From the IMG/VR virus record IMGVR_UViG_3300033233_000085, positions 1 to 40,613 of that record: a stretch of 40,613 nucleotides of DNA; one strand, written 5' to 3'. Position numbers and translations under genes: made by a program. The number at the start of each line of letters is the position of its first letter. Position 1 is the stretch's first letter. Shown one piece after another: positions 1-40,613 of this stretch. The notes below the pieces were generated by a model. That model did no database searches. It saw only the letters and a list, made by a program, of their open reading frames with translations, and was not told the origin of the DNA. The DNA is from a virus.

Positions 1-621
1 CTTCTCAAGCGAGTCGCCGCTAAGTGCGGGTTCTCGAAATATTTCTTCGTGGACATGAACCCTCCCGCGATCGACTCGCTTGAGAAGAGGTTCCCTGAAA
101 AGAACAAGGCCGTCTTCTACGAGGACGACTGCAACGACTGCGCGTCGGATATCAGGAGCAGGATCTCTCCCGCGTCGATCAACCTCCTGGTGGCCGACCA
201 GACGAATATCCAGTTGAAGTTCGAGACGCTCAGGGTCTTGGCGGAAGGGAGAAGAGTTGACCTGATCGTGTACTTTCCGACTCTTTATTTCAACCGCACT
301 ATTCCAGTTGTCAAGGACGACGAGAAGATCAGGGGCATCAACGATTTCTTTGGCGACAACGGGGAAGGGATCGAGATCTGGAAGAACTCCCTCCCCGGGA
401 TCCGGAACGGCGCGGTTGTGGCGTATTACAAGGAGAGGTTGAAGACGATCGGATACACGTTCGACGGGACAGTGGACCAGGAGATCACGATCTTCAACGA
501 GGATAAGAACTCGGAGATGTACCGGTTGGTGTTCGCCTCGAAGCATTTGCGAGGCTACGAGTTCTGGCGCAAGATTCAGGCAATCGAGCACCATGGGCAA
601 AGAAGGCTGCCGTTTGTATGA
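1..621 (+). CDS. tcmP: three-Cys-motif partner protein TcmP, 5'-truncated by the window edge
   Basis: The reading frame is open from base 1 (Leu-Leu-Lys-Arg-Val...), so the gene starts outside the window; the GTG at 49 is an internal codon. About 206 residues remain. The C-terminal pattern LVFASKH followed by FWRKI is typical of TcmP proteins, a family of unknown biochemical role that is usually encoded beside a DUF5131 (phage Gp37/Gp68) protein carrying three cysteines. That partner follows at 662. The D-x-N motif near the start (VDMNPP) resembles a Rossmann-like nucleotide-binding edge, but this is an inference. The right-hand copy of the DUF5131 start at 40441 has no TcmP upstream, so this gene may be present only in some members of the population. 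Confidence 0.75.
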   Translation, partial: LLKRVAAKCGFSKYFFVDMNPPAIDSLEKRFPEKNKAVFYEDDCNDCASDIRSRISPASINLLVADQTNIQLKFETLRVLAEGRRVDLIVYFPTLYFNRTIPVVKDDEKIRGINDFFGDNGEGIEIWKNSLPGIRNGAVVAYYKERLKTIGYTFDGTVDQEITIFNEDKNSEMYRLVFASKHLRGYEFWRKIQAIEHHGQRRLPFV

Positions 622-661
622 GAGACGATCGAACACACTTACAAGTTTTCTTGGGGCCTGA

Positions 662-1375
662 ATGAGCCTGAATACCGCCATCGAGTGGACGGCCTCGACG
701 TGGAACCCGGTCACGGGTTGTACGAAGATCAGCGCTGGCTGCCAGAATTGTTATGCGGAGAGGATGTCGCGGCGACTCCAGGCGATGGGTCAGCCCAACT
801 ACCGCAACGGTTTCAAGGTAACGGTCCACGATCACGTCCTCTCGCTTCCCCTGCAATGGAGAAAGCCGCAGACCGTGTTCGTCAACTCCATGAGCGACCT
901 GTTCCACAAGAGTGTCCCGAAGGCTTTCATCTACCGGGCTTTCGATGTCATGAACCAGGCTGCGTGGCATACCTTCCAGGTTCTCACGAAGAGATCCGAG
1001 AGGCTCGTCGACTTGGATGGATCTCTACCTTGGCGAAAGAACATCTGGATGGGCGTGACCGTGGAGGACAAGGACAATCTCTACCGGATCGACCATCTCC
1101 GGAAGACCGGCGCGGTAACCAAGTTCCTGTCTTTCGAGCCTCTCCTCGGCCCCTTGGGGAAACTGGACCTGAGGGGCCTCGACTGGGTCATCTGCGGCGG
1201 CGAAACAGGCCCCGGCGCACGATTCATGCACCCCCATTGGGTAGAGAACCTGCGCGACCAATGCACTGAGGCGGGCGTTCCGTTCTTCTTCAAGGGATGG
1301 GGAACGAAAACGATGAAGAAAACCGACCCGGACTATATGATGATCGACGGGCGGGAGTGGAAGCAATTCCCATGA
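662..1375 (+). CDS. DUF5131 / phage Gp37-Gp68 family three-cysteine protein
   Basis: This 237-residue protein begins [14 protein letters not shown] and carries C20-x6-C27-x2-C30, the three-cysteine signature of DUF5131. These proteins are distantly radical-SAM-like and occur in phages and mobile elements; their reaction is unknown. Other conserved blocks are VNSMSDLFH (about 80-88), FQVLTKR (about 104-110), LSFEPLLG and ICGGETGPGAR (about 178-188). The order TcmP then three-Cys protein is the family's usual arrangement. From base 716 the DNA is identical to 40495-40613, while the first 54 bases differ (MSLNTA here, MGERSS there). The stop overlaps a possible ATG at 1372. Confidence 0.85.
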   Translation: MSLNTAIEWTASTWNPVTGCTKISAGCQNCYAERMSRRLQAMGQPNYRNGFKVTVHDHVLSLPLQWRKPQTVFVNSMSDLFHKSVPKAFIYRAFDVMNQAAWHTFQVLTKRSERLVDLDGSLPWRKNIWMGVTVEDKDNLYRIDHLRKTGAVTKFLSFEPLLGPLGKLDLRGLDWVICGGETGPGARFMHPHWVENLRDQCTEAGVPFFFKGWGTKTMKKTDPDYMMIDGREWKQFP

Positions 1376-1401
1376 TATCCGTTGCCAGAGGAGGCGAAAG
1401 G

Positions 1402-1773
1402 ATGAAGGCGAAGAAGGTCGTGAAGAACGCGACGTACTGGAAGAACGTGGCGATGGCGAAGGAATCGGAAACCCTGCGGGAGCGGCAAGAACTCAACGCT
1501 GCCAGGAATAAGATCCTCGCTGTTATCAACGAGGCGAACCAGATCCGCGAGGACAACAAGTCCATCCTGCGCGAGAACCAGAACCTAAAACTACAACGAG
1601 CCACCATGCAACTCCGCACCGGTGTGGATTCCCAAGCCGAGGTCGTGATGAGCATGAAAAAGGCGATGGAGTACTCGATCAACACGTCCGCCGCCCTGCT
1701 CGATGCAATGGGCGAGTTGGTCGACCGAGTCTCGGGCCGGAAGGCGAGGCGAGAGGGGGAGACCGGTCTGTGA
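1402..1773 (+). CDS. coiled-coil protein of unknown function
   Basis: This 123-residue protein is rich in Lys, Glu and Gln, with a long predicted coiled coil (about 25-90, heptad-like RENQNLKLQ region). I chose ATG 1402 because GAGGAGG lies 7 bases upstream. An in-frame ATG at 1372 overlaps the DUF5131 stop and would add ten residues. No family recognised. The stop overlaps the GTG of the next gene, so the two are probably translationally coupled. Confidence 0.6.
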   Translation: MKAKKVVKNATYWKNVAMAKESETLRERQELNAARNKILAVINEANQIREDNKSILRENQNLKLQRATMQLRTGVDSQAEVVMSMKKAMEYSINTSAALLDAMGELVDRVSGRKARREGETGL

Positions 1774-1940
1774 GTAAGCACGCCTGTCTCTGCGGTCGCG
1801 AGATCAAAACCAAAGAGGCAAAGGTTTGCCAAAGTTGTAGAACTCTGCCGTACAAAGAGGTGAAAGACCGCATCATCGAGGCGAAGAACCGGAAAAACAA
1901 TACGCTTGGAAAGAGGAAAGAGATGGGATTGACCCCATGA
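1770..1940 (+). CDS. small zinc-ribbon protein
   Basis: This 56-residue gene uses a GTG start that overlaps the previous stop (GTGA) and ends in an ATGA overlap with the next gene. It has C6-x-C8 and C20-x2-C23, a likely four-cysteine zinc site, followed by a Lys/Arg-rich tail. Function is unknown. Tight packing on both sides is the main support for it being a real gene. It is one of about ten tiny cysteine-pair proteins in the early region. Confidence 0.6.
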   Translation: MSKHACLCGREIKTKEAKVCQSCRTLPYKEVKDRIIEAKNRKNNTLGKRKEMGLTP

Positions 1941-2758
1941 AATACTTCGCCCACCTATGCAACGCCCAGGACGATGATAAGCACGATCTCCTCTTCGACC
2001 GCTACAAGTTCGAGGGCTACGGAGTCTATTGGTGGCTCTGCGAAAACGTCGGAAAACGCAAGAAGACTGCAAATGACGACCCTGAATACCTGTTCAACAT
2101 GAAACGACGAGAGCAGGAGCGAGGCACTTCAAGGAAGCGAATCGCCGAGATGATAGGATTTATGCACGACATCGGACTCGTGATCGCTGACGTTAGGGGC
2201 GACTGGATATCAGTCAGGATACCGAAATTAAATGAGTATTCCGCTGAATGGCAGAAGAGGTTGGCGAAGAAGAGGGGCTGCGAGACTCAAGAGACACTCG
2301 GGAGCGACTCAGTAGGGGCTCGGGAGCGACTCCTGCCAGAGGTAGTAGATAGAAAGAAGAGAGAGAAAGATCTTAGGCAGACAACTCCGCATTCGACCGT
2401 TCAGGCGGTCGATGCGTCGTCTGAAATCGAAGACCCGAAAGCCAGAGCGGAGGCCATGAAGGTCATCAAGGACGCCATGAAGACCATGAACATCGGAACC
2501 CCTCAACAGCAAACCCCAAAGTCCAAAGACTCGGGGAATGGGAAGATCCCAACGGCTTCAGGTCCAGAAGTCGAGGCGATGGGTATCCAACTCGAAGTCA
2601 GTGGCTTCGTGGGACCATTGGTCCAGGACATCCTCGATGCATGGTGGGCCTTCCACACGGGAACGCACAACGAGTACGCACTCGCGGCGGCTCTTGACAA
2701 GCACGGAATCAAAGGGCAAGATCGGTCAAGAGTCTACCAAACCCTCGGAGTTGTATGA
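1937..2758 (+). CDS. DUF4373-like replication-initiation / replisome-organiser protein
   Basis: The 273-residue protein opens with a block like the DUF4373 (Lin1244/Lin1753) N-terminal domain: DDDKHDLLFDRYKFEGYGVYWWL pattern (about 12-34), then a winged-helix-like stretch to about residue 100. Such domains occur in phage DnaD-like replication proteins that load the host helicase. The middle is a low-complexity linker and the C-terminal 70 residues form a separate small domain. The gene lies directly before a 400-base non-coding stretch holding repeats and a DnaA box, which fits a replication initiator next to its origin. The exact role is inferred; a transcription factor is the alternative. 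Confidence 0.55.
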   Translation: MKYFAHLCNAQDDDKHDLLFDRYKFEGYGVYWWLCENVGKRKKTANDDPEYLFNMKRREQERGTSRKRIAEMIGFMHDIGLVIADVRGDWISVRIPKLNEYSAEWQKRLAKKRGCETQETLGSDSVGARERLLPEVVDRKKREKDLRQTTPHSTVQAVDASSEIEDPKARAEAMKVIKDAMKTMNIGTPQQQTPKSKDSGNGKIPTASGPEVEAMGIQLEVSGFVGPLVQDILDAWWAFHTGTHNEYALAAALDKHGIKGQDRSRVYQTLGVV

Positions 2759-2880
2759 GAAATGAGAGATTCCAATCTCACCGTACCGAAAAAGGTACAC
2801 GGGCCTTTCCCTGCAACAAAGTGTTGCATAGTGCACCAATCCGTTGCATCCCCGCTGTTCTACGGCGCAACACCCAAACC

Positions 2881-2889
2881 TGTGGATAA
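2881..2889 (-). promoter_or_regulatory. DnaA box TTATCCACA
   Basis: The plus strand reads TGTGGATAA, the exact complement of the consensus DnaA box TTATCCACA. One exact 9-mer could arise by chance in 40 kb, but its place between GTTGCAT repeats and an AT-rich palindrome, after a replication-type gene, supports a role. Confidence 0.5.
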
Positions 2890-3030
2890 CTTCATGAGCA
2901 ATATCAATGGGATAGGCCAGCGTCCGGTAATATATATTATGTCAAATCGTGAGGTAAGTGTATGAGATCATTGATGATTGTGTCAAGTTATGGGGTAATT
3001 ATGTGGGCGAATCAGGCGTTTTATTTGCGC

Positions 3031-3058
3031 GAGGGGGGCGGGGGTGGGGGTACCCCCC
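3031..3058. repeat. G-run with GGGGGTACCCCC palindrome
   Basis: Three to four G-tracts (6, 5 and 5 Gs) run into a perfect GGGGGTACCCCC palindrome. The tract could fold as a hairpin or a G-quadruplex. It lies about 100 bases before the radical SAM gene. No T-tract follows, so a standard terminator is not supported. Confidence 0.4.
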
Positions 3059-3158
3059 GGAAAAGCCACGCGCCCGCTCGTTTCAGGACCTCCCCGGCTA
3101 TTTTCCGTAGTTTTCCCCACCTCTGTTTTTTGAAGTTCTACGATTTTAGGAGGATAGA

Positions 3159-3980
3159 TTGCGTGTGATCCGGGTTTTCCCAAGGGAGACGAAGGCTACT
3201 CCAACCGATGCCCTTGTCCGGGTTGGCGTTGGGCCGACGCTTTTCGATTCTGCCGACGAGGTCCATATCAGCGCGACTTTCTCGTGGGACCTCCCGATTG
3301 TCGACCACCTCGCGAAGGAATGGTCCGCCATCGCCCCCGTGAAGGTTGGCGGCCCTGCGATGGGGATGCCAGGGGGCGAGTTCTGCCCCGGCGAGTTTCT
3401 TCGCCCCGGCTACGTCATCACTTCTCGTGGATGCCCGAATCGGTGTTGGTTCTGCGACGTCTGGCGACGGGAGGGTCCGATCCGAGAGTTGCAGATCACG
3501 AACGGCGTGAACGTGTTGGACGACAACCTTCTCGCGTGTTCCGATGCCCACATTAGCGGCGTGTTCGATATGCTCGCTCGGGTGAGGACGTCAAAGACGC
3601 GGGTCGTTTTCACGGGGGGACTTGAGGCGGCACGGCTGAAGGAGTGGCACGTTCTCCGGTTGCGGGATCTCCACCCGCATGGGATATTCTTCGCCTATGA
3701 CACCCCGGATGATCTCGCGCCTTTGCGCCGGGCGGGGGAGATGATTCTTGGAACGGTTTACAAGCGGGGGTCGCATTGCCTCCGGGCCTACGTCCTCGTA
3801 GGTTATCCGAAGGACACAATGGAATCCGCAGAAAAAAGGATGCGCGAGTGCCTCGCCGCCGGGTTCACGCCGATGGCGATGCTCTACCGCGACCGAGAGG
3901 GCAAGCGCGATCCTTCTTGGGCGCGGTGGCAACGAATATGGGCTCGCCCCGCGCTAATTTACGCCGCCGGAGGTTTTTAA
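3159..3980 (+). CDS. radical SAM protein
   Basis: The 273-residue protein has C92-x3-C96-x2-C99 (RGCPNRCWFC), the radical SAM motif that binds a 4Fe-4S cluster and S-adenosylmethionine. The region before it (about 20-70) reads like the small N-terminal domain found in B12-binding-type radical SAM proteins, shortened. I chose TTG 3159 because AGGAGG ends 5 bases upstream; GTG 3165 is the alternative. The substrate cannot be read from the sequence. The gene stands between the candidate origin and the terminase genes, so modification of phage or host nucleic acid is possible but is inference only. Its stop overlaps the next ATG. Confidence 0.85.
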   Translation: MRVIRVFPRETKATPTDALVRVGVGPTLFDSADEVHISATFSWDLPIVDHLAKEWSAIAPVKVGGPAMGMPGGEFCPGEFLRPGYVITSRGCPNRCWFCDVWRREGPIRELQITNGVNVLDDNLLACSDAHISGVFDMLARVRTSKTRVVFTGGLEAARLKEWHVLRLRDLHPHGIFFAYDTPDDLAPLRRAGEMILGTVYKRGSHCLRAYVLVGYPKDTMESAEKRMRECLAAGFTPMAMLYRDREGKRDPSWARWQRIWARPALIYAAGGF

Positions 3981-4645
3981 TGACGATCGTGAAGGATTCG
4001 CCGAAGGAAGTCGTTGTGCCGGAGGTAGTCGGGCCGGATGTTCGGAAGGTATCTCGCCGGGAGCGTCCTGGGGAGTTTGGTTTAGCGGGTCAGGGTCGGG
4101 CTGCGGTTTATCAGGGGGAGCGTCCTGACGATGCCCAGGTGAAGGCGATGGCTCCTCCGAAGCCGGCGAGCAAGCGGGCGTTGAGCCGGATGGGCCTGAC
4201 GAGGAAGGAGGCGACGTACCTCCAGGCGTTGGTGGGCTCGAAGACTCACATTGAGGCATACGAGCGGGCGTTTCCGATGGGGAAGGCGAAGTACGCATCG
4301 CGGAGGAAGCAAGCCTCTCGGATCCACACCTCGATTCTCGGGAAGATCGGGGACGAGGGTTTGATGGAGGCGATGGGGATCGGGAAGCAAGCGACGTTCG
4401 AGAAACTCCGGCAGTTGAAGGACGCGAAGGTCATCAAGGCGTTCATCGTGCCGGAGAGCGGGGCGGTGGTCGAGGCTGGTCCTTACGAGGACAACCAGAC
4501 GCAGTTGGGGGCGACGAAGTTGCTGACGCAGATTCACAAGCTGGTGCCGGACGAAAAGGGCGGTGGTGGCGGTACGGTGATCGTGAACGTGGTGCAATAT
4601 AACCCTCCAGATTTTCCAAAATGGCCGGGAGGGGGTAGGGTATAA
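3980..4645 (+). CDS. terS: terminase small subunit (probable)
   Basis: This 221-residue protein starts at an ATG overlapping the radical SAM stop, with GGAGG just upstream. The first 65 residues look disordered. Residues about 66-130 form a basic helix-turn-helix-like block (LTRKEATYLQALV, then THIEAYERAF), the pattern of small terminase subunits that recognise DNA for packaging. The C-terminal part (about 175-221) is Gly/Pro-rich. It lies three genes before the large subunit, with two HNH proteins between, an arrangement common in phages. Assignment rests on the motif and position. Confidence 0.7.
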   Translation: MTIVKDSPKEVVVPEVVGPDVRKVSRRERPGEFGLAGQGRAAVYQGERPDDAQVKAMAPPKPASKRALSRMGLTRKEATYLQALVGSKTHIEAYERAFPMGKAKYASRRKQASRIHTSILGKIGDEGLMEAMGIGKQATFEKLRQLKDAKVIKAFIVPESGAVVEAGPYEDNQTQLGATKLLTQIHKLVPDEKGGGGGTVIVNVVQYNPPDFPKWPGGGRV

Positions 4646-5301
4646 TGGACAACAAGGAGGCCCGCCGCGCTTACGAAAAGCAATGGCGGGAGAAAAACAA
4701 GGAGCGGTGCGCGGCGGCATCGCGGCGATGGCGAGAACGGCACCTGGAGAAAGTTCGCGAGAAGGGACGCGAGGCGGCGGGAAGGTTCCGGCAGTCTCCG
4801 CGATGGATGTCGAAAGAATGGATCGAGAAGCGAGCCAAGTGGCGCAAGGCTGACCTGGATAAGTTTCGGGAGAGGCGATGTATCCAGAGGGCCGAATATA
4901 AACAACGCCCCGAGGTGAAGGAACGAGAGAACGCTCGGCAGCGGGCCGCGAACGCGACCGGGAACTCTGCCGCTCAACTCCGGCGAGCGGAGACTCGTTC
5001 CGCCATCAACGCCTACAAGGTTGAGCATGGGTGTTGTGTCTGTGGGTACAAGAAGTGCGCGTCGGCGATTCACTTCCACCACGATCGCCCCGGAGAGAAA
5101 GAATTTACTCTCGCCACCGCAGTTGTCCATAAGATGTCGTTCGATAAAATTCTGGACGAGATGGAGAAGTGCGCCTTACTGTGCGCGAACTGTCACGCTG
5201 AAGTTCACGCCGGGGAGCGCGAACTGCCGAGCAAGCGGCCCCCGAGTTTCGAGAAGTGGGTTCAGGCAAGGCATAAAACCCCGGGAGGTGGGAGAGTATG
5301 A
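4645..5301 (+). CDS. HNH endonuclease, free-standing
   Basis: The 218-residue protein starts at ATG 4645 overlapping the previous stop (TAATG). The N-terminal 110 residues are very rich in Arg, Lys and Glu, with repeated RRAYEKQWREKNKER-like segments typical of DNA-binding arms of phage HNH proteins. The C-terminal HNH domain has cysteines 130/131, 133 and 138, then H143-x-HH146, and CxxCH (C180, C183, H184) ending at H188. It probably nicks or cuts DNA. HNH proteins beside terminase genes can take part in packaging or behave as homing nucleases; the sequence does not separate these. Confidence 0.85.
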   Translation: MDNKEARRAYEKQWREKNKERCAAASRRWRERHLEKVREKGREAAGRFRQSPRWMSKEWIEKRAKWRKADLDKFRERRCIQRAEYKQRPEVKERENARQRAANATGNSAAQLRRAETRSAINAYKVEHGCCVCGYKKCASAIHFHHDRPGEKEFTLATAVVHKMSFDKILDEMEKCALLCANCHAEVHAGERELPSKRPPSFEKWVQARHKTPGGGRV

Positions 5302-5447
5302 ACAGATTTCTGCGGCGGTTGTTCTGTTGGTTTTTCGGGCACGGCGATCTGAGGATCCGTCTGGTCAACGCGAAGACTCGCACCACGGTGTACACCTGCG
5401 GGGATTGCGGCGCGGTGTGGGCGGAGCGGGACGGGGTGCAGGCATGA
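5298..5447 (+). CDS. small zinc-finger-like protein
   Basis: This 49-residue gene starts at ATG 5298 overlapping the HNH stop (ATGA) and ends overlapping the next ATG at 5444. It has an N-terminal Arg/Phe/Trp-rich segment and a single C-x2-C (CGDC) near residue 34. Support is the tight ATGA packing on both sides. Function unknown. Confidence 0.5.
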   Translation: MNRFLRRLFCWFFGHGDLRIRLVNAKTRTTVYTCGDCGAVWAERDGVQA

Positions 5448-5866
5448 AGAAGAAGAGGCGGGTGAAGTTGCCGTCGTTGAAGCGGCTCCAAGCGCGGGCG
5501 GATCGGTTGTGGTCGAAGATGATTTTGGCGGACGGGACGGGGGCGTGCCAGGTGTGCCACAAGCGGGAGTCCATCTCCGCGCATCATATTTTTCATAAGG
5601 GGGCGCATGGTCGGGCGCGGTACGACCGGAGGAACGGCTTGCCGATCTGCCGTGGCTGTCACTTGCGGGAGCGGTTTGATCCGACGCCGGTGGTGTTCGC
5701 CGCAATGCGGTACCAGCGGATCCCGGTGATGTGGGCCTTGGAGAGAGACGTCTCTGAATCCAGCGGGCAGTACGTCTGGACCCGCGAGCGGCTGAACATG
5801 GTCATCATCGCGATGGAGACGATCCTGGAAGGGGTGCCGAATGCCGTCGATTCAGCTGCCGAGTAA
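5444..5866 (+). CDS. NinG/HNH-like nuclease
   Basis: The 140-residue protein (ATG 5444, overlapping the upstream stop) has the treble-clef pattern C35-x2-C38, AHH at 46-48 (catalytic-type His), then RYD...NGLPIC69-x2-C72-H73. The same order occurs in lambda NinG and related phage HNH proteins. The segment before it (LKRLQARADRLWSK) also fits NinG-like proteins. It is likely a structure-specific or nicking nuclease. It overlaps the start of the terminase large subunit by 26 bases, so it probably functions with packaging or recombination. Confidence 0.75.
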   Translation: MKKKRRVKLPSLKRLQARADRLWSKMILADGTGACQVCHKRESISAHHIFHKGAHGRARYDRRNGLPICRGCHLRERFDPTPVVFAAMRYQRIPVMWALERDVSESSGQYVWTRERLNMVIIAMETILEGVPNAVDSAAE

Positions 5867-7289
5867 TTTCAACCCGAGGTCGTATCAGTTGCCCGTGATG
5901 TCGGCGTTCGAGGCTGGATGCCGCCGGGCCGCGCTGGTGTGGCATCGGCGGGCGGGCAAGGACAAGGTCGGGCTGGCGGTGACGTCGAAGGAGTTGTGGG
6001 ACCGGCCCGGCGTGTACTGGCACCTGTTCCCGCTGTTGAATCAGGGCCGGAAGATTCTGTGGGACGGTAGGGGCCGGGACGGGAAATCATTCCTCGACGC
6101 CTTCCCTGCCGAGATCATCAAACGGAAACTCGATCAGGAGATGAAGATCGAGTTTACGAACGGCTCGCTCTGGCAGGTTGTCGGCGTGGACAACGTCGAT
6201 GCGTTGGTTGGCGCGAACCCTCGAGGGATCGTCTTCTCCGAGTGGTCGCTCATGGATCCCGTGGTCTGGAAACTTCTTCAGCCGATCCTGCTGGAGAACG
6301 GCGGGTGGGCGATGTTCATCTACACGCCTCGCGGGAAGAACCACGGGTACACGACGTACAAGGTTGCAAGCCGGGACCCTGAATGGTTCTGCTCGTTGAA
6401 GACCGTTCGAGATACGATTCGGGATGCGCCGGGGGAGGCGGGCGGAGCCGTGATCCTGGAATCGGACATTGACAAGATCCGTCGCGAGGGGGATGAGGAA
6501 GGGAACGTCCCGGATGAGGATACGATTCAGCAGGAGTACTACTGCTCATTTTCCGGGAACCTCCAGGGCGCGATCTACGGGACTCAGATGTCGATGGCGG
6601 ATCGTGAGGGAAGGATCTGCCGAGTTCCGTGGGAACCTCGCTTCGCCGTCCAGACCGCATGGGACTTGGGTTTGAGCGACTCGATGATCGTCGGATGTTT
6701 TCAAATCATCGGACGCGAATGGAGATGGATCAACTACTACGAGAACAAGAAGATGGGCAACAGGGTTTCCAAGGAGGGGTATGAGCCGGGGATGCTCGGC
6801 GCGATCAAGTGGCTGAAGGAGCAGCCGTACACGTTCGACCGGCACTACGCCCCGCACGACGCATCGGCGGGCGAGATCTCTTCCGGCAAGAGTCGGCAGG
6901 AGTTCGCCCGGCTTCATGGGATCGAGTTGTCGATCGTTCCGAAGCACACGATCGAGGACGGGATCGACGCCGTTCGTCGGCAGTATTCGAGCATGGTGTT
7001 CGATGAGAGGAACTGCGACGCGCTCATCAACGCCGCCCGCTCATATCGGTACGAGTGGGATGAGAAGAAGGCGTCGTTTTCCCGGAAGCCGTTTCACGAC
7101 TGGTCTTCCCACGGGTGCGACTGTATGCGATATGGTGTGATGGGGTACATCCCTCCTGTGGCGAAGGATATGCCCGTGGTCGCGACCGGCATGGACTTCA
7201 ATCCGCTGAACTACGAGAAGGACCTGCGGGGGTTGCCGACCGAAGCCGCATGGGAGTTCGATCCCTTCACGGGGATGCCTCGGAGGTGA
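5841..7289 (+). CDS. terL: terminase large subunit
   Basis: The 482-residue protein has the packaging ATPase-nuclease architecture. A Walker A-like loop HRRAGKDK is at 35-42, a Walker B-like strand GIVFSEW at 129-135, and a motif III-like stretch IYTPRGKNHG follows at about 160. The RNase H-like nuclease half shows AWDLGLSD (D275), HYAPHDA (D340) and HDWSSHGCD (D420/D427). The Walker A form with His-Arg-Arg is common among T7-like and related terminases. The ATG at 5841 lies inside the preceding HNH gene. It drives DNA into the procapsid together with the 3980 gene product and the portal at 8007. Confidence 0.92.
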   Translation: MPSIQLPSNFNPRSYQLPVMSAFEAGCRRAALVWHRRAGKDKVGLAVTSKELWDRPGVYWHLFPLLNQGRKILWDGRGRDGKSFLDAFPAEIIKRKLDQEMKIEFTNGSLWQVVGVDNVDALVGANPRGIVFSEWSLMDPVVWKLLQPILLENGGWAMFIYTPRGKNHGYTTYKVASRDPEWFCSLKTVRDTIRDAPGEAGGAVILESDIDKIRREGDEEGNVPDEDTIQQEYYCSFSGNLQGAIYGTQMSMADREGRICRVPWEPRFAVQTAWDLGLSDSMIVGCFQIIGREWRWINYYENKKMGNRVSKEGYEPGMLGAIKWLKEQPYTFDRHYAPHDASAGEISSGKSRQEFARLHGIELSIVPKHTIEDGIDAVRRQYSSMVFDERNCDALINAARSYRYEWDEKKASFSRKPFHDWSSHGCDCMRYGVMGYIPPVAKDMPVVATGMDFNPLNYEKDLRGLPTEAAWEFDPFTGMPRR

Positions 7290-7423
7290 TCCGGGTATTC
7301 CCCACGGTGATGATCGTGTTGAGCGTTGGGGCGTCTATCGCGTATGCCGCCGACGGTACAAACTGGCGGATGGCGGTGTACTGGGCCGCCGCGGCGGTGT
7401 TGAATTACGTGGTGACGTGGTGA
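7286..7423 (+). CDS. small membrane protein
   Basis: A GTG start overlaps the terminase stop (GTGA) and gives 45 residues with two hydrophobic segments (about 8-20 and 28-42). ATG 7310 would be a shorter alternative. No family recognised; its position between terminase and portal gives no clear hint. Low-complexity membrane ORFs can be accidental, but the overlap supports translation. Confidence 0.4.
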   Translation: MIRVFPTVMIVLSVGASIAYAADGTNWRMAVYWAAAAVLNYVVTW

Positions 7424-7426
7424 TTT

Positions 7427-7462
7427 TTCTGCTTGACTTTTCCGGGGAAGATCTATAAGCGT
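7427..7462 (+). promoter_or_regulatory. promoter-like element, copy 1
   Basis: TTGACT (7433-7438) and TATAAG (7454-7459) are 15 bases apart. The flanks TTTTCTGC before and CGT after also match the second copy at 10809-10845, so the element is longer than two hexamers. The ATG of the next gene is only 14 bases after TATAAG, so a normal start point would remove its ribosome site; transcription may begin earlier or serve the portal operon downstream. Confidence 0.5.
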
Positions 7463-7472
7463 GGGAGGTATC

Positions 7473-7625
7473 ATGCCTCTCCAGAGCAAGGCGCAGATGA
7501 GGTGGATGTTTGCGAATCATCCCGCGATGGCGAAACGGTGGATGAAGGAAACACCTGATCCGAAGAATTTGCCCGAGCACAAGAAGCCCGGCAAGACGTT
7601 CCTCACGAAGACGGCGGGAGGGTGA
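7473..7625 (+). CDS. small conserved phage protein (SKAQ...MFANHP...KRW type)
   Basis: The 50-residue protein has GGGAGG 6 bases before its ATG. The pattern SKAQMRWMFANHP followed by MAKRWMKETP is one I recognise from small phage proteins encoded next to portal genes; no function is known. A basic, Trp-containing amphipathic segment (10-26) suggests binding to a virion protein or nucleic acid. It is followed after one base by the next gene. Confidence 0.7.
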   Translation: MPLQSKAQMRWMFANHPAMAKRWMKETPDPKNLPEHKKPGKTFLTKTAGG

Positions 7626-7626
7626 T

Positions 7627-8010
7627 ATGTCCTGGTTGAGCAAAGCGGCGGGATTCGTGAGCAAGGCCCTGGGGTATACTCCCTTCACGGGATATGGGAT
7701 ATTGAACTCCGCGACCGGATACGGATCAACAGGCCCCCTGTCGGGTCTCGTGAATAAAGTCGGGGCTACAGTCGGAATCACGACTCCGGGTCAGAGCGTC
7801 GAGAATAAAAAAGCGTCCGCCGCTGAGGCCGCGCAGATCAACGCCGCCCGAAAGGCCGCGCACGACGCCGAGGTCGAACAACTCGGACAGAACGCGCTTG
7901 GTGTCGTGAATCTTCGCAAGCGTCGGGGCTCGGCGGCGACCATGCTCACGGGCTCGCCGATGATGGGCGGGTCTCCGGGGTCAACCGGAAAGACAATGTT
8001 ATCCCAATGA
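7627..8010 (+). CDS. virion-module protein of unknown function
   Basis: The 127-residue protein has a Gly/Ser/Tyr-rich N-terminal half with weak amphipathic helices (WLSKAAGFVSKAL), an Ala-rich helix (about 62-85), and an ending RKRRGSAATMLTGS...GKTMLSQ. The RRG-S-x-T-x-LTG then G-K-T-L tail recurs in short phage proteins next to portal genes. It overlaps the portal start (ATGA at 8007). It is probably a minor virion component, by position only. Confidence 0.6.
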   Translation: MSWLSKAAGFVSKALGYTPFTGYGILNSATGYGSTGPLSGLVNKVGATVGITTPGQSVENKKASAAEAAQINAARKAAHDAEVEQLGQNALGVVNLRKRRGSAATMLTGSPMMGGSPGSTGKTMLSQ

Positions 8011-9716
8011 AGCCAGCCGATCCGAAGTACGTCGCGAACTGGTACGGGCGGCTCCTGGCTCAGCGAGCTCCGTGGGAAGCCATGTGGCAGGACCTCGCGA
8101 ATTACCTCACTCCGAACAAGTCGATGATAATCACGAAGAAGTCTCCCGGAGCGAAGACGACGGAGTTCGTCTTCGACGGTACGGGTGAGCGATCCCTGCG
8201 GCGGCTCGCGGCGAATATGCACGGCTCGCTGACGTCCGCCTCCCTGAAATGGTTCTCCCTCAAGATGCGCGACAACAATCTGAACAACTCGAAGGTCGTG
8301 CGGATCTGGCTCGAAGACAACGTGGGCCGGATGCTCAATACGTTCAACCAATCGAACTTCGGCTCCGAGGGTCAGGAGTTGTACGTCGATCTCGGCGGCT
8401 TCGGTACCGGCGCGTTGTTCACCGAGGAGGTCGATTCGGAGGCGGCGGGCGTGTTCGGCGGCTTGCGCGTGACGGCGTTGCCGATGGGCTCCTACGTCAT
8501 CGACGAGGATCCTTACGGGCGGGTCGACGTCATCATGCGGATGCTCACGAAGACCGCCCGGAATCTCGTACAGCAGTTCCCCGACACGGTGCCGGAGAAG
8601 GTCAAGAAGGCGGCGGAGGAGCAGAAGGATGTGTCCTTCGAGTTGCTCCATGCGATCTATCCGAGAGAGGGCGGATCGACGAGCCCGAGCGCGGACGCGA
8701 AGTCGATGAAGTACGCCTCGTGCTATGTCCTGATGAAGGACAAGATCCTCCTGAAGGAATCCGGGTTCCACGAGTTCCCCGCCCCGACGCCCAGGTGGTC
8801 AAAGGTCGCGGGCGAGACCTGGGGTCGTGGACCCGGACACCTGGCCCTGCCGGACGTGAAGACGCTGAACCGGCTGGTCGAACTGTCGCTGAAGGCGTGT
8901 GCGAAAGCCGTTGATCCTCCCCTGCTCGTCGCCCACGACGGGATCATGGCGGGCGTCATCCGGCTCAACCCGGCAGGGATCACCTACGTCCGCAACACCG
9001 AGGATTCCATCCGCCCGCTCCCGCTCGGCACGAAGTGGGACGTTGTGAAGATGGAAGTTTCACAACTCCAGCAGTCGATCCGCGAGTCGTTCAACGTGGA
9101 CAACCTGACGCTGAAGGATCGCCCGCAGATGACCGCCGAGGAGGTCCGGGCGCGGATCGAGCAGATGCAGAAAGACATCGGCCCGACGCTTGGTCGGATC
9201 GAGACCGAGTTCCTGAATCCGCTCATCGGCAGGGTCTTCAACATGATGTACCGTGCGAAGGCCCTGCTCCCGCCTCCGCAGGAAGTTCTGAACGCGATGG
9301 CTCAGAAAGCGGGCGACATCGACATCGTGTTCACGGGGCAGATGGCGAAGAACCAGCGGATCGGCGAAGTGTACGCGATCCGGCAGACCTACGATCTTGC
9401 GCTTGCAATCGCACAGGCGCGAGCGGGTCTGCCCGGCGTGGACGATGTCATCGACGCCGACAAGGCGTTGACGACCGCCGCCTCGATCCTCGGTATGCCG
9501 GAGGATTCGATCCGTGATCCGAAGGACGTCGCTGCGATCCGTCAGGATCGTGCGGATCAGCAAGCGAAGGCGGATCAGGTCGCGCAGGACCGGCAGGACG
9601 CCGGTACGGTGAAGGATCTGTCGGTCGCCGACAAGAACACACCGCCGGGCAACGGCGCGATGCCGCCGCAGGATCAGGCGGCGATGATGGCAAACGGAGG
9701 CGATACGGTTCAATGA
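8007..9716 (+). CDS. portal (head-to-tail connector) protein, T7 gp8-like
   Basis: This 569-residue protein matches the podovirus head-to-tail connector family. It opens with a helical region containing WEAMWQDLANYLTP, then the conserved block FDGTGERSLRRLAANMHGSLTS (about 52-74), and later GRGPGHLALPDVKTLNRL (about 272-289). A long helix follows with MTAEEVRARIEQMQ (about 376-389). T7 gp8 is 536 residues, close to this length. The C-terminal 60 residues are Asp/Gln/Ala-rich. It forms the dodecameric ring through which DNA is packaged and ejected. It is followed by the scaffold and capsid genes. Confidence 0.92.
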   Translation: MKPADPKYVANWYGRLLAQRAPWEAMWQDLANYLTPNKSMIITKKSPGAKTTEFVFDGTGERSLRRLAANMHGSLTSASLKWFSLKMRDNNLNNSKVVRIWLEDNVGRMLNTFNQSNFGSEGQELYVDLGGFGTGALFTEEVDSEAAGVFGGLRVTALPMGSYVIDEDPYGRVDVIMRMLTKTARNLVQQFPDTVPEKVKKAAEEQKDVSFELLHAIYPREGGSTSPSADAKSMKYASCYVLMKDKILLKESGFHEFPAPTPRWSKVAGETWGRGPGHLALPDVKTLNRLVELSLKACAKAVDPPLLVAHDGIMAGVIRLNPAGITYVRNTEDSIRPLPLGTKWDVVKMEVSQLQQSIRESFNVDNLTLKDRPQMTAEEVRARIEQMQKDIGPTLGRIETEFLNPLIGRVFNMMYRAKALLPPPQEVLNAMAQKAGDIDIVFTGQMAKNQRIGEVYAIRQTYDLALAIAQARAGLPGVDDVIDADKALTTAASILGMPEDSIRDPKDVAAIRQDRADQQAKADQVAQDRQDAGTVKDLSVADKNTPPGNGAMPPQDQAAMMANGGDTVQ

Positions 9717-9955
9717 AGTTAGAGGAGTTGTCCCCCAGGCAGTTCGCGGAGACGCTCGCTCGCATGGTCGACTCCCAGGATGGCGAGATGTTCGTCGCCT
9801 GGCTCGACGCGAAGGGCCGTCTCGATTCCTACGATCCCGTCAACCCGCACAACACCTCGCGCAACGAGGGCTTCCGTGCGGCGTTCAACGAGATCCTGGA
9901 GTACATCAAGAAGGGGCGAGTGAAAGATTCATATCCAGAGGAGGCAGAAACCTAA
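9713..9955 (+). CDS. small portal-adjacent protein (Bbp19-like pattern)
   Basis: The 80-residue acidic protein overlaps the portal stop by ATGA. The stretch FVAWLDAKGRLD then NEGFRAAFNEILEYI resembles the Bbp19-type short proteins found between portal and scaffold genes in podoviruses. Function unknown. Its stop overlaps the ATG of the scaffold (TAATG). Confidence 0.5.
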   Translation: MKLEELSPRQFAETLARMVDSQDGEMFVAWLDAKGRLDSYDPVNPHNTSRNEGFRAAFNEILEYIKKGRVKDSYPEEAET

Positions 9956-10725
9956 TGGCAGATCCCGTCGTTCCACCTGTCGTTTCACCCGAGCCACCGC
10001 CGCCAACACCGGACTGGAAGGAATCCCTACCCGACGACCTGAAGGCGGATCCTTCGCTGGTGGCCTTTAAGGATCTCGGTTCGCTCGCGAAGTCGTTCGT
10101 CGAGACGAAGAAGTTGGTCGGGCAGACGCTCCGGGCTCCCGCCGCAGATGCGACGGACGAGGAGTGGGACAAGTATTACAAGGCGGGCGGGAAACCGAAC
10201 GCGCCGGAGGAATACAAGCTCGCGCTCCCGGAAGATTTCAAGTTGACGCCGGAGGAAGAGAAGGACATCAAGGACACGGCGTACCGTATGGGGCTCAACG
10301 GGAAACAGGCGCAGAAGTTGATCGACCTCCAGGCCGAGCGGGTTGCCGTGATGCGGAAGTCCGAGCGCGAGGAAGTCGCGAAGGTGGAAAAGACCTACCG
10401 CGAGAAGTGGGGCGCGACCTACGATCGGAACAGGGCGATCGTCGCAAGGACGATCGAGAAGATCGACCCCGACAAGAAACTGCGGGCCTTCTTCGATGAG
10501 ACCGGGCTCGGGAATCATCCGGTGATGATCGACCTCATGCACGAGTGGGGGAAGAGGCTGGTCGAGGACGGGCTCATGCCGGGAGACGTGCAGGGCATCA
10601 CGGGCCGCGAGGAAGCGCAAGCGAAGATCAAGGAACTCATGGCGAAGCCGGAATACCTGAAATCGAAGAGGGGCGATCCTCTCTTCGACGAGGTCCAGAA
10701 ACTTCACCAGTTGGCTTGGGACTGA
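9955..10725 (+). CDS. capsid assembly scaffold protein
   Basis: The 256-residue, strongly charged protein sits directly between the portal and capsid genes, where T7-like phages encode scaffold. It has a Pro-rich start (PPVVSPEPPPPTPDW), a conserved SLAKSFVETKKLVG helix (about 42-55), a YKLALPEDF element (about 83-91), and a long coiled-coil-like region (about 95-160) with EREEVAKVEKTYREKWG. Scaffold proteins guide capsid shell assembly and leave before maturation. GAGGAGG lies upstream of the ATG. A terminator follows 50 bases after the stop. Confidence 0.8.
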   Translation: MADPVVPPVVSPEPPPPTPDWKESLPDDLKADPSLVAFKDLGSLAKSFVETKKLVGQTLRAPAADATDEEWDKYYKAGGKPNAPEEYKLALPEDFKLTPEEEKDIKDTAYRMGLNGKQAQKLIDLQAERVAVMRKSEREEVAKVEKTYREKWGATYDRNRAIVARTIEKIDPDKKLRAFFDETGLGNHPVMIDLMHEWGKRLVEDGLMPGDVQGITGREEAQAKIKELMAKPEYLKSKRGDPLFDEVQKLHQLAWD

Positions 10726-10775
10726 GCCAAGAAAGACTGACCTCCCCGACTCTCGGCGGGTGACGGTCGTCTTCG

Positions 10776-10811
10776 CGCCCCGGTGGTCGCCTCCCACCGG
10801 GGCGTTGTTTT
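10776..10811 (+). terminator. rho-independent terminator after the scaffold gene
   Basis: CGCCCCGGTGG (10776-10786) pairs perfectly with CCACCGGGGCG (10794-10804) around a 7-base loop and is followed by a T-rich tail (TTGTTTT). It ends portal/scaffold transcription just upstream of the second promoter-like element, so the capsid gene has its own supply of mRNA. Confidence 0.85.
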
Positions 10812-10845
10812 CTGCTTGACATTCCGATGCGATTTCTATAAGCGT
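10809..10845 (+). promoter_or_regulatory. promoter-like element, copy 2 (capsid promoter)
   Basis: TTGACA (10816-10821) and TATAAG (10837-10842) have the same 15-base spacing as copy 1 at 7433, with shared flanks TTTTCTGC and CTATAAGCGT. It lies between the terminator and the capsid leader, which strongly suggests a capsid promoter. The 15-base spacing is shorter than the usual 17 of sigma-70 promoters. Confidence 0.65.
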
Positions 10846-10863
10846 AGAACTCAGGCTGGATTA

Positions 10864-10941
10864 TCCGAAAGGACCCAACCGTCCCACCCGGAACCTCGGG
10901 CGACCGGCGAGCGTAACTCGCAAGGACGGGCCGCGAAAGCG
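10864..10941 (+). promoter_or_regulatory. structured 5' leader of the capsid mRNA
   Basis: The 150-base leader folds well on inspection. A UCC-GAAA-GGA hairpin (10864-10873) comes first. CCGTCC (10879-10884) then pairs with GGACGG (10924-10929) and encloses two hairpins, CCCG/CGGG (10887-10900) and GCGAG/CTCGC (10907-10921), giving a three-way junction. A CGC-GAAA-GCG hairpin (10932-10941) follows. Two GNRA tetraloops are typical of stable RNA. Likely roles are mRNA stability or translation control of the most abundant protein. No known RNA family recognised. Confidence 0.55.
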
Positions 10942-10992
10942 ATTACCCTCCGTTGGATGGTGTAGTAACCATATCTTCGGGAGGTAACGCTC

Positions 10993-11850
10993 ATGTCGAC
11001 GCAGATCACCACGGCCTTCGTCCAGCAATACAAGTCCAACCTTCTGGTCCTCGCACAGCAGAAGGGGTCCCGTCTCCGCAACACCGTCCGCACCGAACCC
11101 GTCACCGGCACCTCGGCCTTCTTCGATCGCCTCGGCGCGACCGCCGCCGTTCTGCGGACGACCCGGCACGGCGACACGCCGCTCATCGACAGCCCACACT
11201 CCAGGCGTCGGGTTTCCCTGGCCCCCTACGAATGGGCGGACCTGATCGACCAGGCGGACAAGGTCCGCTTGCTCATCGAGCCGACCTCCGACTACGCGAC
11301 GAACGCCGCGAACGCGATGGGCCGGACGATGGACGACATCATCATCGCCGCCGCCTCCGGGCTGGCGTACACGGGCGTCGACGGATCCGGCACCCAGGCG
11401 ATCACGCTCCAGGTCGCCGCATCATCCACGAACCTCACGCTCGCGAAGTTGCTCACCGCGAAGCAGGATCTCGACGAGGGAGATATCGACGATCAGGACC
11501 GTTTCATCATCGTGTCTCCGAAGATGCTCACCTCGCTCTTGGGGACCACCGAGATCAAGTCGGCGGACTACAACTCCGTCAAGGCTCTCGTGCAGGGGCA
11601 GTTGGACACGTTCCTCGGCTTCAAGTTCATCACCTCGAACCGGCTCGCCGCGAACGCCACGGCGGACGGGCACCTCTGCCTGGCGTATCAGCGGCGCGGG
11701 CTGGTTCTCGCGATTGGCGAGGACGTCAAGACGGAGATCGGCCCTCGGGCCGACAAGTCGTACAGCACCCAGGTGTACGTCCGCATGGACCTCGGCGCGA
11801 CCCGGATCGAGGATGCGGCAGTCGTGGAGCTTGACTGTGTGGGGGGGTAG
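10993..11850 (+). CDS. major capsid protein
   Basis: The 285-residue protein follows terminator, promoter, leader and a GGGAGGT ribosome site. Its pattern is that of an HK97-fold shell protein of podovirus type: an N-terminal arm (AFVQQYKSNLLVLAQQKGSRL), a region with RRVSLAPYEWADLIDQADKVRL (about 72-93), ANAMGRTMDDIIIAA (about 103-117), and the late segment FIIVSPKMLTSLL (about 170-182) with FITSNRL (about 214-220). It is shorter than T7 gp10. Assignment rests on gene order plus these blocks; no N-terminal scaffold domain is present, fitting the separate scaffold gene. Confidence 0.85.
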   Translation: MSTQITTAFVQQYKSNLLVLAQQKGSRLRNTVRTEPVTGTSAFFDRLGATAAVLRTTRHGDTPLIDSPHSRRRVSLAPYEWADLIDQADKVRLLIEPTSDYATNAANAMGRTMDDIIIAAASGLAYTGVDGSGTQAITLQVAASSTNLTLAKLLTAKQDLDEGDIDDQDRFIIVSPKMLTSLLGTTEIKSADYNSVKALVQGQLDTFLGFKFITSNRLAANATADGHLCLAYQRRGLVLAIGEDVKTEIGPRADKSYSTQVYVRMDLGATRIEDAAVVELDCVGG

Positions 11851-11926
11851 GTAAGTGGTTGATTTGAAAGAGATTTAGCGGGTAGTACAAGCAACCGACA
11901 ACCAACCTTCCGAAGGAGGGATTCAA

Positions 11927-12364
11927 ATGACCGCGTACAACACGGGCTATCCGTACAGCAACATGGTGGCAGTTCCCCCGGTGGCAGAAAAGCCGGTGGA
12001 ACTCGGTGGGCGGGTTCGCATCGCCTACGGGTACATCGCTTGCTCCGCCGTCCAGGAAGTGGCGGGGAGCGTCATCAACGTCACCAAACTTCCTCTCGGG
12101 GCGAAGATCATCGCGCTCCTCGTGAAGTGGGCGGACATGAGTTCCGACGCCGCGACGATCACCCTCAAGAAGGGGACCACGGCGATCTCCGCCGCGCTCG
12201 CCGTCGCGACCGCGCAAGCCGCCTACGCCTTCGACTACACGGGGTCGGGACTCACCATCGACACCGAGGCCGAGCGGATCATCTCCGGCACGACCGCCAC
12301 CGGCACCCTCAACGGGACGGCGGGGGGCAAGACGGAAGTGATGATCCTGTACGTCCTCGACTGA
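11927..12364 (+). CDS. capsid-adjacent virion protein, possible decoration protein
   Basis: The 145-residue, beta-rich and Ala/Thr-rich protein follows the capsid gene. GGAGGG precedes its ATG, partly inside a small CCTT/AAGG hairpin. The central block NVTKLPLGAKIIALLVKW (about 51-68) is a pattern seen in proteins encoded just after podovirus capsid genes. A head decoration or fibre role is likely by position and composition, but not shown. Confidence 0.55.
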   Translation: MTAYNTGYPYSNMVAVPPVAEKPVELGGRVRIAYGYIACSAVQEVAGSVINVTKLPLGAKIIALLVKWADMSSDAATITLKKGTTAISAALAVATAQAAYAFDYTGSGLTIDTEAERIISGTTATGTLNGTAGGKTEVMILYVLD

Positions 12365-12374
12365 CAACCTCTGA

Positions 12375-12396
12375 CCGGGGCCCTTCGGGGCCCCGG
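12375..12396 (+). terminator. GC hairpin with UUCG loop, terminator or attenuator
   Basis: CCGGGGCCC (12375-12383) and GGGCCCCGG (12388-12396) form a perfect 9-bp stem capped by TTCG, the most stable tetraloop. No T-tract follows, so full termination is doubtful. It may partly stop capsid transcription or protect its 3' end from degradation. Confidence 0.6.
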
Positions 12397-12415
12397 CTCG
12401 TATCTGGAGGGCTCG

Positions 12416-12814
12416 ATGAAGAAGACCCTGCTCGTACTGATTTTCCTGCTCGCCTCCACAGCATCCTTCGCACAGCCGGAGTGGGTCGGCACGGCACTCG
12501 TGACCGGAGGCGTGGTCACGGACAACACCTTATCCGCCGCCGTCCTGCTCCCGCAGGGGATCACCTCTCTCGCGATTGTGATCCCGACGATCACTTCGGC
12601 GACCGTGTCCTTGAAAGTGTCACATGACGGCACGACGTACCAGAACTACCTGGGCACAAACAACGGCACGAATCAGATCTTGTGGTCGACCGCTGCCGCT
12701 ACCGGCGCGGTGACCGCATTGGTTCCGGGGAATATCGGGCTCTGGAAATACGTCAAGGTCTTATGCGGTGCGGCACAGGCGGCGGATCGGACCTTCACGC
12801 TGATCGGGAAGTAA
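12416..12814 (+). CDS. small secreted or virion protein with Sec signal peptide
   Basis: The 132-residue protein begins MKKTLLVLIFLLASTASFAQ, a textbook signal peptide with cleavage expected after Ala19 (SFA|QPEW). The mature part is a compact Thr/Ser/Val-rich beta domain. TGGAGGG lies upstream. A signal peptide inside a capsid/tail gene cluster is odd: either the product goes to the periplasm, or the hydrophobic start is used otherwise in the particle. Two other proteins here (25814 and 28081) show the same feature. Confidence 0.65.
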   Translation: MKKTLLVLIFLLASTASFAQPEWVGTALVTGGVVTDNTLSAAVLLPQGITSLAIVIPTITSATVSLKVSHDGTTYQNYLGTNNGTNQILWSTAAATGAVTALVPGNIGLWKYVKVLCGAAQAADRTFTLIGK

Positions 12815-12841
12815 GGCGACGAAAATACAGGGAGGTGCGCC

Positions 12842-13696
12842 ATTCGTTACCCGATAACCGGAGTCGTTCTTCCGAACTCGAACGTCACGGTCTACAACGA
12901 CGATGGGATCACGCTCGCCACGATCTACGCGGCGCAGACCGGCGGGTCCGCCCTCGCGGGGAGCATCGTCCAGGCGAACGCCCTCGGGAGCGTGGTCTTC
13001 TTCGTCGACGACACCGACTACCCGATGATCTACTTCTTCACGGTCTCGGCGGACGGGCAGACCGTCTCCGGTGTCTGGTCGTTCTTCACGACGACCGCGA
13101 TGCCGACCGCCGCACCTCCCGCCGTGGGCTCCACCGTCACCGTCCTACAGATCTACAACCTCGCGCTCATGGCGGTCGGTGCGGCTTCGCTGGTGACTGT
13201 CGCGGACGTAAGCGTTCAGGCGGACGTCGTGCGGGCGTGGTATCCGTTCTGCCGTGATTCCCTACTTCGGTCTCATCCGTGGAACTTCGCCGAGAAGCGG
13301 ACGACGCTGACGCCGGTCGTGGGCACGACGCCGACGATGGACTATGCCTACTTCTTCGACCTTCCCTCCGACTGTCTGAAGTTGAGGAAGTTGTCGGATG
13401 AGGCGGTCGACAGTCCGTATAAGGTGGAGGGCCGGAGGATCGCGTGTGACGATCCCGCAATCTCGATCCTCTATACCTACCGGATCACGGATCCGACGTA
13501 CTTCGATCCGATCTTCGTGGACTGCCTGGTGGCGATGCTCGCGTGGAAGATCTCGTACCCGATCCGCAAGGACGTGAACTTCGAGAAGGCGAAAGAAGTT
13601 GTCTTCAAAGATATTCTCCTGAACGCGAAGGCTACGGACGCGCAAGAGGGAACGCCGGACTACTCGCAGAGCAACGATCTACTGGCGGTCAGATAA
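12842..13696 (+). CDS. tail tubular protein A-like adaptor with N-terminal beta domain, ATT start
   Basis: The frame is open from a stop at 12812-12814 and contains no ATG, GTG or TTG until GTG 12992. An ATT at 12842 has GGGAGG about 6 bases upstream, and translation from it gives RYPITGVVLPNSNVTVYN, a beta-domain start common in phage virion proteins. I therefore call ATT as the start (284 residues). The second part, LQIYNLALMAVGA...WYPFCRDSLLRSHPWNFA (from about residue 100), fits T7 gp11-like tail tubular A, which joins the portal to the nozzle. The extra N-terminal 90 residues are a fusion relative to T7 gp11 (196 residues). Confidence 0.75.
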   Translation: MRYPITGVVLPNSNVTVYNDDGITLATIYAAQTGGSALAGSIVQANALGSVVFFVDDTDYPMIYFFTVSADGQTVSGVWSFFTTTAMPTAAPPAVGSTVTVLQIYNLALMAVGAASLVTVADVSVQADVVRAWYPFCRDSLLRSHPWNFAEKRTTLTPVVGTTPTMDYAYFFDLPSDCLKLRKLSDEAVDSPYKVEGRRIACDDPAISILYTYRITDPTYFDPIFVDCLVAMLAWKISYPIRKDVNFEKAKEVVFKDILLNAKATDAQEGTPDYSQSNDLLAVR

Positions 13697-13710
13697 AAAA
13701 GGAGGGTGTG

Positions 13711-14157
13711 ATGGACTTCACGAAAGCGTTGGATGAACTGAAGCGGGTGAAGGAGTTCCTGTCCGCCGTTGCGATCAGCGAGGAGACGATGCGCCAGGTG
13801 GCTACTTTGAGCGACGAGATCGCGACTCTCGGGAAGAGGAAGTCGGAGTTGCTGTCGGCGATCGCGGGCCTCAGCGGAGACTACGCAAAGGCGAAGGCCG
13901 CACATGATGTCGCGATGGGTCGCCTCTCTTCCGAGAGGCAGTCGGCGCAGGATGATCTCGACGCCGTGCGGAAAGAGATCGCCGCTTCGAAGAAATCGTT
14001 CGGGCTGGAGGCCGAGGCTCACGCCGCCGAGATCCTGAAAGCGAAGAAGGATCATTCCGTCCTGCTTTCCTCCATGCGGCAGGAGGTCGCCGCCGAGCAG
14101 TCGAAATTCGACCAGATTAGCGGAGCGATCAAGAAGATCACCGGGATCGCGGGGTAA
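13711..14157 (+). CDS. coiled-coil virion-module protein
   Basis: The 148-residue protein starts at ATG 13711 with AAGGAGGG 5 bases upstream; an earlier frame extension has no ribosome site. Nearly all of it is predicted helix with heptads (about 5-140), rich in Ala, Lys, Glu and Ser, containing LSDEIATLGKRKSELLSAIAGL. Function unknown. A fibre stalk, chaperone or head-tail bridging role are all possible. Confidence 0.6.
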   Translation: MDFTKALDELKRVKEFLSAVAISEETMRQVATLSDEIATLGKRKSELLSAIAGLSGDYAKAKAAHDVAMGRLSSERQSAQDDLDAVRKEIAASKKSFGLEAEAHAAEILKAKKDHSVLLSSMRQEVAAEQSKFDQISGAIKKITGIAG

Positions 14158-14163
14158 CCGAAG

Positions 14164-14532
14164 ATGGCGACCATCGCCCTCACGAACCTCCCGCTGAACG
14201 GCGGGAAGCAGGAGTGCCGCATCCTGACGTGGGGGACGCTCACGACCACGAACAGCGTCGGAGAGGCTTTTCCTGCTGCGGCCTATCCAGACAAGTCCGT
14301 CCAGGTGGAGGGCACGTTTGGTGCAGCCGCCACCGTCGTCATCCAAGGCACGAACGAGGAGATTCCAACGAACTGGCACACACTCGTCGACCCGCAGGGG
14401 AACGCCCTGTCATTCACCGCCGCAAGGCTCGAAGCAGTTCTTGAGAATACAAGGTGGGTCCGTCCGGCGTTGGCGTCTGGAGGCGACGGGTCTACATCCA
14501 TCGACGTCATTATGATGATCGTGGCAAGGTAG
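14164..14532 (+). CDS. beta-rich virion protein of unknown function
   Basis: The 122-residue protein shows a pattern I have seen in many tail modules: KSVQVEGTFGAAATVVIQGTNE (about 43-64) then TLVDPQGNALSFTAARLEAVLENTRWVRP (about 72-100) and a C-terminal strand. It is likely a single beta-sandwich used in a tail or fibre complex. No enzyme motif is seen, and the ribosome site is weak. Confidence 0.6.
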   Translation: MATIALTNLPLNGGKQECRILTWGTLTTTNSVGEAFPAAAYPDKSVQVEGTFGAAATVVIQGTNEEIPTNWHTLVDPQGNALSFTAARLEAVLENTRWVRPALASGGDGSTSIDVIMMIVAR

Positions 14533-14592
14533 ATGCCCCTATCCCTTAAATCCACCTGTGTCCACACGTCCCGCCCGTGGGGGGTGAAGTAG

Positions 14593-15273
14593 ATGGCCGT
14601 TGCAATTGTAGGCACTCCGGCAAGCGGAAAGACATCCGCCGCCACGAATACGGTAAACATCACGATCCCTTCCACCACGGCGGGGAGTGCGCTTGTCATT
14701 AGCCTAATGGGCACTTATCTGGTTTCCAGTATTACCGCGACCGGTGCTACATTCGCCCGGAAACAGTACAGCGGCGCGACGTCGGTATGGACGGCTACGA
14801 ACGTAAGCGCGGGAATAACCACGCTAACGATAAATTGGACCGGATATTCGAGTATTTACTGGCGGTGCGTTGAACTGTCCGGCGCGGACACAACGGAAGT
14901 CCACGACACAAGCAATGTTCTGGCCAATGCATACAACGCAACGGACCTCGGGACCGGGGCGATCACTACTGGGGCGGCAGGAATGGCGGTCGCCATTTTC
15001 CAGGATAGTTATGCAGTCGCTACAGGTTGCTCCGCAGGGAGTGGGTGGACCGGAGGAACTTGGGACAACACGGCCAAGAACAACCACGAATACCGCACGA
15101 CGCTAGCATCCACCGTATACGGTGGTACGACGGGTCAGGCAACCGGAGCCGGTTCGGGGATCACCTTCATCGGATTTATCGTCAACATCAAGGCGGCGGG
15201 GGCGGGGGGCGGGGCAAACTGGCTCAAGCAAGGATATTGGTGGAACCAAGCCTACGGGAACGTGAGGGGGTAG
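14593..15273 (+). CDS. beta-sandwich virion protein, possible receptor-binding or decoration
   Basis: The 226-residue Thr/Ser/Gly/Ala-rich protein has many short alternating hydrophobic strands (ITTLTINWTGYSSIYWRCVEL at about 75-95) and a Gly/Ala-rich linker (AAGAGGGA) before a Trp-rich end. The GKTS near the start is not a complete Walker motif in context and is rejected as ATP-binding. Composition fits a virion surface protein. Function unknown. Confidence 0.55.
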   Translation: MAVAIVGTPASGKTSAATNTVNITIPSTTAGSALVISLMGTYLVSSITATGATFARKQYSGATSVWTATNVSAGITTLTINWTGYSSIYWRCVELSGADTTEVHDTSNVLANAYNATDLGTGAITTGAAGMAVAIFQDSYAVATGCSAGSGWTGGTWDNTAKNNHEYRTTLASTVYGGTTGQATGAGSGITFIGFIVNIKAAGAGGGANWLKQGYWWNQAYGNVRG

Positions 15274-15276
15274 GAG

Positions 15277-16725
15277 ATGTATTTAAGCATCCCGGCGGGG
15301 GCGACTTCCAAGATCATTCAGTTCCCTATATATGATTCGTCCTCTACCGTCGGCGCGAAGTTGGCGGGGCTGGTCTACAACACGGCCAGCCTGACCGCCT
15401 ACTATAACCGGGAGGGTGCGGCGGGAGCGGCGACGGCGATCACGCTTGCCACGGCTACGAAAGGAACGTGGTCTACCGGAGGATTCGTTGCCATTGACGG
15501 CACGAACATCCCCGGTAGTTATGAGTTGCATATTCCCGATGCGGCCTTGGCGACGGGTGCGAAATCCGTGCTGGTGAGTCTGAAGGGCGCGGCCAACATG
15601 GTGCCGGTGGACTTCATCATTGAGCTGACGGCGACGAGCAATCAGGACGCGGTTCGCGGCGGCATGACGGCCCTGCCTTCCTCTGGTACGCTTGCGGTCA
15701 ACCCGGTACTGGCGGCGACGCAGACTGGCGTGACGATCCCTACGGTGACGACGCTGACGAACGCCCCAACGGACTCCAGCGGCGTGACGACGCTGCTGAC
15801 CCGGATCAGTGCGGCTCTTGGATTCACGGGCGGCTATGTCAACGCTCAGGTGAAGGCGCAGGACAACATCGACTTCGGAGCGTTGCAGAAGACGAGCCTG
15901 AACGCGGCGACACCGGCGAGCGTCGTCGGAACGGTCGGATCGGTCACGGCAGGCGTTACCGTCACGACGAACAACGACAAGACCGGCTATACGGCATCGA
16001 CGGTATCCGACAAGACCGGCTATTCACTCTCCGCCGCTGGCGTACAGGCCGTTTGGGATGCGCTCACCTCGGCGCTCACGACGGTCGGATCGGTCGGGAA
16101 GCGCATCGCGGACTATCTCGATGCGGCCATTTCCTCGCGGTCTACTTACGCAGGCGTGGATACGGCGGGAACGACGACGTTACTTTCGCGGATCGTCGGG
16201 ACTCTGCTGACGGGGAACCACACTCCGCAGACCGGGGACGCCTATCCCATCGTCAGCAACGTGACGTATGGCAACTCGGCCCTGCATACGGAAGTGGCGA
16301 AGGATGCCACCGTGGCGAAAGACGCCACCGTGATGAAGACGGCTGGGTACACGGCACCGGACAACACCAGCATCGCCGCAGTCAAGGTGCAGACCGATAA
16401 GTTGGCCTTCACCGTGGCGAACAAGGTGGACGCGAACGTGCTGGCTCTGAACGGAGACGCGACGGCTGCGGCGAATCTCGCCAAATCCGCCTCCGTGATC
16501 TATCAGGGCAGCGTGACCGGCGCGGCTACTGCGACCACGCTCATCGACGCCGCATTGACGCAGACGGCGGCGGACTTCTGGAAGGGCCGCATCATCATCT
16601 TCACCAGCGGGACGTTGCTGATGCAAGCAACGGACATCGTAGCATTCGACCCGGCAACCGACAAACTTACGTTCACCGCGCTGACGGCGGCTCCGGGCGC
16701 GGGTGACACTTACGTGATCGTCTGA
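15277..16725 (+). CDS. tail fibre-like structural protein with internal repeats
   Basis: The 482-residue protein starts with a beta domain common at the N-terminus of phage fibre and baseplate proteins (LSIPAGATSKIIQFPIYD, GSYELHIPDAAL). The middle carries short repeats: DKTGYTAS then DKTGYSLS (about 231-252), and AKDATVAKDATV (about 345-356). The C-terminus (about 415-482) is a small beta domain, TAADFWKGRIIIFTSGTL. The repeats fit a trimeric shaft. GGAG precedes the ATG. It may be a side fibre beside the spike encoded at 25814. Confidence 0.65.
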   Translation: MYLSIPAGATSKIIQFPIYDSSSTVGAKLAGLVYNTASLTAYYNREGAAGAATAITLATATKGTWSTGGFVAIDGTNIPGSYELHIPDAALATGAKSVLVSLKGAANMVPVDFIIELTATSNQDAVRGGMTALPSSGTLAVNPVLAATQTGVTIPTVTTLTNAPTDSSGVTTLLTRISAALGFTGGYVNAQVKAQDNIDFGALQKTSLNAATPASVVGTVGSVTAGVTVTTNNDKTGYTASTVSDKTGYSLSAAGVQAVWDALTSALTTVGSVGKRIADYLDAAISSRSTYAGVDTAGTTTLLSRIVGTLLTGNHTPQTGDAYPIVSNVTYGNSALHTEVAKDATVAKDATVMKTAGYTAPDNTSIAAVKVQTDKLAFTVANKVDANVLALNGDATAAANLAKSASVIYQGSVTGAATATTLIDAALTQTAADFWKGRIIIFTSGTLLMQATDIVAFDPATDKLTFTALTAAPGAGDTYVIV

Positions 16726-16847
16726 TGCGGACCCGACTCGCACTCTCGGCGACCCCGGGACGGCAGTACGGATCGTTCGCGGGGAGAAGTGCGGCTGTGA
16801 CAATCCTTGATTCCTTCATCCCATGTTTTCGTAGGAGGAGAAGGTAG
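16725..16847 (+). CDS. very small basic protein, possible
   Basis: The ATG at 16725 overlaps the previous stop (TGATG), and the stop (TAG) directly precedes the ATG at 16848. The 40 residues run MRTRLALSATPGRQYGSFAG and end in six residues FRRRRR. The exact fit between two genes suggests coupling, but the end is simply the AGGAGGAGAAGG ribosome site read as Arg codons, so it may instead be spacer. Confidence 0.35.
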   Translation: MRTRLALSATPGRQYGSFAGRSAAVTILDSFIPCFRRRRR

Positions 16848-19235
16848 ATGCCTCGCGGTCGCGTAATCCAGAACTCCCTGAACGCCGGGGAGATGTCTCC
16901 GCACATGGAAGGCCGGGCCGACTTCCCGCGCTTCCAGAACTCGGCCTCCACCCTGGAGAACTTCCTGATCCACACGCAGGGCGGGATCTCGAAGCGATGG
17001 GGCACCCGGTACGTTGCGACCGCGAAGACCGGCGCGACGGCGGTCAGGATCATCCCGTTCGTCGTTGACGCGACGACCTTCTACCTCCTGGAGTTCGGCG
17101 TCAACTACATCCGCATCCACCGGGTCGTCGGCACCGCGCCTCACGATACCGCGATTGACGTGGTGACGACGTTCACCGCCGCTGAACTGTTCGAGATCGA
17201 CTACGCGCAGAGCAACGACGTGATGTACCTCGTGCATCCTTCTCATCCGACGCAGAAGTTGGCCCGGCTCGATTCCTACGGCGATACCTGGGACATCAAG
17301 AACGTCGTCTTCCTGCCGCCGCCGACGTTCGAGAACGACATCTACCCGAACACAACGATCGCCCTTGCGGCAGTCTCCGGCTCGGGTGTGAAGGTTTACA
17401 ACGGCGGCACCTTCTTCCTCGCGGCGGACATCGACCGGATCATCTATTACCTCGACGCTCGCGCCGTGATCTCGACGGTGGACGCTGGCCTGAAGTTCGC
17501 GACGGTCGACATCCTTGACGACTTCCCTGCGGCTCTCATCACGGCGGGACTTGGAACTGCATCAGGAGCCGAGACGACGATTACGACCTCGGTCAACCAC
17601 GGGCTCACGGCGGCAAACGTGGGCAATCTGATCGTCATCACCTCCGGGGCGCAGTCCGGGCAGTCGCGCAGGATCGACGCCGTCCCCGGCGTGAATACGC
17701 TGACGATCGACGCCGCCTTCCCTGGGGACCCTGGTGGTGCGACGTGGAACCGCTCCGCTCATATCGACGTGAACTCCTGGCGGTGGCTCGGAAGTCCGGC
17801 GGCGAAGTTGACCTCCGACAAAGTCGGCCCGGTACGCGGCGTTGCCACGCTGACGCTCGACGCCGCAGGTTGGAGAACGACCGACGTCGGGAAGTACGTT
17901 CATGCGATGGGCGGCATGATGAAGATCTCGTCCTTCACTTCCACGACGGTCGTGAAGGCGCAGATCCTTGCGACCCTGTCGTCTGCTCCGTCGACCGCGC
18001 CGTTCGAGACGCTCGCCGGGACGTGGACGCTGGAGGAGGAGTCCTGGTCGGCGACGAACGGATACCCTGGGACGATCTGCTTCTACGAACAGCGGCTCTT
18101 CCTCGGCGGGTCCACCAAGCAACCTCAGACCTTATGGGGTAGCGCGACGGCGGACTACGAGAACTTTGCGATCGGGGCTCTTGCCACCGATGCCGTGGCG
18201 TACACGGTCGCGTCGAACGACGTGAACCCTTTCAAGTGGATGTCGTCCTCGCGGGTCCTGCTGATCGGGGCCTTGGCAAGAGAGTACCGAGCCTCGGGCG
18301 GATCGTCCGCGATCTCGCCGTCAAACGTCGACATCCGGGGCGAAACGTCCTACGGGTCCATGAAACGCAAGCCGTTGCAGATCGGGCATACGACGATGTT
18401 CCTGACGTCGTCCGGGCGGCGGCTCCGGGAGATGACGTACAACTTCGACAACGACGCCTACAAGGCGGACGACCTGACGATCCTCAACCCGGAGATCTCT
18501 ACCGGCGGATTCACGGAGACGGACTACTCGAAGGAGCCGATGTCGATCATCTTCGCGATTCGCAACGATGGGACGTTGTGCGCCCTCACCTACGAGAAGT
18601 CGCAGGAGGTCATGGGATGGGGAAGGTGGATCACCGATGGGGACTTCGAGTCCGTCTGCGTACTGCCTTCCTCGGATTCTTCCGGCGAGGACAACGTATA
18701 CGTTGTCGTGAATCGGACGGGCGGGCGGTACATCGAGCGATTCGATTCCTCGTTGTTCACGGATTCTGCCGTCACGGGAGCAGGGGCGACGGTGTCCGGG
18801 CTGTCGCATCTGAACGGGAAGACGGTGAGGATGATCGGTGATGGTATCCTCTACCCGGACGCAGTTGTTTCAGGCGGACAGGTCACGTTCCCGGTGGCTC
18901 CCGCCGCATACGAGGTCGGACTGAACTACACCGCGAAGGTGATCCCTGCAAGACCGGACGTCTCGATCAACGGCGTCTCCTCACAGGGAGTCCCGAAGGG
19001 ATGGGGCGCACTCAGTATCCGAGTCCTTAATACGAAGGGTCTCAAGATCAACGCGAATCGCAGTTGGATCGGGGCGGCGCAGGACCCGACCGTCGCGGCT
19101 CCGGTCGCGGAGACGGGATTCATGGAAGTGGAACTGCTCGGGGTCAGCATTGACTCGCAACTCACGATCGAGCAGGATCTTCCTTATGCCGCGACGATCC
19201 TCATGGTCGTCGGTGAACTGTCGGTGGGAGACTGA
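16848..19235 (+). CDS. tail tubular protein B-like nozzle protein (T7 gp12-like)
   Basis: The 795-residue protein is almost the same length as T7 gp12 (about 794). It begins with QNSLNAGEMSPHMEGRADFPRFQNSASTLENFLIHTQGG (about 7-45), the signature of this family, followed by SKRWGTRYVA. A later block LFEIDYAQSNDVMYLVHPSHP (about 107-127) and RVLLIGALAREYRASGG (about 467-483) are also typical. It forms the hexameric nozzle of the short tail below the gp11-like adaptor. AGGAGGAG precedes the ATG. Confidence 0.9.
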   Translation: MPRGRVIQNSLNAGEMSPHMEGRADFPRFQNSASTLENFLIHTQGGISKRWGTRYVATAKTGATAVRIIPFVVDATTFYLLEFGVNYIRIHRVVGTAPHDTAIDVVTTFTAAELFEIDYAQSNDVMYLVHPSHPTQKLARLDSYGDTWDIKNVVFLPPPTFENDIYPNTTIALAAVSGSGVKVYNGGTFFLAADIDRIIYYLDARAVISTVDAGLKFATVDILDDFPAALITAGLGTASGAETTITTSVNHGLTAANVGNLIVITSGAQSGQSRRIDAVPGVNTLTIDAAFPGDPGGATWNRSAHIDVNSWRWLGSPAAKLTSDKVGPVRGVATLTLDAAGWRTTDVGKYVHAMGGMMKISSFTSTTVVKAQILATLSSAPSTAPFETLAGTWTLEEESWSATNGYPGTICFYEQRLFLGGSTKQPQTLWGSATADYENFAIGALATDAVAYTVASNDVNPFKWMSSSRVLLIGALAREYRASGGSSAISPSNVDIRGETSYGSMKRKPLQIGHTTMFLTSSGRRLREMTYNFDNDAYKADDLTILNPEISTGGFTETDYSKEPMSIIFAIRNDGTLCALTYEKSQEVMGWGRWITDGDFESVCVLPSSDSSGEDNVYVVVNRTGGRYIERFDSSLFTDSAVTGAGATVSGLSHLNGKTVRMIGDGILYPDAVVSGGQVTFPVAPAAYEVGLNYTAKVIPARPDVSINGVSSQGVPKGWGALSIRVLNTKGLKINANRSWIGAAQDPTVAAPVAETGFMEVELLGVSIDSQLTIEQDLPYAATILMVVGELSVGD

Positions 19236-19236
19236 T

Positions 19237-19725
19237 ATGCTTCCTCTGCTCGCGATAGGAATGGGAGTCTCGATGTTCGGCTCCCTCATGGGCGGGCTCG
19301 CGGCGTCGGAGGCGCAACGCGAGCAAGCGTCGCAAGCGAGGATCTCCGCAGTACGCAGACGTCTTCAGGCTTCAGACGACGCGAGGGTGATCGAGGAGCA
19401 GGGGAACCGCTTCCAGTCGAATCAGGCGGTTGGGTTTGCGAAGTCTGGGGTGACGCTCGACTCGGGATCTCCGCTCGCGGTTCTGATGGACACGGCGATC
19501 CACGTCGAGCGGAACGCGATGAAGACTCGGCTGTCGGGCGATTGGTCGGCGGGGGCTCTCGACGCTTCGGCGTCCGCCTACGACACGATGGCGCGTAGCT
19601 CTGTGATGCAGGGCGTCTACGGCGCGGCGGGCACGTTCCTCACGGGCGCGAAGATCCAAGCGGGTGCGTACACGCCGGGGGGCGTAACGGAGCAATCCTG
19701 GATGAAGGGATACGGTAACGATTGA
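19237..19725 (+). CDS. internal virion protein B-like (T7 gp14-like)
   Basis: The 162-residue protein (ATG 19237, start set by GGGAG upstream) begins with a hydrophobic Gly/Met-rich segment (LLAIGMGVSMFGSLMGGLAA), then an Ala/Gln/Arg helix and the conserved FAKSGVTLDSGSPLAVLMDTA block (about 67-87). This pattern occurs in podovirus internal core proteins ejected into the host envelope, where T7 gp14 forms a pore in the outer membrane. It is first of the three-gene set 19237-25817, in T7 order. Confidence 0.75.
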   Translation: MLPLLAIGMGVSMFGSLMGGLAASEAQREQASQARISAVRRRLQASDDARVIEEQGNRFQSNQAVGFAKSGVTLDSGSPLAVLMDTAIHVERNAMKTRLSGDWSAGALDASASAYDTMARSSVMQGVYGAAGTFLTGAKIQAGAYTPGGVTEQSWMKGYGND

Positions 19726-21224
19726 TGAAGATTCCCGAGTACGACCAGAACGTGTCGTTGACCGCAACGGGTCCGTACCCCGGTGTATCCGGCGAGGCGG
19801 CGGCGGCTCCGTGGCTCGGGCTTGCGAAAGTTGGCGAGCAGACAATGGAATTGGGGAAGGTCATACAGGACAAGCAGGATGAGATCTTCAGGGTGAAGGA
19901 TCTCTCCGAAAAGACGATCCAAGCCGAGGGGGACATCAGCAACCTGATGCAGTCGCTCTCGCAGGAGCGGGATCCGCAGACCGCAGAGCAGAAGTTCGCC
20001 GATGGATTCGCAGAAATAAAGAATCGCACGATGGACGGCGTCAACGACTACAAGGTCGCCTCCGCTCTCACGTCACACCTCGCGGCGAAGGAAGTCGCGG
20101 GCGTCACGGCGGTGAAGCATGAGGCGTGGAAGTGGACGTTGGAGAACAATACCGCAGATACGCAGAAGGCGGTCGACGCATGGACGAAGATCGCGGCGGC
20201 GGATGAGAACCGCATCCCCGAGGCGACCGCGCAAATCACGGGACTCATCAACGCCAATGTACGTCTCGGCGCGTGGACACCGGAGACGGGCCGTGTAACC
20301 CTGGAGAAGGCGACCAAGGATCTCTACGCGCAGACGGCGGCTACGATCATTATGAATGATCCGTCGAACGCACCGGAGAGGATCAAACCCCTGCTCGCAG
20401 CCTCCGGCCTCGATCCGACCGCCGCCTTGTCGTTGGAGACTCGGGCGGTAACGGCACAAGCGAAGGCGACCCAAGTGGAGAATAAACTCGACCAGGCGGA
20501 ATGGGCCTCCACCGCCGCGATGATGGCGTCCTCGATCAAGGTCGGTGGAGAAATGACGATCGGCGATATGACGTTCACGCCCAACAAGGAGGGCGTCCTG
20601 TCGATGTACTCGCAAGGATTCATCGGCGACAAGCAACTCCGATTTCTGGAACAGGTCCTCGGAGGGGGAGGCACGGACCCGATCATATCGAAGCGCAATT
20701 CCGACTCGATCATGGCGGACGTCTATATGGGGAAGACGACGCCCGCCGCCGCGATGCAAAAGATCTACTCCTCGCAGGACATCCTTCCCGAGAACAAGGA
20801 CGACGCCCTGTCGAAACTCACGCAGATGGGGAAGAGCGAGGGGAAGATCCCGCCGACGATGGAGAAGGCGATGCAGTTGTACCGTACAACGATCGCGCCG
20901 TCCTCCTTCTCACTGAATCCGAAGGCGGAAGAAATGGACGCTCTCGGAAATTCAATGCGCGAAGTATGGACCGATTACTTCAAGAACGAGAAGAAGTACC
21001 AGGAGAACCCCGACCTCATCATCAAGCGGGCGATCGAGAAGACCACAAAGACGAACGTCGTTGAGGCTACCCCGAACCCGTACAAGGATCTCGTGGAACT
21101 CGGGAGAGCGTATAAGGCGTATGTCGTCGACGTGAAGTCTCGCGGGGGTGTGCCTCGCGGCAGGGAAATGTGGGCGCAATGGTTCAAGGCCAAAGGCGGT
21201 GTCATGCCCGCCTGGCCCGAATAA
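19725..21224 (+). CDS. internal virion protein C-like (T7 gp15 position)
   Basis: The 499-residue, mostly helical protein starts at ATG 19725, overlapping the previous stop (TGATG); TTG 19722 is less likely. It has long stretches of charged helix without enzyme motifs, including KVGEQTMELGKVIQDKQDE (about 36-54). Its position between the gp14-like and giant gp16-like genes, and its composition, fit T7 gp15, part of the ejected channel. Sequence similarity alone would not prove this. Confidence 0.65.
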   Translation: MKIPEYDQNVSLTATGPYPGVSGEAAAAPWLGLAKVGEQTMELGKVIQDKQDEIFRVKDLSEKTIQAEGDISNLMQSLSQERDPQTAEQKFADGFAEIKNRTMDGVNDYKVASALTSHLAAKEVAGVTAVKHEAWKWTLENNTADTQKAVDAWTKIAAADENRIPEATAQITGLINANVRLGAWTPETGRVTLEKATKDLYAQTAATIIMNDPSNAPERIKPLLAASGLDPTAALSLETRAVTAQAKATQVENKLDQAEWASTAAMMASSIKVGGEMTIGDMTFTPNKEGVLSMYSQGFIGDKQLRFLEQVLGGGGTDPIISKRNSDSIMADVYMGKTTPAAAMQKIYSSQDILPENKDDALSKLTQMGKSEGKIPPTMEKAMQLYRTTIAPSSFSLNPKAEEMDALGNSMREVWTDYFKNEKKYQENPDLIIKRAIEKTTKTNVVEATPNPYKDLVELGRAYKAYVVDVKSRGGVPRGREMWAQWFKAKGGVMPAWPE

Positions 21225-21233
21225 GGAGACGAG

Positions 21234-24200
21234 ATGCCCGGAACCGACCCGTTCCTGACCTACGCTGAAGACACCTCCAGCAAGGTCGACATGGCGCAGA
21301 ACATCGAGAAGGGCGTGAACGATCGCTCCGTGTTCGATCAGCAATACTACACGGGCAAGGACAAGGTCACGCCTCCCGAGGCGCAACCTCCTGCGATGCC
21401 TCCCGCCGTAGCGGCTCCGTTGCCGGGATCGAGCGAGTACCGGGCGAATCCATTCCTCGGGCAAGGCCCGGAGATCTCCACGATCACCAGGAATCCGATC
21501 AAGAAGTGGGGCATCGCGGCGCAGGAGATGGTCCCGTCGCATGAGGTCTATACGCCGCCGGCGGAGCCGTGGGATCAGATCGCGCTGAAGACCTGGAAAG
21601 GGATCGGACTTCAGGCCGAGAAGCTCGCGGCGGGCACGGTGCGGGCCGCGAGCGATCTGGTGGACACAGTCGCACCGGATTCCTCCACGCCGGAGTCGCG
21701 CTTCGCGATGGACACGGAAGCGCAAGCATTGAATCGCGAGATCGCGGCGAACGCTCCCGGCGAGGGATCGACGTGGGCTCAACGCCAGGCGTTCGGCTTG
21801 GGGCAGTCGCTTCCGACTCTCGTCGCGGCGGTCGGTGGGGGCATCGTAACGAAGGCTCCAGGATTTGCCGGATACCTCATGGGGTTCACGAGCGGGGTCG
21901 AGAAGTATTCCGACCTGAAGGACTACGGGTACGATACGGGGAAGGCTGCAATCGTCGCCTCCCTGTACGGATCCGCCGATGCGATCTTCTTCGGCAAGGC
22001 GGCGGGCGAATGGCAAGCGATGTTGACGGCGGGGAAAGCGGCGACGCCGACGCTTGAACGGACGGCGGTCGATCGTGTCGCCGGATGGGCCGGGGATGCG
22101 TTCAAGAAGTACGGCGTCGTGATCGGCGCGATGGAACTCGATACCGCCGCGAAGTCTGTAGTCAACAAACTGTCCGATCAGCCGAACATGACGGCGCAAG
22201 ACTTCGCCGAGTCGATGTTCGATACGCTCGTGCAGGGGACCGCGATCCATGCGGGCATGACGGCGGCGGGCGCGGCGGCGGGACTCGCCCGGAAGACGGA
22301 CTTCGGCCCTACGTCATTCCAAGGGTGGGTCGCTCGCGAGTTCCCGAAGATGCCGTTCGCCGAGACGGATTACGGCGGCAACGTGACCCTGCCGGATGGG
22401 CGGACATTGGAGATCCACACGCCGTTCTCTCCCGCCGCCGAGAAGTTAATGGCAGAGGGGCTTGCCGGAGGCGATCAATCGGTCGCTTCGGAGATCAAGG
22501 CCGGAGAAAGAGTAGTCTCCGGGATGTACTTCAAGGTGGGCGATACCACGATCACGAACAACGACCTGATCTTCTTGACTGGTCAAGGAACCGATCCTAC
22601 GACGCTCGGGCATGAGAAGGGGCACCTCGTCATGTCCGCCGTGAATATGCTTGCCACCCCGGAGGAGTTGAAAGCGGTCGGGTTGGATGCGAAGGCGACG
22701 GATCAGGAGAAGGTGATCGGCGGGAAATACGAGGAATACCTCGTACAGCGACAGGCATCACCGGAGAACCCGAAGTCGCCGCTCGACAAGTTGTTCGCTC
22801 GCGTGGCGGACTTCGCGCATGAGGCGTATTCCGCGATGCAGGGTTCGCCCACGGAGCGGGCGGTGTTCGAGCGAATCCGGTCGGGAAAGATGCTGGAACG
22901 CGCCGGGGCAACGCCGGAGCAAGCGGCGAAGATGGCAGAACGAGGGACGCAGTACCAAGTGAAAGACGGCAACGTGGCGACCGCCGCTGGCGAGTTCCCT
23001 CTCGACCACAACGGATGGAAGTTCGAGGGCGAGTGGCCCGGCACGGGGATGTATCAGTACAGCAAGGTCCTGCCGGACTCACCGATCAAGGCGACTTTGT
23101 ACGTCAAGGACCCTTCGCAACTCGAAGCCCGGGCCGCGCTGAAGGAGAAGGAGTTCGCCGGGCCGAAGATGCAGACCCGCGAGCGCACCCCCGGCCCGAA
23201 GGGGCTCACCGTCAACTTCACGAGTCCCGAAGTTACAGCACTCGGGGAGGAGATGCTCCGGGGCGCGTTCGAGAAATTGCAGTACACGCAGACGAACGAC
23301 CAGACGACGAAGAAGGCGCAGGATCTTCTCGCCTCGGGCAAGGTGTCGCTCGACACCTTCCTGAACCACGACCCGTACACCGCCTGGCCCGACTCCGCGC
23401 ATCAGGTCGCCGCAGAGGCGATCGCGGGCGGCGTCTTCGACTACGTCAAGGAGAGGATCGCCGACTTCAAGGCGGGGAAGATCACGGCGGACGAAGCGAA
23501 TCAGGCGCGAATGGTAGGCATGGCGTCGATCGCGTCTTGGTACTTGCCGCAGTCCGAGGTGGGCCGGATGCTTCAGGCTCGGCAGATCTCGGTCTCGCCG
23601 GAGGGGATCCCGATCCGGGATCTCATGGCGGAACAGATGAAGTTCGAGACCGATCTCCAGGAGTTGAAGAACCGGGGACTCGTCACAGACGACCAGGTCC
23701 TCGATGCGATGGGCAAGTTCTACTCGATCGACCAGGCGCAGAACTTCGTGAGTCGTGTCGCGAAGGCGAAAGTCAAGGAGCCGTCCGTCCTGAACCAACT
23801 CTTCTACTTCTCGCTCCTGTCGAATCCGGTGACTCATGCGGCGAACGTCATCGGCAACATCGGCCCGCTGTTCATTGGGATTGCCGAGCAAGCCCTCGCC
23901 GAGAAGATGCCGTTCAGTTCTACCCCGAAGGGTGGAGCCGCAGGGATGGCGGCGGGGTTGATTCATACAATCTTCGACGCATATACCCTGTTCAAACGAA
24001 CTGCCTACACGGGCGAGGCGATGTTCGGGCAGGGCAAGGTGGAGGGTGGCCCGGCTCGTACCGGCGTCGAGTCGATCGACCAGGCGAGGTCCGCGCTCGA
24101 TCAGATCCACAACGACCCGACGCATCCGTATCATGACCCATCCTCCCCGGAATACGATGCGGCGAAACGCGACGTCATGCTCCTGCACCGCAAGGCGTAC

Positions 24201-25817
24201 AACCCGATCTCCGGCGACCGGCTGTCACGGCTAATTGGAGACATGGACGCCTCCGGCTTCTTCCCGAGAATGGCGGACGTCATGGGTGAGATGATCGATG
24301 CACCCTTCAAGGGACTGAACGCCGAGGATATGGCCTTCAAGGTTCTGAACCAGAGGATGTGGATCTGGAAGTCGGCCTACGAGATGGGGATACAGCAGGG
24401 GCTCGAAGGGGATGCCTTCGACAAATTCGTCGCGACGTTCGTGGAGGATCCTCCTCCGGCGACGATGGCGACGGCGAACGAGTTCGCGCTGAAGCAGACG
24501 TTCAACAACGACCCCGGCAAGATCGCCGAGGCGTTGGTGGCGATTACCCGCGAGTATCCTATCGCGAGGTTCATTCTTCCGTTTGTCAGGGTGCCGAGTA
24601 ACATCTTTCGGTTCGCTTTGGAGAGGACGCCGTTCGCTCCGGCACTCCGTCAGGTCAGGGAGGACATTAAGAATGGAGGGATCGCCCGCGACATGGCCCT
24701 GTCGAAGATGGCGATCGGGACCTCCATGATGGCGGGCGTGGCAACGCTCGCGGCTGCGGGTCTCATCACTGGCGGCGGTCCTTCCGATCCGAAACAGAAG
24801 AAGATCTGGACGGATTCCGGGTGGCAGGAATACTCGGTGAAGATCGACGGGACCTACTACTCGTACAAGCGGCTCGATCCTTTCGCGATGCCGATCGGCG
24901 TAGCGGCGGACCTCGTGGAGATGGCGCGGTTCGCGCCGGACTTCGGGTTCGACGAAGCGGCCCTCGTGGGTGCCCTGGCGTTTGTCCGCAACTTCACCTC
25001 GAAGACCTATATGCAGGGGTTCTCCGACTTCCTCACGGCGATCACCTCGGGCGGCGAGGACACGATGATGGCGTCTGCCACGAAATACGGCAAGGGATTG
25101 CCGAGGGTTCTCGTCCCTGGCGGCATTGCCCAGGTTGCGCGAGTCGCGGATCCAATGAAGCATCAGATCGACGGATGGCTCGACACGCTGAAGTCGAGAA
25201 TCCCAGGACTGTCTTCGACCCTGGAGCCGAACTACAATCTCAAAGGCGATCCGATCACGATCGGGATGTACGAGTCGCTTCCGGGCAAGGGGTTCGGAAT
25301 GGTCAATCCGATGCTGTGGTCGGAGGACAAGAATGACCCCGTGTGGCAGGAGATCCGCAGGAACCGGGTGCCGGTCACGATGCCCGCACGACGCCTCGGT
25401 GGCGGAACGAATCCCGACAACCCGCAACTGGACCAAGGAGCCACCGCGCAGAAGTTGACGCCGGAGCAATACTCGTGGCTCGTCAGGATGGCGGGCAACG
25501 GGCTGAAGGACCCGAAGACCGGGCGGGGCGCGTGGGATGAACTGACCGCGATCATCAACGGCGTGGATCCCGTCGCGACCTTCTACGGGAAGCCGATCTA
25601 CTACGCGCAGAAGAACGACAACGGGACACCGGTTTTTACGGATGGACCTGATGGCGGGAAGGCGATGATAATCCAGAAGGTCATCGGCAGGTATCGCGAG
25701 GGCGCGAAGAAGATGTTGGAGGGCGGGGAGCCGTTCCCTGAACTGCATAATGAATACGTCGCGGCGCAGACGCAGAAGAAGATCAACCGCGCACCCCAAA
25801 TCGGAGGAGCAAGATGA
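21234..25817 (+). CDS. giant internal virion protein with metallopeptidase motif and LPD38-like region
   Basis: The 1527-residue protein is the largest product, as T7 gp16 is (about 1318). It holds HEKGH at 460-464, the HExxH zinc-peptidase motif, with a possible third ligand in the following KYEEYL segment (about 500). A second landmark is LLSNPVTHAANVIGN (about 862-876), typical of the LPD38 domain in large phage polyvalent proteins. Hydrophobic stretches occur near 185-215 and 1160-1185 (GTSMMAGVATLAAAGLI). It is probably packed in the head and ejected with DNA, with the peptidase acting on the host envelope or other ejected proteins; this role is inferred. No lytic transglycosylase motif is seen. 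Confidence 0.8.
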   Translation: MPGTDPFLTYAEDTSSKVDMAQNIEKGVNDRSVFDQQYYTGKDKVTPPEAQPPAMPPAVAAPLPGSSEYRANPFLGQGPEISTITRNPIKKWGIAAQEMVPSHEVYTPPAEPWDQIALKTWKGIGLQAEKLAAGTVRAASDLVDTVAPDSSTPESRFAMDTEAQALNREIAANAPGEGSTWAQRQAFGLGQSLPTLVAAVGGGIVTKAPGFAGYLMGFTSGVEKYSDLKDYGYDTGKAAIVASLYGSADAIFFGKAAGEWQAMLTAGKAATPTLERTAVDRVAGWAGDAFKKYGVVIGAMELDTAAKSVVNKLSDQPNMTAQDFAESMFDTLVQGTAIHAGMTAAGAAAGLARKTDFGPTSFQGWVAREFPKMPFAETDYGGNVTLPDGRTLEIHTPFSPAAEKLMAEGLAGGDQSVASEIKAGERVVSGMYFKVGDTTITNNDLIFLTGQGTDPTTLGHEKGHLVMSAVNMLATPEELKAVGLDAKATDQEKVIGGKYEEYLVQRQASPENPKSPLDKLFARVADFAHEAYSAMQGSPTERAVFERIRSGKMLERAGATPEQAAKMAERGTQYQVKDGNVATAAGEFPLDHNGWKFEGEWPGTGMYQYSKVLPDSPIKATLYVKDPSQLEARAALKEKEFAGPKMQTRERTPGPKGLTVNFTSPEVTALGEEMLRGAFEKLQYTQTNDQTTKKAQDLLASGKVSLDTFLNHDPYTAWPDSAHQVAAEAIAGGVFDYVKERIADFKAGKITADEANQARMVGMASIASWYLPQSEVGRMLQARQISVSPEGIPIRDLMAEQMKFETDLQELKNRGLVTDDQVLDAMGKFYSIDQAQNFVSRVAKAKVKEPSVLNQLFYFSLLSNPVTHAANVIGNIGPLFIGIAEQALAEKMPFSSTPKGGAAGMAAGLIHTIFDAYTLFKRTAYTGEAMFGQGKVEGGPARTGVESIDQARSALDQIHNDPTHPYHDPSSPEYDAAKRDVMLLHRKAYNPISGDRLSRLIGDMDASGFFPRMADVMGEMIDAPFKGLNAEDMAFKVLNQRMWIWKSAYEMGIQQGLEGDAFDKFVATFVEDPPPATMATANEFALKQTFNNDPGKIAEALVAITREYPIARFILPFVRVPSNIFRFALERTPFAPALRQVREDIKNGGIARDMALSKMAIGTSMMAGVATLAAAGLITGGGPSDPKQKKIWTDSGWQEYSVKIDGTYYSYKRLDPFAMPIGVAADLVEMARFAPDFGFDEAALVGALAFVRNFTSKTYMQGFSDFLTAITSGGEDTMMASATKYGKGLPRVLVPGGIAQVARVADPMKHQIDGWLDTLKSRIPGLSSTLEPNYNLKGDPITIGMYESLPGKGFGMVNPMLWSEDKNDPVWQEIRRNRVPVTMPARRLGGGTNPDNPQLDQGATAQKLTPEQYSWLVRMAGNGLKDPKTGRGAWDELTAIINGVDPVATFYGKPIYYAQKNDNGTPVFTDGPDGGKAMIIQKVIGRYREGAKKMLEGGEPFPELHNEYVAAQTQKKINRAPQIGGAR

Positions 25818-27592
25818 ATCCAATGAAGAAGTCCATTTCCCTTGTTCTCGCTTTACTGTTCTATGTCTCGATCCTTCCGTGGTCCGCCGGGGCCGTGCCG
25901 CCGAACGCTTCCTTCAACACGACCCGAACGAACGACCTCATCACGAGGGCGCCGTGGGTAGACGTAAGGTCGGATAACGCCGTCATAAATGGCTCGGATA
26001 CACGATCTTATTTACAAATTTCTATAGATCGCATGGTGGCAGCTGGAGGGGAAGTATTTCTTCCTCAGGGGGTGTATTCCGTAGCGAAACCACCGGGATC
26101 ATCCTATGTCCTAACCGGGTACTCTAATATGAAACTGCGCGGAGTCCCTGGCAAAACAATCATTAAGTTGATGTCGGCTGACGGAGACTGCTCCATTTTT
26201 GGAAGTTCCTCTTTTGTGGATAACGTGTCCATCGACGGAGTAACATTCGACGGGAATAAATCGGTCGTGTCTGCTGTTAATACATCGGGGTTGTTATTTC
26301 CGAACGTACAGAAAATCAATGTCACCAACTCTGTGTTCCGAAACTTTACGCTGGATGCTGCGCTTTTGGGAGAGACCACACTTGCCGGGGATGTATATTT
26401 TTATGGCAATAAGTTCAGCAATACGAACGGGAATGGGGTGAGGGCTTATCATATAAAGCGGTTACATGTAATAAATAATACCTTCGACGGATTTGTTAAG
26501 TCCTCCGTTGACACAAATCCAAGTGCAACCTTCGACAATAGTGCCGAGGTAAAGATATCATGGAATACAATAAATAACGGGGCTGCGTGGACCGCAGGGT
26601 ACAGCACTCTTTCTTTACTTGGAGACAAGATTGATGTAATAGGGAATACTATAGTTGGAGGGGGCGCGATAGTCGTTCACTCCACGTACACAAGGACTAT
26701 AGGAAATTATAAAATAGCACTTAACACTGTGGACAATTCCGTTGCAAATGCGATAGATGTAAATCAGGACACCAACACAAAGATATCCGTAGTGCTAAAT
26801 ACACTAACCGGATTCGTCGGAAGTGGCGTCAGCGTGGTGCTATGGGATAACGCGGCAACACCCACCAGGGAGACGATTATAGCACTAAACACGATTGAAG
26901 AGGGGAGTGGAACTTATACTTGGACGAACGAACCGGCATCTATAAAATTGGTCGGCGCTGCGAATGTAAAGGTGGCACTAAATACGATTAAAAACCCCAG
27001 GTTTGCAGGAATTGAAGTGGCGGGAAATGCCGCTGACATTGTGTTGGACGACAACGATATCTTCGGTCATAAGGGGCAAGCCCCCACAGACACGACAACC
27101 AGGTGGGGAGCGCCGATCATACTTATAGATCAGGGCGGGGCGATTAGACGAGTAACGGTACAGAACAATAATATATATAACTACCTGACAGCATTTACTC
27201 CCGATCCGTACAACCCTTTTGCTTCTGGAATAGTTTTGTACGGTGTAAGTTCTGATAATACCGCAATATCTGATGTGCTTGTTAAAAATAACACGATTCG
27301 TACAGGCAATGGTCCCGCTATTTACTCATCATACACAACGAACTCAATTATAGAAGGCAACAGGTCAACAGGATATCTAATGTATCCGTTCGCCGGATCA
27401 AACAATCCTGGACTGCAATACAATACTTTAATATCCGACGCCATTCCTTCCTCCGACAATACATACTATCTTGGAGAGAATACCGGCGCGTTTAGGTCGT
27501 GGAAGGGCATTACACTGAAAGATACAATTAATGGTAAACATTATAAGGTTACAATAGATAATGGGGTTGTTACTCCAACGGCACTTGATTAA
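25814..27592 (+). CDS. beta-helix tailspike / polysaccharide depolymerase with signal-peptide-like start
   Basis: The 592-residue protein overlaps the previous stop (ATGA) and has GGAGGAG upstream. Residues 5-27 form a signal-peptide-like stretch ending SAGA|V. The Pectate_lyase_3-type entry GGEVFLPQGVYSV (about 78-90) is followed by many right-handed beta-helix rungs rich in N (VINNTFDGF, IALNTIEEG, VALNTIKNP). It likely binds or degrades a host capsule or O-antigen. The first 55 codons are GC-rich like the neighbours; from about 25980 the DNA becomes AT-rich with AAT/ATA codons, so the receptor-binding part appears to have been acquired from elsewhere. Confidence 0.8.
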   Translation: MNPMKKSISLVLALLFYVSILPWSAGAVPPNASFNTTRTNDLITRAPWVDVRSDNAVINGSDTRSYLQISIDRMVAAGGEVFLPQGVYSVAKPPGSSYVLTGYSNMKLRGVPGKTIIKLMSADGDCSIFGSSSFVDNVSIDGVTFDGNKSVVSAVNTSGLLFPNVQKINVTNSVFRNFTLDAALLGETTLAGDVYFYGNKFSNTNGNGVRAYHIKRLHVINNTFDGFVKSSVDTNPSATFDNSAEVKISWNTINNGAAWTAGYSTLSLLGDKIDVIGNTIVGGGAIVVHSTYTRTIGNYKIALNTVDNSVANAIDVNQDTNTKISVVLNTLTGFVGSGVSVVLWDNAATPTRETIIALNTIEEGSGTYTWTNEPASIKLVGAANVKVALNTIKNPRFAGIEVAGNAADIVLDDNDIFGHKGQAPTDTTTRWGAPIILIDQGGAIRRVTVQNNNIYNYLTAFTPDPYNPFASGIVLYGVSSDNTAISDVLVKNNTIRTGNGPAIYSSYTTNSIIEGNRSTGYLMYPFAGSNNPGLQYNTLISDAIPSSDNTYYLGENTGAFRSWKGITLKDTINGKHYKVTIDNGVVTPTALD

Positions 27593-27601
27593 GGAGGGTA
27601 G

Positions 27602-27655
27602 ATGAGAGATTCCTTTCCAGCCGCCGTCGCGTTCGTGCTTGAAAGGGAGGGGTAA
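27602..27655 (+). pseudogene. 17-codon stub resembling the start of a GH108-type lysozyme
   Basis: GGAGGGTAG precedes ATG 27602. The 17 codons read MRDSFPAAVAFVLEREG and then TAA, directly followed by the lysozyme ATG at 27656. The pattern F-x-x-A-V-x-FVLE-x-EG is the opening of GH108-type endolysins and stops at the Glu-Gly that would be the catalytic site. It looks like the remains of an endolysin replaced by the GH24 gene; it could still act as a coupled leader peptide. Confidence 0.55.
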
Positions 27656-28081
27656 ATGGATCTCCTGAAAATCGTATCTCGCATCAAGGAGGAGGAGGGA
27701 TTCTCCCCGTACTCCTTCTGGGACGACGCAAAGGGCGGCGGGAAAGGCCAGTGGACTTTCGGCTACGGGACCGTCGCTCCCGGCGAGGGATGCTCCATTA
27801 CCGAACCGAAGGCCCTCGCTGAACTGGAAGCGATGGTCACCGTACACCTTGAGGACTACAACGAGATATTCAGCGGCTTCCACATACCCTCCGATAAGGA
27901 GGACGCACTGATGGATATGCTCTACAACCTCGGGGAAAGCAGGTTCCGCAAGTTCCGCAAGTTGATTGCGGCGGTGAAGCGTTATGACTGGAAAGAGGCC
28001 GGAAAGCAAATAAGGGAATCCATATATTACAAACAAGTAACAAGCCGGGCGGAAGAGAACGCCCAAACATTGGAGGCGTGA
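27656..28081 (+). CDS. endolysin, T4-lysozyme-like (GH24)
   Basis: The 141-residue protein has the GH24 layout: EEEG at 12-15 (catalytic Glu14 expected), an Asp pair at 23-24, then WTFGYGT (33-39) matching the YTIGIG of T4 lysozyme with its Thr. A 6-residue GGGKGQ insertion lies between Asp and Thr. Later ALMDMLYNLGESRFRKF (about 83-99) matches the family's LxxxxFNLG helix. It hydrolyses peptidoglycan at the end of infection. There is no signal peptide, so a holin is needed; the 28602 gene is a candidate. GGGAGGGG precedes the ATG. Confidence 0.85.
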   Translation: MDLLKIVSRIKEEEGFSPYSFWDDAKGGGKGQWTFGYGTVAPGEGCSITEPKALAELEAMVTVHLEDYNEIFSGFHIPSDKEDALMDMLYNLGESRFRKFRKLIAAVKRYDWKEAGKQIRESIYYKQVTSRAEENAQTLEA

Positions 28082-28437
28082 TGAAAAAAATACTCGTATT
28101 GTTGGCGGTGATCGTTCTGGTGATGAGCACGACGGCGGTGATGGCGTTCCGGCTGTACTTCACGCCGGTCACCACGTACACGGACAACACGGCGATTGAA
28201 CCGGCGAATCTGCCGGTGCTGTACGACTTCTGGATAGACGGCTCTCCGCTCGCCGTGGGCGCGACGTCCTCGCCGATCAACCTGATCGACAACACCTACG
28301 GGGCTACGCACACGTACAAGGGAAGGGCGCGGCTTGCAGACGGGCGCGTGTCGGATAACGTGGTGGCAACGCTGAGCAACCCTTTCGATCTTCGGTCCCC
28401 CAAAGCCCCGGGTGTTCCGTTGTCGATCGGTAACTAA
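28081..28437 (+). CDS. small secreted protein with signal peptide
   Basis: The ATG at 28081 overlaps the lysozyme stop (TGATG). The first 22 residues (MKKILVLLAVIVLVMSTTAVMA) are a signal peptide with cleavage expected after VMA. The mature 95 residues form a Thr/Asn-rich beta domain, with KGRARLADGRVSDNVVATL resembling a fibronectin III-type strand pair. Placed in the lysis cluster, it may act in the periplasm or envelope, but no lipobox is seen, so it is not a typical o-spanin. Confidence 0.6.
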   Translation: MKKILVLLAVIVLVMSTTAVMAFRLYFTPVTTYTDNTAIEPANLPVLYDFWIDGSPLAVGATSSPINLIDNTYGATHTYKGRARLADGRVSDNVVATLSNPFDLRSPKAPGVPLSIGN

Positions 28438-28449
28438 AGGAGGTACACC

Positions 28450-28602
28450 ATGTACTATCTCGTAGCGTTCGTTTCAGGGATCCTCGCAGGTGCAATCGGC
28501 GCGGTCATCTACTACCGGCGGCACGTGGCCGAGGTCGAGGCCCGACTTGCCGATGCGGTCGCTGCACGGAACAAGGTGGCGAGCAAAGTGGGAGGTAAGT
28601 GA
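28450..28602 (+). CDS. small single-span membrane protein
   Basis: AAAGGAGG lies 7 bases before the ATG. The 50 residues contain one transmembrane segment (about 3-21, LVAFVSGILAGAIGAVI), then a charged helix (YRRHVAEVEARLADAVAARN). The layout resembles a small i-spanin- or holin-accessory-type protein. It overlaps the next ATG (TGATG). Function not established. Confidence 0.55.
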   Translation: MYYLVAFVSGILAGAIGAVIYYRRHVAEVEARLADAVAARNKVASKVGGK

Positions 28603-28907
28603 TGGCCGACCAGAACTGGTTCCAGAAGATCCTGTCGGGCGTGTTCGACCAGCGCGGGGGCGTCTACGTCGGGATCTCCACCGTCACCGTGACCCTCATG
28701 GCGATCGCGGAGTTCATTACCAGCGGATTCAAGCCAGGGGTCGCGGGATGGCACCCGGTGGCCCCGGTGTGGTATGTCGCGGTCCCTGTCGGGATCTTCG
28801 CGTTCATCCTCGGGCTGTTCGTCATCAATCGGGGAACGACCTATTACATGGACAGCCGGTTCAACTCCCCGGCGGATAAACCGCCAGAGAAGCCCCCAAC
28901 AGGATAG
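28602..28907 (+). CDS. probable holin
   Basis: The 101-residue protein starts at ATG 28602 overlapping the previous stop. It has two hydrophobic segments (about 22-42 and 58-76), a polar turn between them, and a charged Pro-rich C-terminus. Size, two transmembrane spans and position two genes after the endolysin fit a two-span holin, which would open the inner membrane for the signal-less lysozyme. This is inference from topology. Confidence 0.5.
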   Translation: MADQNWFQKILSGVFDQRGGVYVGISTVTVTLMAIAEFITSGFKPGVAGWHPVAPVWYVAVPVGIFAFILGLFVINRGTTYYMDSRFNSPADKPPEKPPTG

Positions 28908-28919
28908 GAGGAAGGCGGT

Positions 28920-29513
28920 ATGTCATGGACATCAAGGATCCCTGCATGGATTGTAAGGTGGGGCCTGATTGCCCTTTGCGTCGTGTGTGCGCTGGCGTAC
29001 CTGCGTTTCGCTCCGGACTCCCTGAAGCCGTGGACGAATACCCCGCAACCGGCGGTGCAAGTCGCCGAGCCGAAGGTGGTGACAAAGATCGAGCGGGTAC
29101 TCATCCCCGGCCCCACAAAAGTAGTCACCATCGAAAAGATTAAGTACATCGAGAAGATGCCCGGAGTGCTGACCCCGGCCACGGTGCAGGACAACTCCGC
29201 ACACGTCATCGCGTCGGCCACCATCCCCCCGTCTCCGGCCGGGGGTACCGCCTCGGCCATCCTGCAATATGGTGCCGACAACACGGCGTTCGGAAGGATC
29301 GAGTATAGGCCAGCGCAGCCGAGGTTCTTTGCCATCCAGAAGGAGTTCGGCCTCAGGGCGGGCATGGGAACGGGGGGGCTCGTCATAGGCGAGGTCTATG
29401 CTCGCCCGGCCCGTGTAGGCCCCGTTACGGTCGAATTTAGGGCCTTCGGGAAGAGAGATGATCGAAGCGGGGCAGATTTCGGCGGCGTGGCGCTCATCGA
29501 CTACAGGTTTTAG
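28920..29513 (+). CDS. membrane-anchored protein of the lysis cluster
   Basis: The 197-residue protein has one N-terminal transmembrane segment (about 10-28), a Pro/Val/Lys-rich linker (about 35-90, repeated VVTKIE, VVTIEKIKYIEK), and a C-terminal beta-rich part ending in YRF. A terminal aromatic residue and alternating strands recall an envelope-spanning or outer-membrane-facing protein. GGAGGAAGG precedes the ATG. A spanin-like role is possible but not shown. Confidence 0.55.
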   Translation: MSWTSRIPAWIVRWGLIALCVVCALAYLRFAPDSLKPWTNTPQPAVQVAEPKVVTKIERVLIPGPTKVVTIEKIKYIEKMPGVLTPATVQDNSAHVIASATIPPSPAGGTASAILQYGADNTAFGRIEYRPAQPRFFAIQKEFGLRAGMGTGGLVIGEVYARPARVGPVTVEFRAFGKRDDRSGADFGGVALIDYRF

Positions 29514-29570
29514 GTGAGAAGGGGTCACAGGCGGGGCGAATTACATGGCACTTGATCGCAGGGGGGGCCA

Positions 29571-29786
29571 TTGAAGTCAGAAAACCGTGAGAATACGCGC
29601 AGATTGCATGAGGCATGCATGCATTCTCGGCAGAAACGAGTCTGCGGAGATTGTGGCCCTGCGGTCAAGGGTAACGCCTATGATCGTCCCGTGGCGAAAC
29701 GCAGGGTCCGCGTGATGGTGGAACCGACCCCGCCCCGGTACGATAACGTATTTTTTGAGGGCGTGGCATGGCTCGATACGTTATAG
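29571..29786 (+). CDS. small hypothetical protein
   Basis: A TTG start after a GGGGGGG run gives 71 residues rich in Arg/Glu with C25-x2-C28 (VCGDCG). No family recognised. Weak initiation signals make this uncertain; alternatively the 308 bases between 29513 and 29822 are largely untranslated. Confidence 0.3.
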   Translation: MKSENRENTRRLHEACMHSRQKRVCGDCGPAVKGNAYDRPVAKRRVRVMVEPTPPRYDNVFFEGVAWLDTL

Positions 29787-29821
29787 GCGGCTTGGCAAAA
29801 TAACCGAAGGGTGAAAAACTC

Positions 29822-30082
29822 ATGGCAGATTCCGGCAACCTCCCCGACGACTTCTGGCAGAGACTCGATGAGCGTCTTGAAAAGTTATCCATCAAGATCG
29901 AAGACTGCAACAGGTCGCTTGCTTCGCTCACAGCCTACGGTTGCGCACAACGACCGAACGATGTCAGGCGCATCGAGGAACTGGAGGGGTGGCGCACGAA
30001 GGGGATCATCGGCGTCATCGCCACGTTCGCCATGTCCATCGGGGCATTGATCGGGATGCTGCTGTCAGGACAGAACAAATAA
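29822..30082 (+). CDS. coiled-coil protein with C-terminal membrane anchor
   Basis: The 86-residue protein has a helical N-terminal part (WQRLDERLEKLSIKIEDCNRSLASL), a short loop, then one transmembrane segment (about 61-81, GIIGVIATFAMSIGALIGMLL) and a short tail. This architecture matches the small haemolysin XhlA-like or tail-anchored proteins in phage lysis cassettes. It is the last rightward gene before the terminator. Confidence 0.55.
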   Translation: MADSGNLPDDFWQRLDERLEKLSIKIEDCNRSLASLTAYGCAQRPNDVRRIEELEGWRTKGIIGVIATFAMSIGALIGMLLSGQNK

Positions 30083-30099
30083 TCCCCCGCCCACATTGG

Positions 30100-30160
30100 C
30101 AACGCGAGGGGGCGGGATTGGTAAGTTTAGGCACGCTAACTGTCAACGCGAGGGGGCGGG
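30100..30160 (+). repeat. 17-bp direct repeat before the terminator
   Basis: CAACGCGAGGGGGCGGG occurs at 30100-30116 and 30144-30160. The first copy also pairs imperfectly with AATCCCCCGCCC at 30081-30092, so it may form a weak hairpin ending rightward transcription. The two copies suggest local duplication. Confidence 0.55.
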
Positions 30161-30182
30161 GGTGTCAACGAACAAATAAAAA

Positions 30183-30207
30183 GGGGCACCCGAGATCCGG
30201 GTGCCCC
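30183..30207. terminator. bidirectional terminator between convergent operons
   Basis: GGGGCACCCG (30183-30192) and CGGGTGCCCC (30198-30207) form a perfect 10-bp stem with a 5-base loop. ATAAAAA lies on the left and TCGTCTTCTT on the right, so T-rich tails exist for both directions. It sits between the last rightward gene (ending 30082) and the end of the leftward operon (30216). Confidence 0.9.
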
Positions 30208-30215
30208 TCGTCTTC

Positions 30216-30881
30216 TTACCTCCCTCGGCTCGCCGCCGAGTCTCTCTTCACCGCAAGCACACCTGGGATCGACAGGTTTTCCTTGTGCGCCTTCGCGAGA
30301 CCATCGAGCCGAGCCTGATCCGGGATCATGTACTCCCGAGGAACCTTGCTAACATCTACGACTTGAGCCGACCAGATCTCGACGATGCTGAAGCCCTTCA
30401 CCTTCGCGACTTGGGGTGCCTCGGAGACCGTCGCCGCGATCGACGCGACCTTCTCCTCCAACTTGGCGACCTTCGTCACGTCTCCCCTCTCGATCGCCTT
30501 CAGCCGAGCCCGCTCGGCCCTCTCCATTTCGATGCGGGCCTTCTCCTCAGCATCCCAACGGATGCGTTCCTGCTCGCGTTGCCAGGCGATCATCTGCTTC
30601 TTGATGGCGTCCTCTGCGGCGGCGAGGACCGCGAGGGCGGGCTTGAACAGGTCGTCGACCTTGCGCCCGGCCTCCAGGATGGGGGCCTTCAACTCCTGCC
30701 GCTTCGCCTCGATCTCCTTCGACTTCTTCTTGATGGACTGCAACTCTGCGTTTGCGCCGACGAACTCCTCGTGTGTCGTGACGGTGAACGCTTGGCTGAT
30801 GGACAGGATGACTTCCGCTTCGGCCTTCGCTTGGTTCGCCTCCTGCGTCGGGGGCGGGATGACCAACTTGTCGATCGTCAT
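30216..30881 (-). CDS. coiled-coil protein of the recombination operon
   Basis: The 221-residue protein starts at ATG 30881 (GGAGGAAGC upstream on the minus strand). A long helix (about 38-145) carries KKKSKEIEAKRQELKAPILEAGRKVDDLFKP-type heptads, with an acidic/basic segment ERIRWDAEEKARIEMERAERAR. Proteins with this pattern commonly accompany phage single-strand annealing genes; their job is not known. The C-terminal 70 residues form a small mixed domain (FSIVEIWSAQVVDVSKVPREYM). It is last in the leftward operon. Confidence 0.55.
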   Translation of the reverse strand: MTIDKLVIPPPTQEANQAKAEAEVILSISQAFTVTTHEEFVGANAELQSIKKKSKEIEAKRQELKAPILEAGRKVDDLFKPALAVLAAAEDAIKKQMIAWQREQERIRWDAEEKARIEMERAERARLKAIERGDVTKVAKLEEKVASIAATVSEAPQVAKVKGFSIVEIWSAQVVDVSKVPREYMIPDQARLDGLAKAHKENLSIPGVLAVKRDSAASRGR

Positions 30882-31177
30882 GCTTCCTCCTTCGGCGGAT
30901 CGGGTAGAGGTTGCCAATGGGTCACCTCCCCGTCCACCCTCCAATGGACCTCCTCAAACTCGTTCGTCTCGTACCACCCCTCCTCGCAGTAATACTCGTC
31001 CGTCTTCTCGTCGTAGTCTTCCTCCCCAGAGACAGTGTCCGGGTGACACGCTAACGTAAACGGTGGGGCGTGTTGCGCCCGGAGTCTGCGCTTCTTCCCC
31101 TCGTACACCGTGGCGTAAACGATGACTGGCACACCCGGCTCCGGCAACCCGTCCTTCACGCCGATCCATCCCGTCAT
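30878..31177 (-). CDS. DUF551-like protein
   Basis: The 99-residue protein starting at 31177 reads WIGVKDGLPEPGVPVIVY and ends THWQPLPDPPKEEA, the two conserved ends of DUF551, common in phages and of unknown function. The acidic middle contains EEGWYETNEFEEVHWR. ATG 31177 lies at the end of a 106-bp repeat that also carries the start of the exonuclease gene at 31968, so its ribosome site is a copy of that one. An upstream in-frame ATG at 31291 overlaps the exonuclease stop and would add 38 residues encoded by the repeat. Confidence 0.75.
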   Translation of the reverse strand: MTGWIGVKDGLPEPGVPVIVYATVYEGKKRRLRAQHAPPFTLACHPDTVSGEEDYDEKTDEYYCEEGWYETNEFEEVHWRVDGEVTHWQPLPDPPKEEA

Positions 31178-31277
31178 GGGTACAACTCCCTTCTCGTGTG
31201 GCTGCACGTCAACGCCGCCAGGAATCTCGATCGGTCCCGTGGATCCTCGTGTCGCACGGGTCGTGCCTTGTCTCCCT
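31172..31277 (-). repeat. 106-bp perfect direct repeat, copy 1
   Basis: Identical to 31963-32068. On the minus strand it ends with the ATG-ACG start of the DUF551 gene. In copy 2 the same bases encode the last 33 or so residues of the RecB-like nuclease and the ATG-ACG start of the exonuclease gene. Perfect identity implies a recent duplication or active recombination. Confidence 0.95.
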
Positions 31278-31287
31278 TCGTCGACCG

Positions 31288-31968
31288 TCATGAAGTAACT
31301 CCTTTCCTGCGGCGTTGAAGTTCTATTCTTATGGTGTGAGCCACCCCCGCATCGAAGTCCTGTCTGGTCGCCCATTCCAGGTAGTCAGTAGGAACCTCGC
31401 TCCACGGCTTCCCAAAGTGCTTCCCCATCGGTACGCGGGGGAGGAGGGGAGGTTCGTCGCTCCATGCGATCAACTGCTCAACGCTCGCCAGTGATAGGGC
31501 CTTGATGAGAATCCGCGCCGTTACGTGGCAGTCGGGGAGCGCACGATGCGGAGGCATTCCGGCCTCGCCCGGGTCGCAGCCTTCGAGGAAATATCGGAGG
31601 ACGGAATTCGTATGCCGCGGCGAATCAGGCCACATCCGGAGCGCGCACTTGTACGTGTCGATCCAGGGGGACCCTTCTGGGTTGAAGAACTGCTTTTCAA
31701 AGTCGGCGTTGTGGGCGCAGAACACGAACGCCCCGATGGAGAGACTCTTCATGGCATCCGCCCACGGAATGCCGTACTCTATTTCCGCATCGGATATATG
31801 GTGCGCGGCCCGAGCCTCCACGCTGACTGGCCGCGAAGAGCAAACGACCTCTGACCACGCGCTGCCTATGGTGCCCCCATTGAGCACGTCCACGTACGCC
31901 GCCTCGACCACGTCCGCCGCGGGGGGAAGGCCGGTCGTCTCAAAATCTATGACCCGTATCATCGTCAT
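31288..31968 (-). CDS. DEDD 3'-5' exonuclease with DUF3820-like tail
   Basis: The 226-residue protein starts VIDFETTGLPP (D8-x-E10), the first motif of DnaQ/RNase T-type exonucleases; CAHNADFEKQF (about 100-110) is the second and HRALPDCHVTARIL the third, giving the DEDDh set. The C-terminal segment MGKHFGKPWSEVPTDYLEWA fits DUF3820. It likely trims 3' ends in recombination or degrades host DNA. The ATG overlaps the stop of the RecB-like nuclease gene. Confidence 0.85.
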   Translation of the reverse strand: MTMIRVIDFETTGLPPAADVVEAAYVDVLNGGTIGSAWSEVVCSSRPVSVEARAAHHISDAEIEYGIPWADAMKSLSIGAFVFCAHNADFEKQFFNPEGSPWIDTYKCALRMWPDSPRHTNSVLRYFLEGCDPGEAGMPPHRALPDCHVTARILIKALSLASVEQLIAWSDEPPLLPRVPMGKHFGKPWSEVPTDYLEWATRQDFDAGVAHTIRIELQRRRKGVTS

Positions 31969-32068
31969 GGGTACAACTCCCTTCTCGTGTGGCTGCACGT
32001 CAACGCCGCCAGGAATCTCGATCGGTCCCGTGGATCCTCGTGTCGCACGGGTCGTGCCTTGTCTCCCT
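31963..32068 (-). repeat. 106-bp perfect direct repeat, copy 2
   Basis: Second copy of 31172-31277, 791 bases away. Here it spans the nuclease gene's 3' end, its stop, and the overlapping start of the exonuclease gene. The gene cassette between the copies is exactly the exonuclease. Confidence 0.95.
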
Positions 32069-32606
32069 CCAGGTAGAGGCAGTAGCGTTCGACCTTGAAC
32101 GGCTGAACACCGACCAGACATTCCCCGAGCGCGATCTCCAGCCCCGCCGTCTGGAACCTGTAGGCGGGGTACTCGTTGCCGGTCTTGAAGTCGATGAGCG
32201 CGAGTCCGGTCTTCCAGATTCCAAACAGGTCGAGCCGCCCGGCGAACTGGTACCGCTTCGATCCGACGAGCCCCTCGACGAAGAGCGGCTTGATCCCGGA
32301 CTGCTCCCACCACTCGGCGAAGGTACGGACCTCGGGATAGATCAACTCGTCGACCGTCGACCAGTCCAAGACCTTCAGGATGAACAGTTCACACGCCTTG
32401 TGAATCAGGGTACCGCGCTCCATCGCGGCGGTCGCGTCGTGGCTCCCGGTGAAGTTGTGCAGTTGATCGACGACTTGGGTCACAGAGGGCACCGACACCC
32501 CGTCGATCCGGTACTGGTGTCCCTCCTCCAGGAAGGTGATGCGATAGGGGGGCGTAAGCCGCCCCCCCTCGCAAAGTTCCACGACTTTAGAGAGGGCTTT
32601 CGACAT
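31965..32606 (-). CDS. RecB/Cas4-like PD-(D/E)XK nuclease
   Basis: The 213-residue protein has RGTLIHKACEL (H69), FAGRLDLFG (D126), LIDFKTG (D139-x-K141) and YRFQTAGLEIAL (Q152), the ordered motifs of RecB-family PD-(D/E)XK exonucleases. In phages these pair with annealing proteins, as lambda exonuclease does with Red beta. It overlaps the next upstream gene (32587) by 20 bases and the exonuclease by ATGA. The last 33 residues come from the duplicated 106-bp segment. Confidence 0.85.
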   Translation of the reverse strand: MSKALSKVVELCEGGRLTPPYRITFLEEGHQYRIDGVSVPSVTQVVDQLHNFTGSHDATAAMERGTLIHKACELFILKVLDWSTVDELIYPEVRTFAEWWEQSGIKPLFVEGLVGSKRYQFAGRLDLFGIWKTGLALIDFKTGNEYPAYRFQTAGLEIALGECLVGVQPFKVERYCLYLEGDKARPVRHEDPRDRSRFLAALTCSHTRRELYP

Positions 32607-33612
32607 CGAGAGCCGCCTCCAGTTTCTTCGCCTCTCCGTAGGTCTTATTCAGCCACCGGCCCACGAGGCGAGGGTCGTCGATCCCTTGGGCACCTACCTC
32701 GATGTCCTTGGGCGGGGTGTCCTTCGTCTTCCCCATGAACTTCGACAGGTCGAAGATCACTTTCTCGACGGTCTCGTTGTACCTGGTCGCCGCCGCCGTG
32801 GCGGTTGCCAGGATGAAGGCTTTCTTCTCAGGATCGGTCCGGTGGGTATCTGCGGCACCCGTAGCGGGCTGAGGAGCCCTGGCGAGATCCCCTGCCGTGG
32901 CGGAAGGCTGATTCGGCTCCACGGTTTTTTCGGGATTTTCGGCCTTTACGGGTTCTGCCGTCGCCCTTGCTTGCGGCGTTTGGATCTTCCGGTTCTCCTC
33001 CTCGTGCTTCTGGTCCTCGCTCAACTCCTCGGCGATGGTGGTCCGATAGCCTCCCAGGACGACGACCCAAGAGAAGACATTCCGAAGGGACTTCGCGCAA
33101 GCCCTGGTCTGCGCCATCGAGCGCAACTGGAACAGAGGGACAGAGACCTCCCCGTCCGCGATCTTCACGCTCTTGTAGTGGCCCTTCTTCCCGCCGGACG
33201 GCGCGACCCATATCTTCTTGCCGTCCTTGTCGACTTCGTCCTCGTAGCGGTACTTCGTGCGGGTCGACCACTTCTCCTCGTCGTTGAGGCACATCGCCTC
33301 GGCCGATGAAAGGACCTGTCCGTTCCGGTCGAGGCAGTCGGCGATCGCGAGGAACCCCTTCACGCCGCCGAGGTCGATGAACTCCGTCGACCGGACCCTC
33401 GTCGTGCAACCGTAGAACTTCGCGACCGTCTGCCAGTCTTCGAACTCCAAGTATTGCTCGCCGCCCATCATCACCTTGTTCTTCTTCTGCGAGACGACGT
33501 CGACGAGGACCGCCGCCGCCTCCCTCGCTTCCTTGATGACGAGTGCGGGTTTCCTTGCGACAAACAGATCCGGCACGGACCCTTCGTATACTGCCAATTC
33601 ATCATCCTTCAT
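32587..33612 (-). CDS. recombination-module protein, possible single-strand annealing protein
   Basis: The 341-residue protein has a conserved core: YLEFEDWQTVAKFYGCTTRV (about 55-74) and SMAQTRACAKSLRNVFSWVVVLGGYRTT (about 165-192), a pattern widespread in phage recombination modules. The middle is a Pro/Glu/Ala-rich linker (about 205-260), and the last 80 residues form a small domain. Its place directly upstream of the RecB-like nuclease suggests it is the annealing or ssDNA-binding partner. No RecT, Erf or Rad52 motif is clear, so the family remains open. Confidence 0.55.
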   Translation of the reverse strand: MKDDELAVYEGSVPDLFVARKPALVIKEAREAAAVLVDVVSQKKNKVMMGGEQYLEFEDWQTVAKFYGCTTRVRSTEFIDLGGVKGFLAIADCLDRNGQVLSSAEAMCLNDEEKWSTRTKYRYEDEVDKDGKKIWVAPSGGKKGHYKSVKIADGEVSVPLFQLRSMAQTRACAKSLRNVFSWVVVLGGYRTTIAEELSEDQKHEEENRKIQTPQARATAEPVKAENPEKTVEPNQPSATAGDLARAPQPATGAADTHRTDPEKKAFILATATAAATRYNETVEKVIFDLSKFMGKTKDTPPKDIEVGAQGIDDPRLVGRWLNKTYGEAKKLEAALDVESPL

Positions 33613-33625
33613 GGTGCCTCCCTCT

Positions 33626-34042
33626 TCATAGTTCCGGCTCGTAGATGATAGCCGGTGCGCCGTGGTCGTACAGGACGACCGCCAACACGTCGTAGGTGTG
33701 TTCCTTGTGGGGCGGGTACATGATCTTCCCGGAGGGTAGTTTCTTCCCTGTCGTGACCTCGACCCTGGAAAGGGCTCCGTCCTTCAGGATCGCTATGTCG
33801 CAGGGGCACGCCGGGCTCATGGAACGGAACACGTTGTACCCCTTTTGCATTAAATCCGCCGCGACAAGCAGTTCTCCGATCGCTCCCACCGTACCAGTCG
33901 CTACCCCGGTAGGCGGATTCGCGTGTCGATACCGCTGTTTACACGCCTCTTGGTAGCATGGTTTCGAGCAGTATTTCGACTTTCTTCGCCTTCTTTTTTC
34001 CGAGACGTCTCTCCCGCAGTTCAGGCACTTTTCCATAGGCAA
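33626..34042 (-). CDS. zinc finger fused to PD-(D/E)XK-like resolvase domain
   Basis: The 138-residue protein has an N-terminal zinc site (C6-x2-C9, C25-x3-C29) in a basic segment, then GAIGELLVAADLMQKGYNV (E57), CDIAILKDG (D82) and RVEVTTGKK (E95). The order E, D, E-x-K is that of Holliday-junction-resolvase-like PD-(D/E)XK enzymes, but Thr stands where the catalytic Lys is usual (E-V-T), with Lys100 nearby. It may be active with a shifted lysine or be a DNA-binding relic. MEKCLNCG (start at 34036) is an alternative start. Confidence 0.6.
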   Translation of the reverse strand: MPMEKCLNCGRDVSEKRRRRKSKYCSKPCYQEACKQRYRHANPPTGVATGTVGAIGELLVAADLMQKGYNVFRSMSPACPCDIAILKDGALSRVEVTTGKKLPSGKIMYPPHKEHTYDVLAVVLYDHGAPAIIYEPEL

Positions 34043-34080
34043 ATAATACCCCTATTGTGATATTCTGACAACCGGAATCG

Positions 34081-34263
34081 CTACTTACCTCCCGTCAGAG
34101 TGAAATACAGGATCAACAGAATGTAACCCGCCGCCGCGACAGTCACCGACGTGACGGCAATCGTCGACCACGGCGTTTCCAACTCGCTTCGCCTCCAGTC
34201 CTGGGGCAGTTCCCGGATTGCCCGAGGAGTCTCACGCGACCTTGTGAACACGGGCGAACTCAT
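34081..34263 (-). CDS. small membrane protein
   Basis: I chose ATG 34263 (GGAGGTGG upstream) giving 60 residues: a charged N-terminal part and one C-terminal transmembrane segment (about 33-56, STIAVTSVTVAAAGYILLILYF). It overlaps the upstream gene by 32 bases. Function unknown. Confidence 0.5.
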   Translation of the reverse strand: MSSPVFTRSRETPRAIRELPQDWRRSELETPWSTIAVTSVTVAAAGYILLILYFTLTGGK

Positions 34264-34543
34264 TCGCCACCTCCTCCTGTCGTTTTGTGAACCGTCCATC
34301 GAATCCATTGACCGAGATCTCGACCCTCATGTCGGGCGTGATCCTCGCCTTCTTGCCGTATTCCACCGCATCGACGCCGGTCCTCCAGACGGCGTACTGC
34401 GGCGACTCCGCACGGGACACGATCCCCGCCGGGATCTGCTTGCTTGCGAACCATCCGAGCCAGGTCTTCACGGCGTCTGGCGTGTGGAACCATCTTGAAA
34501 AGACGAAAGGGCCGGGCTTGCCGATGTTCGTGGGTTGAGTCAT
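34232..34543 (-). CDS. hypothetical protein
   Basis: The 103-residue protein reads FVFSRWFHTPDAVKTWLGWFASK at the start and FDGRFTKRQEEVANEFARVHK at the end. No family recognised. It overlaps the stop of the gene at 34540 (ATGA), so the operon is tightly packed here. Confidence 0.6.
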   Translation of the reverse strand: MTQPTNIGKPGPFVFSRWFHTPDAVKTWLGWFASKQIPAGIVSRAESPQYAVWRTGVDAVEYGKKARITPDMRVEISVNGFDGRFTKRQEEVANEFARVHKVA

Positions 34544-35001
34544 GCCGACACCTCCAGGGCCTTTCCCTTCGGCAACCTCCTCGCCGACACCCGCGCCGAC
34601 AGGGAGAGCGTCGCCGCGATGTTCTGGTAGTGGTCGCAGGAAGCGACATCCTCCGGCGACAGGTCCCTACGTTCGGTCGTCGCGGCGACTGCCCCGGCCC
34701 TCCTGATGAGTTTCATCCCTGAGTTGCCTTTCCTCGCGACGTGTTGCACCCTCCCCGGAGGAGGCAGGATCAGGAAGCCCTCGTTCGGGATGGCGTCCAT
34801 GACGACGTTGTTCTGACGGAACAACAGTTTCCTCCACGACGTTGTCACCGTCTTGAATCTGTTCGAGTCACGATCAACCTTGATCGCCTTCGCGATCTCC
34901 GCATATCCGATGATCGCACCCTCTTTCGGAACGCCGAACTCTTTTATCAGCAGATCGACGTCTATCCGAGTCGGGATCCCCTGGAAATAAGGTTTTCCCA
35001 T
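34540..35001 (-). CDS. hypothetical protein with winged-helix-like N-terminus
   Basis: I chose ATG 35001 (AGGAGAAGG upstream), giving 153 residues. The open frame runs further upstream only because the pentamer array has no stops. The N-terminal half (DVDLLIKEFGVPKEGAIIGYAEIAKAIKV, then RFKTVTTSWRKLLFR) looks like a helix-turn-helix with a wing, so DNA binding is possible. The C-terminal half is basic (SARVSARRLPKG). It lies directly downstream of array 1. Confidence 0.55.
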   Translation of the reverse strand: MGKPYFQGIPTRIDVDLLIKEFGVPKEGAIIGYAEIAKAIKVDRDSNRFKTVTTSWRKLLFRQNNVVMDAIPNEGFLILPPPGRVQHVARKGNSGMKLIRRAGAVAATTERRDLSPEDVASCDHYQNIAATLSLSARVSARRLPKGKALEVSA

Positions 35002-35031
35002 CACCTTCTCCTTTCTGATTTTTTTTCCCAT

Positions 35032-35333
35032 GATCCATGCCGTGCCGCGCCGAGCCCTGCCTTGCCCTGCCGAGCCTCGATCCATGCCTTGCCTGACCAC
35101 GCCTTGCCCAACCTCGCCGCGTTCCCTGCCCGACCTTGCCGCGCCCCGCCTCACCAAGCCTTGCCCTGCCCGACCGGGTTCCATGCCCCGCCGAGCCCTG
35201 CCTTGCCCCGCCTCACCAAGCCATGCCTTGCCCGACCGGGTTCCCCGCCTTGCCGAGCCCTGCCCTGCCGGGCCATGCCGTGTTCCATGCCTAGCCATGC
35301 CGGGCCGAGCCGTGCCCTGCCATGCCTCGATCC
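35032..35333 (-). repeat. degenerate pentamer array 1 (NNRCC)n with GWTCC marks
   Basis: On the plus strand the tract reads as pentamers NNRCC (mostly NNGCC), with free first two bases. It is broken by GATCC or GTTCC marks at 35032, 35079, 35121, 35178, 35240, 35282 and 35329. The intervals are 47, 42, 57, 62, 42 and 47 bases, each 5n+2, because every block ends with an extra dinucleotide before the next mark. The last mark directly touches the stop codon of the gene at 35334. Block lengths do not keep a reading frame, so the tract is non-coding. Confidence 0.9.
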
Positions 35334-36002
35334 CTACGCCTTGTCCACCTCCGCGATGAACTTCCCGAACGACCCCGGCGACTTCGGGGATGAGGGCCTC
35401 CAGTCGCCGATGCCCGCATAGCAACCGGCGAACGTCAGAATGTTCTGGAGGACGTCCCTCGTGATCTGGTCGTCGAGCACGGTGATCGTCCCGCCGCACT
35501 CCCACTTGTCGAACCTCGGACGGACGCGAACGTGCTTCGCCATCCCGATCTTCGCCCGCTTGACGAACAGCATGAAGCCGGACTTCAGTGCGACCTCCTC
35601 GTGGATCGAGAAGTCTTCCTCGTCGATCAGCGCATCCTTGATCGGCCCCCAGGTGATCTCCTTCCCGTCGACGATGACGGGCCAGGCACTCTGATCGACG
35701 ACCAGGCCGCTCTGCGTCTGCGCCTTGAAGGTCGTCTGCCCCTTGCCGGTCGGACACCGCTTGCCTCCCTCGCGGAGTACCGTCATCAGGTTGTCGGACG
35801 GGACAACGATCTTGCCTCCCTCGACGTAAGCACTCCCGAGCCACCGCCACGCCGGGGACCGATCGTCACCGGGGATCGACCCCTTCTTGTTCGCGGGATC
35901 CTTCCCCCACTTGTTCATCACCTCCGACCACGACAGGTTGTCGTTGTGCATCAGCATCGGAGTCTCTCCTACCAGGTGTACCGCATACGTTCTCGCTTTC
36001 AT
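35334..36002 (-). CDS. protein of unknown function between the two pentamer arrays (RAMP/Cas7-like start)
   Basis: The 222-residue protein starts at ATG 36002 with GGAGGCGAGG upstream. It opens YAVHLVGETPMLMHND (about 6-21), a beta-strand plus PLLMH-type motif seen at the start of some RAMP/Cas7-like and phage proteins. Then come PAWRWLGSAYVEGGKIVVPSDNLMTVLREGGKRC (about 50-83), a Lys-Gly-rich loop, and GCYAGIGDWRPSSPKSPGSFGKF at the end, a pattern also seen in RAMP-type folds. RNA or repeat binding is suggested by the flanking arrays but is speculation. No nuclease motif seen. Confidence 0.55.
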   Translation of the reverse strand: MKARTYAVHLVGETPMLMHNDNLSWSEVMNKWGKDPANKKGSIPGDDRSPAWRWLGSAYVEGGKIVVPSDNLMTVLREGGKRCPTGKGQTTFKAQTQSGLVVDQSAWPVIVDGKEITWGPIKDALIDEEDFSIHEEVALKSGFMLFVKRAKIGMAKHVRVRPRFDKWECGGTITVLDDQITRDVLQNILTFAGCYAGIGDWRPSSPKSPGSFGKFIAEVDKA

Positions 36003-36037
36003 CGCCTCGCCTCCTTGAGTGAGTTGTTGGATACCAA

Positions 36038-36329
36038 GTTCCACGCCTCGCCTCGCCCAACCCAGCCTCGCCTTGCCGCACCTCACCGCGCCTTGCCGCA
36101 CCTCACCGCGTTCCACGCCGTGCCCAACCATGCCATGCCAGGCCACGCCCCACCGCGCTCCATGCCGAGCCGCGCCATACCGAGCCATGCCGTTCCGAAC
36201 CTTGCTCCAAGCCCTGCCTTACCGCGCCTTGCCAAGCCTGACCGAGCCGAACCGTGCCGAACCCTGCCGTACCAAGATCCATGCCCCGCCTTGCCGAGCC
36301 ACGCCGCGCCAAGCCCCGCCGCGATCCTC
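36038..36329 (-). repeat. degenerate pentamer array 2 (NNRCC)n with GNTCC marks
   Basis: This has the same architecture as array 1. Marks GTTCC, GTTCC, GCTCC, GCTCC, GATCC and GATCC lie at 36038, 36110, 36157, 36204, 36276 and 36323, with intervals 72, 47, 47, 72 and 47 bases (13, 8, 8, 13 and 8 pentamers plus 7). One extra GTTCC at 36192 sits in pentamer phase. The array starts just after the stop of the gene at 36332 and ends about 25 bases before the ribosome site of the gene starting at 36002. Confidence 0.9.
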
Positions 36330-36331
36330 GT

Positions 36332-36517
36332 CTATGGAATTGCCTCCTCGTTTTTCGCTTTCGCCGCATCGGATACTGCGGCCATGCGCTTCTCCATCTG
36401 CCTCAGTTCTTCAATGATGAACGCCTTCCCGGAGTCGTCAGCGGCGGGAAAATCCACCGTGACGATTTCGTTGAGGATGCGAAGGAACTCCACCACGCCG
36501 TCCGTCATTTGGCTCAT
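36332..36517 (-). CDS. small hypothetical protein
   Basis: The 61-residue acidic protein starts MSQMTDGVVEFLRILNEIV and is mostly helical with an Ala/Lys-rich end. GGAGGCAC precedes the ATG. No family recognised. Array 2 follows its stop. Confidence 0.55.
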   Translation of the reverse strand: MSQMTDGVVEFLRILNEIVTVDFPAADDSGKAFIIEELRQMEKRMAAVSDAAKAKNEEAIP

Positions 36518-36593
36518 CGTCTTGTGCCTCCTTCCTGATTTTGTCGATCAGTTCCTGCGTCAGCGGCACCCATCGGTACTCCCCGTCGATCAG
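36438..36593 (-). CDS. possible small ORF with CTG start
   Basis: The frame reads (L/M)IDGEYRWVPLTQELIDKIRKEAQDDE, which looks protein-like. The only start is a CTG at 36593 overlapping the previous stop (CTGA). It would overlap the 36332-36517 gene by 80 bases in another frame. No clear ribosome site. The first 28 residues look real, the rest less so. Confidence 0.25.
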   Translation of the reverse strand: MIDGEYRWVPLTQELIDKIRKEAQDDEPNDGRRGGVPSHPQRNRHGGFSRR

Positions 36594-36793
36594 CCGGTGT
36601 CGATGACGCAGATGTCGACCCGGATGGAAGCCCCGAGGGACTCCCTCCAGGATGCGCTGTTCGCCTTCTTGATCTCGCTGATCGCCTTGTTCGCGGCGAC
36701 GGCGTATGACGGAGCCTTCACCCGGACATGGTCGGAAGCCGGGTACCGATTCCCCTTGTGGTCCCACCGGACGTCGACGGAGAAGGTTCTCAT
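36590..36793 (-). CDS. small hypothetical protein
   Basis: ATG 36793 overlaps the stop of the upstream gene (TGATG), giving 67 residues: MRTFSVDVRWDHKGNRYPASDHVRVKA followed by an Ala/Lys helix and a strand ending CVIDTG. It may be a small alpha/beta domain. No family recognised. Confidence 0.55.
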   Translation of the reverse strand: MRTFSVDVRWDHKGNRYPASDHVRVKAPSYAVAANKAISEIKKANSASWRESLGASIRVDICVIDTG

Positions 36794-37104
36794 CAGTTCC
36801 ACCTCGCTTTCTCTTTCGGCTCCATCTTCTTCAACGCCTCGCCGATCGGGTCGATGCCGGACCTCTTGATCTCCTCAGAGATCGACCTCGCGATCTTGCT
36901 GCCGATCGCGGAGAGGTGTTCGGTATCGCCGGAGACGTTGAAGGCGGACTGCCTATCGTACCGAGTGAAGGACAGGGATTCGTTCCCCTTCTCGGCGTAG
37001 ACGTTGAAGGCATCCTTCGATACGCGCCACCCGAGGGCGACAAGAGCCGCCGCAAGGGTGTCGGAATTGTTTAGTTTTGTTATCAGGCGAGAAAAACAAG
37101 GCAT
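36793..37104 (-). CDS. small hypothetical protein (weak DUF1257-like pattern)
   Basis: ATG 37104 has GGGAGGAGAC upstream and gives 103 residues. The start SRLITKLNNSDTLAAALVALGWRV and the strand-rich middle recall the DUF1257-type fold (a helix after the first strand, then a 'G-W/Y-x-V' strand), but the similarity is weak. The C-terminus is Lys/Glu-rich. Function unknown. Confidence 0.55.
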   Translation of the reverse strand: MPCFSRLITKLNNSDTLAAALVALGWRVSKDAFNVYAEKGNESLSFTRYDRQSAFNVSGDTEHLSAIGSKIARSISEEIKRSGIDPIGEALKKMEPKEKARWN

Positions 37105-37159
37105 TTTCGTCTCCTCCCTTACATCGAGATCCGGCGGTTGCCCAATCCGGTCATGGCTT

Positions 37160-37414
37160 TTATCCTTCCGCCTTCGCGATCGCGGCTTCGGCCTGTTCGA
37201 GGAAGTGTGGGACATCGAGCATCACTCCCCGAGGGCCAGGCGCGGCGAGGTGCGCACCCACGAGTCCCCGAAGTGCCTCCAGGAGTTCCGGCGCGGCGGC
37301 GATCAGGGGGGCGTTGGCTTCAAAGTTCGGGCTACCGTAGCAGATGACCTCCTTGCCAGAACAAACACGGTCGTATTCCTTGTTATAAACCCACGGGCCC
37401 GGTGTGTACTTCAT
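37160..37414 (-). CDS. conserved small phage protein (NAPLIAAAPELLEAL type)
   Basis: The 84-residue protein begins MKYTPGPWVYNKEYDRV and contains ANAPLIAAAPELLEALRGLV (about 34-53), a sequence pattern found in many phage early regions. Its function is unknown. The C-terminal helix (FLEQAEAAIAKAEG) completes the usual layout. Confidence 0.75.
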   Translation of the reverse strand: MKYTPGPWVYNKEYDRVCSGKEVICYGSPNFEANAPLIAAAPELLEALRGLVGAHLAAPGPRGVMLDVPHFLEQAEAAIAKAEG

Positions 37415-37593
37415 GGCTTTTATCCTTCTCTCCTCTCTTCTTGGCGGATTACCGCCTCGTCTAATTTACGGCTGACGGTCTCGCACTCTTCGGAGCAGAA
37501 CCGCCAGTCGGTCTCCTCCTCCAGGTCCGCCGGGTCGATCTTGAAGTCGTTCCCGCATTGGATGCAGGTCTTGTGAATCTTGCGATACTTCAT
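37384..37593 (-). CDS. small treble-clef zinc protein, first gene of the leftward operon
   Basis: ATG 37593 has GGAGAC 5 bases upstream. The 69 residues carry C10-x2-C13 and C33-x3-C37 (TCIQCGNDF ... RFCSEEC), the arrangement of treble-clef zinc fingers of the MYM/FCS kind. It overlaps the next gene by 31 bases. As the first gene after the divergent promoter region it could be an early regulator; this is inference. Confidence 0.6.
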
Positions 37594-37647
37594 GTCTTGT
37601 CTCCTTCGAGCGCTGTTATGTTGGACCTCTAACCCTGCTTCACCGGT

Positions 37648-37675
37648 ACAGTATCAGATGCCGCAACAATGTCAA
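37648..37675 (-). promoter_or_regulatory. candidate leftward promoter
   Basis: On the minus strand TTGACA (37675-37670) is followed by CATCTGATACTGT. Possible -10 hexamers are TACTGT (16-base spacing) or GATACT (14 bases). It lies 55-80 bases before the first leftward gene. The -35 is perfect, the -10 poor, which would fit an activated or repressed promoter. Confidence 0.5.
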
Positions 37676-37679
37676 CAGT

Positions 37680-37701
37680 TATTATTCGTGGCGGAATAAT
37701 A
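37680..37701. promoter_or_regulatory. inverted repeat, candidate operator
   Basis: TATTATTC (37680-37687) and GAATAATA (37694-37701) are perfect 8-bp arms around a 6-base spacer. The element lies between the leftward TTGACA (37670-37675) and the rightward TTGACA (37742). Its position and AT-rich symmetric form suggest a binding site for a dimeric regulator of both operons. Confidence 0.5.
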
Positions 37702-37741
37702 CCCGCCAGCCCGCATGAATAGGGCATCGGTGTTTTCCCCC

Positions 37742-37771
37742 TTGACATGGTTCGGCGAAATGGTGTCTACT
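37742..37771 (+). promoter_or_regulatory. candidate rightward early promoter
   Basis: TTGACA (37742-37747) is followed 18 bases later by TCTACT (37766-37771). It lies 42 bases before the first rightward early gene, ahead of AGGAGGG. The -10 is weak. Confidence 0.45.
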
Positions 37772-37812
37772 CGTTACGTCATACGACACCAGATTGAGAG
37801 AGGAGGGAGCGC

Positions 37813-37983
37813 ATGGCGGCACCGTCATACTTCACCACGAAATTGCAGACTGCGTTCAAGTGCTTACGATGCGGGCATGTGTGGATACAGCGGTACCCTG
37901 GACGGCTTCCGGTGTCGTGCCCGTCGAGCCGTTGCCGAAGTAAGTCTTGGAAGATTCCGCCGAAAGAAAGGGCCAAGCGGTGA
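37813..37983 (+). CDS. small zinc-ribbon protein, first rightward early gene
   Basis: AGGAGGG lies 6 bases before ATG. The 56 residues contain C17-x2-C20 and C36-x4-C41 (FKCLRCGHVW ... SCPSSRC) and a Lys/Arg-rich end. The pattern is that of a zinc ribbon. First in its operon after the divergent promoter region, so an early host-takeover or regulatory role is plausible, not shown. Confidence 0.6.
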   Translation: MAAPSYFTTKLQTAFKCLRCGHVWIQRYPGRLPVSCPSSRCRSKSWKIPPKERAKR

Positions 37984-38027
37984 GCCGGAACCTGGCCATG
38001 TCCAAACTGAAGTGTGGCATCTACTGA

Positions 38028-38052
38028 GTAGCCGCGCCAGCGGAGAAGGAGG
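38028..38052 (+). repeat. 25-bp leader repeat with ribosome site, copy 1
   Basis: The 25 bases match 38707-38731 with a single mismatch. Each copy has a CCGC-GCCA-GCGG hairpin followed by a GGAGG ribosome site. This copy precedes the alanine-rich repeat gene. Confidence 0.8.
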
Positions 38053-38056
38053 TGTT

Positions 38057-38710
38057 ATGCAGAAGATTGTCTTCGTTACATCGCTGTACCGACTGCGGAA
38101 GTTTAACGCCTGCTCGGACCGATACGCGCATCTCGTCGATAAACTCGGCCCGGAGTGGGGCGACAAGGACGATATCAACCTGCTGGACATCCTGAAGCAC
38201 AACGGAACCGCCGACTGCCTGTGGGCGCTGTGCGCCACGGTACAGCATCCGGACGCCGACAGGGCGATGCGCCTCATGGCCGCCGACTTCGCGGAGGCCG
38301 TGCTGTCAATCTTCGAAAAGGAATACCCGAAGGATGACCGGCCATGGAAAGCGATACAGGCGGCAAGAGACTCCGCCAACGGAAAGATAACCGATCAGGA
38401 GCGGGCCGCCGCAGGGGCCGCCGCAGGGGCCGCCGCATGGGCCGCCGCATGGGCCGCCGCAGGGGACGCCGCATGGGCCGCCGCAGGGGCCGCCGCACGG
38501 GACGCCGCAGGGGACGCCGCATGGGCCGCCGCACGGGACGCCGCAGGGGCCGCCGCATGGGCCGCCGCAGGGGACGCCGCAGGGGACGCCGCAGGGGACG
38601 CCGCATGGGCCGCCGCAGGGGACGCCGCATGGGCCGCCGCATGGGCCGCCGCACGGGACGCCGCATGGGACGAGCAAGCGAAGATCATCCATAAGTATTT
38701 AGGGAGGTAG
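38057..38710 (+). CDS. alanine-rich tandem-repeat protein
   Basis: I chose ATG 38057 because AAGGAGG lies 5 bases upstream, giving 217 residues. Residues 1-115 form a helical domain with PDADRAMRLMAADFAEAVL and ending PWKAIQAARDSANGKITDQ, a pattern seen in phage proteins labelled as Imm-5-like. Residues about 116-206 are 23 tandem four-residue units A-x-y-A, where x is Trp, Gly or Arg and y is Ala or Asp; they would form a long alpha-helix. Such AAWAAARAA repeats are common in phage accessory proteins; no function is established. Confidence 0.75.
   Translation: MQKIVFVTSLYRLRKFNACSDRYAHLVDKLGPEWGDKDDINLLDILKHNGTADCLWALCATVQHPDADRAMRLMAADFAEAVLSIFEKEYPKDDRPWKAIQAARDSANGKITDQERAAAGAAAGAAAWAAAWAAAGDAAWAAAGAAARDAAGDAAWAAARDAAGAAAWAAAGDAAGDAAGDAAWAAAGDAAWAAAWAAARDAAWDEQAKIIHKYLGR
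38402..38671 (+). repeat. 12-bp minisatellite within the alanine-rich gene
   Basis: Twenty-three units of 12 bases, NGG-GNC-GCC-GCA, run from 38402 to 38671. Only two bases vary: the first of codon 1 (T, G or C) and the second of codon 2 (C or A). TGG is nearly always followed by GCC, and CGG (after the first unit) by GAC. Perfect phase across all units implies replication slippage or unequal recombination with selection at two sites. Confidence 0.95.
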
Positions 38711-38731
38711 CCGCGCCAGCGGAGAGGGAGG
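38707..38731 (+). repeat. 25-bp leader repeat with ribosome site, copy 2
   Basis: Second copy of 38028-38052 (one mismatch), including the small hairpin and GGAGG. It precedes the zinc-ribbon gene at 38738. The two copies bracket the alanine-rich repeat gene exactly. Confidence 0.8.
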
Positions 38732-38737
38732 AAGGGG

Positions 38738-38965
38738 ATGTACTGCGGAAAGTGTGGCAAGAAAATAGAGAGTACAGCGGGAGTTTGCTACTCATGTACG
38801 TCCGACCCGGTATTCGACGGTCCCGTGTTCCCCTGCCCCCAATGCGCCCGGATAGATGACACCTCAGGACTGGCGCGGGTCATCGAGGATGCCGCGCTCG
38901 TTGGCGGTGTATCGTGGATGGGTGTCGCACAAGCCGTCCAGAGATTTATCAGAGGGGAGGGGTGA
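38738..38965 (+). CDS. double zinc-ribbon protein
   Basis: The 75-residue protein starts MYCGKCGKKI and contains three CxxC pairs: C3-x2-C6, C17-x2-C20 (VCYSCTS) and C33-x2-C36 (PCPQCAR), then an amphipathic helix (VSWMGVAQAVQRFIRGEG). GGGAGG precedes it. It may be a nucleic-acid or protein-binding adapter; function unknown. Confidence 0.65.
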   Translation: MYCGKCGKKIESTAGVCYSCTSDPVFDGPVFPCPQCARIDDTSGLARVIEDAALVGGVSWMGVAQAVQRFIRGEG

Positions 38966-39582
38966 TGGACCTACAATGCGAATATTGCCATGAGATGATT
39001 GTATTGGGGGTGCGCCACGATTGCTATGAGGTAGTCGCCACCCTCCGCGCCGACCTTGCCGCCGCTGTCGCCCGTGCTGAGGAAGCGGAGCGGCAACTTT
39101 GCAAGGCGAGGGATTATTTATTAACCATTAAATCGTCGGTAGAAAATGTGGCAGGGGCCTTCATTGGATACGTCGACATCGACACGATGATAGATAATCT
39201 CTACCAATCCTCCCCCTGCCGCCACGAGGCCGAAGCGGACGCACTGAGGGCGGCGGTGGAGTGGGCGTTAGAAAACATTCCCATGACGCAAAACAAGGCG
39301 ACCGAACTCCGCCGCAGGGCGGGAGGGGAGGGGAGCGGGGATGACTTATACACCGACAGGGAACATTGTGCCGTTTGCTCAACGCTTCTTGAACAAAGAA
39401 AAACGCAGGTACGCCGCCCCGATGCGGGTCCTGTAATCTACGGTCCCGCTGAAATGGATAATTGGGGCGAGCAGTATTCGGAACCGTACTGCCCCAAGTG
39501 CGGTATTCAGTACAGTCAAGTCGCTCTGTTAGAATTGGAGAAAAGCCGCCGTGCGGACGCCGCGAAAGGAGGCAAGGTATGA
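38965..39582 (+). CDS. zinc-finger and coiled-coil protein
   Basis: ATG 38965 overlaps the previous stop (TGATGG) with GGGGAGGGG upstream; 205 residues. C5-x2-C8 at the start (QCEYCHEM), a coiled coil (about 20-55, ATLRADLAAAVARAEEAERQL), a middle region, then HCAVCS and YCPKCG at about 130-175 form further zinc sites. Proteins with a phage-type 'EAERQL' coiled coil and cysteine pairs are common in early regions; no function known. Confidence 0.65.
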   Translation: MDLQCEYCHEMIVLGVRHDCYEVVATLRADLAAAVARAEEAERQLCKARDYLLTIKSSVENVAGAFIGYVDIDTMIDNLYQSSPCRHEAEADALRAAVEWALENIPMTQNKATELRRRAGGEGSGDDLYTDREHCAVCSTLLEQRKTQVRRPDAGPVIYGPAEMDNWGEQYSEPYCPKCGIQYSQVALLELEKSRRADAAKGGKV

Positions 39583-39686
39583 TGAATGTCAGAAAATGTA
39601 AAAAGTGTGGTCAGAAAATGCACGGATTTGAGGTAAGGGGCGGAAAAGAATACTGTCGCATCTGTGGCAAAAGGAGGAAAGGATGA
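39579..39686 (+). CDS. tiny zinc-ribbon protein
   Basis: ATG 39579 overlaps the previous stop; AGGAGGCAAGG lies upstream. The 35 residues have C7-x2-C10 and C26-x2-C29 (KCKKCGQKM ... YCRICGKRR), a minimal four-cysteine ribbon with basic ends. It overlaps the next ATG (ATGA at 39683). Confidence 0.65.
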   Translation: MMNVRKCKKCGQKMHGFEVRGGKEYCRICGKRRKG

Positions 39687-39964
39687 CGGACATCGAACGA
39701 AAGTGGATTCAAATGGTGTCCACCGCCGAGGAGCGGACCAATCTCGGAACGAATACGATGCACGATGATGCGATACTTTCGGTGGATAAGGAACTGAAGG
39801 AGCGCAGGGAGGATGAGGAAACTTTTCGCAATACGTGGGAGTTGATGATATGGGCCAGTTTGGACGGACGTTTCTATGCTGGCAAAGTGGACAGCGATGA
39901 ACGCCAACTTGGTCCGTTCTCCACCCTCCACTCCGCGATCCTCGCCGCCCGAGGTGGGAAATAA
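39683..39964 (+). CDS. small hypothetical protein
   Basis: The 93-residue acidic protein starts with an overlap (ATGA). It has an N-terminal helix, KELKERREDEETFRNTWELMIWASLDGRFYAG in the middle, and a C-terminal helix ILAARGGK. No family recognised. Confidence 0.55.
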   Translation: MTDIERKWIQMVSTAEERTNLGTNTMHDDAILSVDKELKERREDEETFRNTWELMIWASLDGRFYAGKVDSDERQLGPFSTLHSAILAARGGK

Positions 39965-40165
39965 ATGAAAACCGTCGGAATCTGTTTCTGTGGCGATTAC
40001 CAAGATGACCACGAGAACGGGACTGGCCGGTGTCGGTTCAACTTTCACCACATTCCCGGGAGCCACCACAACCCTGCTGTTGCATTATTGAACCGATGTG
40101 ACAAGTATCAAGAGGCGTGGCGAGATGAGGACAAACGGGCCGACACCAAGAGGAAGGGGAAATGA
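39965..40165 (+). CDS. small Cys/His protein
   Basis: The 66-residue protein has ICFCGDYQDDHENGTGRCRFNFHHIPGSHH, a cluster of 3 Cys and 5 His compatible with zinc binding. It starts 1 base after the previous stop and overlaps the next gene. Function unknown. Confidence 0.55.
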   Translation: MKTVGICFCGDYQDDHENGTGRCRFNFHHIPGSHHNPAVALLNRCDKYQEAWRDEDKRADTKRKGK

Positions 40166-40437
40166 GCGGCCTCGTCTGCGGCGTCTGCGGGACCTCGTGG
40201 AAGTTGGACAAGCCCTTGCTGTATCATCTTGGGGCACTCCATTGCGACAGCCACGCCTGTTCGAGGACGTGCGAGGAATGCCAGGATTGGGAGGAGGTAG
40301 TCGAGGCGGCGAATCCCACGGACGGGGATCGTAAGGCAAAAATAGCGCGACCTGCCGCCGCCACCACATCTGACAGCTCCTTCACGAAAGCCCCAGGCTA
40401 CGCCGCGATGATGCAGAAACTCAAGGGAGGCACGTAA
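40162..40437 (+). CDS. small zinc-binding protein
   Basis: The 91-residue protein has C6-x2-C9 (VCGVCG), C28, C33, C37-x2-C40 (HACSRTCEECQDW) and a flexible Thr/Ala/Ser-rich tail. It overlaps the previous stop (ATGA) and is followed after 3 bases by the second DUF5131 start. Function unknown. Confidence 0.6.
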   Translation: MSGLVCGVCGTSWKLDKPLLYHLGALHCDSHACSRTCEECQDWEEVVEAANPTDGDRKAKIARPAAATTSDSSFTKAPGYAAMMQKLKGGT

Positions 40438-40440
40438 CGC

Positions 40441-40613
<173 letters not shown>

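What the first reader, a model, noticed from the sequence alone, without database searches (positions are those of the whole stretch)
35032..36329. Two arrays of a degenerate pentamer with marks spaced at 5n+2
Array 1 (35032-35333) and array 2 (36038-36329) are built from NNRCC pentamers with freely varying first two bases. They are broken by GATCC, GTTCC or GCTCC marks. Intervals between marks are 47, 42, 57, 62, 42, 47 and 72, 47, 47, 72, 47 bases: all eleven equal 2 modulo 5. Each block is one mark, 7 to 13 pentamers and one extra dinucleotide. The phase is strictly kept while the two free bases look random, so something reads the 5-base spacing (about half a helical turn) or its RNA form GGYNN. 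Both arrays are transcribed in the leftward operon, directly after a stop codon, and do not keep a reading frame. I know of no described element with this grammar.
Basis: seen in the sequence. Interest (0 to 1): 0.9.

Follow-up and report, generated by a model that had tools for sequence, protein, structure and literature searches.

The report
VIPR guide-RNA arrays of a phage
The two odd five-base-repeat tracts are guide-RNA arrays of a VIPR system, a recently described phage-borne relative of CRISPR that reads only two of every five guide letters, and here each guide is set off by a fixed seven-base punctuation mark.

Summary
On the minus strand, window 35030-35333 and 36036-36327 are arrays of GGYNN pentamers split into 6 and 5 blocks by 7-nt GGAHCNN marks, and all eleven mark intervals are 5n+2. 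The claim that no such element is described no longer holds. A 2026 preprint (PMC13142463) describes VIPR: phage-encoded RAMP proteins with vrRNAs of alternating GGY/NN, whose NN bases read DNA with a one-base skip. The gene between the two arrays (35334-36002) is a Vipr homologue: PDB 36pp "SUSP1 Vipr protein", E=6e-8 for the single sequence and 1.2e-26 for the profile. Its predicted fold matches Cas7 subunits. A DNA-only scan found 38 more viral stretches. Of 46 array loci, 35 encode this protein, and 52 of 52 arrays lie on its strand. The +2 mark is strict: 144 of 175 register breaks, all at GGRNC. I found no target for the window's own guides. One guide of a mycobacteriophage relative matches rival phages' tape-measure gene 18/18 under the one-base-skip rule, in codon register. 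Verdict: a real new member of a very new kind; the punctuation may be undescribed.

The parts
36036..36327 (-). vrRNA array 2 (upstream of vipr): 5 guide blocks of 8,13,8,8,13 GGYNN pentamers, 6 marks
35030..35333 (-). vrRNA array 1 (downstream of vipr): 6 guide blocks of 8,7,11,10,7,8 GGYNN pentamers, 7 marks; blocks 3 and 4 are an 89% identical 62-nt duplication
35334..36002 (-). vipr gene, 222 aa RAMP protein with G-loop GIGDWRPSSPKSPGSFG; ends with the TAG that abuts array 1
34540..35001 (-). candidate vap (Vipr-accessory) gene, 153 aa, predicted winged-helix-like DNA-binding fold; homologues recur beside the arrays in about two dozen other loci
36321..36327 (-). array 2 mark 1 GGATCGC
36274..36280 (-). 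array 2 mark 2 GGATCTT
36202..36208 (-). array 2 mark 3 GGAGCAA
36155..36161 (-). array 2 mark 4 GGAGCGC
36108..36114 (-). array 2 mark 5 GGAACGC
36036..36042 (-). array 2 closing mark GGAACTT
35327..35333 (-). array 1 mark 1 GGATCGA
35280..35286 (-). array 1 mark 2 GGAACAC
35238..35244 (-). array 1 mark 3 GGAACCC
35176..35182 (-). array 1 mark 4 GGAACCC
35119..35125 (-). array 1 mark 5 GGAACGC
35077..35083 (-). array 1 mark 6 GGATCGA
35030..35036 (-). array 1 closing mark GGATCAT

Best explanation
The region is a VIPR locus in a leftward phage operon, in the order array 2 - vipr - array 1 - vap. The arrays are transcribed as GGYNN RNA. Vipr, a Cas7-like RAMP protein, coats the RNA with about one subunit per pentamer. 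It holds the GGY triplets out of pairing and presents the NN dinucleotides to double-stranded DNA. Target DNA therefore reads NNxNNx..., with one skipped base that tends to fall on codon wobble positions, and bound target genes of competing phages are repressed. Each stretch between two GGAHCNN marks is one guide (11 guides here). The mark, with its +2 shift of the pentamer register, is the guide boundary where subunit coating or RNA processing starts and ends. Shown here: the grammar, the Vipr homology, the predicted fold, the co-occurrence and strand rule, and absence of good self-targets. Taken from the preprint for other VIPRs: RNA expression, Vipr-RNA complex, one-base-skip reading, repression. 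Inferred: one subunit per pentamer, that the marks delimit guides, and what the window's guides target.
For: GGY/NN arrays match the published vrRNA definition. The adjacent protein matches PDB 36pp SUSP1 Vipr at E=6e-8 (phmmer) and 1.2e-26 (profile of 24 homologues, aligned nearly end to end). The AlphaFold2 model (pLDDT 90) fits an RRM core with a G-loop, and its top Foldseek matches are backbone subunits of type VII and III CRISPR complexes (E 3.7e-6). Loci collected by DNA grammar alone encode the same protein in 35 of 46 cases, most of the rest being contig ends; all 52 arrays in those loci are on the vipr strand and near it. Register breaks are +2 in 144 of 175 cases, always GGRNC. Mark spacing is centred near 10 pentamers, within reach of the published 9-16 repeats. 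Cluster F1 mycobacteriophages differ by gain or loss of whole blocks. A Quico guide matches Che8 and Squirty tape-measure genes 18/18 with a one-base skip, skips on wobble positions, no match up to 3 mismatches in Quico itself. No window guide matches the window well.
Against: No target was found for the window's own guides: three guide cores had no exact match in IMG/VR. Array 3' ends in the window lack the shared structured tail described for type II vrRNAs. Window blocks of 7-8 pentamers are shorter than the published 9-16 repeats. Expression was not tested. The natural-target support comes from one guide of a related system, and the same guide also has a 17/18 match under a two-base skip (expected about 0.02 over the guides tested), so chance is not wholly excluded.
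Confidence: 0.93

Rival explanations
1. VIPR locus, but the marks do not delimit guides: mature vrRNAs are longer, overlapping RNAs that run across one or more marks (the 'staggered arrays with overlapping vrRNAs' of the preprint), and the mark is an internal feature such as a 5' start or a processing site.
For: The preprint reports staggered arrays. Window blocks of 7-8 pentamers are shorter than the reported 9-16 repeats.
Against: In cluster F1 mycobacteriophages, blocks between separators are gained and lost whole, and the one matched target covers exactly one such block. Homologous guides in different contigs often align from mark to mark.
Confidence: 0.25
2. The arrays are structural or recombinogenic DNA (G-rich non-template strand, G-quadruplex or R-loop) or sites for a DNA-binding protein with half-turn spacing, unrelated to RNA guidance.
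For: GG every 5 bases; the array folds somewhat better than shuffles, z -3.2.
Against: Does not explain the adjacent Vipr gene in nearly all loci, the strict strand rule, the NN hypervariability, the boundary marks, or the codon-register target.
Confidence: 0.03
3. The tracts are slippage-made low-complexity DNA or assembly errors.
For: Short tandem units; a local 62-nt duplication in array 1.
Against: Same grammar in unrelated contigs, an isolate Geothrix genome and, in a related form, many isolate mycobacteriophages. Slippage would copy NN as well, but NN varies while GGY and the mark do not.
Confidence: 0.01

Closest known systems
VIPR systems (Viral Interference Programmable Repeat; Vipr + vrRNA; PMC13142463, bioRxiv 2026), SUSP1 and P. 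fulva type II
   Same: Homologous Vipr protein (E 1.2e-26 to SUSP1 Vipr), GGY/NN RNA arrays flanking it, phage-borne minimal locus, a small accessory gene with a predicted DNA-binding fold.
   Different: Type II vrRNAs are separate units of about 100 nt with a structured 3' tail. Here many guides run head to tail, separated only by a 7-nt GGAHCNN mark that shifts register by +2, with no shared tail. Whether this equals the preprint's 'staggered arrays' (fig. S18) could not be checked.
VIPR-like locus of cluster F1 mycobacteriophages (Saal, Quico, Donkeykong, Brocalys, ByChance)
   Same: Divergent Vipr homologue, GGCNN arrays, blocks gained and lost whole.
   Different: Separators are 4-nt GGCA, usually after a constant GGCAT, and the array ends in a GNRA-capped hairpin.
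Class 1 CRISPR-Cas (Cas7/Csm3 backbone)
   Same: Protein fold, and by homology periodic coating of a guide RNA.
   Different: No cas operon and no direct-repeat/spacer array; the guide is non-contiguous with a 5-nt period instead of 6.

Membership tests
VIPR | Vipr protein: RAMP homologue in the Vipr clade | tested here: met
   PDB 36pp SUSP1 Vipr E 6e-8 and 1.2e-26; the only significant PDB sequence match
VIPR | RRM core with G-loop, CRISPR RAMP-like fold | tested here: met
   AlphaFold2 pLDDT 90; Foldseek top matches are Cas7-type subunits of type VII and III complexes; conserved DWRP...G.FG.F. The thumb domain was not separately assigned
VIPR | Tandem GGY/NN (YNNGG) repeats with conserved GGY and hypervariable NN next to vipr | tested here: met
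VIPR | 9-16 repeats per vrRNA | tested here: inconclusive
   Window blocks have 7-13 pentamers (8-14 counting the mark NN); some fall below 9 unless vrRNAs overlap
VIPR | Invariable structured 3' tail after the repeat tract (described for type II) | tested here: not met
   The two array ends of the window share no tail and do not fold better than shuffles. The preprint says array architecture varies among the seven types, so this argues against type II rather than against VIPR
VIPR | vap accessory gene | tested here: inconclusive
VIPR | NN read DNA with a 1-nt skip; targets in competing mobile elements | tested here: inconclusive
   None found for window guides; one 18/18 codon-register target for a Quico guide
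VIPR | vrRNA expressed and bound by Vipr | not testable with these tools
   needs RNA sequencing and pull-down
CRISPR-Cas | Direct-repeat/spacer array and cas genes | tested here: not met
   Only GGYNN units and marks; the five genes in and beside the locus gave no significant Pfam match

The most novel reading that the evidence does not exclude
GGAHC(N)2 is an undescribed punctuation code of VIPR arrays. A seven-base unit, often preceded by GGCRA, interrupts the pentamer register by exactly +2 and thereby ends one guide and starts the next. This lets one transcript carry many head-to-tail guides without tails or repeats.
Probability: 0.4. Interest if true: 0.75.

Novelty: new member of a known kind. 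Interest (0 to 1): 0.62.

Why it matters
VIPR was described in 2026 as a possible ancestor of CRISPR RAMP systems and as a compact programmable DNA binder. This locus, found from raw sequence alone, adds a clade with multiplex arrays and an explicit 7-nt guide boundary. That would make guide boundaries directly predictable from sequence and suggests a natural multiplexing format. The F1 mycobacteriophage match gives a concrete, testable phage-versus-phage target outside the clades studied in the preprint's main text.

Tried and rejected
Protein-coding array: every frame of (GGYNN)n is open except at chance stops, and GGTGA/GGTAA stops occur, so openness means nothing. Known RNA families: none at gathering scores in 14 array loci, and only a sub-threshold chance match in the window; no hammerhead ribozyme found. 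Target searches without a result: three window guides in IMG/VR, a Geothrix guide in 77 genomes, a guide shared by L029 and L046, a window guide in 28 mostly array-bearing viral contigs with up to 3 mismatches. An F1 guide family gave 7 IMG/VR matches, all in low-GC unrelated contigs, so chance. An L045 guide hit L060 at 11 consecutive NN but its flanks fail, compatible with chance. An all-guides by all-loci scan (219 guides, 2.3 Mb) gave no convincing further target. Literature: only one paper names VIPR/vrRNA; its supplement could not be opened.

Full report
What was checked. The window (a 40.6 kb virus record) holds two tracts on its minus strand that parse almost without exception (one GGAAC pentamer in array 2) into 7-nt marks (GGATC, GGAAC or GGAGC plus two bases) and GGYNN pentamers. 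The intervals are exactly those reported, all 2 modulo 5. A simple unit model scores them 296 and 256 bits; the best of 40 Markov resamplings of the window reaches 26.6.

Generality. A DNA pattern with the grammar alone (four pentamers, one mark, four pentamers) was scanned in IMG/VR and gave 38 stretches of DNA. It gave 7 more in GTDB genomes, including the isolate Geothrix campi. In these loci, among 175 places where four in-register GGY units are followed by a break and a new register, 144 breaks are exactly +2. All 144 carry GGRNC at the break (GGAAC 101, GGATC 27, GGACC 9, GGAGC 4, GGGAC 2, GGGTC 1), while 18 are plain substitutions that keep register. The search pattern required one +2 mark per locus, so the count is somewhat favoured, but the other marks in each locus were free. 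Marks lie mostly 7-13 pentamers apart. The pentamer before a mark is often GGCGA or GGCAA, and the first base after GGAHC is a purine in 87% of cases, so the conserved mark may be nearer GGCRA-GGAHC-RN.

Identity. A literature search found PMC13142463 (bioRxiv 2026, read). It describes VIPR: a phage-encoded RAMP protein (Vipr) and vrRNAs of 9-16 YNNGG repeats, whose NN dinucleotides recognise double-stranded DNA with a one-base skip, used between competing phages. The gene between the two window arrays is a homologue of SUSP1 Vipr (PDB 36pp; E 6e-8 by sequence, 1.2e-26 by profile, aligned over profile positions 4-219). Its AlphaFold2 model (pLDDT 90) matches the Cas7-type backbone subunits of type VII and type III CRISPR complexes. 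Of 46 array-bearing loci, 35 encode a homologue of this protein and all 52 arrays in them lie on its strand. Most of the others are contig ends where the gene could not be seen, and one of them, L049, has a weak homologue. A second gene (window 34540-35001) recurs beside the arrays. It is predicted to have a winged-helix-like DNA-binding fold (weak matches), consistent with a vap gene. The arrays were collected without any reference to the protein, so this co-occurrence is independent support.

Mechanism. By homology to VIPR, array RNA is bound by Vipr, GGY positions are held unpaired and NN positions read DNA. In the window the guides would be the 11 blocks between marks. That the marks are guide boundaries is inferred. 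Supporting it, cluster F1 mycobacteriophages carry a divergent Vipr and GGCNN arrays whose blocks, separated by GGCA, are gained and lost whole between close relatives. ByChance lacks a block that Saal has, and Brocalys lacks blocks that Donkeykong has. Homologous guides in different contigs often align from mark to mark.

Targets. For the window's own guides no target was found: three 10-dinucleotide cores under the one-base-skip rule have no exact match in IMG/VR, and no guide matches the window itself well. For F1 guides, 1.03 Mb of phage sequence, all from mycobacteriophages, was scanned. One Quico guide (AA TT AT TT TT AT GC CC TC) matches Che8 and Squirty 18 of 18 with a one-base skip, at about 3e-5 expected per guide and about 4e-4 over the 12 guides scanned. 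The site lies in the tape-measure gene, the skipped bases fall on codon third positions, the two phages differ there only at a skipped base, and Quico has no such site up to 3 mismatches. The tenth dinucleotide, which mismatches, is the constant AT that precedes the separator in most F1 blocks. That guide boundary was noticed after the hit, when the match stood at 19 of 20. A caution: the same guide also matches one site 17/18 under a two-base skip. That is expected about 0.02 times over the guides, so chance is not wholly excluded.

What differs. The main text of the preprint describes type II vrRNAs with an invariable structured 3' tail. The window array ends share no tail and do not fold better than shuffles, whereas F1 arrays end in a GNRA-capped hairpin. 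The preprint mentions staggered arrays with overlapping vrRNAs; its supplement could not be read, so whether the GGAHC mark is already described is unknown. The locus is therefore filed as a new member of VIPR, with an array format that may be a new variant.

Score. Interest stays above average because the punctuation rule is strict, widespread and testable.

Noticed in passing
L041, L042, L043, L061, L062 (cluster F1 Mycobacterium phages Donkeykong, Saal, Quico, Brocalys, ByChance), beside the immunity repressor/antirepressor region: These isolate phages carry a divergent VIPR-like locus with 4-nt GGCA separators. In several records the array is covered by annotated 'hypothetical protein' reading frames that are probably not genes.
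   Followed up: partly
NC_004680.2:10432-10460 (L080) and NC_026588.1:10286-10314 (L079), minus strand: Predicted target of a Quico guide in the tape-measure genes of phages Che8 and Squirty, 18/18 under the one-base-skip rule and in codon register.
   Followed up: yes
window 31172-31277 and 31963-32068: Perfect 106-nt direct repeat, 791 bases apart, near the 5' ends of two leftward genes.
   Followed up: no
window 38403-38669: About 22 copies of a 12-base tandem repeat (GGGCCGCCGCAG) inside the rightward ORF 37715-38710.
   Followed up: no
L044:238-398 and 580-690: Two arrays of a goat-rumen Desulfovibrionaceae contig share the same 3' flank, which can fold into a hairpin, resembling the vrRNA tail.
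   Followed up: partly
L045 blocks 2 and 3; window array 1 blocks 3 and 4: Neighbouring guides share long runs of NN with a few changed dinucleotides, as if duplicated and then adapted to variants of one target.
   Followed up: partly
L050 (Thermoguttaceae MAG), 3902-4314: Array with GGAAC marks but no Vipr homologue detected in the 8 kb held; possibly a more distant Vipr.
   Followed up: no
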